In this document: positions 1 through 40,380 of the stretch, piece by piece
Layout of the letters: the number at the start of each line of letters is the position of its first letter
How positions within the stretch are numbered: position 1 is the stretch's first letter
Translations under genes and position numbers: made by a program
The notes under the pieces: model-generated
The model's input: only the letters and a program-made list of their open reading frames with translations
What the model was told of the DNA's origin: nothing
Databases searched by the model: none
Source of the DNA: a virus
Length of the DNA stretch: 40,380 nucleotides
Virus record (IMG/VR): IMGVR_UViG_3300030116_004689
Coordinates: 1-40,380 of that record
Direction: 5' to 3' (one strand)

Positions 1-478
1 CGTCATTTACATAACATTGAAAGCCATAATGACACGGTGGCAAAGCCATATCTTTCATATCAGCAGGATTCCACGCTGACACAATCATTCTTCTTGAATC
101 AGGATTATTATGTAACTGTAATGATAAATCATACATTTGATCAATACCATTAAAGTTACGCCATTGCTTGCCATATACTGGACCTAATGTTTCATCAGTT
201 CTACCAGATCTTTCATAATCTGCTCGCCAGTATTTAACACCGTTATCTTCTAAATACTTTAAATCAGTTCTGCCTTGTAGTATCCACATAAGCTCAACCT
301 TAGCTGCTTTAAAAGAAACTTTCTTAATATTTAATAATGGAAAACCTAATGCCATATTATGCTCAATAGTATAACCAAACTTTGATAATGTACCAACACC
401 GGTTCTATCATTTTTTGGTTTACCATTATTAAGTATTTCAGCTATTAAAGTTCTGTATTCACTATTTATATTTCTCAT
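1..478 (-). CDS. thyA: Thymidylate synthase ThyA, C-terminal part missing (window edge)
   Basis: Thymidylate synthase methylates dUMP to dTMP with methylene-tetrahydrofolate, supplying dTTP for phage replication. Translation from the ATG at 478 gives MRNINSEYRTLIAEILNNG, then the N-terminal 'DRTGVGT' motif, 'RRMIVSAWNP', and the active-site segment 'MALPPCHYGFQCYV', whose Cys is the nucleophile. About 159 residues are present; the family is usually 260-290, so the C-terminal dUMP/folate-binding part lies outside the window. It is the last visible gene of the leftward operon, and its start overlaps the end of the preceding 88-aa gene by 17 nt. The identification is firm. Whether the full gene is intact cannot be seen. 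Confidence 0.95.
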   Translation of the reverse strand, partial: MRNINSEYRTLIAEILNNGKPKNDRTGVGTLSKFGYTIEHNMALGFPLLNIKKVSFKAAKVELMWILQGRTDLKYLEDNGVKYWRADYERSGRTDETLGPVYGKQWRNFNGIDQMYDLSLQLHNNPDSRRMIVSAWNPADMKDMALPPCHYGFQCYVND

Positions 479-728
479 AATAATATTTTTGATACTGTGC
501 AATTTTTTTCCATATTTCTCCTGGGCCAAATGTTTCAGGGCTTGTACCTAATAATCTTCTATTAGGATACTTACCTTGTTCTATATCTATATACCATTCA
601 TTTACACCCCAAGCAGCTTGCCTCGGTGTTATAACCATATCATTTGCTATACACCATTGGCTAGCGGCAGATTCTTCTGTACTCCGCATATATCTGCCCA
701 TTGTAAATGTTTTCTTTTTCTTTGGCAT
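462..728 (-). CDS. Small conserved-looking protein, unknown function (88 aa)
   Basis: I do not recognise this protein. It opens with a Lys-rich start (MPKKKKTFT), has a middle rich in Trp and aromatics ('ITPRQAAWGVNEWYIDIE') and ends in a Tyr/Lys-rich tail ('YQKYYYEKYK'). It shows no membrane segment or Cys-pair motif. It sits between primase-helicase and thyA: its start codon touches the end of the helicase gene at 728 and its end overlaps the thyA start by 17 nt. It is therefore probably translated with the replication operon. A role in DNA metabolism is only inferred from position. Confidence 0.75.
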   Translation of the reverse strand: MPKKKKTFTMGRYMRSTEESAASQWCIANDMVITPRQAAWGVNEWYIDIEQGKYPNRRLLGTSPETFGPGEIWKKIAQYQKYYYEKYK

Positions 729-2452
729 TATTCCCAGGGCATTGCTTCCTCACTAATATCAATTACTTCGTGAGGCATAAAACAACCTGATCTTGGTTCC
801 CATTTAAAATGAGCCTCAGCTCCATTCTCACCAAGATTCTGAAACTTAACTTTTAAAACTTTTGCTTTAACAGTTTTATCTTCATAATTTCTGTGTACTA
901 ATAAACCGTGATAAGATGCATCATACCATTCACCTCCACCTTTAATGTTGTACATTGTTGGTTCTTCAATTTTGCCATCGGAACCTTTATACATTTTAGT
1001 AGGGTGTGCTACAATAAATACTAAGACATCAAACTTTTTTGCAAAGATTTCAATCTTCTGTAAATATTCCATTGTGTATCTGTTTACATCTTCAGACTTA
1101 CAATCAACATCACGTATTTTATTAAATGGGTCTATGACTAAACATTTGATACCTTTACGTTTCACTAGCTCTGCACCTTTACGTAATACAGATTCAAGTG
1201 TATATCTTTCCATGTCAATGAAAAAGAAATTGTCGTTAACATGTTCAGCTACCTGCTTCCATTTATCTGTACCAATATCTTTTTGTCTTGGCATATCTTG
1301 CCATACTTTTCTCATTAACTTATGAGCATGCAAATATGTTGGTGCATTTTCCGGTGATGCAAATGCTGTTTTCCAGCCATAATTCATATTATAGCCAACA
1401 CACATTTGATCTACAAAATCCGACTTACCAGATGAAGGAATGCCAGTAACTGTAATGAATTGACCAGTATAAGTACTGAATATCCTATCAAAATTACTAA
1501 GCCCAACTTGGAAGCCAGGTTTAAAACCATGCTTAACAAAGTCTGTGACTTCATGTTCTATGTCTTTAAAAGTTGTAACATTTTCTAACGGTACAGGTCT
1601 GCAATCATTAATTACATCGGCTAAGTCTTTTGTACCATACTTAAGTAAGTATTCATTTGCATCTTTACAATCTACAAAGTTTACTAAGTAACATACTTCA
1701 GCACCAAGCCTTCTAATTAATTCTTGTTGCAATGCAGCGCCTGCATCATCTTGATCAACAGCTAATATTATTTTTTCTTTGTCTGTAAAATAATCTATAC
1801 AGTTATCAAGATAATCTAAATTGTTGTGGTTTAATGTTGCACCATTTGGAACTGATACTACATTTTTAATACCAGCTTCATGAAATGCTAACACATCCAT
1901 TTCACCTTCAACAATAATACATGTATCGGCATTTACGATACTATTTAAATTATAAAAGACTTTCTCAGCACCTTTATATAGTTTAAAGTTCTTTCGTCCG
2001 TCTCTGTATTTCACATTAATAAGCTGATCGCCTATAATGTAGTTGAATTTAATTGTATTTTCAACCTTGCCAGTTTGTGGCATGAACTCTGGCCCTTCAG
2101 ATATATTTAAATCTAAAAGGGTTTCGTGACTTATACCTCGTTGTTTAAACCATTCGATAACTTTATCAGCTACAGGTTTATGTGTTTTAGTTGAATAGTC
2201 TGGTATGACATATTCTTTATCACCTCCACCTTTACGTTGATAAGTATGTAATTGAAATGTTGAGTCACAGTTGTGGCAAGTTCCTAACCCACGTTCCCAA
2301 TCATAGCTAGCACACTGTTGCTTTCTATTCTCAGGCTTTCGTGTATGCGAACACAGGGGACAAATCCCCTGCGTTGCACCCACTTTCAAATCGTGTTGGT
2401 TAAACTGGTCGATTAAAAATCCGTTAATCTCCGTGTTGTTTACTTGCATCAA
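728..2452 (-). CDS. T7 gp4-like primase-helicase
   Basis: This is a bifunctional replication protein that synthesises RNA primers and unwinds DNA at the fork. At 574 aa it is close to T7 gp4 (566 aa). An N-terminal zinc-binding domain has CPLC (residues 31-34) and CHNC (59-62). A TOPRIM primase domain follows, with 'IIVEGEMDVLAF' near residue 180 and 'LAVDQDDAG' further on. The C-terminal RecA-like helicase has a Walker A 'GIPSSGKS' around residue 340 and a Walker B-like 'CLVIDPFNK'. The C-terminus is acidic, as in other gp4-type helicases. It lies directly downstream of the SSB-like gene (8 nt gap). A gp4-type enzyme would normally work with a phage DNA polymerase, which is not in this window. 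Confidence 0.95.
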   Translation of the reverse strand: MMQVNNTEINGFLIDQFNQHDLKVGATQGICPLCSHTRKPENRKQQCASYDWERGLGTCHNCDSTFQLHTYQRKGGGDKEYVIPDYSTKTHKPVADKVIEWFKQRGISHETLLDLNISEGPEFMPQTGKVENTIKFNYIIGDQLINVKYRDGRKNFKLYKGAEKVFYNLNSIVNADTCIIVEGEMDVLAFHEAGIKNVVSVPNGATLNHNNLDYLDNCIDYFTDKEKIILAVDQDDAGAALQQELIRRLGAEVCYLVNFVDCKDANEYLLKYGTKDLADVINDCRPVPLENVTTFKDIEHEVTDFVKHGFKPGFQVGLSNFDRIFSTYTGQFITVTGIPSSGKSDFVDQMCVGYNMNYGWKTAFASPENAPTYLHAHKLMRKVWQDMPRQKDIGTDKWKQVAEHVNDNFFFIDMERYTLESVLRKGAELVKRKGIKCLVIDPFNKIRDVDCKSEDVNRYTMEYLQKIEIFAKKFDVLVFIVAHPTKMYKGSDGKIEEPTMYNIKGGGEWYDASYHGLLVHRNYEDKTVKAKVLKVKFQNLGENGAEAHFKWEPRSGCFMPHEVIDISEEAMPWE

Positions 2453-2460
2453 CTAATAGT

Positions 2461-2775
2461 TTAAAATGGTAAATCGTCTACTGGTTGTGATGGTTGCGGA
2501 GTTGCCGCCGCTGGTTGTGCTTGGTCCTGACGGTTAGGTTCAGGGAATGCACCATTCGTCCACACGACTTGTGTATTACCTAAGTATATCTTTTCAACTT
2601 TAGCATCTCTTTCCTCTTTCGTTTGTGAAACGACAACAGGTCCGTGATTACCAAACTGATCGACATCATCATTAACAGTAATTGTAATCGGTAAATATTT
2701 ACCTTTCGCACCGTCAATGATTTTATCTTTAGGTATCTTAGTTAAGTTAATACTTGTTTTAATTATTCCTGCCAT
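2461..2775 (-). CDS. Single-stranded DNA-binding protein-like, acidic DDLPF tail
   Basis: This 104-aa protein has a compact N-terminal part followed by a Gln/Ala/Pro-rich linker ('QDQAQPAAATPQPSQP') and the terminal peptide DDLPF. That layout, an OB-fold-sized head, a flexible linker and an acidic tip ending in Phe, is the hallmark of bacterial and phage SSBs, whose tip recruits other replication proteins. Sequence similarity in the head is not obvious by eye, so the call rests on tail, size and position. The gene lies just before primase-helicase and after the exonuclease/annealase pair, where an SSB would be expected. Confidence 0.75.
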   Translation of the reverse strand: MAGIIKTSINLTKIPKDKIIDGAKGKYLPITITVNDDVDQFGNHGPVVVSQTKEERDAKVEKIYLGNTQVVWTNGAFPEPNRQDQAQPAAATPQPSQPVDDLPF

Positions 2776-2954
2776 TATACGTAAGCGTTAATTTGTTGAA
2801 ACATTCTTTGCAACTGATCTTTTGTAGCACCAGTTGTTCTTCTTAAATTATCTACTGCTTTTACATGATTTTGATTAGCGTAGAAATTTTCTGTACTAGT
2901 TTCCATTCCTGTAACTGTACATACTTTTGTTTGAATTTTCTTTCTTCTTGCCAT
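2775..2954 (-). CDS. Small basic protein with a degenerate EndoVII-like zinc motif (59 aa)
   Basis: The preferred start is the ATG at 2954 (MARRKKIQTKV), preceded by an A/T-rich stretch like its neighbours; a longer reading from 2999 would overlap the exonuclease gene. The segment 'KVCTVTGMETSTENFYANQNHV' resembles the first half of recombination endonuclease VII-type zinc knuckles (C-x2-C ... F-Y-x-N). Only one Cys remains here and the second pair is absent, so metal binding is doubtful. Its stop touches the SSB-like start at 2775. Function unknown; it may be a DNA-binding accessory of the recombination genes. Confidence 0.6.
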   Translation of the reverse strand: MARRKKIQTKVCTVTGMETSTENFYANQNHVKAVDNLRRTTGATKDQLQRMFQQINAYV

Positions 2955-2961
2955 AATTAAA

Positions 2962-3693
2962 TTAAAGTGTTTGGTTAATAAAATACTGTGAAGGTTCAAA
3001 ACCTTCTGTTTTGTAGAATAAATCGTAAGCTTCTACTGCTCTCTTTACCTTGTCAGCACCTGATGAATAAAAATCAGGTGAACAATCCATTACAGCTATT
3101 TGATGCGTTTCCTTATCAATAACTATAAACACAAATTCATATCCAAATAGTTTACTATAGATATATGCTTGAGAATCGTAATTAAAACGGTTAGCAGACC
3201 ACTTGAAAGCGTTTATATCTTTGGTTGTTTTCAAATCAATTATAAGCTTTTCGTCATGGTTTACAATATCAGCTTTACCCTTCCATAAAGCACCTTCAAG
3301 TTCTGCTAAACCAGGCTTCTCATACTCAACATCAATGCCTTTGATTAGTCCACGACATACGTCGTTTTCTAATATTTTTTGTGTCATCAACTCTATTTGA
3401 TCAACTTCATGTTGTAACAAACAAAGTTCCCCACCAGACATTTCTTTGTATGCTTTTGTATTTCTTGTACTACTTTCGATAACCTTGTATTTCTTAAGCT
3501 TGTCAGGTTCGAGTATCGCAGTGTGGAAATATCCACCTACAAGAAATGCTGGGCTTGGTTTGGATTGTACGCCAAGGGCTAAGGGATTAGTTAGTAAAGT
3601 TTTGATATCACTATTGCTAAGAAACTGTTTACCAAATTCTCCATAATAGTTTTCATCAGACTTTAATTTTTCTAATACCTTTTTCTTGTTCAT
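2962..3693 (-). CDS. PD-(D/E)XK exonuclease, RecE/exodeoxyribonuclease VIII-like
   Basis: This 243-aa nuclease probably resects double-stranded ends to give single strands for the annealase encoded just upstream. Visible signatures are 'GGYFHTAILEP' (residues 53-63), the metal-binding core with D142 in 'GKADIV' and D153-x-K155 in 'IIDLKTTK', and a downstream 'YDSQAYIYS' (residues 172-180) supplying the Gln/Tyr motif. These match the PDDEXK domain of putative exodeoxyribonuclease 8 (DUF3799 type). It ends 8 nt before the next gene, and the ERF gene lies 1 nt upstream of its start, giving a classic exonuclease-annealase pair comparable to RecE/RecT or lambda Exo/Beta. Confidence 0.85.
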   Translation of the reverse strand: MNKKKVLEKLKSDENYYGEFGKQFLSNSDIKTLLTNPLALGVQSKPSPAFLVGGYFHTAILEPDKLKKYKVIESSTRNTKAYKEMSGGELCLLQHEVDQIELMTQKILENDVCRGLIKGIDVEYEKPGLAELEGALWKGKADIVNHDEKLIIDLKTTKDINAFKWSANRFNYDSQAYIYSKLFGYEFVFIVIDKETHQIAVMDCSPDFYSSGADKVKRAVEAYDLFYKTEGFEPSQYFINQTL

Positions 3694-3694
3694 A

Positions 3695-4240
3695 CTAAAG
3701 TGTTGTTAACTTCTTTTCTTGTTCTGAAGTTAATTGATACTTAGCTTTAATAGCGTCAATCTTTCCACCGGCTTTAATATAGTCTATCGCTTTTTGTACA
3801 TCAGCTAAAGCTTGTTTAGGCTTTGCTTTGAAAGCTGAACTCTTTTTGCCGTGATCGTTTGTTGCATCACTGTCTTGAGTATCATCAATTAATAATAAAT
3901 TACCTAACGCATATTTTTTTGCGTAACTCGATGCACTACCAAATTGTTGTGGAGTCTGCATACCTTTTTGGTTGAGATCCACACCAACTATTGCAACAGC
4001 CTCTAATTCCATACCGTCTTGATCTAACAACTTTGCAGTTGTTTTGATTATAGGCATAGGATTAGTTTCAATTAATTCTTCATTAATCGTGACTGCGACT
4101 CCTAACTCTAAGAGAAAGGGTTTTATGCTTTCGAGAATGTCTTCGGCTGACCTAAAGTAATATTTGCCGAATGAATTAAATCTACTTTTCTTCGATTTAA
4201 ATTTTGTTTGCAGGGTTGCTAGTTTTTGGTTTATGGTCAT
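3695..4240 (-). CDS. erf: ERF-family single-strand annealing protein
   Basis: A 181-aa recombinase that anneals complementary single strands in phage recombination and possibly genome circularisation. The diagnostic ERF stretch is clear: 'QQFGSASSYAKKYALGNLLLI' (written here in part), followed by the acidic 'DDTQDSDA'. The N-terminus has 'FNSFGKYYFRSAEDILESIKP', also typical of ERF proteins. It is paired with the PD-(D/E)XK exonuclease (1 nt apart). A 54-nt gap with a hairpin separates it from the sigma factor gene upstream, so it may begin its own transcript or follow attenuation. Confidence 0.9.
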   Translation of the reverse strand: MTINQKLATLQTKFKSKKSRFNSFGKYYFRSAEDILESIKPFLLELGVAVTINEELIETNPMPIIKTTAKLLDQDGMELEAVAIVGVDLNQKGMQTPQQFGSASSYAKKYALGNLLLIDDTQDSDATNDHGKKSSAFKAKPKQALADVQKAIDYIKAGGKIDAIKAKYQLTSEQEKKLTTL

Positions 4241-4274
4241 AATAATATAATTACATAAATTAAATTAAACTTAA

Positions 4275-4291
4275 ACGGTATTTGCTACCGT
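4275..4291 (-). terminator. Hairpin between sigma factor and ERF genes (weak terminator or attenuator)
   Basis: On the minus strand, ACGGTA and TACCGT form a perfect 6-bp stem around a 5-nt loop, four bases after the sigma factor stop codon. The following bases, TTAAGTTTAATTT, are T-rich but not an unbroken T run. This fits a weak intrinsic terminator or attenuator after the sigma gene; a chance hairpin cannot be excluded in such AT-rich DNA. Confidence 0.4.
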
Positions 4292-4294
4292 AAC

Positions 4295-5059
4295 TTACAG
4301 GTAATCAAGCACTTGCGAACTATCTACGTTTTCGATAAGGCAATGTATAGCATCCCGTTTTATCTGTGAAATACGTACATGAGCAGTCGCAACATTGATT
4401 CCTAGTTTAGCTGCAATTTCATTCGCAGAATGTTTATCGCAGTCTAGTCCATAGCTCATTCTTAATACATCATATTGCACTGGTGTTAAATGTGTTCTCA
4501 TCAATGACAATAAATATGTATTGAGTAAAGCTATATTATATGGTTCAGACTTATCTACAACTTGATAAGCCATGTTATCTTCATCATTAGGTTTATCATC
4601 AATACTAGAAAATACACTATTAAAAAACATAGCAACCATCTTTTCATCTTTTGGATTGCGTCTAATTTCATTTAGTTTATGCTCTGGTATTCTAATCTCG
4701 CCTCTGTGCATATCTACAGACCTCCGTATCGCGCCTTTAATTCTTTTTGATAAGAATGACTTCAAAGTCTTTTCTTGGTCTTCAGACTCAGCTAAAATAG
4801 TTCGGTCTAATTTATTCACAGCAGAGCATAAGCCTGCATTACCTTCTTGAAACAAGTCAAGTATACTTAATACACCTGATGCTTGATCTGACGTAGATTG
4901 TTTATGTGCAAGAGTAACAACCAATGGAAGAAAGTTAATTTTAATTTCTTCATCAGTTAATTCTGTATAATCACCATCAACTGGTTTTCTAACTCTTTTT
5001 AATTGTTGCTCTACGTCGTTTTTGTACCTAATATAATTTTGAATATTATATTTTCTCAT
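4295..5059 (-). CDS. Phage-encoded sigma-70 family RNA polymerase sigma factor
   Basis: A 254-aa sigma factor that would redirect host RNA polymerase to phage promoters. Region 2 is recognisable: 'ILDLFQEGNAGLCSAVNKLD' (residues 66-85) corresponds to 2.2-2.3 and 'SFLSKRIKGAIRRSV' (101-115) to 2.3-2.4. Region 3 follows with 'RIPEHKLNEIRR'. Region 4 has 'LTPVQYDVLRMSYGLD' and a helix-turn-helix 'SANEIAAKLGINVATAHVRISQIKR'-type segment near residues 210-235. It lacks region 1.1. The start at 5059 overlaps the end of the upstream HTH gene by 4 nt (ATGA type), so the two are likely co-translated. Its natural targets could be the seven bipartite motifs at 8.0-12.4 kb, but nothing in the sequence proves that link. 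Confidence 0.92.
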   Translation of the reverse strand: MRKYNIQNYIRYKNDVEQQLKRVRKPVDGDYTELTDEEIKINFLPLVVTLAHKQSTSDQASGVLSILDLFQEGNAGLCSAVNKLDRTILAESEDQEKTLKSFLSKRIKGAIRRSVDMHRGEIRIPEHKLNEIRRNPKDEKMVAMFFNSVFSSIDDKPNDEDNMAYQVVDKSEPYNIALLNTYLLSLMRTHLTPVQYDVLRMSYGLDCDKHSANEIAAKLGINVATAHVRISQIKRDAIHCLIENVDSSQVLDYL

Positions 5060-5673
5060 AGTTCTTTATTTAAAAGTTCTTTTTCAATTTTAAGTTGGTT
5101 GCCCATGTTTCTGTATATAGTTCTTGTTGAACACTCTAGAAGCTTAGCAAGCTTACTTATGGTTATTTTTTGTTTATCATCATTTAAATCTAACATGCAT
5201 TGATAAATATCTTCTTCAACTATTTTCTTACTTCGGCCGATTAATTGACCAACAATACTAAGCTTTTCAGATAATGTAAGTATTTTGTTAGGTTTAAATA
5301 TTACTTTTCTAATTCTGTTTTTAGGTGGCCGTTCAGCATCAGTCATAAAAACTTCATTAACTAATTTATCAAATGCACCACGTGACATTGTAAATGTAAC
5401 AAAGTTATTTTTAACATTAGCTATATATTCAAATACTCTTTTAAGCTCTTTCATATTTAAGTCACCATTTAAATGTTGTATAACTAAGAAATGCCACTTC
5501 AAACTTTTATATGTGGTGATCTTAGCTTTGCTTCTAAATAAAGCATAACATTGATAAGTACCGTTTTCATAATAATCATATATATCAGTTGATTCGGTAG
5601 GAACATCCGTAATTGGGGTTCTCCCGTATATAATTCTATTATCATGTAGGTATTTAAAATTTCTTTGTGACAT
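5056..5673 (-). CDS. HTH protein coupled to the sigma factor gene, unknown role
   Basis: This 205-aa protein is not a family I can name. The C-terminal part 'KITISKLAKLLECSTRTIYRNM' (from about residue 170) is a convincing helix-turn-helix, and a basic segment ('RPPKNRIRKVIFKPNK') lies before it. The N-terminal half is Tyr-rich ('DIYDYYENGTYQCYALF') with no obvious catalytic motif. A tight ATGA overlap with the sigma factor gene suggests a regulatory pair, for example a sigma co-factor or antagonist or a transcription activator. Replication-initiator proteins can also have a C-terminal HTH, so an initiator role is an alternative. Confidence 0.75.
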   Translation of the reverse strand: MSQRNFKYLHDNRIIYGRTPITDVPTESTDIYDYYENGTYQCYALFRSKAKITTYKSLKWHFLVIQHLNGDLNMKELKRVFEYIANVKNNFVTFTMSRGAFDKLVNEVFMTDAERPPKNRIRKVIFKPNKILTLSEKLSIVGQLIGRSKKIVEEDIYQCMLDLNDDKQKITISKLAKLLECSTRTIYRNMGNQLKIEKELLNKEL

Positions 5674-5690
5674 TAGCTGTCTACTAATTA

Positions 5691-5810
5691 TTATTTATTA
5701 GCTTTCGTCGCCTTTGGCTTATATGGTTTTCTTACTTTTTTAATCTTGTCTCGTAATCCAAACAAATTTACTGAAATCTGATGTAGGATATGCTTTCTTG
5801 TTGTACTCAT
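5691..5810 (-). CDS. Possible 39-aa basic peptide in an alternative frame
   Basis: An ATG at 5810 opens a frame of 39 codons that overlaps the last part of the 66-aa gene and then fills the gap before the HTH gene. The end, 'KKVRKPYKPKATKANK', looks like the Lys-rich tails of other small phage proteins here, and it is the only coding option for the gap. The overlapping part may be coincidental. Low confidence. Confidence 0.25.
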   Translation of the reverse strand: MSTTRKHILHQISVNLFGLRDKIKKVRKPYKPKATKANK

Positions 5811-5940
5811 GTTGTGGTCCATTTAAAATTAATTCAACTTCAACTGCATTATAACAGTCTTTTTGTGGCCAATTGGCCCACCTATTTTCCATCTGCATAT
5901 ATTCATATTGATCTGCAGGTAGATTAGATATTTTAATCAT
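5740..5940 (-). CDS. Small unknown protein (66 aa), translationally coupled
   Basis: I choose the ATG at 5940 (MIKISNLPADQYEYM). It overlaps the stop of the preceding gene by 8 nt, like other coupled starts in this operon. A longer frame from 6027 or 6054 would add a hydrophobic segment ('ALWTITLMALVATISC') but would run about 95-120 nt inside the upstream gene. If the long form is real it would be a membrane or lipoprotein-type protein. The body contains 'ENRWANWPQKDCYNAVEVEL' and no recognised motif. Confidence 0.55.
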   Translation of the reverse strand: MIKISNLPADQYEYMQMENRWANWPQKDCYNAVEVELILNGPQHEYNKKAYPTSDFSKFVWITRQD

Positions 5941-6466
5941 CGTGACTGTACACGATATTGTCGCTACCAACGCCATTAAAGTAATCGTCCATAACGCGGA
6001 GCGGAGGTGTTTTGTAAGGTACTTCATTTTTATTACATACTTTATGTTTGTCATTTATATAATAGTTCCAATAACCGTGTATAGCATGCGGTCGTTTATA
6101 TTCGTCAGGCATACACTGAGGTGGATGTTTATACGGCAATGTCGGCATGTCAATTGGTGCATAAACCAAAGGCTCTGCGCATTTAGTAATTGTTAAATGT
6201 CGTTTGCCATATCGTTTAGTATATTCTTCACCTAAAGCTAACATATGTTCATATAGCCAATAATAATGATGAGTATTTTCTCGGACCCAGATAGTTGACG
6301 GATGATTCAGGTGCGCTTGCTTGTATGGTACGTTATTACCATTACCAAACACATGGTGTGCCGTGCATAACATTTGCGCTGACTCAAGTATCATCTTCAC
6401 TTTATGCTTGTCGTACACATATGATGCCGCCAACCGAGGGTCTTCGTGTAAGTAAAATATATTCAT
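5933..6466 (-). CDS. Conserved phage protein, 'DKHKVKMILESAQML' family, possibly DNA repair
   Basis: This 177-aa protein has the signature of a family common in marine and T4-like phages: 'MNIFYLHEDPRLAASYVYDKH' at the start, then 'VKMILESAQMLCTAHH', 'NHPSTIWVRE' and a Tyr/His-rich middle, ending near 'PPQCMPDEYKRP'. From memory some members are annotated as pyrimidine-dimer glycosylase-like, which I treat as tentative. Many conserved His, Asp and Lys residues suggest an enzyme acting on nucleic acid or nucleotides. It is coupled to the tiny gene upstream by an ATGA overlap. Confidence 0.8.
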   Translation of the reverse strand: MNIFYLHEDPRLAASYVYDKHKVKMILESAQMLCTAHHVFGNGNNVPYKQAHLNHPSTIWVRENTHHYYWLYEHMLALGEEYTKRYGKRHLTITKCAEPLVYAPIDMPTLPYKHPPQCMPDEYKRPHAIHGYWNYYINDKHKVCNKNEVPYKTPPLRVMDDYFNGVGSDNIVYSHDD

Positions 6467-6534
6467 AAATCGTTATATAGTGCTCTCATTGCAAAAAGAG
6501 AGAATATAATTGTTATTGTTATTATTGCTTCCAT
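6463..6534 (-). CDS. 23-aa hydrophobic mini-protein
   Basis: The ATG at 6534 opens a 23-codon frame, MEAIITITIIFSLFAMRALYN, ending in a TGA that overlaps the next ATG (ATGA). The peptide is almost wholly a single hydrophobic helix with a short polar tail, so it would insert in the membrane. It fills the gap between the MazG-like gene (ends 6536) and the 177-aa gene with exact coupling on the downstream side. That placement is the main evidence that it is a real gene. Function unknown. Confidence 0.5.
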   Translation of the reverse strand: MEAIITITIIFSLFAMRALYNDL

Positions 6535-6535
6535 T

Positions 6536-6760
6536 TTATTCTGTACTGTCGTCATGCCAATCTAGCACGTCTTTAACTTTTTCAATATAATTAACTGCAT
6601 CCATCAATTCTTCTTGTATATGTGTTAGCCACTTGCCAAGAGGTTGATAGTCTTCTTTTAATGTAACACCATATTTTTTATAACCGACTTTAGATCGACT
6701 TAAAAACTTTCGTATTACTCTTTCAATAATAATGTCTTTAGGTTTATTCATATTATTCAT
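6536..6760 (-). CDS. MazG-like small protein (74 aa)
   Basis: The segment 'SRSKVGYKKYGVTL' followed by 'LGKWLTHIQEELMDAVNYIEK' matches short phage proteins related to MazG-type all-alpha NTP pyrophosphohydrolases; the EELxDA portion corresponds to the metal-binding EExxD helix. At 74 aa it has only the core helices and may lack part of the active site. A role in nucleotide-pool control or lowering the alarmone response is known for the family and only inferred here. It overlaps the upstream gene by 8 nt. Confidence 0.6.
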   Translation of the reverse strand: MNNMNKPKDIIIERVIRKFLSRSKVGYKKYGVTLKEDYQPLGKWLTHIQEELMDAVNYIEKVKDVLDWHDDSTE

Positions 6761-6926
6761 TTATTATTCCTTGTTCTATTAAATTTCTTGCTGTTCTGCC
6801 AAACCAACCTTGCAATGAATATGCTAAGCGGGTGTCGTGTAAATGTTGCCAAGCTTCAATAACTTGGTCTTCGCTTTCAGCTTCTATCCAACCTTCAGCG
6901 ATTCCTGTTGCTTCGTAATTACTCAT
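6753..6926 (-). CDS. Small unknown protein (57 aa) downstream of ligase
   Basis: The start is taken at 6926 (MSNYEATGIAEGWIEAESED), overlapping the ligase stop by 8 nt. A longer frame from 7031 would run through the ligase C-terminus in another frame and is less likely. The sequence, 'EGWIEAESEDQVIEAWQHLHDT' then 'LQGWFGRTARNLIEQG', resembles small phage proteins of unknown function found beside nucleotide or ligase genes; I cannot assign an activity. Confidence 0.65.
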   Translation of the reverse strand: MSNYEATGIAEGWIEAESEDQVIEAWQHLHDTRLAYSLQGWFGRTARNLIEQGIINE

Positions 6927-7767
6927 AATTTCTAATACATTTAAATAACGGGTGTCTATAACTACCCGCGTTAGTTCTTTGAAAATAAGTAAACGTAGCA
7001 CGCTGGCCAATATAGTCTTGAATGTTTTCAAGCATATTTTTCAGGTCTTTGTAATTGTAACCTTTACCCGGAGGACAACCAAATTTGTTGCCATCATCAT
7101 CCATCATTAGGAACTTACCAAGCGTGCCTGCTCGTTTACCTTTACCAATTTCGTAGCCCACGATTGTCGCTTCGGTGTCGCTAAAGTCTTTGAACTTCAT
7201 TAACCCGTAAGATCGGCCGTGCTTATATAAAGCGCTACCGTCACGTAGTATAGAGCCCTCGTAACCGTTAGAGAGAAACGCATCGCAGTGCATATTCAAA
7301 GCTTCTTCGTGTTTTCTTACTCTGTAAGATGGCACGTATTTGATACTTGCACAATAGAAGTCTGCATTAACTAAGTTATGCATTCTAGTTGAGTACTTTT
7401 CATAATGAGAATCCATTGAAAAATAATCGTATACATGGAACTGTATCAGGTGTTGTGCATTACGTCTGTCTTCTTCGGTTGGCTTTTGCTTTCTCACAAG
7501 CGAGATGATTTTTTCAAAATCGTGTTTCAACTTATGATTATACAATTCGCCGTCAAGTACTACATCTGGTTGTTGTTCAAAGAAAGGTTTAAGAGCCATT
7601 TCAATATGTCTAAGGTTCATAAACTTTTTGTCACCTCTTGAGTAAGCGCCGTCTTTTGTAAATACACATCTAACGCCGTCAAGCTTTGGTTGTATGTAAT
7701 ACCCATCCGGTTGTGTATAATCAACTCTGTTGATATCAAACTTGTGGGCTAGCATTGGTTTTATCAT
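6919..7767 (-). CDS. ATP-dependent DNA ligase, minimal form
   Basis: Seals nicks in DNA during replication and recombination using ATP. At 282 aa it is a minimal ligase made of the nucleotidyltransferase and OB domains only. Motif I is 'KLDGVR', with K28 as the adenylated lysine; motif III is 'VLDGELY' (D72, E74); motif IV is 'EGSILRD' (E170); motif V is 'LMKFK' (K191, K193). The C-terminal OB part contains 'GKGKRAGTLGKFLM'. It follows the UVR-motif gene with a 4-nt overlap and so lies in the transcript starting at the promoter at 8045-8078. Confidence 0.95.
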   Translation of the reverse strand: MIKPMLAHKFDINRVDYTQPDGYYIQPKLDGVRCVFTKDGAYSRGDKKFMNLRHIEMALKPFFEQQPDVVLDGELYNHKLKHDFEKIISLVRKQKPTEEDRRNAQHLIQFHVYDYFSMDSHYEKYSTRMHNLVNADFYCASIKYVPSYRVRKHEEALNMHCDAFLSNGYEGSILRDGSALYKHGRSYGLMKFKDFSDTEATIVGYEIGKGKRAGTLGKFLMMDDDGNKFGCPPGKGYNYKDLKNMLENIQDYIGQRATFTYFQRTNAGSYRHPLFKCIRNYE

Positions 7768-8042
7768 TTTAATCTTTTTTTAAGGTTATTTATTCTTCTT
7801 TTCATAAACGCAGCGTGTTCATATTCTTCATCTGCTTCATACTTTTTCATTACAGAAGTTAGTTGTTTTATTTCGTCCCATATAATTTCTTTTTCTGAAA
7901 CTATATCGGAGTATATATCTTCCTTAGCTTCCTTTTGTCGTATGACATCAGCTCCGTAATTAGCGGTTTCAGGATTAATAAACTCATCATATAAATCTAT
8001 TTTGATTCGGTTATATAATGCTTTATATTCTTCCTCGCTCAT
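7764..8042 (-). CDS. Small protein with a UVR-like coiled motif
   Basis: I place the start at 8042 (MSEEEYKALYNRI), because the upstream ATG at 8057 lies inside a GGATAATATAA promoter element and would probably not be transcribed. The C-terminal 'EADEEYEHAAFMKRRINNLKK' closely resembles the UVR motif of UvrB/UvrC and ClpATPase-adaptor proteins (E/D-x-E-x-A-A-x-x-R/K-D/R-x-I-x-x-L), which mediates protein-protein contacts. The protein is about 92 aa and mostly helical. A partner could be host UvrB/UvrA or a Clp protein; this is speculation from the motif alone. Confidence 0.7.
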   Translation of the reverse strand: MSEEEYKALYNRIKIDLYDEFINPETANYGADVIRQKEAKEDIYSDIVSEKEIIWDEIKQLTSVMKKYEADEEYEHAAFMKRRINNLKKRLK

Positions 8043-8044
8043 AT

Positions 8045-8078
8045 TTATATTATCCATATGTATTCGTGTTTAGTCTGT
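8045..8078 (-). promoter_or_regulatory. Bipartite promoter-like motif, copy A
   Basis: Minus strand: ACAGACTAAACACGA, 8 nt, GGATAATATAA, two nt before the ATG at 8042. The upstream half contains the stop codon of the 168-aa gene. The motif covers an earlier in-frame ATG at 8057, which argues for the shorter reading of the downstream gene. Confidence 0.75.
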
Positions 8079-8576
8079 AATTGAACTCGTTAATATGTCT
8101 ATTAACCTTTGCGCATTATCTCTACTAAGGTTAACTTTATTTGATTCTGTATTTCTATCATTTCTAATTTCACCAGCAGCAAAGTCTGTGTAATCCATTT
8201 CGTCTGTATATTTATCGAGGATTTGTTGTGGTGTATAGCAAAATATTTCTCTGCTAGCCCATTGGTCATAACAAAATATTAAAGGCTCTTTACCATAAAA
8301 TATAATATAAGTATATTGATGGTCTATTTCATCAGGGTTGTTATATAGATAGCAACTGTCGTAGTAATGATCGAATACTAGTTTTGCCGCTAATGCTGAA
8401 CCATCTTGTCTGCTATTTACTTTTAACCAGTTTGCTAATTGTACACCTTGCCATTCAGGATAACCATCATGATGTAAATACATATTAACTTTACTGTATT
8501 TAGTCATACTTGAAGGTGTAATACCTTTTTTGTAGTGTTTTTGGTTCACTACCATTGTTAAGTTTCTTGTTGCCAT
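8070..8576 (-). CDS. Conserved phage protein, 'MATR...HHDGYP' family (168 aa)
   Basis: The start 'MATRNLTMVV' followed by 'KVNMYLHHDGYPEWQGVQLANWL' matches a widespread phage family whose members begin MATRS and carry a [HW]xDGY motif. The biochemical role is not known to me. The C-terminal half contains 'YIIFYGKEPLIFCYDQWASREIF' type hydrophobic strands and 'DNAQRLIDILTS'. It lies between two other early genes, with 2 nt separating it from the upstream stop. Its stop codon is embedded in promoter copy A. Confidence 0.7.
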   Translation of the reverse strand: MATRNLTMVVNQKHYKKGITPSSMTKYSKVNMYLHHDGYPEWQGVQLANWLKVNSRQDGSALAAKLVFDHYYDSCYLYNNPDEIDHQYTYIIFYGKEPLIFCYDQWASREIFCYTPQQILDKYTDEMDYTDFAAGEIRNDRNTESNKVNLSRDNAQRLIDILTSSITD

Positions 8577-8578
8577 AA

Positions 8579-8833
8579 TTAATCTAATAATACCATATAG
8601 GCTTTAGGGTTATGTTTTCTAAACCAACTCAATGCTTTTTGCACGTCGTCAATCATCTTATCCGACATATTGCCGAACATCTGAGCACCCATAATAAAAT
8701 CATACATACTCAATTCTGCACCATCTAACTCATAGCTTTCACCGCTAAATGGATTTGTTACTTTGTCACCTTCAGTGTACCAAGCGCCGTCGAACCAGTC
8801 TGGTTTATTCTTCGTCATCATATTCATATCCAT
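8579..8833 (-). CDS. Conserved small phage protein, 'MYDFIMGA...PKAYMVLLD' family (84 aa)
   Basis: The pattern 'KPDWFDGAWYTEGDKVTNPFSGE' then 'AELSMYDFIMGAQMF' and a C-terminal 'ALSWFRKHNPKAYMVLLD' is one I associate with small proteins of unknown function in marine phages. Several in-frame ATGs (8833, 8827, 8821, 8818) all overlap the upstream gene by 14-29 nt; the last two give the shortest overlap. No catalytic or membrane motif is visible. Confidence 0.7.
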   Translation of the reverse strand: MDMNMMTKNKPDWFDGAWYTEGDKVTNPFSGESYELDGAELSMYDFIMGAQMFGNMSDKMIDDVQKALSWFRKHNPKAYMVLLD

Positions 8834-9275
8834 CGTTTATTACTTCGTCAACTTTATCTGCATGTAAATCATCATACACATCAGACCACCATGTTTCTAA
8901 TTCATAATTAAAATCATCTTCCATATCATCCCAAATGTGGTCAGCAATCCATACATCTCTACCTTGTACTAAAGTAGTAAGAGCTTCTTCAGCAAAAGCT
9001 TGATGGTCAGCATAATAATATACTTCACTACTAAAATCTTTTGGACCGTTATCGTGAGTTGTCATTGCATACACATCATAGCTATCCGCAGTTGATTCAG
9101 TATATATTAGCAAACCTTCGCTGCCTTGTGCCCAAGCACTTCTATTATCTAGATTACCACCGTATTCAGTAGCAATATACTCAAGAATCCATCCTGCGTC
9201 TGGTTCTTGCATTATACCGTCTTCAACGTCTAGTTTTTCAACGATATCATCATAAGTTAGTTTCTCGTTTTTCAT
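8805..9275 (-). CDS. Highly acidic early protein (156 aa), possible DNA mimic
   Basis: Unknown protein with a striking excess of Asp and Glu over Lys and Arg, especially in the C-terminal half ('HIWDDMEDDFNYELETWWSD', then 'EVINDGYEYDDEE'). It has no membrane segment and many aromatic residues between the acids. Acidic, aromatic-rich early phage proteins include DNA mimics such as Ocr and other inhibitors of host nucleases; the resemblance here is one of composition, not sequence. It overlaps the 72-aa gene upstream by 26 nt and is expected early. Confidence 0.7.
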   Translation of the reverse strand: MKNEKLTYDDIVEKLDVEDGIMQEPDAGWILEYIATEYGGNLDNRSAWAQGSEGLLIYTESTADSYDVYAMTTHDNGPKDFSSEVYYYADHQAFAEEALTTLVQGRDVWIADHIWDDMEDDFNYELETWWSDVYDDLHADKVDEVINDGYEYDDEE

Positions 9276-9468
9276 TTATTAAATTTAAAATATATTCATA
9301 TATGGCTTTCTGCCTTTTCTTGTACTCAATTACACTTAAATGTAATTCCATAGGTACAAACTTCGTTGCTAGACCGTTATCAATATCGAATTGGTCTGCC
9401 TGTATTTCGTTTTCAATTGTTTTGATTTTAGCGTAAACTTTATCGTACGCACTTGTATTTAAACTCAT
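9250..9468 (-). CDS. Small helical protein, unknown (72 aa)
   Basis: The sequence alternates charged and hydrophobic residues ('KVYAKIKTIENEIQADQFDID', 'YKKRQKAIYEYILNLINEK'), suggesting a two-helix coiled structure. No known motif. The start at 9468 overlaps the upstream stop by 4 nt (ATGA-like coupling), and its end overlaps the acidic protein's start by 26 nt, placing it in the operon driven by promoter copy B. Confidence 0.65.
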   Translation of the reverse strand: MSLNTSAYDKVYAKIKTIENEIQADQFDIDNGLATKFVPMELHLSVIEYKKRQKAIYEYILNLINEKRETNL

Positions 9469-9692
9469 TGCTTAATAATTTCGTCACCGTACAACATACC
9501 ATCAATTGTTAGCTTTCTAGTATCAAGGTTAGCCCATAATACTAAATCTTTAATGTTAGCAATTGATAATTCTTGCCATAGTGTTTTAGACATTAACATG
9601 TATTTGATTCTACTCACTGATTCATATTTTTTACAGTTTTCGTTCAGTGCTTTTCTGAATTTCGGTTTTAATTGTTTATATAAGTTTTGCAT
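9465..9692 (-). CDS. Small unknown protein, first gene after promoter B (75 aa)
   Basis: Starts MQNLYKQLKPKFRKALNENC; the ATG at 9692 lies five bases after the GGATAATATAA element of copy B, so its mRNA would have almost no leader. The rest ('SVSRIKYMLMSKTLWQELSI', 'LVLWANLDTRKLTIDGM') is helical and then strand-like, with no recognised domain. It heads a coupled chain of overlapping genes running to 8070. Confidence 0.65.
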   Translation of the reverse strand: MQNLYKQLKPKFRKALNENCKKYESVSRIKYMLMSKTLWQELSIANIKDLVLWANLDTRKLTIDGMLYGDEIIKQ

Positions 9693-9697
9693 ATCGT

Positions 9698-9731
9698 TTA
9701 TATTATCCGTATTAGTTCGTATTTAGTTTGT
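9698..9731 (-). promoter_or_regulatory. Bipartite promoter-like motif, copy B
   Basis: Minus strand: ACAAACTAAATACGA, 8 nt, GGATAATATAA, five nt before the ATG at 9692. The TAA of the upstream 67-aa gene is part of the first half-site. Confidence 0.8.
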
Positions 9732-9926
9732 ATTTGGATTAGCTACACCGTTATAATCAAATGCTTCGGTTAGCATCCATTCACAGTCTTTACTTCTGTG
9801 TCCGTTATCATATAAAAAATCTTCATGTTGATAATCATCATCCCAAAATATCTCTGAGACATCATACTTGTGTACTGTTCCATCTGAGAAATCTAGTACC
9901 CACATATACATATTTTCTGGTATCAT
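9723..9926 (-). CDS. Small acidic unknown protein (67 aa)
   Basis: Sequence MIPENMYMWVLDFSDGTVHKY continues with 'VSEIFWDDDYQHEDFLYDNGH'. Acidic and aromatic, compact, no known motif. None of the bipartite promoters lies directly ahead of it; the 434-nt region upstream holds the tRNA-like island instead. Its stop codon lies within promoter copy B. Confidence 0.6.
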   Translation of the reverse strand: MIPENMYMWVLDFSDGTVHKYDVSEIFWDDDYQHEDFLYDNGHRSKDCEWMLTEAFDYNGVANPNTN

Positions 9927-10080
9927 ACTGTTTCTTCATAAATGCCGACTAACTCACTGGTTATCAGCGTTATACATGCCGCTACTATATTGAAAGGTAT
10001 TAGCGTATACCCGACAATTCTTACTGTACTCTTCAGAATTGACACATAAAAATGTTTCTGTGCGTTTGGATGTTCCATAG

Positions 10081-10356
10081 TGGACGCGGCAGGATTCGAA
10101 CCTGCGTTACCGAGTTTCGGTTGGATTCAGCTTTCGCTTACTGTTACCGAGTTTCGGTCAATACCTCATCGCGCCCTAAAAAGGTGAGCTTCATCGAGCC
10201 TCTCTTTGCAACCTCGTCAGGTACTACACGCCAACGACCACGCATTTGTGGGTACGACGTCGAGCCTTTAATCCACTCACCTATCAGGCAATTCACTTAC
10301 GTGTAAGTTAGTGTGACTTTCGTCTCCTATTTCTTACCTAATTAAGCTACTCGTCC
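10081..10356 (-). ncRNA. tRNA-like element: tRNA 3' half plus a possible distant 5' half
   Basis: Minus strand. The 3' part is an intact T-arm and acceptor strand: GCAGG-TTCGAAT-CCTGC (10089-10105) followed by CGCGTCC and a discriminator A (10081). Two alternative 5' partners exist. The near one, GGGCGCG at 10170-10176, pairs 7/7 with one G-U and gives a 96-nt element, but no normal anticodon arm can be drawn. The far one, at 10332-10356, is GGACGAG-TA-GCTT-AATTAGGTA: it pairs 6/7 with the acceptor and has canonical positions 8-21 including G18G19, but the D-stem 3' strand is poor. The second reading would be a tRNA interrupted by about 200 nt. A host tRNA 3' end kept as an attachment site is a third option. 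Confidence 0.45.
10106..10158 (-). repeat. Pair of 16-nt direct repeats, each a small hairpin
   Basis: The minus-strand sequence ACCGAAACTCGGTAAC occurs at 10106-10121 and again at 10143-10158 without mismatch. Each copy can fold as ACCGA-AAC-TCGGT. The 21 nt between them include AGC-GAAA-GCT, a GNRA-capped hairpin. The repeats lie directly against the T-arm. Confidence 0.8.
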
Positions 10357-10360
10357 TGTA

Positions 10361-10552
10361 TTATTTTCTTCGCCAAGCTTTATGTACTGCGGCACTTAGT
10401 TCTTGACTTACTACTTGCACCTCTACCATTTGCTTGTTAGCAATGATAGGTACGTAACTGTATTGTTGTACGGTTGAACAGTTAACACACGTGTTATATC
10501 CGAGCTTTACTCTACCGATTGGTATTATATTATTGCATTTACATTTTTTCAT
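10361..10552 (-). CDS. Small zinc-ribbon protein, DksA/TraR-like finger (63 aa)
   Basis: Two Cys pairs, CKC near the start and 'NTCVNC' around residues 21-26, frame 'IIPIGRVKLGY', matching the spacing and 'IPxxR...TCVxC' look of the DksA/TraR C-terminal zinc finger. The long coiled-coil of DksA is absent, so it is a bare finger plus a helical tail ('AAVHKAWRRK'). It may touch RNA polymerase or nucleic acid. The ATG at 10552 lies four bases after promoter copy C. Confidence 0.65.
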   Translation of the reverse strand: MKKCKCNNIIPIGRVKLGYNTCVNCSTVQQYSYVPIIANKQMVEVQVVSQELSAAVHKAWRRK

Positions 10553-10556
10553 ACAA

Positions 10557-10590
10557 TTATATTATCCATTAAGATTCGTGTTTAGTTTGT
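10557..10590 (-). promoter_or_regulatory. Bipartite promoter-like motif, copy C
   Basis: Minus strand: ACAAACTAAACACGA, 8 nt, GGATAATATAA, four nt before the ATG at 10552. The stop codon of the upstream gene (10569-10571) lies in the 8-nt spacer. Confidence 0.8.
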
Positions 10591-10766
10591 ATTTCGTGAT
10601 ACATCATTTCAATTGCTCGTTTCATGACGTGTGAATGTATAGCATTATAAGTATCACCTTCTTGAGGATAATCCTCTAATTGCCAGTCTATACTATCATA
10701 CATCAATTCTTTAGTGACATCCGCTATTCCTCTAGCGATATTGTCTAGTTCTTTCATTTTACTCAT
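10569..10766 (-). CDS. Small unknown protein (65 aa)
   Basis: Sequence MSKMKELDNIARGIADVTKE, then 'DSIDWQLEDYPQEGDTYNAI' and 'HVMKRAIEMMYHEIQTK'. Predominantly helical and mildly acidic; no known motif. It overlaps the upstream gene by 4 nt. Its last seven codons coincide with promoter copy C, so its C-terminal residues (IQTKHES) are dictated by the promoter sequence. Confidence 0.6.
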   Translation of the reverse strand: MSKMKELDNIARGIADVTKELMYDSIDWQLEDYPQEGDTYNAIHSHVMKRAIEMMYHEIQTKHES

Positions 10767-10960
10767 AGTATTTTATTATTATATTTAAATAAATTTACTG
10801 ATGCTTGTCTGAATTTCCATTCATTTTCACGGTAATTTCGATCGACACACCATTTGTACCAAGCTCTAGTCATATTGTTAGAACCGTATTTTGCTTCAAA
10901 TTCTTCAACTTGTTTAAGTTTTCTTGCAATTTGTTCCGCTGAATAATCTTTAAATTCCAT
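10763..10960 (-). CDS. Small basic unknown protein (65 aa)
   Basis: Sequence MEFKDYSAEQIARKLKQVEE, followed by 'KYGSNNMTRAWYKWCVDRNYRE' style residues rich in Lys, Arg and Trp. It might bind nucleic acid, but no fold is recognisable. Its start lies inside the end of the 34-aa gene (11-nt overlap), and its end overlaps the next start by 4 nt, giving a coupled chain from promoter copy D. Confidence 0.6.
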   Translation of the reverse strand: MEFKDYSAEQIARKLKQVEEFEAKYGSNNMTRAWYKWCVDRNYRENEWKFRQASVNLFKYNNKIL

Positions 10961-11054
10961 ATTCTATATATTCTTCAATTGTTACCCATTTATCAATTTC
11001 GTGTGAGTAAATCATTCCGTCTACTATATGTTCGTCTTTAAAATTCATATTCAT
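10950..11054 (-). CDS. 34-aa mini-protein downstream of promoter D
   Basis: The ATG at 11054 begins MNMNFKDEHIVDGMIYSHEI and the frame stops at 10950, overlapping the next gene. A second ATG at 11048 is possible; it is likelier if transcription starts a few bases after the promoter element, because the first ATG directly abuts it. Acidic and short, with no known motif. Support comes from the promoter immediately in front and the overlap with the next gene. Confidence 0.5.
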   Translation of the reverse strand: MNMNFKDEHIVDGMIYSHEIDKWVTIEEYIEYGI

Positions 11055-11088
11055 ATATATTATCCAAGTTTGTTCGTATTTAGTTTGT
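11055..11088 (-). promoter_or_regulatory. Bipartite promoter-like motif, copy D
   Basis: Minus strand: ACAAACTAAATACGA, 8 nt, GGATAATATAT, immediately followed by an ATG (0 nt) and a second ATG 6 nt on. The stop codon of the upstream 73-aa gene is the TAA within the GGATAATAT element. Confidence 0.8.
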
Positions 11089-11281
11089 AATCGTTCCATC
11101 TTCCAGTATAACTGTACTTTTTAAACTTTGAAAAAGTTGATTTTTGTGGTACTTTATACCTTCTATTACCCATTCCTTTACATTTACCGTAAACTTTTGC
11201 CATTTCATAATGGTCATGAGCTTGTTTTCGTTTCTTTTCTTCTACATATTTCAGTAGTTCTTTCATATTAGTTACTTTCAT
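11060..11281 (-). CDS. Small very basic protein (73 aa)
   Basis: Rich in Lys, Arg and Tyr: 'LLKYVEEKKRKQAHDHYEMA', then 'CKGMGNRRYKVPQKSTFSKF'. The charge suggests RNA, DNA or ribosome binding; no family recognised. It overlaps the 45-aa gene by 4 nt (ATGA). Its last ten codons (YKLNTNKLG and stop) coincide with promoter copy D. Confidence 0.6.
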   Translation of the reverse strand: MKVTNMKELLKYVEEKKRKQAHDHYEMAKVYGKCKGMGNRRYKVPQKSTFSKFKKYSYTGRWNDYKLNTNKLG

Positions 11282-11415
11282 ATAGTTATTGTAGTATTAT
11301 AATATTCGTGTATTTCTTCAATTGCTTGGGTAAAATCGTCTTTGTCAATTGTACCGTCATTTAGTTTAGTTATTTGGAAACCTATTTCTTCCATTAGTTT
11401 TTCAAAATTTTTCAT
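11278..11415 (-). CDS. 45-aa mini-protein downstream of promoter E
   Basis: The ATG at 11415 begins MKNFEKLMEEIGFQITKLND and ends in 'AIEEIHEYYNTTITI'. The TGA overlaps the next gene's ATG (ATGA). Helical and acidic; no known motif. The promoter copy E ends five bases before the start, so this is a clearly delimited small gene. Confidence 0.6.
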   Translation of the reverse strand: MKNFEKLMEEIGFQITKLNDGTIDKDDFTQAIEEIHEYYNTTITI

Positions 11416-11420
11416 ATCAA

Positions 11421-11454
11421 TTATATTATCCAGTTATTATCGTATTTAGTTTGT
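11421..11454 (-). promoter_or_regulatory. Bipartite promoter-like motif, copy E
   Basis: Minus strand: ACAAACTAAATACGA, 8 nt, GGATAATATAA, five nt before the ATG at 11415. The TAA of the upstream 90-aa gene lies in the first half-site. Confidence 0.8.
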
Positions 11455-11718
11455 ATTTTCATTATGGTTGTACATTTGAATTCTTAAGTATTCGTAGTCT
11501 AGTAAGTGTTTTAATTCATAATCATCTAAAGAAATTACTCTATAAACATCATCACCGAATTCCATTACTAAGTCAACTAAGTTAGTTACTATATTTTGTA
11601 CATTGTCATAGTGTCGGTTGAACTTATCTCTTTTCACTAAGTAAGTTAATTCACTGTACTCTTGAATTACGTCGTTGTAAACGTCTTCTCTATCTAGGTT
11701 AAATTTATTTATATTCAT
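11446..11718 (-). CDS. Small acidic unknown protein (90 aa)
   Basis: Sequence MNINKFNLDREDVYNDVIQE, with 'LVDLVMEFGDDVYRVISLDD' and 'LKHLLDYEYLRIQMYNHNEN'. Helical and acidic, no motif. Unlike the genes after copies A to E, it has a leader of about 37 nt after promoter copy F. That leader shares GTGTAAATAA and ATAACTTAT with the leader of the 102-aa gene. Confidence 0.6.
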   Translation of the reverse strand: MNINKFNLDREDVYNDVIQEYSELTYLVKRDKFNRHYDNVQNIVTNLVDLVMEFGDDVYRVISLDDYELKHLLDYEYLRIQMYNHNENTN

Positions 11719-11754
11719 TTTAAATTATTTATAAGTTATATATTTTATTTACAC

Positions 11755-11788
11755 TTATATTATCCAATTGACTTCGTATTTAATTTGT
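11755..11788 (-). promoter_or_regulatory. Bipartite promoter-like motif, copy F
   Basis: Minus strand: ACAAATTAAATACGA, 8 nt, GGATAATATAA, followed by GTGTAAATAA and about 27 more leader bases before the ATG at 11718. This is one of two copies with a real leader. Confidence 0.8.
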
Positions 11789-11809
11789 AAAATAAAAGTA
11801 TACTATTTG

Positions 11810-11860
11810 TTTACAAATGTAAAATAGTTTACAAATGTAACACAATACCTACAAGTGTAG
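11810..11860. promoter_or_regulatory. Three tandem dyads, likely operator sites
   Basis: Three short perfect inverted repeats follow each other: TTTACA-AA-TGTAAA (11810-11823), TTACA-AA-TGTAA (11829-11840) and CTACA-AG-TGTAG (11849-11860). Their centres are 18 and 20 bp apart, near two helical turns. They begin 22 bp upstream of promoter copy F on its transcription axis, so they fit an activator or repressor array. The binding protein is unknown; the HTH protein at 5056-5673 or the winged-helix pair are candidates only. Confidence 0.6.
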
Positions 11861-11877
11861 TAAATAAAATAAAAAAG

Positions 11878-11923
11878 GTGACATTAGGTTATTAAAGTAT
11901 ATATAGTAACTAGCTTTTGTCAC
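11878..11923 (-). promoter_or_regulatory. GTGACA...TGTCAC element, copy 1 (46 nt)
   Basis: Ends are a 6-bp inverted repeat, GTGACA and TGTCAC. Read on the minus strand the interior is GCTA, then TATATATACTT and AATAA. It shares these blocks and nearly the same length with copy 2 at 12508-12552, which has the opposite orientation. Confidence 0.5.
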
Positions 11924-11961
11924 ATTATTTACTTATTATTTAGGTATATGTAGTAATGCTA

Positions 11962-11988
11962 TACACCATCCCCGCGTAGTTTGGTGTA
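11962..11988 (-). terminator. Hairpin after the 102-aa gene
   Basis: TACACCA and TGGTGTA form a 7-bp stem around a 13-nt loop, about 20 nt past the stop of the 102-aa gene on the minus strand. There is no T run behind it, so it may be a weak terminator, an mRNA end protector or an unrelated palindrome. Confidence 0.35.
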
Positions 11989-12007
11989 CCGGTAAGAATA
12001 AACTCAA

Positions 12008-12316
12008 CTATGCAGTCAAGTCTATTCTTTCGATTACAACGTCTCTGACATTGCTTGGCATATCAGTACTTTGAGACCAGTACTTTCTTTTAATCCAGCA
12101 TGGCATTAACTTTAATTTAGGTAACATTACTTTAAGAACCTCATCGTGGTTGTAAGTTATTTGCTGACCTTTATTGTTTACGAAAGTAATGATTTGATTT
12201 CTTCCGTACCAGTTCTCTCTTACCACGAAATTGTTTCTTGTAATTGGTGGAAAGATTTCGCTTAACTCTTTTTTAGTTAGCTTACTGATTGCATTGTTTA
12301 ATTTAGAATTATTCAT
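12008..12316 (-). CDS. First left-arm gene, unknown basic protein (102 aa)
   Basis: Sequence begins MNNSKLNNAISKLTKKELSE, with 'RNNFVVRENWYGRNQIITFV' and 'KLKLMPCWIKRKYWSQ'. Basic and aromatic; no domain recognised. As the gene nearest the divergence point, behind promoter copy G with a leader of about 40 nt, it is likely among the first made. It is isolated from the next leftward gene by 289 nt with its own possible terminator. Confidence 0.65.
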   Translation of the reverse strand: MNNSKLNNAISKLTKKELSEIFPPITRNNFVVRENWYGRNQIITFVNNKGQQITYNHDEVLKVMLPKLKLMPCWIKRKYWSQSTDMPSNVRDVVIERIDLTA

Positions 12317-12356
12317 AAGTTATAAATTTTATAGTTTTATTAATTATTATTTACAC

Positions 12357-12390
12357 TTATATTATCCAAACAACGTCGTATTGTGTTTGT
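12357..12390 (-). promoter_or_regulatory. Bipartite promoter-like motif, copy G
   Basis: Minus strand: ACAAACACAATACGA, 8 nt, GGATAATATAA, followed by GTGTAAATAA and a leader of about 40 nt to the ATG at 12316. Outermost copy, next to the divergence point. Confidence 0.75.
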
Positions 12391-12426
12391 AAAAGGCAAA
12401 AAGTTTTAACAAAATTGTTGTAAATA

Positions 12427-12440
12427 ACCCCCCGTGGGGT
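12427..12440. repeat. GC-rich hairpin in the divergence region
   Basis: ACCCC-CCGT-GGGGT is a compact 5-bp stem with a 4-nt loop in otherwise AT-rich DNA, flanked by AAAATATTTT. No gene reads into it from either side, so a terminator role is unlikely; an origin or regulatory role is possible. Confidence 0.45.
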
Positions 12441-12507
12441 AAAATATTTTGATTTTGTTTTATGGTATACAAAGGAAATACGGTAATGTAACCCATAACC
12501 TCTATAT

Positions 12508-12552
12508 GCGACACTAGCTAATAATATATACTTAATAAGTATCTATTGTCAC
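12508..12552 (+). promoter_or_regulatory. GTGACA...TGTCAC-type element, copy 2, before the rightward operon (45 nt)
   Basis: Begins GCGACA and ends TGTCAC; the interior has TAGCTA, ATATATACTT and AATAA. It ends 13 nt before the first rightward start codon and has the opposite orientation to copy 1. Position suggests a promoter or operator of the rightward (late) genes. Confidence 0.5.
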
Positions 12553-12565
12553 GTAATAATAAAGT

Positions 12566-12796
12566 ATGGCACAAAAACTAAGTACAAGAGCAAAAGCTGC
12601 TAAAAAAGCAAGAGATAAGAAAACTGCAATGACATCAAGAAGAAGAAAGATGAAAGCAGAAAATCAAAGATTAAGAAGAGCAGCAAAGAAAAAAGGTAAA
12701 AACCTTAAAGGTAAAGACTACGATCATAAAACGAAAAGGTTCACTTCTGTAAAGGCCAACAGAGGAAATAGAGGTAAAGGAACCAAAAAAGAATAA
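12566..12796 (+). CDS. Small strongly basic protein (76 aa), first rightward gene
   Basis: Nearly half the residues are Lys or Arg: MAQKLSTRAKAAKKARDKKT, then 'QRLRRAAKKKGKNLKGKDYDHK' in part, and 'FTSVKANRGNRGKGTKK'. The 'KDYDHKTKRFTSVKANRGN' ending recurs in small proteins of marine phages. A DNA-condensing or virion-associated role is plausible from charge, not proven. Only 2 nt separate it from the giant fibre gene. Confidence 0.8.
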   Translation: MAQKLSTRAKAAKKARDKKTAMTSRRRKMKAENQRLRRAAKKKGKNLKGKDYDHKTKRFTSVKANRGNRGKGTKKE

Positions 12797-12798
12797 TT

Positions 12799-15700
12799 AT
12801 GGCTAAACTCACAACTTACATCAATCAAAACCCAAGTGATGACGATCTATTAGTAGGATCAGAATTTATATCAACCAATAATTATAAAACAGGTAATTAT
12901 AAATTAAAAGACTTAGCAACATACTTTTCTAGTTTCTTTATACAAGAAGGTACTGCATATAATTTAGCAAGTTTTGATCAGAACATTACACTCAATACAA
13001 ACAATATTTCAGCAGAAGCAAGTAAAGTAACTGAACTACAAACACAGTTTACTTATAATGGTACTAATATAACAGGTGTCGCAGATGCGTTATCAACACA
13101 TATATCCACAACAGTAAGTACAGCTACAACTGCGGTAGCAACAGATTTAGACAAACTCGAAGCAGTATTCACACAAGACGCAAATAAAAACGTTACAGGT
13201 ATACAAGGTGTATTATCTACAGCAGTAACATCGCATGCTAACTCAGCAATTGCAACAGCAAGCTTAGCTTCAGCATCTTCTGTAACTTCATTAACATCGA
13301 CAGTAAACAATAACACTGCTAGTATAAGTACTAACCAAAGTACTATAGCTACAGTTGAAGGTTATGCAGAATCAAGATATTCGTTAAAGCTAGATGCTAA
13401 CGGTGCGTTTGCTGGTATGTCTATACTTGCAAGCAATGGTGCCACATCAGATCCTTTTTCAGAAATAAGATTCACAGCAGACTCATTTAAAATATATAAT
13501 GGTGGCACAGCTAGTGCATCTAATAGTTATGATGCGCCTTTTGAAGTTGTAAACAATGTTGTAAAAATTAAAAGTGCTAATATAGGTACGGTATCATTTG
13601 GTGATTTAAGTAATGTACCAAGTACTTTTGTAACAACAGTAGTATATGCAGATAACTCAAGTGGTAGTAACGCATCGACAACACAAGGTTCAAGAAACTT
13701 TTATGCTTTAGTACAACAATCTACAGCATGGTCGGATGGGGATAGTATCCCGTCTGGTACCGTGTTCAATCAAATTACAGGTAGTACAGGTACTAACGGG
13801 AACGACGCCAAAACTGTAAAGCTAACTTCAAGTGCTTTTGTTGTAGCATACGATGCAGAAGGAAACAACCCAAGTCCATCAAGTATAACATTAACGGCAA
13901 ATTCTACAAACTTTAGTAACGGATTTTATAAATTCACCGGTGGCGGTAGTAATTTTACAGATGAAACATCATTTACAGATGGTAGTGCACAAAACCAAGA
14001 TACTGCCACAGTTAATATGCCTGCATCATTATTTTCAACACCATTGTCATTTAGAGCAGGTGTAGCAGAAGGCGGACAAACAGAAGTTGCTTTTGATACA
14101 ATAAATGTTGTAGCTGTAAAACCTGGACAAAATGGTTTCACAAGTGTATTAACAAATGAATCACATACGGTGCCTGCTGCGAGTAATGGTAATGTAACTA
14201 GTTACACTGGTTCTGGTACAACAATAGTAGTTTTTGATGGAGGCACAGAATATAACAGTGTAACAGGAACACCGGGTAATAATGAATTTAAAGTAACAGC
14301 AGCGGTAACTTCAGGGTCGATAACAATAGGTACACAAACAGTATCGGGTAATCCTGCTGTTTTTGGTGATCATAGTAATATGACAACTGATTTAGTTATT
14401 ATTGAGTATACCATAAATATTGAAAATACAACTACTGTTAAAAAAATACAAACAATAAGTAAATCAAAACAAGGGTTAACGGGTGCAGCCGGAGCAAATG
14501 GTGCTGCTGGTACAGACGCTAGAGCTGTAAACTTAACTGCGGGTGATTTAAGTTTTGAATATAATACTTCAGGTGCTTCACCTTCTCCTAGTACAGTTAC
14601 TGTAACTGCAACAGCATTAAATACAACAGGTACTGTATATTATGAGTTCTTTAAAAATGATGTAAGTTTAGGAACACCTGGAACAGCTAATACTTTTACA
14701 TATACACCTCAGGCTAGTTTTTCTAACATGCCTGAAAAAATAGAAGTACAAATAAGAGAAGGCGCTACAAATAATCCAATACTTGCTAGGGATCAAATAA
14801 CAATGATTGGTATAAAACCTGGCACAGACGGTACAGATGGTACTTCACCTTATAATGCTACTTTAAGTAACGAAGCACATACATTACCTACAACAAATAC
14901 AGGTACGGTAACATATACTGGTTCCGGCACAACAATAGATGTATTTAAAGGAACAACACAATTAAATAGTGTTACTGGTACTCCAGGAACAGGTGAATTT
15001 AAAGTAGTTGCAACCGCTACAAATATAACTGCCGGTGCACAAACAGTTTCTGGTAACCCAGCCGTATTCGCAGATCATAGTGCGATGACACAAAACAATG
15101 CAACTATAAGTTATGCTATTAATTGTGAAAATGCCACAACATTAACTAAAGTACAATCTTTATCAAAATCTATTCAGGGTGATACGGGAGCTACCGGAGG
15201 TACAGGTGCTACTGGGGCAACAGGGGCTAGATCAATATCTGCTTATATATTTCATTCAACACCTTCAACAAATGCTCCATCATTCAATTCATCTGGTGTA
15301 ACTTTTAGTTTTAGTAATAATACTTTTAGTAATTTACCAACTGGTTGGAGTAATGACGCACCAGAAGCAACACCTGGATCAGGTAGTAATAATTACTGGC
15401 ATATAAAAGCAACTGTAGTTGAAGGTTCTCCATCTAATACAATAACATTTGGTAACGTTACTAGAATGTTTGGATTTAGTGGTTTAGTTACATTTACAGG
15501 GACAGGTAATAATACTTTAACTGACGGAACAACTAACTTTAATTATACAGCTATTGATGGTAGTAATATAACAACAGGTAATATTGCTAGTGCTGATTAC
15601 TCATATTCTTCAGGAAATTTTTCATCCGATGGTACTGAAATAAGTTTAACAGATGGTAGAATAAGATCTAAGAACTTTGCAATAGCATCAAATGGAGATG

Positions 15701-17292
15701 CATTTTTTAAAGGAACTATAACTTTAGGAAGTACTGATTTAACAGAAAGTAATACATTAAATGCGAATACTACTAAAGCACAAGTTGGTTTAGGTAATGT
15801 AGATAACACTTCTGACGCAGATATACAAGCGGCTACACTAGCAGCGGCCACAAAAGCAGATGTAGGGTTAGGAAATGTTGATAATCAATCTGCGGCAACG
15901 ATACAAGCAGGGACAACAAAAGCAAATGTGGGGTTAGGAAATGTGGATGATTTATCAGCAGCGGATATTCGATCAGGTACAACTAAAGCTAATGTAGGAT
16001 TAGGAAATGTAGATAATGACTCTACAGCAACAATAAGATCTGTAGGTGCAGCAACATCCGGTACAATAGCAGGATGGAAACTAGATGCTAATAATATATA
16101 TAGCGGCTCAGCTCCAGATACTTCTGGCTATACTACAGGAGGTATTACTTTAAATAAAAACGGTTCAATACACGCTAAACAATTTTATATAGATACAAGC
16201 GGTAATGCATTTTTTAAAGGTGCATTAGCCGCAGCAACTGGAACGTTCAGTGGTAGTTTATCAGCCGCTAGTGGTACATTTAGCGGTAGTTTATCATCAG
16301 CTGGTGGTACATTTACAGGTGATATACAAGTTAGTAGTGCTGCTACAATTGGAGGTACTGCCACAAGTAATGATGCTAATGGTAGGCCAACTGCTTTATT
16401 TTTGAAAAACTTAGGCTCAGTATCAAATAATGATGCCTCGGTTGCTATGGAAATGCAATCGGCATCAAGATATCATCATGTTATAGAAATGACTGGAGGT
16501 GGTGGTACATCTGGTAACTTTGATTTAAATGCTGAATATAGATTAGGTAAATCATTAGTTACAGGATCAGAAGGCGACAACTATTCGTTTATTGTAACCA
16601 AAATGAATGGTGGTGGATTAATCATACCAAATCAAACTGCAAATAGCACAACAGCATCTGCTGATTATTCAAATGGTATGAGTATTCATTTTAATTCAAA
16701 TGATGCATCAAGAACCACTAGCTCAGGTAGATTACATGTTAGTGAATACTACAAAACATTTTTCTTAGATGTACCAAGTGCGCAAGGTAGTTCGGGTACA
16801 TATCAAAATGATATATTCCAAATAAGAAAATTTGTTAGTGGATCACCTGGTAGTGAATATTCATTATTTAAAATTGATACAAATAATCACGCTTACTTTA
16901 GAGGTACTATTTATGATATGAATAACAATGCATATTATTTAGATATGAATAATACTGGCGATTCATTAAAAGTAGCAGGCGATGTAGTTGCTTTTGTATC
17001 ATCAGATAAAAGATATAAAGATAATATAGTTAATATATCTAATCCATTAGATAAATTAAATAAAATAAATGGTGTATCATTTGTTTGGAATGAAACATCA
17101 CATAAAGAAACAGGTAAAAAAGATATTGGAGTTATTGCACAGGAAATTGAAGAAGTATTACCTGAAATTGTAGAAACAAGAAACAATGGTTATAAAGCAG
17201 TTGATTATCCTAAATTAACAGCATTATTAATTGAAGCTGTAAAAGAGTTATCAGATAAAGTTAAAAAATTAGAAGATGGCATTACCAAGTAG
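12799..17292 (+). CDS. Giant tail fibre/tip protein with C-terminal S74 intramolecular chaperone (1497 aa)
   Basis: Likely a host-contacting tail protein. The N-terminal 190 residues are Ser/Thr/Asn-rich and coiled ('SLTSTVNNNTASISTNQSTI'). Around 195-270, 'YSLKLDANGAFAGMSILA' and 'FTADSFKIYNG' resemble the C-terminal region of tail tip protein J. A module of about 220 residues is tandemly duplicated (about 336-557 and 573-793), each copy followed by short collagen-like Gly-x-x runs ('GAAGANGAAG'; 'GATGGTGATGATG'). Four 'VGLGNVD' repeats fill about 995-1075. The S74 domain starts near 1401 at 'SDKRYKDNI', where the family cleaves itself before the Ser after trimer folding, and ends in a heptad helix. 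The end overlaps the next gene by 17 nt. Confidence 0.9.
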   Translation: MAKLTTYINQNPSDDDLLVGSEFISTNNYKTGNYKLKDLATYFSSFFIQEGTAYNLASFDQNITLNTNNISAEASKVTELQTQFTYNGTNITGVADALSTHISTTVSTATTAVATDLDKLEAVFTQDANKNVTGIQGVLSTAVTSHANSAIATASLASASSVTSLTSTVNNNTASISTNQSTIATVEGYAESRYSLKLDANGAFAGMSILASNGATSDPFSEIRFTADSFKIYNGGTASASNSYDAPFEVVNNVVKIKSANIGTVSFGDLSNVPSTFVTTVVYADNSSGSNASTTQGSRNFYALVQQSTAWSDGDSIPSGTVFNQITGSTGTNGNDAKTVKLTSSAFVVAYDAEGNNPSPSSITLTANSTNFSNGFYKFTGGGSNFTDETSFTDGSAQNQDTATVNMPASLFSTPLSFRAGVAEGGQTEVAFDTINVVAVKPGQNGFTSVLTNESHTVPAASNGNVTSYTGSGTTIVVFDGGTEYNSVTGTPGNNEFKVTAAVTSGSITIGTQTVSGNPAVFGDHSNMTTDLVIIEYTINIENTTTVKKIQTISKSKQGLTGAAGANGAAGTDARAVNLTAGDLSFEYNTSGASPSPSTVTVTATALNTTGTVYYEFFKNDVSLGTPGTANTFTYTPQASFSNMPEKIEVQIREGATNNPILARDQITMIGIKPGTDGTDGTSPYNATLSNEAHTLPTTNTGTVTYTGSGTTIDVFKGTTQLNSVTGTPGTGEFKVVATATNITAGAQTVSGNPAVFADHSAMTQNNATISYAINCENATTLTKVQSLSKSIQGDTGATGGTGATGATGARSISAYIFHSTPSTNAPSFNSSGVTFSFSNNTFSNLPTGWSNDAPEATPGSGSNNYWHIKATVVEGSPSNTITFGNVTRMFGFSGLVTFTGTGNNTLTDGTTNFNYTAIDGSNITTGNIASADYSYSSGNFSSDGTEISLTDGRIRSKNFAIASNGDAFFKGTITLGSTDLTESNTLNANTTKAQVGLGNVDNTSDADIQAATLAAATKADVGLGNVDNQSAATIQAGTTKANVGLGNVDDLSAADIRSGTTKANVGLGNVDNDSTATIRSVGAATSGTIAGWKLDANNIYSGSAPDTSGYTTGGITLNKNGSIHAKQFYIDTSGNAFFKGALAAATGTFSGSLSAASGTFSGSLSSAGGTFTGDIQVSSAATIGGTATSNDANGRPTALFLKNLGSVSNNDASVAMEMQSASRYHHVIEMTGGGGTSGNFDLNAEYRLGKSLVTGSEGDNYSFIVTKMNGGGLIIPNQTANSTTASADYSNGMSIHFNSNDASRTTSSGRLHVSEYYKTFFLDVPSAQGSSGTYQNDIFQIRKFVSGSPGSEYSLFKIDTNNHAYFRGTIYDMNNNAYYLDMNNTGDSLKVAGDVVAFVSSDKRYKDNIVNISNPLDKLNKINGVSFVWNETSHKETGKKDIGVIAQEIEEVLPEIVETRNNGYKAVDYPKLTALLIEAVKELSDKVKKLEDGITK

Positions 17293-17518
17293 CGGTGAAA
17301 TATCTATGCAAGATATAAATACCGAATTAGGCGATTCAAATCCTAATTCAAATGAAATTAAGTTAGCAGGTGGTTCAACCCCTTTAGCTATTAGTTTATT
17401 TGGATTTGCCACTAGCTCTGTAAATAAAACAGCGCCTCATAGAATAAGTGAGTTTCACGGTTACACTCATGTAGGTGGTGGTGATGGTCCTCCTCCTCCT
17501 GGTGGCGGTGGACCTTAA
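17276..17518 (+). CDS. Short fibre-associated protein with Pro/Gly-rich tail (80 aa)
   Basis: The start 'MALPSSGEISMQDINTELG' matches a module widely found in phage fibre and baseplate-associated proteins ('LPSSGxISMxDI'), followed by 'SEFHGYTH' and a C-terminal run of Gly and Pro. It begins inside the end of the S74 gene, so it is probably translated with it. A small cap or attachment piece of the fibre is plausible; the exact role is unknown. Confidence 0.75.
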   Translation: MALPSSGEISMQDINTELGDSNPNSNEIKLAGGSTPLAISLFGFATSSVNKTAPHRISEFHGYTHVGGGDGPPPPGGGGP

Positions 17519-17562
17519 AATATTTAACAACCACGTAATTATAGTATTATAAACCAAAACCA

Positions 17563-17871
17563 ATGACATTTTATTACAAAACCTATTCCTGGGCGAATAA
17601 TAGTAACCAAGGAATATCCGAAGAAACCAAGAAGACATGGGAATTTTTCGCAGACAAAAAAAATTGGAGAATTGTTCAATTACCAAATGGATTTTATCAA
17701 ACCGAATGCAAAACCTTAGATGCGCATGGTGAACCAAATGGCGATTGGCATGATATAACCAGAAGAGAAACCATTGAATCAGCAGAGGCTGCAATCGATG
17801 GAAGTATCGAACATTATAACAAAAGATTAGAGTTCGCTAAAGGACCTAAAGTTGTTAAAACCTTTAAATAA
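17563..17871 (+). CDS. Chaperonin-cassette protein 1, unknown (102 aa)
   Basis: I do not know this family. It has a close paralogue in the window at 33363-33683: identical blocks are 'KKNWRIVQLPNGFYQTE', 'TRRETI', 'AEAAIDGSIEHY' and 'GPKVVKTFK', while the N-terminus and a middle insert differ. Both copies directly precede a groEL gene (23 and 32 nt gaps) and follow a fibre-related gene. The protein is soluble and aromatic-rich with no membrane segment. Conserved co-occurrence suggests a partner, adaptor or favoured substrate of the phage chaperonin, which is inference only. Confidence 0.8.
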   Translation: MTFYYKTYSWANNSNQGISEETKKTWEFFADKKNWRIVQLPNGFYQTECKTLDAHGEPNGDWHDITRRETIESAEAAIDGSIEHYNKRLEFAKGPKVVKTFK

Positions 17872-17894
17872 CCACTTATAAAAAATTTAATTTA

Positions 17895-19457
17895 ATGGAA
17901 TACAATAACCCAAGTGAGATAGTTAAGGATCTTTCCTTCGGGAAGGATGCCAGAGAAAAAATAATGGCAGGCGTAGATAAATTAACTGATGCAGTTAGAT
18001 CTACATTAGGAGCCTCGGGAAAATGCGTCATATATGAAGACGCACTCGGAAGACCGGTGATAACAAAAGACGGTGTAACGGTTGCAGAATCAGTAGTCTT
18101 ACTGGATCCGGTCGAGAATATTGGCGCTACTTTAATTAAAGAAGCTGCCAAGAATACAGTGAAAGAAGCAGGCGATGGTACCACAACGGCTACCGTCCTT
18201 GCTCATTCATTATTGCATTTAGCAAATGATAAAAAATATGCTCAAACTGTAAGACCTATTAAAGAAGGTATATTATCAGGTATGAATAAAGTAATTCAAT
18301 ATCTTGATGATAATGCAGTTGAAGTAAAAGACGATATGCTTGAAAGCGTAGCTGAAATTAGTTGTAACAATGACAAAGCTCTCGGAAAGATCATATCGCA
18401 AGCCTATTCAAAAGTAGGAAAGGATGGTGTCGTCCTTATGGAAGAGTCTGAGACCCATGACACTCACGTTAAATTTGTTGAGGGCACTAGAATAAATTGC
18501 GGACTCAAATCGCCACATTTCATGACAGACAAGGATAAAGGTAAAGCAGTACTAGATAATCCGTACGTACTGATAGTATCCTCGCCAATACCCAACATCC
18601 GTAAAATACAAAGTGTATTGGAGTTTGTTATAAAATCGAAAAGGAGTTTGTTGATCGTTGCAAGCGTAGAACAACAACCTTTAGCGGCATTACTTGCTAA
18701 TAAAGTTAAAGGTAATATAAAAGTAAATGTTGTGGATTTGCCTGGATTCGGTCCAACAAAACAAGATACAATTGAAGACCTTGCGATACTTACCGGAGCT
18801 AAAGTCATAAATGAAGAATTAGGTGATGATCTTGATTTAATACAACCTGATGTTTTAGGCCAGGCTATTCAGTCGGTTACAGATGATAAACATACGGTAT
18901 TACAAACAATTGACCAAGGTGTTGTTCTCAATGAAAGAATTGAAGTAATTGAAAACAAAATAAAAGAAGAAAAAAATCCATTCTTTAAAAAGAAGCTACA
19001 AGAAAGATTAGCAATGTTAAACGGACAAGTAGCAATGATTAAAGTTGGTGCAAACTCTAAAGTTGAAATGAAGGAAAAGAAAGATAGAGTTGAAGACGCT
19101 ATATATGCTACAAAAGCAGCTTTACAAGAAGGTATTGTTTCAGGTGGTGGTGTTGCATTATTAGATGCATCATTCTCAATAGTACCTGAAAATGATGGTG
19201 AAGCTATTTTATTACAAGCTATAAAAGCACCATACGCAGCAATATTAGATAATGCAGCATTAGAATATAAAGAATATAGTAAGGCTGGTATTGGTATTGA
19301 TGTTGTAGAAAATAAAAAAATTAATATGGTTGAAGCTGGTATTATAGATCCAGTATTAGTAACTAAAACAGCATTAAAAAATGCGGTTAGTGTTGCGAAT
19401 ACCATATTTTCAGCAGATTGTGTAATTAATAATATAAGAGATTATGAAAGCAATTAA
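17895..19457 (+). CDS. groEL: Phage GroEL-type chaperonin, copy 1 (520 aa)
   Basis: ATP-driven ring chaperonin. Equatorial motifs are 'AVRSTLGASGKC', 'ITKDGVTVAE', 'AGDGTTTATVLAH', 'RVEDAIYATKAAL' with the catalytic-type Asp, 'VSGGGVALL' and 'IIDPVLVTK'. The apical domain has 'GLKSPHFMTDKD' at the substrate site and 'DLPGFGPTKQDTIEDLA' where bacterial GroEL has KAPGFGDRR. The Pro of the usual LGP nucleotide loop is Ala here. It ends at 'CVINNIRDYESN' without the Gly-Gly-Met tail, hence about 28 residues shorter than E. coli GroEL. The first 300 or so codons use visibly more C/G-ending codons than the rest. It overlaps groES by 14 nt; the order (EL before ES) is the reverse of bacterial operons. 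Confidence 0.97.
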   Translation: MEYNNPSEIVKDLSFGKDAREKIMAGVDKLTDAVRSTLGASGKCVIYEDALGRPVITKDGVTVAESVVLLDPVENIGATLIKEAAKNTVKEAGDGTTTATVLAHSLLHLANDKKYAQTVRPIKEGILSGMNKVIQYLDDNAVEVKDDMLESVAEISCNNDKALGKIISQAYSKVGKDGVVLMEESETHDTHVKFVEGTRINCGLKSPHFMTDKDKGKAVLDNPYVLIVSSPIPNIRKIQSVLEFVIKSKRSLLIVASVEQQPLAALLANKVKGNIKVNVVDLPGFGPTKQDTIEDLAILTGAKVINEELGDDLDLIQPDVLGQAIQSVTDDKHTVLQTIDQGVVLNERIEVIENKIKEEKNPFFKKKLQERLAMLNGQVAMIKVGANSKVEMKEKKDRVEDAIYATKAALQEGIVSGGGVALLDASFSIVPENDGEAILLQAIKAPYAAILDNAALEYKEYSKAGIGIDVVENKKINMVEAGIIDPVLVTKTALKNAVSVANTIFSADCVINNIRDYESN

Positions 19458-19701
19458 TTACTTTGTCGTTGTTGAAAAAATAAAAGAAGAACCTAAGAAA
19501 GTAGCAGGTCTTGAATTAACTGAAGACCAAAATACTGATGTTAGGTATTTAAAAGGAAAAGTTATATCTGCTGGTCATTTAGCAGAGGTAATTAGTAAAG
19601 ATGATATAGTATATTACGATAAACATGCTGGTCATGGAATTGAATGGAAAAATAAGCTATATTATGTTTTAAAACTTGGTGATATAGTATTAGTCGAATG
19701 A
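19444..19701 (+). CDS. groES: GroES-type co-chaperonin, copy 1 (85 aa)
   Basis: Caps the GroEL ring. The GroES pattern is visible: MKAINYFVVVEKIKEEPKK at the N-terminal strand, a mobile-loop region 'KVAGLELTED', then 'KGKVISAGH' (core 'G-V-sAG'), 'DDIVYYDKHAGHGIEW' and a C-terminal 'KLGDIVLVE'. At 85 residues it is shorter than E. coli GroES (97). The mobile loop 'GLEL' replaces the usual GGIVL, which could tune it to its own GroEL. It starts inside the groEL end and stops 4 nt into the next gene. Confidence 0.85.
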   Translation: MKAINYFVVVEKIKEEPKKVAGLELTEDQNTDVRYLKGKVISAGHLAEVISKDDIVYYDKHAGHGIEWKNKLYYVLKLGDIVLVE

Positions 19702-20138
19702 GATTAAGTGCTAGTGACATAAAAGATTTAAATTTACTAAAATATTACAGGCTCATCCGAAAATGGGCCTGTAAAACATATGGACTAAAAGATGCCGATT
19801 TAGAATTACTTATTTATTTAGATTGCAAAGAGCGATTTACACGTAATGATTTTATTGATGGTACCTATACATATAGTTGGGATAAAAACAGATGGGAAAG
19901 ACTCAGAAAAGACGGATGGATAGATGTGTGGAGGCATCGTAATAGAACAACTATAAAATATAGTATATATAAAACTTCTTTTAAATGTAAACAATTAATT
20001 ATGCGAATATATCGTATAATGCTTGCGGAAGAAGATTTACCAACAAGTGAACGAAGCACGTTCTATAATAATAAATCATATACAGATAAAGTTTATAATA
20101 AAGCTATAGATGATATGATTAAAGATAAAAATAGATAG
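19698..20138 (+). CDS. Winged-helix (MarR-like) cassette protein, copy 1 (146 aa)
   Basis: The layout 'KDADLELLIYLDCKERFTRNDF', then 'SWDKNRWERLRKDGWIDVW', 'NRTTIKYSIYKTSFKCKQLI' and 'RIYRIMLAEEDLP' follows a MarR-type winged helix: helix pair, recognition region, beta-wing and C-terminal helices. A paralogue follows the second groES at 35516-35977 with the same start (MRL-ASDIK-LNLLK). It overlaps the groES stop by 4 nt. It may regulate the cassette or late genes or serve a structural role; the fixed position makes it part of the chaperonin module. Confidence 0.8.
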   Translation: MRLSASDIKDLNLLKYYRLIRKWACKTYGLKDADLELLIYLDCKERFTRNDFIDGTYTYSWDKNRWERLRKDGWIDVWRHRNRTTIKYSIYKTSFKCKQLIMRIYRIMLAEEDLPTSERSTFYNNKSYTDKVYNKAIDDMIKDKNR

Positions 20139-20140
20139 CT

Positions 20141-20239
20141 ATGCCTTATGTAAGCGCAGCCCAACGTAAAGCAGTGTGGGCTTCAAAAAACGAACAAAAA
20201 AAGAAAAAAAAGAAAGTTAAACGTAAAAAAAGAAAATAA
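20141..20239 (+). CDS. 32-aa Lys-rich mini-protein ('AQRKAVWASK')
   Basis: MPYVSAAQRKAVWASKNEQ followed by an almost pure Lys/Arg tail. The 'SAAQRKAVWASK' head resembles a short motif seen in many small phage proteins, and again in the last gene of this window ('SDAQRKAVHASK'). It lies 2 nt after the winged-helix gene. Charge suggests nucleic-acid or virion binding; function unknown. Confidence 0.6.
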   Translation: MPYVSAAQRKAVWASKNEQKKKKKKVKRKKRK

Positions 20240-20241
20240 TT

Positions 20242-20328
20242 ATGCCTTACGGAAAAAAGTCACCAATGACTAAAAAAGTCATGAAAAAGAAAAAAGTTAA
20301 AAAAGCTAAAAAAAGTAAAAAATACTAA
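20242..20328 (+). CDS. 28-aa Lys-rich mini-protein
   Basis: MPYGKKSPMTKKVMKKKKV and a Lys-rich end (KKSKKY). About half of the residues are Lys. Spaced 2 nt after the previous mini-gene and 1 nt before the next. It probably binds DNA or a virion surface; no family known to me. Confidence 0.5.
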   Translation: MPYGKKSPMTKKVMKKKKVKKAKKSKKY

Positions 20329-20329
20329 A

Positions 20330-20455
20330 ATGGCAAAAAAATTAACCGCAAATCAAAAACGAATAGCTAGAATGGCACCACCGTTTAATAAAATTACTGG
20401 TGCTGATTTTAAAATGCTAAGAAAAGGAAAAAAGTCTAAACGTTATGGCAAGTAA
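20330..20455 (+). CDS. 41-aa basic mini-protein
   Basis: MAKKLTANQKRIARMAPPFN, then 'KITGADFKMLRKGKKSKRYGK'-type residues. The pattern 'LTAxQKxxA...P..KITGADFK.LRK' recurs, as I remember it, in small proteins of marine phages. It overlaps the next gene by 11 nt. Function unknown. Confidence 0.6.
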   Translation: MAKKLTANQKRIARMAPPFNKITGADFKMLRKGKKSKRYGK

Positions 20456-20732
20456 AAACGCTCCTTCAAGAAAAAAATCTCTAGGATATTATGCTAAGGT
20501 AAAAAAAGGTAAAGGCACTGGTTCTAAAGCTGGTGGCGGAATGACTAAAAAAGGTGTAGCTAAATATAGAAGAGATAATCCTGGGAGTAAACTTAAAACT
20601 GCAGTTACGACACCACCGTCTAAATTAAAAAGAGGTAGCAAAGCTTGGAAAAGAAGAAAAGCATTTTGTGCTAGATCTAGAAGCTGGACAAGCGAAAGGG
20701 GTAAAGCTGCAAGAAGAAAATGGAACTGTTAA
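20445..20732 (+). CDS. Basic DUF6321-like protein (95 aa)
   Basis: The stretch 'GGGMTKKGVAKYRRDNPGSKLK' followed by 'RRKAFCARSRSW' and 'AARRKWNC' matches the domain called DUF6321 in phage proteins ('GGLT.KGR.KY....GS.LK...R..SFC.R'). Strongly basic, with two Cys near the end. Role unknown; related sequence recurs at 38264-38545. Likely a virion or DNA-binding component. Confidence 0.7.
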   Translation: MASKNAPSRKKSLGYYAKVKKGKGTGSKAGGGMTKKGVAKYRRDNPGSKLKTAVTTPPSKLKRGSKAWKRRKAFCARSRSWTSERGKAARRKWNC

Positions 20733-20733
20733 T

Positions 20734-20901
20734 ATGAAAAGCAGAGGATTAGGCGATAGTATACATAAATTTACAACTAAAACAGGTATTAAAACAGTTG
20801 TTGATAAAATATCTGAAGGTTTAAATATTCCATGTGGCTGTGAAGCAAGACGACAAGCTTTAAATAAAGCTGTTCCTTATAAAATGAAAAGAAATAAATA
20901 A
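20734..20901 (+). CDS. Conserved small phage protein with CGC motif (55 aa)
   Basis: The true start is the ATG at 20734 (MKSRGLGDSIHKFTTKTGIK); a longer frame would run into the preceding gene. 'GLGDSI.KFTT.TGIK.VVDKI' then 'PCGCEARRQALNKAVPY' is a pattern I have seen in many marine phage proteins near holin genes. The two Cys could bind metal. It abuts the holin gene (1-nt overlap), consistent with a lysis or structural neighbourhood. Confidence 0.7.
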   Translation: MKSRGLGDSIHKFTTKTGIKTVVDKISEGLNIPCGCEARRQALNKAVPYKMKRNK

Positions 20902-21359
20902 TGGCTGATAAAAAGAAATTTAAAGACACAACAGTAGGTAAATTATTATTTGGTGCTGCTTCAGTTGTTTCACCACAACTTGGAGCTGTATTAAATGGTG
21001 TAACTTCACCTAAAGATGCAATTGCAGAAATAGGTAAAGCAAAAATATCTACAGACGATAAAATTAAATTACAGCAATTAATATACGATCAGCAGAATAA
21101 AGAAATGGAAGAAATAAGTTTAAGATGGAAGGCAGATGCTACTTCTGGATCTTGGCTTGCGGCAAACGTACGACCTATGGTTTTAATATGGTGTATTGTT
21201 GTTTTTTCATTTGCTGGTATATTAGATTCTGTAAATTCAGTAGACTTTCAAATAAACGCATTATGGAATGACACTTTCGAGAAGGTTATGATGGCCGTTG
21301 TTATTTCCTATTTCGGTTCGCGTGGGGTTGAAAAGTCTATTAATGTTATAAAAAAATAA
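20901..21359 (+). CDS. Holin, 3TM/GTA type
   Basis: A 152-aa membrane protein expected to permeabilise the inner membrane so that the endolysin can reach the peptidoglycan. The N-terminus has an amphipathic 'FGAASVVSPQLGAVLNGV', the middle contains 'RWKADATSGSWLAANVRPM' (a family hallmark), then a clear membrane helix 'VLIWCIVVFSFAGIL' and a second hydrophobic stretch 'VMMAVVISYFGSRG'. This matches the 3TM holin family (Phage_holin_3/GTA holin). The likely partner, an M15 peptidase, lies far downstream at 36731. Confidence 0.8.
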   Translation: MADKKKFKDTTVGKLLFGAASVVSPQLGAVLNGVTSPKDAIAEIGKAKISTDDKIKLQQLIYDQQNKEMEEISLRWKADATSGSWLAANVRPMVLIWCIVVFSFAGILDSVNSVDFQINALWNDTFEKVMMAVVISYFGSRGVEKSINVIKK

Positions 21360-21365
21360 AACTAA

Positions 21366-22061
21366 ATGGCAAAAATTAGTAGTTATAATTTAGACACTAC
21401 CGTATCTAAAAACGATAAAGTTATTGGTACAGATTCAGGTGGTAGTACTACTAAAAATTTTAAATTAGAAGATGTTGCAAATTTTTTAAACAATTCTAGT
21501 TTATTAAATGTAAATGGTCAAGTTATATATAAATTTTCAACATCAACATCACCAACTGCAGGAACATTTGTAATAAGTGGTGGAGGAGCAACTGGTACTA
21601 ATTTAAATGCTATAACTCATTTAATATTTCATCATCAAGATACTAATAATGATAATATAGCTGAGTATTTACAATATTTTAATGGTTTGTTTGTTATGCT
21701 TACACAAACAGATGATCAAAATAATTTTGCTCAATATAGTGCTACTGTTTCTTCTAATACACCAAATCAAACAGATTTTTTTTTAACACACAGAGAAGGT
21801 AATGGTGCAATAGTAGCAGATAAGCATTATGCATTATCTTATTCACCAAAAGGACAAACAGATAAAAATTTCGTTTCTAACAATATTAGTTTTACAGCAA
21901 ATACAGCTCAAACAATTAATCATAATTTAGGAAAATTTCCATCTGTAACAATAGTAGATTCAGCAGGATCACATGTTTTTGGTGATATACAACATGTAAA
22001 CACAAACTCATTCACAATAACATTTACTTCATCTTTTACAGGTAAAGTATACGTAAATTAA
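21366..22061 (+). CDS. Short fibre protein with C-terminal tip module (231 aa)
   Basis: The N-terminus '[21 protein letters not shown]' with '[16 protein letters not shown]' is a typical fibre or baseplate-attachment start (compare the 1497-aa protein, which begins with a similar 'DDDLLVGSEF...NYKLKDLATYF'). The C-terminal '[20 protein letters not shown]' to 'SFTGKVYVN' is a small beta-rich receptor-binding-type module also seen at the end of the next protein. No S74 domain. Probably part of the same fibre assembly. Confidence 0.75.
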
Positions 22062-22068
22062 AAAAAAT

Positions 22069-23097
22069 ATGGCACTCACATACTTAACAGATATTAACTT
22101 AAATAAAAATGAATTACAAAATGCTGTAGTTCAAAATTTAGGATCAGCACCGAGTTCGCCTGTAGAAGGACAGATATATTATGATAGCACTAGTGGCGAT
22201 AAATCAATATATTTTTATAATGGCTCTGCTTGGATAAATATATCAGGTGATATATCAGAAGTTATAGCTGGTGCAGGTTTAACAGGGGGTGGTGCTTCTG
22301 GATCAGTAACATTAAATGTTGTTGGTGGTACCGGTATTACAGCAAATTCAAATGATATCGCAATTACAAATACAGGTGTAACTGCAAATTCTTACGGGTC
22401 TTCAACAGCAATACCAGTTATAACTGTAAATGCACAAGGGCAAATAACAGCAGCTAGCACAGCAGCTATTAGTACAGATTTAACAATTGCAGCAGATTCT
22501 GGTTCAAATGATACAGTAACATTAGGAACTGATACATTAACATTTGCTGGTACATCAAACGAAATAGAAACCACAGTAAGTAATAACCAAATACAAATTG
22601 GATTACCAAACAATGTAACAGTTGGTGGTAATTTAATTGTTTCTGGAAATTTAACTGTTTCAGGTACGACTACAACGGTTAATACCGAAACAATACTTCT
22701 TGCTGATAATATTATTACTTTAAATAGTAATGCAACAGGAACACCTAGTGAAAACGCAGGTATTGAAGTTGAAAGAGGCGATTCTACAAATGTAGTATTA
22801 AGATGGAATGAAGGAAGCGACATTTGGGAATATACAAAAGATGGTTCAAATTATAAAACAATTCAAAACGTACAAGAAAGTACATTTGCAACATCTATTG
22901 GCGACGGCTCAGCAACATCATACGCTGTTACTCATGGCTTAGGTACAAAAGATGTAATTGTTCAATTATATGATGTAAGTTCAAATGATACTGTAATAGC
23001 AGATGTTGTAAGAACTTCAACAACAGTAGTCACAGTTACTTTTGGTGCTGCACCTTCTACTAACGACATCAGAGTACTAATAAGTAAAATAGGATAA
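22069..23097 (+). CDS. Fibre protein with beta-rich repeats and tip module (342 aa)
   Basis: The N-terminal '[18 protein letters not shown]' and '[11 protein letters not shown]' form a common fibre module; '[18 protein letters not shown]' and '[21 protein letters not shown]' are beta-helix-like repeats known from cyanophage and marine phage fibres. The end ('[19 protein letters not shown]' to '[11 protein letters not shown]') parallels the tip of the preceding 231-aa protein. Acts in adsorption by inference. Confidence 0.8.
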
Positions 23098-23108
23098 ATT
23101 AAAATTTA

Positions 23109-26100
23109 ATGGCGCAAAAGTTTCTAACCGATATAGAACTTACGCGAGGCCTAAAAGACTCCTCTGGAGATTTAGGTTCTTCAGGGCAGGTATTGTCTTC
23201 CACGGGAACAGGATTAAATTGGATAACAAATGCAGCTACAGCTTCAGTTGTTTATCAAGATGGTTTTACAGGCGATGGAACAACAACTGCTTTTACGTTA
23301 GCTAATAGTATAGATAACGAAAATAAAACACAAGTATATTTAGACGGTGTATACCAACATAAAGATACATATTCTTTAAGTGGTACAACTCTTACCTTTA
23401 GCACCGCTCCACCGAATTCAAGTGACATAGAAGTAATATCTTTTGCTAGTATAACAGCTGACGGGGATATATTAACAGACAGTGAATTTTCATCTGCTGG
23501 TTTAATGACAACTAACGGGTCGGGTGTGTATAGCATAACTACAAATAATTCTTCAAACTGGAATACAGCTTATACATATTCACAAGTTGGACATTTGCCA
23601 TTAGCAGGTGGCACGTTGACAGGAAACATAATATTAAATGATAGTGTACAAGCTAGATTTGGAACTTCAGGTGATCTTCAAATATATCACGATGGAAGTA
23701 ATTCTTATATAAATGAAGTTGGTACTGGAGTTTTAGCAATACAAAGTGATGGTACAGAAGTACAAATAAATAAAGGATCTTCAGAATATATAGCTAGATT
23801 TATAACTGATGCAGGGGTTAAATTATACTATGATAATTCTTTAAAACTTGAAACATTAACTGATGGTGCTAAAATACATGGTGAATTTTATATAGATGAA
23901 AAAATTACACACACAGGAGATGGTGATACTTATTTACAATTTCAAACAGATAGACAAACATATGTAGCAGGTGGTGTTGAATTTATTGATTTTGCAAATA
24001 CAACGCAAGACTATATAACAATAGGTGGATCAAGTGATATTGATACCAAAATGCAAGGTGGTTCAGGTTATATATTTATACAAGGCAGCAATGGATATAT
24101 AGGTGTTAACGATGCCTCACCTAGTTATCCTTTAGATATTGCGGGTAATACAAATGTAGGCGGTGAATTAAATGTAAGAAACGTTATTTATGGTTATGCT
24201 GGTGCAGGTAATCAAATAGGTGGTGTAAGTTGGACTAGCACCGATAGTGGATTTTTATTTGCTAAAACTGGAAATGTAACAAAAGTATTGTTAAATTCTA
24301 ATGGTTCATCTTACTTTACTGGAGGAGCTGTAGGAATTGGAACTACATCGCCTGATACTAAACTGCATGTTGAAGAAAGCGATACAACTCCTGTATTTTT
24401 AAAGACAGAAAATAGTGCAGGTGCTTTATTAGTTGGAAATAATGCTGCAGGTAATAGTTTTGTTTCTTCACAAACAAGTGGTAAGGATTTATTATTGGAA
24501 ACAGCGAATACAGAAAGAATGCGTATTACGAGTGCGGGTAATGTAGGAATTGGAACTACGAACATTAATGGTAATCTTCAGTTTTCTAATGCTGCAGAAA
24601 CAAGAAAAATTGTATTATATGAGGGAGCTAATAATGATTATCAATTTTATGGACTTGGTGTTGAGAGTTCTACTTTTGTTTATTCAGTATATACAACAGG
24701 TGATGACCACGTTTTCTTTGCAGGTACAGGTTCTTCTTCAAGAAATGAATTAATGAGAATAGGTGGTGATGGTAAAGTTGGTATTGGAACTTCTTCACCT
24801 ACTAATTTACTTGATATAAAAAGCAATGGCAATAGTAAAGGGTTAGACATACATCATTCTAATGGGAATATGGTTGCTCAGTTAATACATGGAGGTAGTG
24901 GTGATGAAGGGCAATTAAAACTTTATGATAGTAATACAGAAACAGTAAGAATATCTGGTGAAAATAATATTGCAAGTTTTATAAATTCAGGAAATGTAGG
25001 AATCGGGGTAACATCACCTTCAGAAATTTTACAAATAAATAAAAATAGCGCAGGAAATGTAGTCGGTGGATATTTTACAAACTCACAAGCAAATACAGGT
25101 GCAGAACAAGTTAGTTTAGCATTTGGACTAAATAGAAGTGGTGGAGATTTTGTAAGACAAATAAAAGCAATAACGTTTGGTGCAGAACAACAATGGACAG
25201 GGACACCAAGTACAGTTGATGGCTTTTTGTCATTTAGTACAGTTGCAGACGAAACTGTGGCAGAAAAAATGCGTATTACAAGTGCGGGTAATGTGGGAAT
25301 TGGGACTACATCTCCTAGTCATCGTTTGCATGTTGTTAGCGCTGGTAATGGAGAAATAAAAGCTGAAAGAACAAGTGGTGCAGCAATTTTAACACAAGCT
25401 CAATCTGCACTTGGTAGATTTGGTACAACTACAAACCACAATCTGCAACTTATGGCCAATAGTACAGGGGCAATGACTATTACTACTGCAGGAAACGTAG
25501 GAATAGGAACTACATCCCCAACAGCTAAATTAACAATTAATAATGGCAGTACGGCTGGTGGTAGTTTATTAACAAGCTCATCTTCTAGCTATACTGCTCA
25601 TTTTATAGCTAATACAGGATCAGGTAATGCAGGGATTTATTGTGATGCTTCTAATGGTGATTTTATTGGAAGTGATTATGTTTTCTTTGGGCAACACGAT
25701 GATAAATGGGCGCAAATTAGCACAGGGGCCTCTGCGAGTGGTATACGTTTTATGCCAGCAGATAGTATTAGAATGGTAATAAATAACAGCGGAAATGTTG
25801 GTATTGGGACGACTTCACCTAGTGATAAATTAGAAATAGCAGCTGCAAACTCACAAGTTAGATTAACAGATACTGATGACAGTAAATTTTGTCAATTTAG
25901 TTATTCAGGCGGTAAATTAGTGTTAAGAAATAATTCTACTACGACAACAACAAATCAATTTACTTTAACAGAAGATGGTAATTTTGGAATAGGAACGATT
26001 TCGCCTGCAGTTAATTTACATATTGCAAGCAGTACTCCAAAATTAAGATTACAAGATACAGATGGGGGTTACACTGAATTTGCAGCCAATAACACGGATT

Positions 26101-27383
26101 TAGTTATAAAAGTAGATCCTGATGATGCGGTTGGTAGTTCTACAATACAATGGGAAATTGATGGGTCAGAATATATGCGATTGCAGCAACAAGGTAGATT
26201 GGGTATTGGGACGACTTCCCCCGCTAAAACATTAGATATTAGAACAGATAATGGTGTATTAATAAAAGGTGCAAGCGGTACCACTAATGCTAGTTTATCA
26301 TTTCTTCCAGCAAGTGGCGGTAGAGAATATGCTTTTTCAAATGATGGTTCAAGTTTTTATATTAAAGATATTTCAGCAGATTTGACTAGAATGTATTTTC
26401 ATTATAACGAGAACATAGGAATCGGGACAACATCGCCAAGTTACAATTTAGAAATAGGGGGCACAAATAATCCAAAAGTAGCTATAGTATCTAATATTAA
26501 CAGTGCAACATCTTCATTATACTTTGGTGATTCAGATGCTAAAGATAGAGGACAAATTGTGTATACTCACTTTGGTGATTTTATGGAACTAAAAACAGGT
26601 GGTAACACTAGAGTATATATAGAATCGGGTATTAATACAGCTTATACTTCTGATGGTCTATTTAATGCAAATGCTACACCTAGTTATTGGTTACATAACA
26701 ATGCTAAGTTCTCAATAGGTTACATGGATAATGGTAGTGGATTATATTCAGGAGCTTATGCATTTCAAGTTAAATCTACTGATGGTATTCCAGTAACAGG
26801 AAGAGAGATTGGGGCTATATATATAAATGATCAAAGCAATAATAGAAAACCTTTAAGAATTAGTAACCAAGGTAGAATTAATATTAATCAAACAAACACA
26901 AGTACAGGTTTAGCATCAACAGGGTGGATAGATATTCAAAACGGAACAAGTGCTTATAATATTTTTAATTATTATACTGGCACAGATGGAAGTTCAGGGT
27001 GTGCAAGATATAGATTAGACAATACCTCTCCTTCCTTTTTTGATTTTTACTACAGTACAACTCAAGTAGGATATATAACAACAAATGGTACAGATATATT
27101 TTATGCCAATACATCTGATTATAGATTAAAAGAAGATCTAAAAGATTTTGATGGCACAAGCTTGTTAGAACAAATACAAGTATATGATTTTAAATGGAAA
27201 GAAAGTGATAATAGAATGTATGGTGTTGTTGCTCATGAATTACAAGAAATAGTTCCACAAGCAGTTGTAGGAAATAAAGATGAAGATAAATTGCAAGCTG
27301 TTGACTATAGTAAATTAGTTCCTGTATTAATAAAATCTATTCAGGAATTAAAAGCAGAAATAGAATTATTAAAAAATAGTTGA
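23109..27383 (+). CDS. Giant fibre protein with ten GIGTTSP-type repeats and S74 domain (1424 aa)
   Basis: The N-terminal 'YQDGFTGDGTTTAFTL' and 'VYLDGVYQHKDTYSL' form a fibre attachment module. The body holds about ten repeats built on 'NVGIGTTSPSxKLxI', spaced 70-130 residues, each opening a beta-rich segment. Near residue 1335 'TSDYRLKEDLKDFDG' starts the S74 intramolecular chaperone, ending with 'AVDYSKLVPVLIKSIQEL' and a heptad helix; family members fold as trimers and then cleave themselves before the Ser. The repeated DNA could promote recombination between fibre genes. Confidence 0.9.
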   Translation: MAQKFLTDIELTRGLKDSSGDLGSSGQVLSSTGTGLNWITNAATASVVYQDGFTGDGTTTAFTLANSIDNENKTQVYLDGVYQHKDTYSLSGTTLTFSTAPPNSSDIEVISFASITADGDILTDSEFSSAGLMTTNGSGVYSITTNNSSNWNTAYTYSQVGHLPLAGGTLTGNIILNDSVQARFGTSGDLQIYHDGSNSYINEVGTGVLAIQSDGTEVQINKGSSEYIARFITDAGVKLYYDNSLKLETLTDGAKIHGEFYIDEKITHTGDGDTYLQFQTDRQTYVAGGVEFIDFANTTQDYITIGGSSDIDTKMQGGSGYIFIQGSNGYIGVNDASPSYPLDIAGNTNVGGELNVRNVIYGYAGAGNQIGGVSWTSTDSGFLFAKTGNVTKVLLNSNGSSYFTGGAVGIGTTSPDTKLHVEESDTTPVFLKTENSAGALLVGNNAAGNSFVSSQTSGKDLLLETANTERMRITSAGNVGIGTTNINGNLQFSNAAETRKIVLYEGANNDYQFYGLGVESSTFVYSVYTTGDDHVFFAGTGSSSRNELMRIGGDGKVGIGTSSPTNLLDIKSNGNSKGLDIHHSNGNMVAQLIHGGSGDEGQLKLYDSNTETVRISGENNIASFINSGNVGIGVTSPSEILQINKNSAGNVVGGYFTNSQANTGAEQVSLAFGLNRSGGDFVRQIKAITFGAEQQWTGTPSTVDGFLSFSTVADETVAEKMRITSAGNVGIGTTSPSHRLHVVSAGNGEIKAERTSGAAILTQAQSALGRFGTTTNHNLQLMANSTGAMTITTAGNVGIGTTSPTAKLTINNGSTAGGSLLTSSSSSYTAHFIANTGSGNAGIYCDASNGDFIGSDYVFFGQHDDKWAQISTGASASGIRFMPADSIRMVINNSGNVGIGTTSPSDKLEIAAANSQVRLTDTDDSKFCQFSYSGGKLVLRNNSTTTTTNQFTLTEDGNFGIGTISPAVNLHIASSTPKLRLQDTDGGYTEFAANNTDLVIKVDPDDAVGSSTIQWEIDGSEYMRLQQQGRLGIGTTSPAKTLDIRTDNGVLIKGASGTTNASLSFLPASGGREYAFSNDGSSFYIKDISADLTRMYFHYNENIGIGTTSPSYNLEIGGTNNPKVAIVSNINSATSSLYFGDSDAKDRGQIVYTHFGDFMELKTGGNTRVYIESGINTAYTSDGLFNANATPSYWLHNNAKFSIGYMDNGSGLYSGAYAFQVKSTDGIPVTGREIGAIYINDQSNNRKPLRISNQGRININQTNTSTGLASTGWIDIQNGTSAYNIFNYYTGTDGSSGCARYRLDNTSPSFFDFYYSTTQVGYITTNGTDIFYANTSDYRLKEDLKDFDGTSLLEQIQVYDFKWKESDNRMYGVVAHELQEIVPQAVVGNKDEDKLQAVDYSKLVPVLIKSIQELKAEIELLKNS

Positions 27384-27384
27384 T

Positions 27385-27864
27385 ATGAGTTTAGTTATTA
27401 GCAATTCACAATATATAAACGGTTTAGATTTATGGGAAGCATCTATAAATCCTTTACCTGCTTTAGACTTTGAAAATTTAAATTATGTAGAAAAAGATAC
27501 AGGTAGATTTTATTGTACCGATGAAGATGCGATAGCAGAAATGATTGCATGTTTTGATACTAATGTAATTGATACTAAAATAAAAGAACCTTATAAAATT
27601 TATGTAGAAATACAAAAAAATTTACCTAATTTTGAATTAATACCTCATTTTGATAACGAAAATATGCTAGGTGTTATTATAATAAATTTAATAGATAGTG
27701 GAACTTCAACTGAATTTTATAACAACAATGATGATAAAATAGGTCAAGCACCTACCACGGTTTCAAATGGCATAATGTATTTAAATAATTGGGATTTTAA
27801 ACATGGTTATAAAAATTCTACTACAGAAGATAGATACATAGCTATATGTATAATAACAAAATAA
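27385..27864 (+). CDS. 2-oxoglutarate/Fe(II) oxygenase-like protein in the fibre cluster (159 aa)
   Basis: The C-terminal half carries the double-stranded beta-helix signature: H88-x-D90 in 'IPHFDNE', 'GVIIINLIDSGTSTEFY', H140 in 'NWDFKHGYKN' and R150 in 'EDRYIAICI'. These fit the two His and one Asp that hold iron and the basic residue that holds 2-oxoglutarate. The enzyme class hydroxylates proteins, sugars or small molecules. Its placement between two S74 fibre genes (1 nt after one, 4 nt before the next) suggests that it may modify fibre or receptor material. The substrate is unknown. Confidence 0.65.
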   Translation: MSLVISNSQYINGLDLWEASINPLPALDFENLNYVEKDTGRFYCTDEDAIAEMIACFDTNVIDTKIKEPYKIYVEIQKNLPNFELIPHFDNENMLGVIIINLIDSGTSTEFYNNNDDKIGQAPTTVSNGIMYLNNWDFKHGYKNSTTEDRYIAICIITK

Positions 27865-27868
27865 ATAA

Positions 27869-30385
27869 ATGGCGATATTATCTAATATTAATGGTAAATT
27901 CGCAGTTGATTCTACTGGAGCAGTCCAGTTTAGTGGAGCTGCAGGAACTAGTGGCTATGTTTTAAAATCAAATGGAACAGGTAGTGCTCCAACATGGGTA
28001 GATCCAGATACAATAATAGGTCCATATTTACCTTTATCAGGTGGTACACTTACAGGCGCAACAGCTACAGCTAATGGTATATCATTTACTGTTGGAGGTG
28101 TTTTAACAGGTACATCTGCAACTTTTACAAGTACAATATCTGCTGTAGGTGCTTCTACTTTTACTTTAAATGATGGTATTTTTATAAAAGCGGTTAATGG
28201 AACAAATAATGTAGCAGCAACTAATGTTTGGGGTTATGGTTTATATGAAGGAACTTCAAAAATAGGTGAAATTAGTTTAGTTAGAGATGGTACAAGTAGC
28301 CAAATGTATATAGGAACTACAGATGCTAATCAAATATTAAGAATTGGTAGTGCAAATAAAGTTACAGCATTAACTATTGACGCATCACAAAACGCAACTT
28401 TTGCAGGTAATGCCACAATAGAAACAGGTATAAATTTAGAAAGTGGCGTACTAATTATAAAAAACGCAACAAGTGATTCTAATGGATTAAGAATATTTCA
28501 AGACACATCAGATGCTTCTAAAATATACAACAATTATAATGGTACTTTACAACTTGGAGTTGGTAACACAACAGCATTAACTATTGATTCATCTGAAGGA
28601 ATTCAATTAAATAGTTACGGTTCAGGAAGTTTTACAGGTACAACAGCTTATAATTTAGCTGTAGATTCAAGTGGTAATATAATTGAAACAACAGATGGTG
28701 GAGGTACAGTAACAGGAACTGGTAGTGCTGGCAGAGTCGCTTTTTGGACAAGCGCTACAAATATTTCAAGTGATTCTACTTTTGAATGGGATAGTACAAA
28801 TAACCGTCTTAGTATAAATGGACCAATAGTAACTTACCCTGCAAACAGAGGTTATAGTATTGGTGTTAATGGAACAACACAAACAAGAGCATTAAGAATT
28901 ACTAGTCAAAATCCTCAAACAGGTGCTTTTGAATTTCAAGATGATGGACAACATGCTGCTTCTAATGGAGAAGGAGCGTGGCTTGGGAGTATAGAAGGTA
29001 ATAACCCAAATTCTGCAACTACGCCTTGGCCTGGTGTACAAGCTGTCGCTAGTTTTTCTGGATCAGGATCACCTGGATCTGGATATATAAATAGTGTTTG
29101 GAAATTTTCTGGTTCAAATAATGGTAGCACAGGACACAGGTCTAAAGTAACAATAGATTACGGTTTAGGTATAGGATATTTAAATAAAAATGTTGGTGAT
29201 ATAGCATCTGACGCTGCTTTGCAAATTATCGATGGACAGCATTCAGGCAGTGCTACAGCAACCCAAATATTCTATGTAGGAAAAGGAACTACACCTAGAG
29301 TAGGTATTGGAACAGCTTCACCTTCTGAAGAACTTGAAGTTAAACCTGGAAATATATATATTAATGGTGAAGATTCCGGTTTAATAGTAGACGCACAAGG
29401 CTCTAAAAGAGTTGGATTTATGAAATACGCTGGTCATGAAGCAGTTATTTCTAGAATTAGTGGTCAGGATTTTGGTATTGGAAGAACTAGTGGTTCAGAC
29501 ATAACAGACGGCTCAGGATTTGGTTATGACTTTTATATTGATGGCACAGGAAAGGTAGGAATTGCAAAAACCAACCCGGGATTTGCTTTAGATGTTAATG
29601 GTGGTATAGCATCAACAGGTACTACTGTAAGTTATGCAACATCACCACTTTCATGGCAAGCAAATGGTAATACAGGTACATATACGCAAACAGTAATATA
29701 TTCTAATCAAAGTAATACTTCAGGCGTTATAAATAATGCTGCTGTATTTATAGAAAGAGGTAGATTAACAAATAGTGCTAGTGGAGAAATTAGGCATTTA
29801 ATTATTGGTTCAAGAGGTGGCCAATCTCAATTTACATTTGCTTCAGAAAGATTAGGTATAAACAATGATAGTCCTAGCGCTCAGTTACATTTAACAGCTA
29901 ATGCAAGTAATAGTGTTCCTTTTAAATTACAAGGTCATAATTCAACAAGTGTTGAACAAATGCTTATTTATACAGGACAAAGCGCTGGTACCGGTTGGTA
30001 TAATATAGTTGCTCAAGCGGGAGGTATAAATCAACTTATTATATATGGTAATGGTAATATACAAAATGCAAATAACAGTTATGGCCAAATATCTGATGAA
30101 AGACTAAAAGAAAATATAGTAGATACAACACCAAAACTTGAGGATATTAAAAAAATAAAAGTTAAAAACTTTAACTTTATAGGTGACGATTTAAAACAAA
30201 TAGGTATGATCGCACAAGAAGTTGAAGAGGTGTTTCCAGGTTTAGTTGAAGAAATTAAGCAACCCGATGTTGAAGATGTAGAAGGTGGAACATATAAATC
30301 TATTAAATATTCTGTATTAGTACCAATATTAATAAAAGCAATACAAGAATTAGAAGCTAGAGTAAAAGAATTAGAAAATAAATAA
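27869..30385 (+). CDS. Fibre protein with S74 domain (838 aa)
   Basis: The N-terminus 'MAILSNINGKFAVDSTGAVQ' and 'PYLPLSGGTLTGATATANG' is a standard fibre module ('YLPLSGGTLTG'). The middle has beta-rich segments with three looser GIG-type repeats ('VGIGTASPSEELEV', 'VGIAKTNPGFALDV', 'LGINNDSPSAQLHL'). The S74 domain begins near residue 742 at 'SDERLKENIVDTTPK', with 'QIGMIAQEVEEVFPGLV' and a terminal heptad helix. It shares its start with the next fibre ('M-A-x-x-SNINGKF'), pointing to recent duplication or module swapping. Confidence 0.88.
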   Translation: MAILSNINGKFAVDSTGAVQFSGAAGTSGYVLKSNGTGSAPTWVDPDTIIGPYLPLSGGTLTGATATANGISFTVGGVLTGTSATFTSTISAVGASTFTLNDGIFIKAVNGTNNVAATNVWGYGLYEGTSKIGEISLVRDGTSSQMYIGTTDANQILRIGSANKVTALTIDASQNATFAGNATIETGINLESGVLIIKNATSDSNGLRIFQDTSDASKIYNNYNGTLQLGVGNTTALTIDSSEGIQLNSYGSGSFTGTTAYNLAVDSSGNIIETTDGGGTVTGTGSAGRVAFWTSATNISSDSTFEWDSTNNRLSINGPIVTYPANRGYSIGVNGTTQTRALRITSQNPQTGAFEFQDDGQHAASNGEGAWLGSIEGNNPNSATTPWPGVQAVASFSGSGSPGSGYINSVWKFSGSNNGSTGHRSKVTIDYGLGIGYLNKNVGDIASDAALQIIDGQHSGSATATQIFYVGKGTTPRVGIGTASPSEELEVKPGNIYINGEDSGLIVDAQGSKRVGFMKYAGHEAVISRISGQDFGIGRTSGSDITDGSGFGYDFYIDGTGKVGIAKTNPGFALDVNGGIASTGTTVSYATSPLSWQANGNTGTYTQTVIYSNQSNTSGVINNAAVFIERGRLTNSASGEIRHLIIGSRGGQSQFTFASERLGINNDSPSAQLHLTANASNSVPFKLQGHNSTSVEQMLIYTGQSAGTGWYNIVAQAGGINQLIIYGNGNIQNANNSYGQISDERLKENIVDTTPKLEDIKKIKVKNFNFIGDDLKQIGMIAQEVEEVFPGLVEEIKQPDVEDVEGGTYKSIKYSVLVPILIKAIQELEARVKELENK

Positions 30386-30386
30386 T

Positions 30387-32888
30387 ATGGCAAACATTTC
30401 AAATATAAATGGTAAATTCGTTGTAGAACAAACAACAGGATATGTTGGTATAGGAACTACAGATCCTAATTTTCTAATTGAAGCTGCAGGAACAAATGCT
30501 GAATTAGCTTTAAATGCTTCTTCTATATATAGAGTTAGAAGTACAAGTAATGATGAATTTATAATTACAAAAAACGGTGTAGGTGATAGATTAACTATTG
30601 CTGGTGGTGGAAACGTAGGAATTGGAGAAACTAACCCTACAAGCAAATTACACGTTAAAGATACGCCAGTTGCTACAAGTGGTGCAATTTTGACATTAAG
30701 AAATTCACAAGCAACAGCATCTAATACAACTTTTGGTGGAATATTTTTTAATTCATCACCAGGATATGATTTTAGTATTGGTAAAGCAAATGTAAACGCT
30801 GCATCAACTTTAAGTTTTAGAAATGGAAATACTGGAGCTTCTTTAATGGATATTGATGCAAGTGGAAACGTAGGAATTGGAACAGCAACACCTCAAAAAG
30901 CTTTACATATAGAAGGTGCTAGTGGTGCAAGTGCATCTCAATTATTAGTATGTGGACCTTCTGATACAATAGGAACTACAGCAGGTATATTATTAAGAGC
31001 GGAAGGTGGTGAAGCTGATAGTGCGTTAAGAGCAAAAGGTGGGATATTTTTTGAAAGAGAAGCGGCAAATGGATTAGGTAAATTACATTTATGTAATAAT
31101 AATTCAAACAATAACGATTCAGCAACTTTAGCAGATGCAGCTTTAACAATAGCCCAAAACAAAAACGTAGGAATTGGAACGGGCACACCTGATACTATAT
31201 TACACATTACTAAAGCAATGTCAAGTTCTCCAACATCTAATATTTATTTAGATGTTTCAGGAACAAATACAAATGGAGGTGGGGGTTCTATTATTTTCAG
31301 TAGTTCAGCAACAGCAGGCACAACTACAAATTATAATGCAGCAATAAAAGGCGTAAGAGATTCACAAGACAACGGCTCTTCTGAATTACAATTTTTTACA
31401 ACGCATCAACCTACTAGTGCAGCAGCAGCAGAAAGAATGCGTATAAACAGCTCGGGAGATGTTTTAATAAACACACAGGGTAAATTTTTACAAGGTAGAA
31501 GAAGTACTGGTAGTGTTGTTATTGACATGATAGGGTTTGGTGCTGGTACTGATAATTTGCAAATAAAAGGTGGAACTAGTGGAGGAGCAAATGCAATTAG
31601 TTTTTATGATACAGCTGGTTTTTTAGCAACATTTTATAATAGTAATTTTGGAATTGGTATCGGAACCCCTCAAACAACTTTACAAGTGAATGGTGCTTCT
31701 TCAGCTTTTAATGCACATTTTGGTCAAGGTACAGATAATCAATCAGGTGTATTTGGCGGTATAAGCTTAGGTTATTCAGAAGGTGGAAACGCTTCATATA
31801 GAAAAGTTGGTATTGTGGCTAAAGCTATAGCCGATGGCGCAGCAAGACAAGATTTACATTTTTTAGTTGATACTGCAAGTGATTCTGGTAGTGCTGGTAT
31901 TGCAGATAGTAAAATGAGTATTGCAGCTACTACAGGTTATGTAACTATTAACGAAAGATTAGGGGTTGGGACTACAAATCCTTCTGGTGATGTTGATATA
32001 GCAGGGCCTTATCTTTTTCTTGGTACTGAAAATGCTAATAACGGAACTACTTATTTAACATTAAGAAATTATGATTCAACTTTAGTTGATCAAAACGATG
32101 TGCCAAATATGCTTAGAATGACTAGTCGTTATTGGTCAGGGGCGGCATCACAATTAGTAGAAACAAGAATTACACATATTAAAGATTCATCCAATGGTAA
32201 TGGTGGTTCTGCTTTAGGTTTTATGACACAAACAGGAGGCGATAGTCCTGTTGAACATATGAGGATTAACAAAGTTGGACAAGTAGGAATTGGAACTTCT
32301 TCGCCTTCTACTGTTTTACAAGTGCATGGACAACAAAAATGGTATACAACAAATGCTGACGGAAATGAATTAAGAGGATTTTTTAATCCAGGTGGCTCAG
32401 GAGATGATGGTGAATTTTCTGTATATAAAGACGACGGAGCTACTGAAGGAGTTGTTTTAAGAGGTGCTGGAAATACTTATATTAGAATAGATTCAACTTC
32501 TTTAAAGTTTATTAATTTTTATTATGGCCCAAGTAATGTTGGTCAAATTGTAACAGGCGGTTCAAATGTTCTATACCAATCTAATTCTGACTATAGATTA
32601 AAAGAAAATGTAGTTGAAATGACTGGCGCTCTAAATAGAGTTAGCGAATTAAAACCAAGTAGATATAATTTTATTTCACATCCTGAAGAACAAGTTGATG
32701 GTTTTATGGCACATGAACTACAAGAAGTGGTACCTCAGGCTGTATCAGGACAAAAAGATGAAATGAACGAAGATGGCACCCCTAAGTATCAAGGAGTTGA
32801 TCATTCACAAATAGTGCCATTATTAGTTGGTGCTATAAAAGAATTAAAAGCAGAAATTGAACAATTAAAAACACAAATAAATAATTAA
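30387..32888 (+). CDS. Fibre protein with seven GIGTTSP-type repeats and S74 domain (833 aa)
   Basis: Begins MANISNINGKFVVEQTTGYV and goes straight into 'GIGTTDP' repeats, seven in all ('NVGIGETNPTSKLHV', 'NVGIGTATPQKALHI' and others). The S74 domain starts near residue 734 at 'SDYRLKENVVEMTGALNRVS', with 'MAHELQEVVPQAVSGQKDE' and a coiled C-terminus. Its S74 domain is closer by eye to that of the 1424-aa protein ('HELQEIVPQAV') than to the 838-aa neighbour ('AQEVEEVFPGL'), a sign of C-terminal shuffling. Confidence 0.9.
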   Translation: MANISNINGKFVVEQTTGYVGIGTTDPNFLIEAAGTNAELALNASSIYRVRSTSNDEFIITKNGVGDRLTIAGGGNVGIGETNPTSKLHVKDTPVATSGAILTLRNSQATASNTTFGGIFFNSSPGYDFSIGKANVNAASTLSFRNGNTGASLMDIDASGNVGIGTATPQKALHIEGASGASASQLLVCGPSDTIGTTAGILLRAEGGEADSALRAKGGIFFEREAANGLGKLHLCNNNSNNNDSATLADAALTIAQNKNVGIGTGTPDTILHITKAMSSSPTSNIYLDVSGTNTNGGGGSIIFSSSATAGTTTNYNAAIKGVRDSQDNGSSELQFFTTHQPTSAAAAERMRINSSGDVLINTQGKFLQGRRSTGSVVIDMIGFGAGTDNLQIKGGTSGGANAISFYDTAGFLATFYNSNFGIGIGTPQTTLQVNGASSAFNAHFGQGTDNQSGVFGGISLGYSEGGNASYRKVGIVAKAIADGAARQDLHFLVDTASDSGSAGIADSKMSIAATTGYVTINERLGVGTTNPSGDVDIAGPYLFLGTENANNGTTYLTLRNYDSTLVDQNDVPNMLRMTSRYWSGAASQLVETRITHIKDSSNGNGGSALGFMTQTGGDSPVEHMRINKVGQVGIGTSSPSTVLQVHGQQKWYTTNADGNELRGFFNPGGSGDDGEFSVYKDDGATEGVVLRGAGNTYIRIDSTSLKFINFYYGPSNVGQIVTGGSNVLYQSNSDYRLKENVVEMTGALNRVSELKPSRYNFISHPEEQVDGFMAHELQEVVPQAVSGQKDEMNEDGTPKYQGVDHSQIVPLLVGAIKELKAEIEQLKTQINN

Positions 32889-32890
32889 AA

Positions 32891-33271
32891 ATGGCAATTA
32901 CTTACAAATGGGATATCCCACAAATGAATGCTCATATACAAGCAGAAGGTGAGCAAAATGTAATTTACACGGTACACTGGAGATATTCAGGATCTGAAGA
33001 AGTCAGTGGTGTAGAATACTCAGATACAATTATTGGGGCTGAAGGCTTTACTTATAAAGCTGGAGAACCTTTCGTGCCTTACGAAGATTCAGAAGCGTTT
33101 GAAAACGTAGTTATCGGATGGCTTGAAGATGTATTAAATGTAGCACAAATGGCGAAACAAATTGAAGATAATATTAAGCTTCAAATTAATCCAGTAAATG
33201 AAGATTTATACTTTACTTGGCAAAATCCACCAGTTCCACCAGTAGAAGAACCTGTTGAAGAGTCAGAATAG
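32891..33271 (+). CDS. Conserved phage protein downstream of fibres (126 aa, DUF7936-like)
   Basis: Begins MAITYKWDIPQMNAHIQAEG and continues 'NVIYTVHWRYSGSEEVSGVE'; this 'TYKW.I.......VVYTVHW...G' pattern is common in small proteins next to phage fibre genes. The C-terminus is Pro/Glu-rich ('PPVPPVEEPVEESE'). Function unknown; a virion or fibre-associated role is inferred from position. It is the last gene before the second chaperonin cassette. Confidence 0.7.
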   Translation: MAITYKWDIPQMNAHIQAEGEQNVIYTVHWRYSGSEEVSGVEYSDTIIGAEGFTYKAGEPFVPYEDSEAFENVVIGWLEDVLNVAQMAKQIEDNIKLQINPVNEDLYFTWQNPPVPPVEEPVEESE

Positions 33272-33292
33272 TGTAAGTTTTAAAAAAAACAA

Positions 33293-33331
33293 GTGATAGT
33301 ATAATTAAAACCTATATCACTTAGTGATATA
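33293..33331 (+). promoter_or_regulatory. Hairpin region upstream of the second chaperonin cassette
   Basis: TATATCAC-TTA-GTGATATA (33313-33331) is a perfect 8-bp stem with a 3-nt loop; an extra GTGATA at 33293 can compete for the same TATCAC, so two alternative hairpins are possible. ATAGTATAATTAAAACC between them resembles ATAGTATTATAAACC before the first cassette (from about 17540). It could be a late promoter/operator or a terminator of the fibre transcript without a T run. Confidence 0.45.
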
Positions 33332-33362
33332 CCAAAATAACGTTTAACCTAAAACCAAAACA

Positions 33363-33683
33363 ATGACGTATTTTTATTACAAGACTAATACGTGGAATAG
33401 TCAACCACAAATTTCCGAAGACCAAATTAAATTTTGGAAACACCTTTCAGAAAAGAAAAACTGGAGGATTGTACAACTACCAAATGGATTTTATCAAACA
33501 GAGTACAAAGACATAAATTGTGACTGTAATCCAGAAGAAGACACATGCTGTGAAAAATGGTATGATGTTACTAGAAGAGAAACTATAAAAGGCGCTGAAG
33601 CTGCTATTGATGGTAGCATTGAGCATTATGCTAAAAAAGTTGACTTTCTAAAAGGACCAAAGGTAGTTAAAACTTTTAAATAA
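33363..33683 (+). CDS. Chaperonin-cassette protein 2, unknown (106 aa)
   Basis: Paralogue of the 102-aa protein at 17563-17871. It shares the blocks 'KKNWRIVQLPNGFYQTE', 'TRRETI', 'AEAAIDGSIEHY' and 'KGPKVVKTFK', but has an extra Cys-rich stretch in the middle ('NCDCNPEEDTCCEKW', four Cys) that could bind a metal or form disulphides. It is followed after 32 nt by the second groEL. Both family members start behind a non-coding gap with AACCAAAAC just before the ATG, so each may start a transcript. Confidence 0.8.
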   Translation: MTYFYYKTNTWNSQPQISEDQIKFWKHLSEKKNWRIVQLPNGFYQTEYKDINCDCNPEEDTCCEKWYDVTRRETIKGAEAAIDGSIEHYAKKVDFLKGPKVVKTFK

Positions 33684-33715
33684 TACTTTTCAATTAAATT
33701 AAATTAAATTAAATT

Positions 33716-35275
33716 ATGTCAAATGCAATTGTAAAGCATTTAAACTTCGGTTCAGATGCTAAAAACAAAGTATTTGCTGGTATTACAAAACTTACACAAG
33801 CTGTTAGCTCCACTTTAGGAGCTAGCGGTAAGTGTGTTATTTTAGAAGATAATACTGGTAAACCAATTATTACAAAAGATGGAGTTACTGTAGCAGAAGC
33901 TGTAACATTGTTAGATCCTGTAGAAAATATGGGTGCAACGTTATTAAAAGAAGCTGCTAGAAAAACAGTAAAAGAAGCAGGTGATGGTACCACAACAGCA
34001 ACGGTATTAGCACATGCTATTTTAGAAGAGGCTTATAACGAACATCCTGAAGATTCTATAAGAGGAATAAAACAAGGAATAGAAAAAGCAACTAAAAAAG
34101 TTATTGAATACTTAGAAAAAATATCAATACCAGTTACTGGTGATATGATTGATCAAGTTGCAACTATTTCTACAAACAACGACCCTGAGCTTGGTAAAAT
34201 AATAGCAGATGCTTTTAGAGCAGTTGGAAACAACGGTGTAGTTGTTTTAGAACCAACTGACTTACCTCAAACCACATATGAACTAATTGATGGCGTTCCA
34301 TATGAAAGAGGTTTAAAAAATATACACTTTGTAACTAATCAAGATAAAAAAACTGCAGAACTAGATAAACCATTAGTTTTATTAGTTGAATCAGAAATTG
34401 AAAATGTTAGAAAAATACAAAGTGTTTTAGAATATGCAATAAAACAAAAAAGATCTTTACTTATTATTGCTGATGTAGATAGACAAGTTATGTCTGCTTT
34501 AGCAATGAATAAAATTAAAGGCAATATAAAAGTAAATGTAATTGATGCACCTATTTATGGTGTAAGTAAAAAAGAAACATTAGATGATTTAGCTTTACTT
34601 ACGGGTGCAACTATTATAAATGAGGACTTAGGTGATGATATAGATTTAATTGGTCCAGAGCATTTGGGTGAATGCCTAAAAAGTGTCACAGACGAAAATG
34701 AAACTATATTACAACTAGGAGAAACCTCAGAAGCTGTGCAAGACGTAATAGTTGATTTAGAAAAGCAATTAAAAAAAGCTAAAGATCCAGGTTTGGTTCA
34801 AAAGCTTGAAAAAAGATTAGCTAGACTATCAGCGTTAGTAGCTATCGTTAAAGTTGGTGCAAATTCAGAAGTAGAATTAAAAGAAAAACAAGCTAGAGTT
34901 GAAGATGCTATATGTGCTACAAAAGCCGCTATAAAACAAGGTATTGTTCCAGGCGGTGGTATTGCTCTTTTAAATGCAGCTGATAATTGTCAATATAGTT
35001 CACCAGGTGAAAAAGCTTTATTAAAAGCTATTGAAGCACCGTTTAATAAAATTCTAGAAAATGCTGGTATTCCAGAAACTAGAGTTAATGCGGCAGAAGG
35101 TGAAGGACTTGACGTGGTTACAGGAGATACAGTAAATATGATTGAGCATGGTATTATTGATCCATTGCTCGTAACAAAAAGTGCATTGCAAAATGCTGCT
35201 TCAGTTGCTACTACTATTTTATCAACCGATTGTGTAATTAATAATTTAAGAGTTGGAGATGAAAGCAATAGGTAA
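33716..35275 (+). CDS. groEL: Phage GroEL-type chaperonin, copy 2 (519 aa)
   Basis: A second complete chaperonin subunit. It has the same equatorial motifs as copy 1 ('AVSSTLGASGKC', 'ITKDGVTVAEAV', 'AGDGTTTATVLAH', 'RVEDAICATKAAI', 'VPGGGIALLNA', 'IIDPLLVTK'), so the ATPase core looks intact. The apical domain differs: 'GLKNIHFVTNQDKK' and 'DAPIYGVSKKETLDDLA' in place of 'GLKSPHF' and 'LPGFGPTKQDT'. It also lacks a Gly-Gly-Met tail. Codon use is AT-rich throughout, unlike the first part of copy 1. The ATG follows a run of AAATT repeats with no Shine-Dalgarno. Divergence in the substrate-binding face suggests different clients. Confidence 0.97.
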   Translation: MSNAIVKHLNFGSDAKNKVFAGITKLTQAVSSTLGASGKCVILEDNTGKPIITKDGVTVAEAVTLLDPVENMGATLLKEAARKTVKEAGDGTTTATVLAHAILEEAYNEHPEDSIRGIKQGIEKATKKVIEYLEKISIPVTGDMIDQVATISTNNDPELGKIIADAFRAVGNNGVVVLEPTDLPQTTYELIDGVPYERGLKNIHFVTNQDKKTAELDKPLVLLVESEIENVRKIQSVLEYAIKQKRSLLIIADVDRQVMSALAMNKIKGNIKVNVIDAPIYGVSKKETLDDLALLTGATIINEDLGDDIDLIGPEHLGECLKSVTDENETILQLGETSEAVQDVIVDLEKQLKKAKDPGLVQKLEKRLARLSALVAIVKVGANSEVELKEKQARVEDAICATKAAIKQGIVPGGGIALLNAADNCQYSSPGEKALLKAIEAPFNKILENAGIPETRVNAAEGEGLDVVTGDTVNMIEHGIIDPLLVTKSALQNAASVATTILSTDCVINNLRVGDESNR

Positions 35276-35519
35276 AAATTTAATAGTAAATGTAACTAAA
35301 CAAGGTATTTCAGAAACTAAAGGCGGTTTGCTTTTAGGTGAAAAACAAAGAGAAGATATAAGATATCAAGAAGGTGTAGTTATATCTGCTGGCAGTGAAG
35401 TCGTAGGCATAAAAGAAAATGATGTAATATATTTTGATAAAAATAATTCACATCAAATTGAAATTAAAAAAGATATACATACAGTAGTTAACATGAATAG
35501 TGTAGTTGTTGTATTATGA
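35259..35519 (+). CDS. groES: GroES-type co-chaperonin, copy 2
   Basis: The start at 35259 (MKAIGKNLIVNV) is chosen because it aligns with MKAINYFVVV of copy 1; an ATG two codons earlier (35253) is also in frame. The mobile-loop region 'ETKGGLLLGEKQ' is close to the bacterial GGI-V/L-L loop that docks GroEL. 'QEGVVISAGSEVV' and 'NDVIYFDKNNSHQIEI' follow, with a C-terminal 'NSVVVVL'. About 86 residues. It overlaps groEL by 17 nt. Loop sequences differ between the two GroES copies ('GLEL' and 'GGLLL'), in line with each serving its own GroEL. Confidence 0.83.
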   Translation: MKAIGKNLIVNVTKQGISETKGGLLLGEKQREDIRYQEGVVISAGSEVVGIKENDVIYFDKNNSHQIEIKKDIHTVVNMNSVVVVL

Positions 35520-35977
35520 GGTTAGAAGCAAGTGACATTAAAGAGTTAAATCTATTAAAACATTATAGAATAATTCGTAAATGGGCTTGTAAAAACAACG
35601 GTTTAACTGATGCAGAACTTGAACTTTTAATATACTTAGACTGTATAGATCTTTTTACAAAACAAGATTTTAAAATCGGTACTTATTCTTATAGTTGGGA
35701 TAATAGACGCTGGAACAGATTACTTAAAGAAGGTTGGATTACGGTTTGGAGAAAACGAAACCATACAACTCAAAAGTACAATATCTATAAAGTTTCATTT
35801 AAGTGTAAGCAACTAATAAGTAGAATGTACCGTATTATGCTTGGTAAAGAAGATATACCAATTAGTTTACATAGAAACACTATAATGAAAGGTAAAACAT
35901 ATATTGATAGAGTTTTACAAACATCAATTAAACATGCTAACAAAGATAAAAACAATAATTATGGCAAAGAAATCTAA
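35516..35977 (+). CDS. Winged-helix (MarR-like) cassette protein, copy 2 (153 aa)
   Basis: Paralogue of the protein at 19698-20138: 'MRLEASDIKELNLLKHYRII', 'DAELELLIYLDCIDLFTKQDF', 'YSWDNRRWNRLLKEGWITVW', 'KVSFKCKQLISRMYRIMLGKED'. The MarR-type winged-helix layout is preserved. It overlaps the groES stop by 4 nt, the same coupling as in the first cassette, and overlaps the following 37-aa gene by 17 nt. Confidence 0.8.
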   Translation: MRLEASDIKELNLLKHYRIIRKWACKNNGLTDAELELLIYLDCIDLFTKQDFKIGTYSYSWDNRRWNRLLKEGWITVWRKRNHTTQKYNIYKVSFKCKQLISRMYRIMLGKEDIPISLHRNTIMKGKTYIDRVLQTSIKHANKDKNNNYGKEI

Positions 35978-36074
35978 AAAAGAAGAAGTGGTTAAAGTTG
36001 ATCACTCTGCTATTGATTCAAAAATAGCTAAATTAAAAAGCATTATTAAAAAGCTAGAAGCTAAAAAGAAATAG
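35961..36074 (+). CDS. 37-aa Lys-rich mini-protein
   Basis: MAKKSKKEEVVKVDHSAIDS, then a helix 'IAKLKSIIKKLEAKKK' with heptad-like spacing. The ATG lies inside the end of the winged-helix gene and the frame ends 2 nt before the next gene. Small coiled-coil protein of unknown role. Confidence 0.6.
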   Translation: MAKKSKKEEVVKVDHSAIDSKIAKLKSIIKKLEAKKK

Positions 36075-36076
36075 TT

Positions 36077-36544
36077 ATGAAAATGTTCCCACCAATGCCA
36101 GGTAATATAGCTGGTAATATAAAACAAAATCTTAAACTACAAGATTTAGGTAATCAATTATATCAAGGTGAAGATTTAGCTCAGCAAATGATTGCTAAGC
36201 GTAATTTAGCTCAACCGGTACCAACGCCAAGTCAACCATTATCTCTTATTGGTGGTAGACCAAGAAGAAAAGGTTATGAAATACCTACAGAAGGTGTACA
36301 AGATTTACAATATATGGGCGCTATTCAAGTAGATGACGACGGTGCTTATGTAGTAAATGAACCAAGCGATTATGGACAAATGAGAGAAACTGATACTTTA
36401 CGTTTACCAAAAAAATTTATTGGTCAAGAAGGTCAACTTATTGATGAAACTGATTATCATGAAGTTGCTGATCCTGAGTTTAAAAAATTTTTAAGAACTA
36501 ATAAAAAATTTATAAATTATCTCAATAAAAGAGATTTTAAATAA
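36077..36544 (+). CDS. Unknown protein, possible virion component (155 aa)
   Basis: Begins MKMFPPMPGNIAGNIKQNLK, with a Gln/Pro-rich middle ('NLAQPVPTPSQPLSLIGGRP'), an acidic patch ('QVDDDGAYVVNEPSDYG') and a Lys-rich end ('FLRTNKKFINYLNKRDF'). No domain recognised. Its place among late genes suggests a structural or assembly role. Confidence 0.65.
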   Translation: MKMFPPMPGNIAGNIKQNLKLQDLGNQLYQGEDLAQQMIAKRNLAQPVPTPSQPLSLIGGRPRRKGYEIPTEGVQDLQYMGAIQVDDDGAYVVNEPSDYGQMRETDTLRLPKKFIGQEGQLIDETDYHEVADPEFKKFLRTNKKFINYLNKRDFK

Positions 36545-36552
36545 TTAATATT

Positions 36553-36717
36553 ATGATAAAAAATCCAAAAGACGTAGGTGCTGAAGCTGTATGGAGTGGA
36601 CCTCATCAGCCTTCAAACTTAAAAAAAGGTAATCCAAGATATGGTATGGATCCAATGCAAGTATCTAAAGATATGCCCGTTTACAAAGCTGGTCCTATAA
36701 CACAAAAAGCTAAGTAA
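36553..36717 (+). CDS. 54-aa small late protein, unknown
   Basis: MIKNPKDVGAEAVWSGPHQP, with 'KKGNPRYGMDPMQVSKDMPV' and a Lys-ending tail. Pro/Gly-rich and probably unstructured. 8 nt after the previous gene and 13 nt before the M15 peptidase. Unknown function. Confidence 0.55.
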   Translation: MIKNPKDVGAEAVWSGPHQPSNLKKGNPRYGMDPMQVSKDMPVYKAGPITQKAK

Positions 36718-36730
36718 AAAATATATTACA

Positions 36731-37195
36731 ATGAGTGATAGAATAAGTGAACACATCTCGCTTAAAGAAGCTATTAAATCAAACACTGCTACTCGGTTAG
36801 GTATTAATAATATTCCCAGGGAGCAGGATTTAATAAACATGAAAACTATTGCTGAAAAAGTTTTTGAACCACTACGAAAATTTGTAGCTGGTCCAATAGC
36901 TATTAATAGTTTCTATCGCTCACCAGAATTAAATTCTGCAATTGGCGGAAGTAAATCTTCACAACATTGTATCGGTTGCGCAATGGATATTGACGATACA
37001 TATGGTCATGCTTCTAATGCAGAAATGTTTAATTGGATTAAAGCAAACTTAAATTATGATCAGATGATATGGGAGTTTGGAACTGATCAAAACCCAGACT
37101 GGGTACATGTAAGTTATGTATCTGAAGATGTAAATAGAAATAGATGTTTAAAAGCTTATCGTGAAAACGGTATAACTAAATATGTAGTAATATAA
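36731..37195 (+). CDS. Endolysin, M15-family peptidase (154 aa)
   Basis: Zinc peptidase expected to cut peptidoglycan peptide cross-links at lysis. 'NSFYRSPELNSAIGGSKSSQH' in part, then H79-x6-D86 in 'HCIGCAMDID' and H126 in 'WVHVSY' give the three zinc ligands of the Peptidase_M15_3 type. No signal peptide, so export would rely on the holin at 20901. The stop overlaps the next ATG. Confidence 0.88.
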   Translation: MSDRISEHISLKEAIKSNTATRLGINNIPREQDLINMKTIAEKVFEPLRKFVAGPIAINSFYRSPELNSAIGGSKSSQHCIGCAMDIDDTYGHASNAEMFNWIKANLNYDQMIWEFGTDQNPDWVHVSYVSEDVNRNRCLKAYRENGITKYVVI

Positions 37196-37362
37196 TGGCA
37201 ATAAAACCTAAACAACCTTTAAAAGGTAAAATAAGTCCAGCTTGTAAAGCTGCTGCAAAAAAGAAATTTAAAGTATGGCCTAGTGCTTATGCTTCTGGTT
37301 GGGGTGTAAGATGTACTAAAGCCGGTGGCCCAGGTAAAATGGGTAAATCAAAGAAAAAATGA
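37195..37362 (+). CDS. 55-aa basic mini-protein ('VWPSAYASGW')
   Basis: MAIKPKQPLKGKISPACKAA, then 'KKKFKVWPSAYASGWGVRC' and a Gly/Lys-rich tail. The 'CKA..K.KF.V.PSAYA..W....C' pattern occurs in small proteins of marine phages and large DNA viruses. Overlaps its neighbours by 1 and 4 nt. Likely a virion-associated DNA-binding protein; function not established. Confidence 0.65.
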   Translation: MAIKPKQPLKGKISPACKAAAKKKFKVWPSAYASGWGVRCTKAGGPGKMGKSKKK

Positions 37363-37922
37363 GTTTTTTTGATGATTTTAATTTAATTCAATTTAAAAAT
37401 CAAAAACCACCATCAGATAATTCTTTAACAACGTTAAAAGAAATAAAAGATATTAATTCATTAGAATTAAATGAAAAGTTTGTAACTTATTATGATGATG
37501 CTTATAATGTTTTTAAAAATGTAATAGAAAGTAATGGTTATAAGTTTCCAGAAGATTTAGTTAAAGGATTAATCAATGAATCAAGAAAACCTATTTTAGA
37601 TTTAAAAAATTATCATAAAAGAACAAGACCTGCAGAAATAGCTAAAAACTATAATATAGATTTAGATGTTACAGATTTATCATCTGCAAAAACAAAAGCT
37701 TATCCATCAGGTCATTCAGCACAAGGATTATTAATCGCTTTAGTTTTAAGTGATATGTATCCTCAATTAAGAAATAAATTAATGAAAGCTGGTGAAAATA
37801 TATCATATAGTAGAAATGTAGGTAGATTACATTATGCTTCTGATAGTAAAGCTGGTAAAGATCTAGGTTTAAAATTATACGAATATTACAAACAAAAAAC
37901 AAATGCCTTACATACAGCCTAA
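37359..37922 (+). CDS. PAP2-type phosphatase-like protein (187 aa)
   Basis: Carries the three motifs of the PAP2/haloperoxidase acid phosphatase superfamily: K83-x6-R90-P91 ('KNYHKRTRP'), 'YPSGHS' with H119, and 'SRNVGRLHYASD' with R152, H158 and D162. No transmembrane helices are visible, so it is the soluble type. Substrate unknown; phage-encoded versions could act on lipid, capsule or nucleotide phosphates. It overlaps the upstream gene by 4 nt and the DUF5872-like gene by 20 nt. Confidence 0.82.
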   Translation: MSFFDDFNLIQFKNQKPPSDNSLTTLKEIKDINSLELNEKFVTYYDDAYNVFKNVIESNGYKFPEDLVKGLINESRKPILDLKNYHKRTRPAEIAKNYNIDLDVTDLSSAKTKAYPSGHSAQGLLIALVLSDMYPQLRNKLMKAGENISYSRNVGRLHYASDSKAGKDLGLKLYEYYKQKTNALHTA

Positions 37923-38262
37923 TAATCCTCTTTCTTGTTGGAAAGGTTATAAAAGAAAACCAGGTACTACTGAGTTTTCTAAAGGTAGTTGTGTAAAAGC
38001 TTCAAGTTCACCTGCAACAAAACAAAAAGGTGGTGGTACAACAAAAACTTGTTTACCAAAAGATAAAATTGATAGTTTATCAAAAGAAAAAAAAGATGAA
38101 TTAGTAAGAGCTAAAAAATCTGCTGGTTCAAAAGGTAAATATAAAAGATCATCAAAAACAAATGTAAAAGGTGCTCGTAAAAAAGGTGCTACATTACGTG
38201 ATTGGTTTGAAAAAGAGGACTGGAGAAGAGTTGATGATCCATCTAAAAAATGTGGAGAATAA
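37903..38262 (+). CDS. Basic DUF5872-like protein (119 aa)
   Basis: The C-terminal 'KYKRSSKTNVKGARKKGATL' followed by 'RDWFEKEDWRRVDDPSKKCG' is the DUF5872 signature found in phages and large DNA viruses. The N-terminus has 'CWKGYKRKPGTTEFSKGSC' and a segment 'CLPKDKIDSLSKEKKDELVR' that is also part of the family. Lys-rich; structural or DNA-binding by inference. Confidence 0.75.
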   Translation: MPYIQPNNPLSCWKGYKRKPGTTEFSKGSCVKASSSPATKQKGGGTTKTCLPKDKIDSLSKEKKDELVRAKKSAGSKGKYKRSSKTNVKGARKKGATLRDWFEKEDWRRVDDPSKKCGE

Positions 38263-38263
38263 T

Positions 38264-38545
38264 ATGAAATCACCTAACAATATTAAAGAAAAAGCATACG
38301 AAAAACAAAATCGTAAAATGCGATCAGAATACACTAAAGAAACTGGTAAAAAACTAGGTAGTAGACAAACATCTGGTACTGGTAAACGTAGAGTATCTTT
38401 TGCATGTAGATTTGCCGGTATGAAAGGTGCTATGAAAGAAGCAAATGGTGAGCCAACTAAAAAAGCAATGGCTTTAAAAAAATGGGGATTTGGTAGTGTA
38501 GAAGCTGCAAGAAATTTCTGTAATAAACATAAAAATAAAAAATAA
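38264..38545 (+). CDS. Basic protein related to DUF6321 (93 aa)
   Basis: The start at 38264 (MKSPNNIKEKAYEKQNRKMR) follows directly on the previous stop; a longer frame from 38171 lies inside that gene. 'KRRVSFACRFAGMKGAMKE' and 'KKAMALKKWGFGSVEAARNF' resemble the C-terminal half of the DUF6321-type protein at 20445-20732 (R-R-x-x-F-x-x-R). Role unknown, strongly basic. Confidence 0.7.
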   Translation: MKSPNNIKEKAYEKQNRKMRSEYTKETGKKLGSRQTSGTGKRRVSFACRFAGMKGAMKEANGEPTKKAMALKKWGFGSVEAARNFCNKHKNKK

Positions 38546-38550
38546 AAAAA

Positions 38551-39069
38551 ATGATTAGAAATTATTACACAGAAGCGTATAGTTCTGCGGTATCACCTTC
38601 AGTTAGTGATACTTTGCTTATTGACGGTAGAACTAAATCTGAAACACCTCAAGGTGATTGGAAACAATATAACATATATATAGGTGACTCTCCAGCTTCA
38701 TTACCTGTAACAACAACTACAGATAATAACGCTGTAAACAACTCAACTAATGTGAGTTTAAAATCTCCTAACCCACTTATTAAAGCGGGTATGATAGTAA
38801 AAGGTACTGGTTTACCTACATCTGGTTTAGCAATTGCTTCTGTAACAGATGCAAGTAACTATGTATTAGCTTCTGCTGATACAATTGCTGCAGATGCTAC
38901 ATTAACATACACATATGCTGCTAGTTCAAAAGTAAAAGTTCACACTGTAAATAATGAAGCTATAACATTTCATAATCCAGTTAAAGGAACAATATTACCA
39001 GTAAGTGTTGTACAAGTGTATGCTACAGGGACAGAAGGTGGTGTAGAAAATTTAGTTGCATTAAGTTAA
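38551..39069 (+). CDS. Probable virion decoration/structural protein (172 aa)
   Basis: All-beta look with alternating Thr, Val, Ser and Asn: 'SDTLLIDGRTKSETPQGDWK', 'VKGTGLPTSGLAIASVTDAS', 'LPVSVVQVYATGTEGGVENL'. The start 'MIRNYYTEAYSSAVSPSVSD' and the ending 'KGTILPVSVVQVYATGT' are typical of small phage surface proteins that report positional values. No enzyme motif. Structural role is inferred. Confidence 0.6.
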   Translation: MIRNYYTEAYSSAVSPSVSDTLLIDGRTKSETPQGDWKQYNIYIGDSPASLPVTTTTDNNAVNNSTNVSLKSPNPLIKAGMIVKGTGLPTSGLAIASVTDASNYVLASADTIAADATLTYTYAASSKVKVHTVNNEAITFHNPVKGTILPVSVVQVYATGTEGGVENLVALS

Positions 39070-39079
39070 AATTAGAATT

Positions 39080-39550
39080 ATGAATCAAAGTTGGATGTCA
39101 AGACACGCTACAGAGCATAAATCTAATTTATTAAATGAAATGCCTATTGATAATAAAGCTAGCGCTTTAAACATGGAAAAGGTTGTTAAACCACAACCCG
39201 CGCCAAGAGAAATAGAATTTGAACCAAGAATGCCTGAGAAACAAATAATAAAAACTGGTCGCGTAAGACCAATACGTCAACAACCTAGACAAATAAGAGA
39301 AGAACTACCTCGACAAAAAATTGAAAAATATGAAGTTCTTCCAAAAGAACAGTTTAATATAGGTGTAAACATGAATGATAATTCACCTATGTCTAAACTA
39401 GGTTGCGGTGGAGAAGGTTGTGTAAGAAAAAGAGGTAATGAGTGGGTAATATTAAACAATAAAAAAGCTGGTTATCCTGTTTGGAGAAGCGGTTTTAAAT
39501 CAGAAGCTGATGCTAAAAAAATGTTATCAGCTTATCATGCTAACAGTTAA
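39080..39550 (+). CDS. Unknown protein with C-terminal 'CVRKRGNEWVILNNKKAGYPVW' module (156 aa)
   Basis: N-terminal two-thirds is Pro/Arg/Gln-rich and probably disordered ('RVRPIRQQPRQIREELPRQK'). The C-terminus, 'GCGGEGCVRKRGNEWVILNN' and 'WRSGFKSEADAKKMLSAYHA', is a compact module that recurs at the ends of small late phage proteins. Possibly a virion or scaffold piece; function unknown. Confidence 0.65.
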   Translation: MNQSWMSRHATEHKSNLLNEMPIDNKASALNMEKVVKPQPAPREIEFEPRMPEKQIIKTGRVRPIRQQPRQIREELPRQKIEKYEVLPKEQFNIGVNMNDNSPMSKLGCGGEGCVRKRGNEWVILNNKKAGYPVWRSGFKSEADAKKMLSAYHANS

Positions 39551-39561
39551 AAAATAAAAAA

Positions 39562-39714
39562 ATGGCTTATTCAAAAAAACAAGATGAAAAATACGACGCT
39601 AAAATGGCGTATAATAAAAATCTAAGCGGTAAAGCTAGATTACATTATTTAGAAAACAATATCGCAGATCACAAAGGCGGATCATGGATGTCTAAACACT
39701 CAAAATCAAGATAA
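39562..39714 (+). CDS. 50-aa small late protein
   Basis: MAYSKKQDEKYDAKMAYNKN, then 'SGKARLHYLENNIADHKGG' and 'SWMSKHSKSR'. Basic and polar, 'SWMSKHSK' echoes 'SWMSRHATEHKS' at the start of the preceding gene. It lies 11 nt after that gene and 1 nt before the next. Unknown role. Confidence 0.6.
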   Translation: MAYSKKQDEKYDAKMAYNKNLSGKARLHYLENNIADHKGGSWMSKHSKSR

Positions 39715-39715
39715 A

Positions 39716-40380
39716 ATGGCAGAATCAGCAAAACAAGAAAAAAAGAACTTAATGGACGACATGCCCGTTGATAAAAGAGCAAGTGTGTCTATGAAACAAC
39801 CTATGAAAGCTAGTAAGTCTATGGCTAGAGCTAGTAAATCTATGGTTCAAGCTAGTAAATCTATGCTTAATTTAAAAAGTAAATATAGCATGGGTGCTTC
39901 TATGAGAGGCCCATTAGATAAAATTAGTAATCCTTTAAAAGGTAACGCTTTTATAAAAGCTAAAGTAGATGCTGAAGCTAGAGGTGATAAAAGCTTTGAA
40001 GTTGGAGGCAAAACTTATCCTATTCAAATGAAAGGTGATTCACCGATGGAAGCTTCATACAGTAAAGGTCCTAAAATGCCAACACCATTAAATGGTTATG
40101 CAAGTGATGCTCAAAGAAAAGCTGTACACGCAAGTAAAGCTGATGGTGGCAAAGGTAATCCTAATAGTATGAAACAACCTATGAAAGCTAGAATGATTGG
40201 AAATGCTAAAAAATCATTAAAATCATCAGCAATGGAAGGTGCATCAGAATCTTTACCTAATAAAAAAGATGTTTACTATTCAAATGATGCTGGTAAAGCT
40301 TTACCTCCAAAATTTGAAAATTTAAAACCATTAAATCCAAAGCCACTTAAAGAGCTACCTGATAAAAAGTCGCCCGCTCC
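39716..40380 (+). CDS. Repeat-rich late protein, open at the window edge (221+ aa)
   Basis: Begins MAESAKQEKKNLMDDMPVDK; no stop before the window ends. 'LMDDMPVDKRAS' matches 'LLNEMPIDNKAS' near the start of the 156-aa protein at 39080. A short tandem repeat 'ASKSM' with 'MARASKSMVQASKSML' is followed by 'MKQPMKA' twice (one about 120 residues later) and 'SDAQRKAVHASK', the motif of the 32-aa gene at 20141. Likely structural or a scaffold; the protein continues beyond the window. Confidence 0.7.
   Translation, partial: MAESAKQEKKNLMDDMPVDKRASVSMKQPMKASKSMARASKSMVQASKSMLNLKSKYSMGASMRGPLDKISNPLKGNAFIKAKVDAEARGDKSFEVGGKTYPIQMKGDSPMEASYSKGPKMPTPLNGYASDAQRKAVHASKADGGKGNPNSMKQPMKARMIGNAKKSLKSSAMEGASESLPNKKDVYYSNDAGKALPPKFENLKPLNPKPLKELPDKKSPA

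Follow-up and report, generated by a model that had tools for sequence, protein, structure and literature searches.

The minus strand of the window at 10176-10078 very probably encodes a tag-less mini-tmRNA, namely the tRNA-like domain (TLD) of a Bacteroidota-type tmRNA without the mRNA-like domain and the pseudoknots. tmRNA is the bacterial RNA by which stuck ribosomes are rescued. The window is the whole stretch of DNA analysed here, a virus record of 40,380 bases from a marine phage. This kind of RNA is known from one phage, the Mycobacterium phage DS6A (PMC4131195, PMC11915505), and the RNA described here is a widespread variant with exchangeable nested RNA modules. As the explanation of the whole, we give a slight preference to a tag-less mini-tmRNA that is processed, alanylated and used as a decoy restraining the trans-translation of the host.

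Anatomy and fold of the RNA

The gene is 95 nt long (10176-10082) and is followed by A73 and an encoded CTA tail, while CCA is not encoded. The minus-strand sequence reads GGGCGCG ATGAGGTATTGACCGAAACTCGGTAACAGTAAGCGAAAGCTGAATCCAACCGAAACTCGGTAAC GCAGGTTCGAATCCTGC CGCGTCC A CTA (10176-10078), and its parts are given in Table 1. The acceptor has 7 bp with G3-U70 and is followed by A73, the T-arm has a loop of the TTCGANT type, and the GG of a D-loop is present without a D-stem, which are the features of tmRNA. The register of the D-loop-like segment is that of tmRNA D-loops and of one Bacteroidetes tmRNA. When the sequence was examined for tRNA features, the D-stem, U8 and the anticodon arm were missing.

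The T-arm GCAGG-TTCGAAT-CCTGC and the 3' acceptor strand had been noticed in a sequence-only reading of this DNA, and both are real, lying on the minus strand at 10089-10105 and 10081-10088, respectively. This T-arm is the only perfect one with TTCGA in the window. The segment at 10170-10176, which the same reading took for a rival partner, is in fact the true 5' partner of CGCGTCC (7/7 pairs). ARAGORN found neither a tRNA nor a tmRNA in the window. The description as an unusual tRNA-like RNA was apt: it is a tmRNA-type TLD with no anticodon and no tag. The repeats seen in this region are two copies of ACCGAAACTCGGTAAC, which base-pair together within the P2 hairpin.

The 95-nt RNA (10176-10082) folded into the acceptor, the T-arm and one central hairpin with a z-score of -3.5. 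Of 200 sequences made by dinucleotide shuffling of the window, 4 contained a T-arm that had a 7-bp acceptor partner of any kind, and none contained one with a GGG/TCC acceptor (G3-U70).

Table 1. Coordinates of the RNA elements and neighbouring genes in the window
Feature	Positions	Strand	Evidence or remark
TLD-only tmRNA-like RNA gene	10078..10176	-	RF00023 match; fold z -3.5; covariation in relatives
5' acceptor strand GGGCGCG	10170..10176	-	7/7 pairs with 10082-10088 including G3-U70; pairing recurs in relatives
D-loop-like segment ATGAGGTA	10162..10169	-	GG at positions 12-13; no D-stem, no U8
P2 hairpin, module M2 (TTGACCGAAACTCGGTAACAGTAA - GCGAAAGC - TGAATCCAACCGAAACTCGGTAA)	10107..10161	-	sequence; M2 in relatives
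T-arm GCAGG TTCGAAT CCTGC	10089..10105	-	sequence
3' acceptor strand CGCGTCC	10082..10088	-	sequence; discriminator A73 at 10081
Tail CTA	10078..10080	-	final A (10078) doubles as first base of the next gene's ATG (10078-10076)
Module M7 element, stem GGTGAG/CTCACC closing GATTAAAGGC...GGCTCGATGA, then TTTTT	10183..10281	-	recurrence
Element A, stem CAGG/CCTG, ACGAGTAGCTTAATTAGG...CGTAAGTGAAT, holding module M3	10285..10358	-	fold z -3.8; 18 distinct copies
Module M3 AAGAAATAGGAGACGAAAGTCACACTAACTT inside element A	10305..10335	-	33/33 identical stretch forms the P2 hairpin of the L146 TLD
ATP-dependent DNA ligase	6919..7767	-	used for relatives and synteny
Upstream co-directional ORF, 63 aa	10361..10552	-	no known family
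Downstream co-directional ORF, 51 aa	9923..10078	-	no known family; ATG overlaps CTA tail

Genome context and conservation in relatives

The minus-strand early arm of the window encodes a DNA primase/helicase, a PD-(D/E)XK exonuclease, an Erf-like annealing protein, a sigma-like factor and the ATP ligase. The plus-strand arm carries tail-fibre genes, a holin and GroEL-like chaperonins, of which there are two genes in this one phage genome (17895-19457 and 33716-35275). For the primase, the closest match in culture comes from Cellulophaga phage phi10:1 with 43% identity, and a Bacteroidota host is therefore likely. No close cultured relative was found, and the nucleotide search of cultured phages with the island gave only T-arm matches to tRNAs and weak chance matches.

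Relatives were gathered via the ATP-dependent DNA ligase gene, which lies 2.3 kb from the TLD, and 65 loci were obtained. Upstream sequence of sufficient length was available for 53 loci, and about 43 of these have the TLD upstream of the ligase and on its strand. L050 and L051 were entered into this count by hand, having fallen outside the scan filter, and a few of the loci derive from identical or near-identical phages. The distance between the TLD and the ligase is mostly 1.5-4.6 kb. About 10 of the 53 loci have no TLD, and L042, L057 and L062 have two copies. With additional pattern scans, the total reached 86 distinct TLD sequences.

Common to the copies are GGGNGYG, a segment such as AAATGGTTAG, a helix, AAC, the T-arm, CRCNTCC, A73 and mostly CTA; the tail ACTA was found in 79 of the 86 distinct copies. 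N73-CTA is also the end of the true tRNAs (Met, Gln) in these phages, and the tmRNA of a Bacteroidetes MAG ends in A-CTT. It suggests that CCA is probably added post-transcriptionally.

Covariation in relatives, on which the sequence-only reading had made a structured RNA depend, is present in the acceptor and the T-arm, where compensatory changes were found in 7 of 12 pairs among 25 copies. All 300 cells were paired in these copies; as both pairing and GGG/TCC ends had served to select them, this percentage and the invariance of the first three pairs are in part built in. The covariation value was 0.51, compared with 0.12 for shuffled and at most 0.15 for slid alignments. A scan of the ligase loci that did not demand G3-U70 gave 41 GGG...A73 elements, every one of which has it, and pair 4-69 takes four forms (C-G, A-T, G-C and T-A) in these loci. 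A P2 helix of at least 4 bp exists in 84 of the 86 sequences, whereas swapping the 5' and 3' halves among members gave a mean of 55 and a maximum of 65. The P2 helix thus replaces the anticodon stem, as it does in tmRNA.

TLD-only RNAs scoring above the tmRNA cut-off were also found in further viral contigs, namely L067 (61.0 bits), L105 (58.7), L151 (56.6), L128 (54.3), L108 (52.7), L076 (51.9) and L116 (51.0), all of them by pattern alone, which does not imply kinship to the window phages. In L108, the TLD-only tmRNA (1188-1270) lies 1.5 kb from a GOLLD RNA (2748-3145) on the same viral contig. A tandem TLD pair is located at 5.4-5.7 kb of L191 (Bacteroidetes MAG contig QQUU01000066.1), and one of the pair ends in ACCA with the acceptor strand TACGTCC. 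We also observed TLD paralogs with U73 and an altered first pair (AGGCGTG/CACGCCT and similar) in L014 at 8418, L035 at 1767 and L063 at 7977; they look as if the amino-acid identity had changed.

Assignment to tmRNA

At gathering scores, Rfam found no family in the window. A permissive Rfam search gave RF00023 (tmRNA) at 33.4 bits (E 2e-11), which is below the gathering cut-off of 47 bits; both ends of the model were covered, with 51 nt replacing 326. In clan competition, RF00023 comes out best at this position, ahead of tRNA. In the scanned relatives, every TLD was likewise assigned to tmRNA, and true tRNAs were assigned to tRNA at 62-72 bits. A genuine tRNA-Ala scores 39.9 bits to the tmRNA model, so the RF00023 score by itself cannot separate the TLD from tRNA-Ala, and we dropped it as the sole criterion of identity. 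The case for a tmRNA origin rests on the anatomy, the clan competition and the relatives.

Four syntenic members pass the cut-off of 47 (L062 65.0, L054 64.7, L055 59.0 and L040 53.1 bits) despite lacking the whole mRNA domain. Compared with one Bacteroidetes tmRNA, L062 shares GGGG..GA.TGGTTTTGACA in register, and L040 and L055 retain GTAGAAAGCCT from its P2 region. The window member (ATGAGGTATTGACCG) is intermediate between forms like those of L062, L040 and L055 and the commonest form (AAATGGTTAGAC).

No Ala-Ala-stop was found in any frame of 80 TLD interiors, and the window TLD, with its 51 nt against the 326 of the model, has no tag reading frame ending in AA-stop. A search of 27 related phage records found no SmpB gene, and neither a longer tmRNA nor another tmRNA piece was found in 50 records. 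It follows that the RNA is incapable of full trans-translation, and we classed it as a TLD-only derivative and not as a full tmRNA. ARAGORN called a tmRNA in L002 with the tag ERTEVYYIC, the sole such call among the relatives. This tag does not end in Ala-Ala and its coding stretch sits in a module that recurs elsewhere, and the tag peptide was rejected.

The RNA shares with full-length tmRNA (RF00023) the acceptor with G3-U70, A73, the T-arm, the D-loop without a D-stem and the P2 helix, but it has no resume codon, tag or pseudoknots and measures 95 nt against about 370. The TLD-only tmRNA of DS6A is likewise a phage tmRNA reduced to the TLD with no tag (PMC4131195, PMC11915505). Going by the published description, DS6A is a single reported phage case, whereas the RNA described here forms a large family in a different phage group, has Bacteroidota-type tmRNA features, often adjoins other RNA elements, sometimes occurs in two copies and carries exchangeable P2 modules. 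Tag-less tmRNAs of mitochondria and plastids also have no tag reading frame (PMC11915505), but they are organellar and no exchangeable modules are reported for them.

Exchangeable modules and neighbouring elements

The ends of the 86 distinct TLD copies are nearly constant, and the intervening helix carries many unrelated hairpins. Forty-four of 80 interiors match sites outside any TLD at E <= 1e-4, compared with none for reversed or shuffled interiors, and all 166 matches whose orientation could be checked are on the RNA strand. The interior of the L146 TLD is identical to window 10304-10336 (33/33 bases) inside element A, that of L030 to the interior of element A in L225 (40/40), and a free element of L049 to the TLD interior of L240 (51/51). 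Module M2 of the window occurs with different inner inserts in L026, L027, L060, L138 and L187. The modules are also nested, as M1 lies in M3 in the TLD of L002, M8 in M7 beside element A in L040, and M10 in M2 in the TLD of L060. The boundaries of the modules are our own working definitions. In a flank-pairing test around all shared segments, matches from one scaffold to another predominated.

The island described earlier as GC-rich is indeed richer in G+C than its surroundings because it holds a cluster of three structured RNAs, element A, M7 and the TLD. Element A is found in 18 distinct forms without a T-arm, also in relatives lacking the TLD, and its outer stem covaries, with compensatory changes at two pairs in 4 of 18 sequences. 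M7 sits between element A and the TLD. Its fold z-score is only -1.4, so it was recognised through recurrence and not through folding energy: relatives have it both free-standing and within TLD, A, B and C scaffolds. Element C (AACTAGGT...GACGAGTATGAGG TTCGA..CCTC.CTAGTT) was observed upstream of the TLD in L045, L054, L036 and L040; it is a T-arm-bearing scaffold that also holds exchangeable modules.

The strand bias and the conserved loops of the modules argue for an action as RNA. We propose, as a reading that is evenly balanced between acceptance and doubt, a combinatorial RNA module system in which at least 12 short motifs (M1-M15) nest and exchange, always in the same orientation, among scaffolds, an undescribed route to the diversity of phage non-coding RNA. 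The scaffolds would be the tag-less tmRNA, element A, element B, element C and free hairpins; further minimal tRNA-like RNAs, with minihelices of about 44 nt among them, are present in the same genomes. Perhaps the system serves to bind host factors of translation or defence. In mitochondria, mobile hairpin elements (double-hairpin and repetitive hairpin-forming elements; e.g., PMC2800124) are also short hairpin units at many sites, but the phage modules are always on the RNA strand, nested and seated on tRNA-like scaffolds. In the open-access literature, we found nothing fitting on nested or mobile RNA modules in phages, and both the wide distribution of the TLD and its nested exchangeable modules appear to be unreported there. 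Nested exchangeable hairpins represent an unusual form of RNA evolution and provide a natural library in which varied folds are carried by a tRNA scaffold.

Proposed function and alternatives

The steps proposed here, from excision by RNase P and RNase Z and the addition of CCA to alanylation via G3-U70 and the binding of EF-Tu and SmpB, are predicted from established tRNA and tmRNA biology. On this basis, the TLD would be transcribed within the minus-strand early operon, cut at G1 and after A73 by the RNase P and RNase Z of the host, and then provided with CCA. The host alanyl-tRNA synthetase would charge the RNA via G3-U70, and SmpB and EF-Tu would bind it as they bind tmRNA. Having neither a resume codon nor a tag, the RNA would compete with host tmRNA for SmpB and stalled ribosomes, and this competition may limit the tagging and proteolysis of unfinished phage proteins.

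It is reported that a TLD-only molecule similar to that of phage DS6A strongly inhibits E. coli tmRNA, perhaps via SmpB titration, and according to the cited review the DS6A inhibition does not need charging (PMC4131195, PMC11915505). We prefer the decoy because of the DS6A precedent and this inhibition of tmRNA by a similar molecule. The decoy function is put forward tentatively, with slightly more doubt than confidence. As the DS6A inhibition needs no charging, the invariant G3-U70 is not explained by simple SmpB titration, and the decoy model also leaves the conserved exchangeable P2 modules unexplained. Should such RNAs prove common and conserved, both in Bacteroidota phages and in other viral contigs, the use of an RNA to manipulate ribosome rescue may be routine for phages. 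The long-standing question of the role of tag-less tmRNAs, which mitochondria and plastids also have, would then become testable in a bacterium.

The main rival to the decoy is transcript punctuation, and both may hold together. The fold would then serve mainly as an RNase P and RNase Z signal. The polycistronic early transcript would be cut there, which would leave the following mRNA with a very short leader, and the modules, as the functional cargo, would be both released and protected. All 58 of 58 TLDs are flanked by same-strand ORFs, the next ATG lies at most 22 nt past A73 in 28 of them, and in the window it overlaps the CTA tail, an arrangement that agrees with punctuation. The same phages carry 44-nt minihelices of acceptor and T-arm with compensatory changes in 9 of 11 pairs (16 aligned minihelices), which come near the lower size limit of known RNase P substrates, and the modules occur without the TLD too. 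However, G3-U70 and the tmRNA D-loop are unnecessary for processing signals, yet both are kept, and G3-U70 is not a by-product, since other tRNA-like classes in the same phages dispense with it. We regard punctuation as the chief role as unlikely.

It is improbable that the RNA originated from a tRNA-Ala that lost its anticodon and D-stem and now supplies a non-ribosomal reaction with alanine or titrates AlaRS. The alanine identity consists of G3-U70 and A73, and these, like the T-arm, are common to tRNA-Ala (RF00005), which also scores with the tmRNA model as noted above. On the other hand, the D-stem, U8 and the anticodon arm of tRNA-Ala are lacking here, the D-loop register (GG at 12-13, no U8) and the AAC linker are tmRNA-like, and clan competition picks tmRNA, with syntenic members of up to 65 bits.

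Two-piece tmRNAs are common in marine phages (PMC9004378), and the TLD could be considered as one piece of a permuted tmRNA with the message elsewhere. This is very improbable because the 5' acceptor is followed by the T-arm in one short piece with a closed P2, whereas permuted genes have the reverse order, and because no other tmRNA piece was found in the 50 records.

The sequence-only reading had also taken 10332-10356 for a possible 5' half that goes with the T-arm, and hence considered an interrupted tRNA or a 276-nt structured RNA with an unrecognised intron. The far 5' half makes 6 of 7 acceptor pairs, with one A-G mismatch, and the 276 nt fold somewhat better than shuffles (z -2.4), which is weaker than the z-score of the 95-nt RNA. 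However, the far half is the conserved start of element A, which has a closing stem of its own and occurs by itself in other phages, and it is the near partner, with 7/7 pairs, whose pairing is conserved. Each half belongs to a different element, and neither a group I intron nor another Rfam intron family was found, so that we see very little chance for an interrupted tRNA.

Phage att sites often copy the 3' ends of tRNAs or tmRNAs, but an attachment site or captured host tRNA 3' end, as also suggested earlier, is hardly credible here because the acceptor stem is complete with its own 5' strand, evolves by compensatory changes and has a position between early genes that is conserved across dozens of phages. 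The window proteins that were scanned include no integrase, and a pattern scan of one genome per species gave no 40-nt match to a host tRNA 3' end. With the 26-nt 3' end, likewise in one genome per species, bacterial-gene matches occurred only in a single planctomycete MAG (L186, L190) and were tRNA-Val-like; the remaining matches were phage-like elements.

Other minimal tRNA-like RNAs

The minihelices of about 44 nt consist of an acceptor, ATGGTTAAT, a T-arm and N73-CTA, and were observed in L030, L031, L052, L202, L164, L112, L026, L207, L232 and others. A hairpin is inserted in the minihelix linker in L174, L055 and L189. Another class of about 46 nt plus the tail (acceptor, CTACGGTACTAAAGT, T-arm) has three different acceptor stems, in L026 at 7932, L027 at 7095 and L028 at 4064. 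The class GGGTAAC TACATGGACAGTAG ... CTTATCC ACTA was seen in L012 at 4690, L025 at 5051, L195 and L217; it has G3-U70 but a C-C mismatch at 7-66.

Follow-up and report, generated by a model that had tools for sequence, protein, structure and literature searches.

A small conserved gene at the head of phage chaperonin cassettes is exchanged independently of the adjoining groEL

Background

Phage GroEL/GroES operons code for a group I chaperonin, often together with its own groES. Nishimura et al. 2017 (PMC5332604) reported a putative group of marine Flavobacteriaceae phages with GroEL, group 2, which includes Cellulophaga phage phi38:1. Co-chaperonins of the GroES and gp31 types are small proteins encoded beside groEL.

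Two further systems are of interest for comparison. Proteins of the YegP type (DUF1508, PF07411; PDB IDs: 2k8e, 3bid and 2k7i) possess a beta-beta-beta-alpha core, and those that we found are mostly tandem repeats. The target of the T4 gene 32 protein consists of a pseudoknot in the leader and unstructured repeats. This protein is described as an autogenous translational repressor acting on its own mRNA (PMC535899).

The present analysis concerns a gene, here called X, that occurs twice in a viral stretch of 40,380 nucleotides (IMG/VR record IMGVR_UViG_3300030116_004689, hereafter the window). The original prediction, made from this sequence, was that X encodes a protein of about 100 amino acids always placed just before phage groEL and functionally tied to it, as an adaptor, a regulator or a new type of co-chaperone.

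Two chaperonin cassettes in the window

XA (17563..17871, + strand; 102 amino acids) and XB (33363..33683, + strand; 106 amino acids) are each followed by groEL, groES and a gene termed Y, in the same order and on the same strand, so that the window holds two complete four-gene cassettes. In cassette A these genes lie at 17895..19457 (groEL), 19444..19701 (groES) and 19698..20138 (YA), all on the + strand. In cassette B, likewise on the + strand, groEL occupies 33716..35275 (Pfam Cpn60_TCP1, 1e-54; phrog_5725, 4e-134), groES 35259..35519 (ATG at 35259, the ORF being listed from TTG at 35253; Pfam Cpn10, 4e-9; phrog_3188) and YB 35516..35977. Adjacent phrog_5725 and phrog_3188 genes characterize a phage-type chaperonin operon, and the groEL-groES order is kept in 227 of the 229 loci that have both. 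No terminator-like site was found on the + strand between 33100 and 36100, and the four genes are probably co-transcribed.

YA and YB, which close the cassettes, are 65% identical and both match phrog_17028. The YB protein is modelled as a winged helix of MarR fold (pLDDT 83.6); Foldseek assigned the Y model to MarR (probability 1.00, E 4.5e-3) and VIA aligned 118 residues (Z 9.7, rmsd 4.3), and no MarR sequence signature was matched in YA or YB using Pfam and NCBIfam. Y is basic (pI 9.6-9.8) and is co-inherited with groEL and groES; it would be a likelier regulator of the operon than X.

The cassettes lie among large tail-fibre-like genes, lysis genes and the g126 gene (phrog_7802), which is situated upstream of cassette B (32891..33271, + strand) and served as an independent seed in our searches. 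In other loci, additional genes are inserted in the gap that separates X from groEL (L146:1373-3605, L240:4088-6182, L193:230-3117); the L146 insert codes for a 411-residue probable glycosyltransferase, as read by eye, and a 306-residue protein, and runs of small proteins are found elsewhere. A second insertion spot lies between groES and Y, with 0.4-1 kb of extra DNA in L088, L096, L131, L136 and L149.

Two cassettes in one 40 kb contig are unusual. Each of 100 related records searched has one X, which in one of them appears at both ends of the contig. The window resembles the clade-A records G080 and G030 on its left side and G051/G052 on its right, and may be a chimera assembled across the tail-fibre region.

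X is conserved and probably strongly translated

Both X reading frames are intact, and their relationship as paralogues was borne out by 62% identity over 105 positions (BLASTP, E 1e-44). The predicted identical blocks of 17 and 12 residues, KKNWRIVQLPNGFYQTE and AEAAIDGSIEHY, were found together with a third of 10 residues, KGPKVVKTFK. The blocks contain 7, 8 and 4 synonymous codon differences, respectively, in total 19 of 39 codons, which means that their identity is kept by selection on the protein and not by recent copying of DNA; with about half of the codons synonymously different, recent gene conversion is ruled out. The same applies to a leader peptide or a chance ORF, given a dN/dS of about 0.12 over many phages, a ratio that shows X, at the level of sequence, to be under strong purifying selection.

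The four-cysteine insert claimed for the second copy is present in XB as the loop CDCNPEEDTCC and missing from XA. Its supposed gain in XB may equally be a loss in XA, because the loop is found beside both groEL clades. Among 200 relatives of X, four cysteines were counted in 49, three in 2, seven in 1 and none or one in 148, so the loop is nearly all-or-none. It may bind metal or form disulphides.

Directly before XB and XA lie the leaders TAAAACCAAAACA (33350..33362, + strand) and TAAACCAAAACCA (17550..17562, + strand), which are A/C-rich and free of G. The consensus across the family, AAAACCAAAACC-ATGAC, is G-free as well, and a search of the window and of related records met its strict AAAACCAAAACC form nowhere but before X. 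The leader has A at positions -6, -12 and -13, and A at these positions raises translation in Flavobacterium johnsoniae (PMC6847099); X is thus probably strongly translated. Further upstream of XB, a promoter-like box AAGTGATAGTATA (33291..33303, + strand) is followed by a 9-bp perfect inverted repeat TATATCACTTAGTGATATA (33313..33331, + strand). Together (33291-33331) they could serve as an operator of the MarR type or form a hairpin at the 5' end of the mRNA. A sigma-70-like factor encoded by the phage itself (4295-5059, - strand) may read the AAGTGATAATA-type box upstream of clade-B cassettes.

Extent of the family and probable hosts

Members of the X family are 95-108 residues long and are encoded by at least 599 stretches in IMG/VR. 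No relatives were found among 50,697 annotated phage records, no match was obtained in Pfam, PHROG or NCBIfam, and no cultured relative was found; X is a large uncharacterised family named by none of the protein libraries used. Weak PHROG matches (phrog_3605, E 0.007; phrog_1766, tail fibre, E 0.006) were inconsistent across members and dropped, and a PDB profile match to ThreeFoil (E 0.007, 30 residues) was judged to be due to chance.

In cultured Flavobacterium, Cellulophaga and Vibrio phages the best groEL matches are about 42% identical to groEL of the window, and weak relatives of Y are present in phi38:1, phi46:3 and Maribacter phage Panino. The genes that precede groEL in Panino, Flavobacterium elemo and a Manatee Spring phage are unrelated to X, and a scan seeded with Panino groEL returned no relatives.

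Another 19 X loci, with the same cassette order, were found on contigs of genome assemblies, all of them metagenome-assembled bins with bacterial or archaeal labels. Since five of the 19 are labelled Flavobacteriaceae, the hundreds of uncultured marine viruses that carry X probably infect Flavobacteriia. Such a host range agrees with the group 2 phages of Flavobacteriaceae mentioned above, which have GroEL, the group membership of the window itself being putative. Five contigs labelled Woesearchaeota, Euryarchaeota, Chloroflexi or Aliivibrio (L177, L178, L180, L184, L185) contain the phage cassette with X and look like misbinned phage contigs.

X requires groEL, groEL does not require X

A set of 236 distinct loci was obtained with X as the seed. 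In 221 of them X is placed 18-82 bp before groEL (median 27), in 11 it is found further upstream behind inserted genes (0.1-2.2 kb), and of the remaining four, two reach the contig end and two (L037, L193) have X cut at the contig start. Wherever both genes are visible, X is upstream of groEL and on the same strand (232/232). Inspection of neighbours thus placed the homologues of X at chaperonin genes and not mostly away from them.

Seeding with groEL gave another picture. Among the 72 loci in which X was in view or the upstream sequence reached 600 bp or more, X is adjacent in 47, lies 0.2-2.2 kb upstream in 10 and is missing from the locus in 15, or probably 14, since the sister locus of L301 has X at a distance of 1.6 kb. 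Complete records of 42-67 kb (up to 66.6 kb) with such X-less groEL contain no X anywhere. To explain the X-less state on the groEL tree, eight changes or more are required, that is, repeated loss or gain. Loci seeded with g126 have both genes in 57 cases, groEL only in 3, neither in 17 and X only in none (Fisher p 2e-14); in L480, counted among the 17, the X cassette is located upstream of g126 instead of downstream. Taken together, the three sets of counts indicate that X depends on the presence of groEL and that groEL does not depend on X. The expected placement "always just before groEL" therefore holds when viewed from X and fails when viewed from groEL.

X is exchanged independently of the adjoining groEL

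X is the most conserved gene of the cassette, with a mean pairwise identity of 0.69 in 200 cassettes compared to 0.60 for groEL, 0.49 for groES and 0.65 for Y. Its distances nevertheless correlate poorly with those of groEL (0.40, against 0.81 for groEL-groES and 0.76 for groEL-Y). The same was observed in 32 long records in which the phage primase was used as a control gene: r was 0.24 for X-groEL (0.16 as partial correlation with primase removed), 0.83 for groEL-groES and 0.86 for groEL-Y. As judged by these sequence distances, groES and Y are inherited together with the groEL of their cassette, and X is not.

In some pairs of loci X shares 72-87% of nucleotides (mostly 82-87%), groEL just 51-56%, and the 3 kb upstream of X show no similarity at all. 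The shared stretch extends from the X start, or just inside it, to the X stop codon, and synonymous divergence (pS) is lower in X (0.41-0.54) than in groEL (0.62-0.70). This pattern can be read in two ways: X moves between phages on its own, or X stays in place while the tail genes and chaperonins on either side of it are replaced. X of L052 combines an XA-like N-terminal half with a C-terminal half identical to that of L026, which points to recombination within the gene, close to the NWRIVQLPNGFYQTE block.

The functional tie that had been suggested is hence strong by occurrence and one-way, and an adaptor fitted to one GroEL is disfavoured because X is exchanged independently of its neighbour. 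We favour, at somewhat less than even confidence, the reading that X is an accessory to the phage chaperonin operon, strongly translated and not tailored as a partner to one GroEL. As the first gene of this operon, X would give rise to a protein that works alongside phage GroEL/GroES, in a physical or functional manner. Because its sequence is constrained and yet interchangeable among GroELs about 55% identical, the protein would most likely contact a target that they all have in common, be it a chaperonin surface conserved among them, a phage client that they share (tail fibres, capsid) or a host factor.

The same exchange would be expected of a passenger gene (moron) residing at the 5' edge of the cassette, swapped by recombination and endowed with a function of its own, such as anti-defence or host takeover, without any action on GroEL. 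The X-sharing pairs with their dissimilar surroundings and the lower pS of X point this way, as do the other genes that some loci carry at this position and the fact that the cassette can do without X. A free passenger should, however, land elsewhere too, and none of the 232 X genes does so or occurs without groEL; we consider this explanation somewhat unlikely.

Predicted structure of X

In the AlphaFold2 model of X, a first helix is followed by three strands and a second, long helix (mean pLDDT 84.5, above 90 in the core), with N- and C-terminal tails that are conserved and modelled at lower confidence. The conserved residues include W34, R35, R71, R72 and the GPKVVKTF tail. The four-cysteine loop sits between strands 2 and 3. 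A confident match to an unrelated structural family was looked for and none was found, Foldseek returning nothing significant for the model. The first entry in VIA-align was 2k8e (YegP), whose Z of 5.5 (rmsd 1.9, 50 residues; Foldseek E 2.5) is too low to exclude that the arrangement is simply a widespread one; 3bid and 2k7i, also in the VIA top five, belong to the same family according to our reading of the entries. X is therefore best described as a predicted helix-beta-beta-beta-helix domain, loosely YegP-like, which is a lead and not a membership. It comprises one unit with conserved tails, in contrast to the tandem repeats of YegP-type proteins. Membership in DUF1508 was rejected by hhalign (185 X against 18 DUF1508 units, probability 0.9%), leaving a resemblance of fold only, and a search of the window with the PF07411 profile gave no match.

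The location of the cassettes among tail-fibre-like genes, g126 and lysis genes, the leader that suggests high translation and the lack of X wherever groEL is missing would also suit an abundant client, or a small structural or assembly protein belonging to the tail-fibre module, whose folding would rely on the phage chaperonin; the gene order would then place a client beside its folding machine. However, small alpha/beta domains of 100 residues, the size of X, seldom need a chaperonin, groEL persists without X in the records of 42-67 kb, and no structural PHROG match was consistent, so that this role appears improbable to us.

X could, in principle, be a third component of the chaperonin system, namely a co-chaperone, or a factor that delivers clients, whose fold is unrelated to that of GroES. 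It would act on a surface retained in GroELs only 55% identical, could therefore pass between phages as a universal plug-in, and would have its dose set by the new RNA element in the leader. X resembles GroES and gp31-type proteins in being small and encoded beside groEL, but its cassette already has its own groES, and a GroES-like co-chaperonin was rejected, as XA, XB and 28 relatives gave no Cpn10 match in Pfam or PHROG. No link of fold or sequence to any co-chaperone was found. A simple co-chaperone is further weakened by two facts, the absence of X from about one-fifth of groEL cassettes and its inheritance apart from groEL, and we regard such a component as rather improbable.

A pseudoknot upstream of X

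An H-type pseudoknot is predicted about 50 nt upstream of the X start codon in 87-88 of 113 clade-B leaders, with 0.4 expected from shuffles and a frequency of 0.7% in other 60-nt windows of the same loci. It follows the pattern CCC-N-NNNN-GGG-NA-NNNN (L222:2272-2289, L207:4945-4961 and 85 other leaders, nearly all of clade B). Six of its seven pairs show both-sided changes; since the sequences were picked for pairing, 100% of cells are paired by construction, which does not apply to the compensatory types and the frequency. The pseudoknot is present in none of 14 leaders of X-less groEL and in neither leader of the window; in XB the inverted repeat occupies its place, and XA is also without a clear hairpin. 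X leaders gave no match to the covariance models of Rfam 15.

The leaders of X and T4 gene 32 share a pseudoknot, then an unstructured repetitive stretch, then the start codon, but the protein is a different one, the pseudoknot differs in sequence and size and is missing from the window copies, and any regulation through the X leader is putative. A role of X in regulating the operon, for instance by autogenous control of translation at its own leader in the manner of the gene 32 protein, agrees with the frequency of the clade-B pseudoknot, its both-sided changes and its absence from X-less groEL leaders, but seems the least probable of the explanations considered, because the pI of X is neutral (median 6.3), unlike that of a typical RNA binder, both copies in the window lack the pseudoknot and XA any clear hairpin, and the basic, MarR-fold Y is a more obvious candidate.

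Conclusions

Phage chaperonins are common in the ocean. Their companion X is very abundant, strict in its placement and strongly conserved, and it presents a small, expressible target. The decoupling of X from groEL leads to the prediction that a single X should be functional together with several phage GroELs that have diverged from each other. Action on the chaperonin would make X a new kind of GroEL partner, whereas as a client X would indicate the substrate class of the phage chaperonin.
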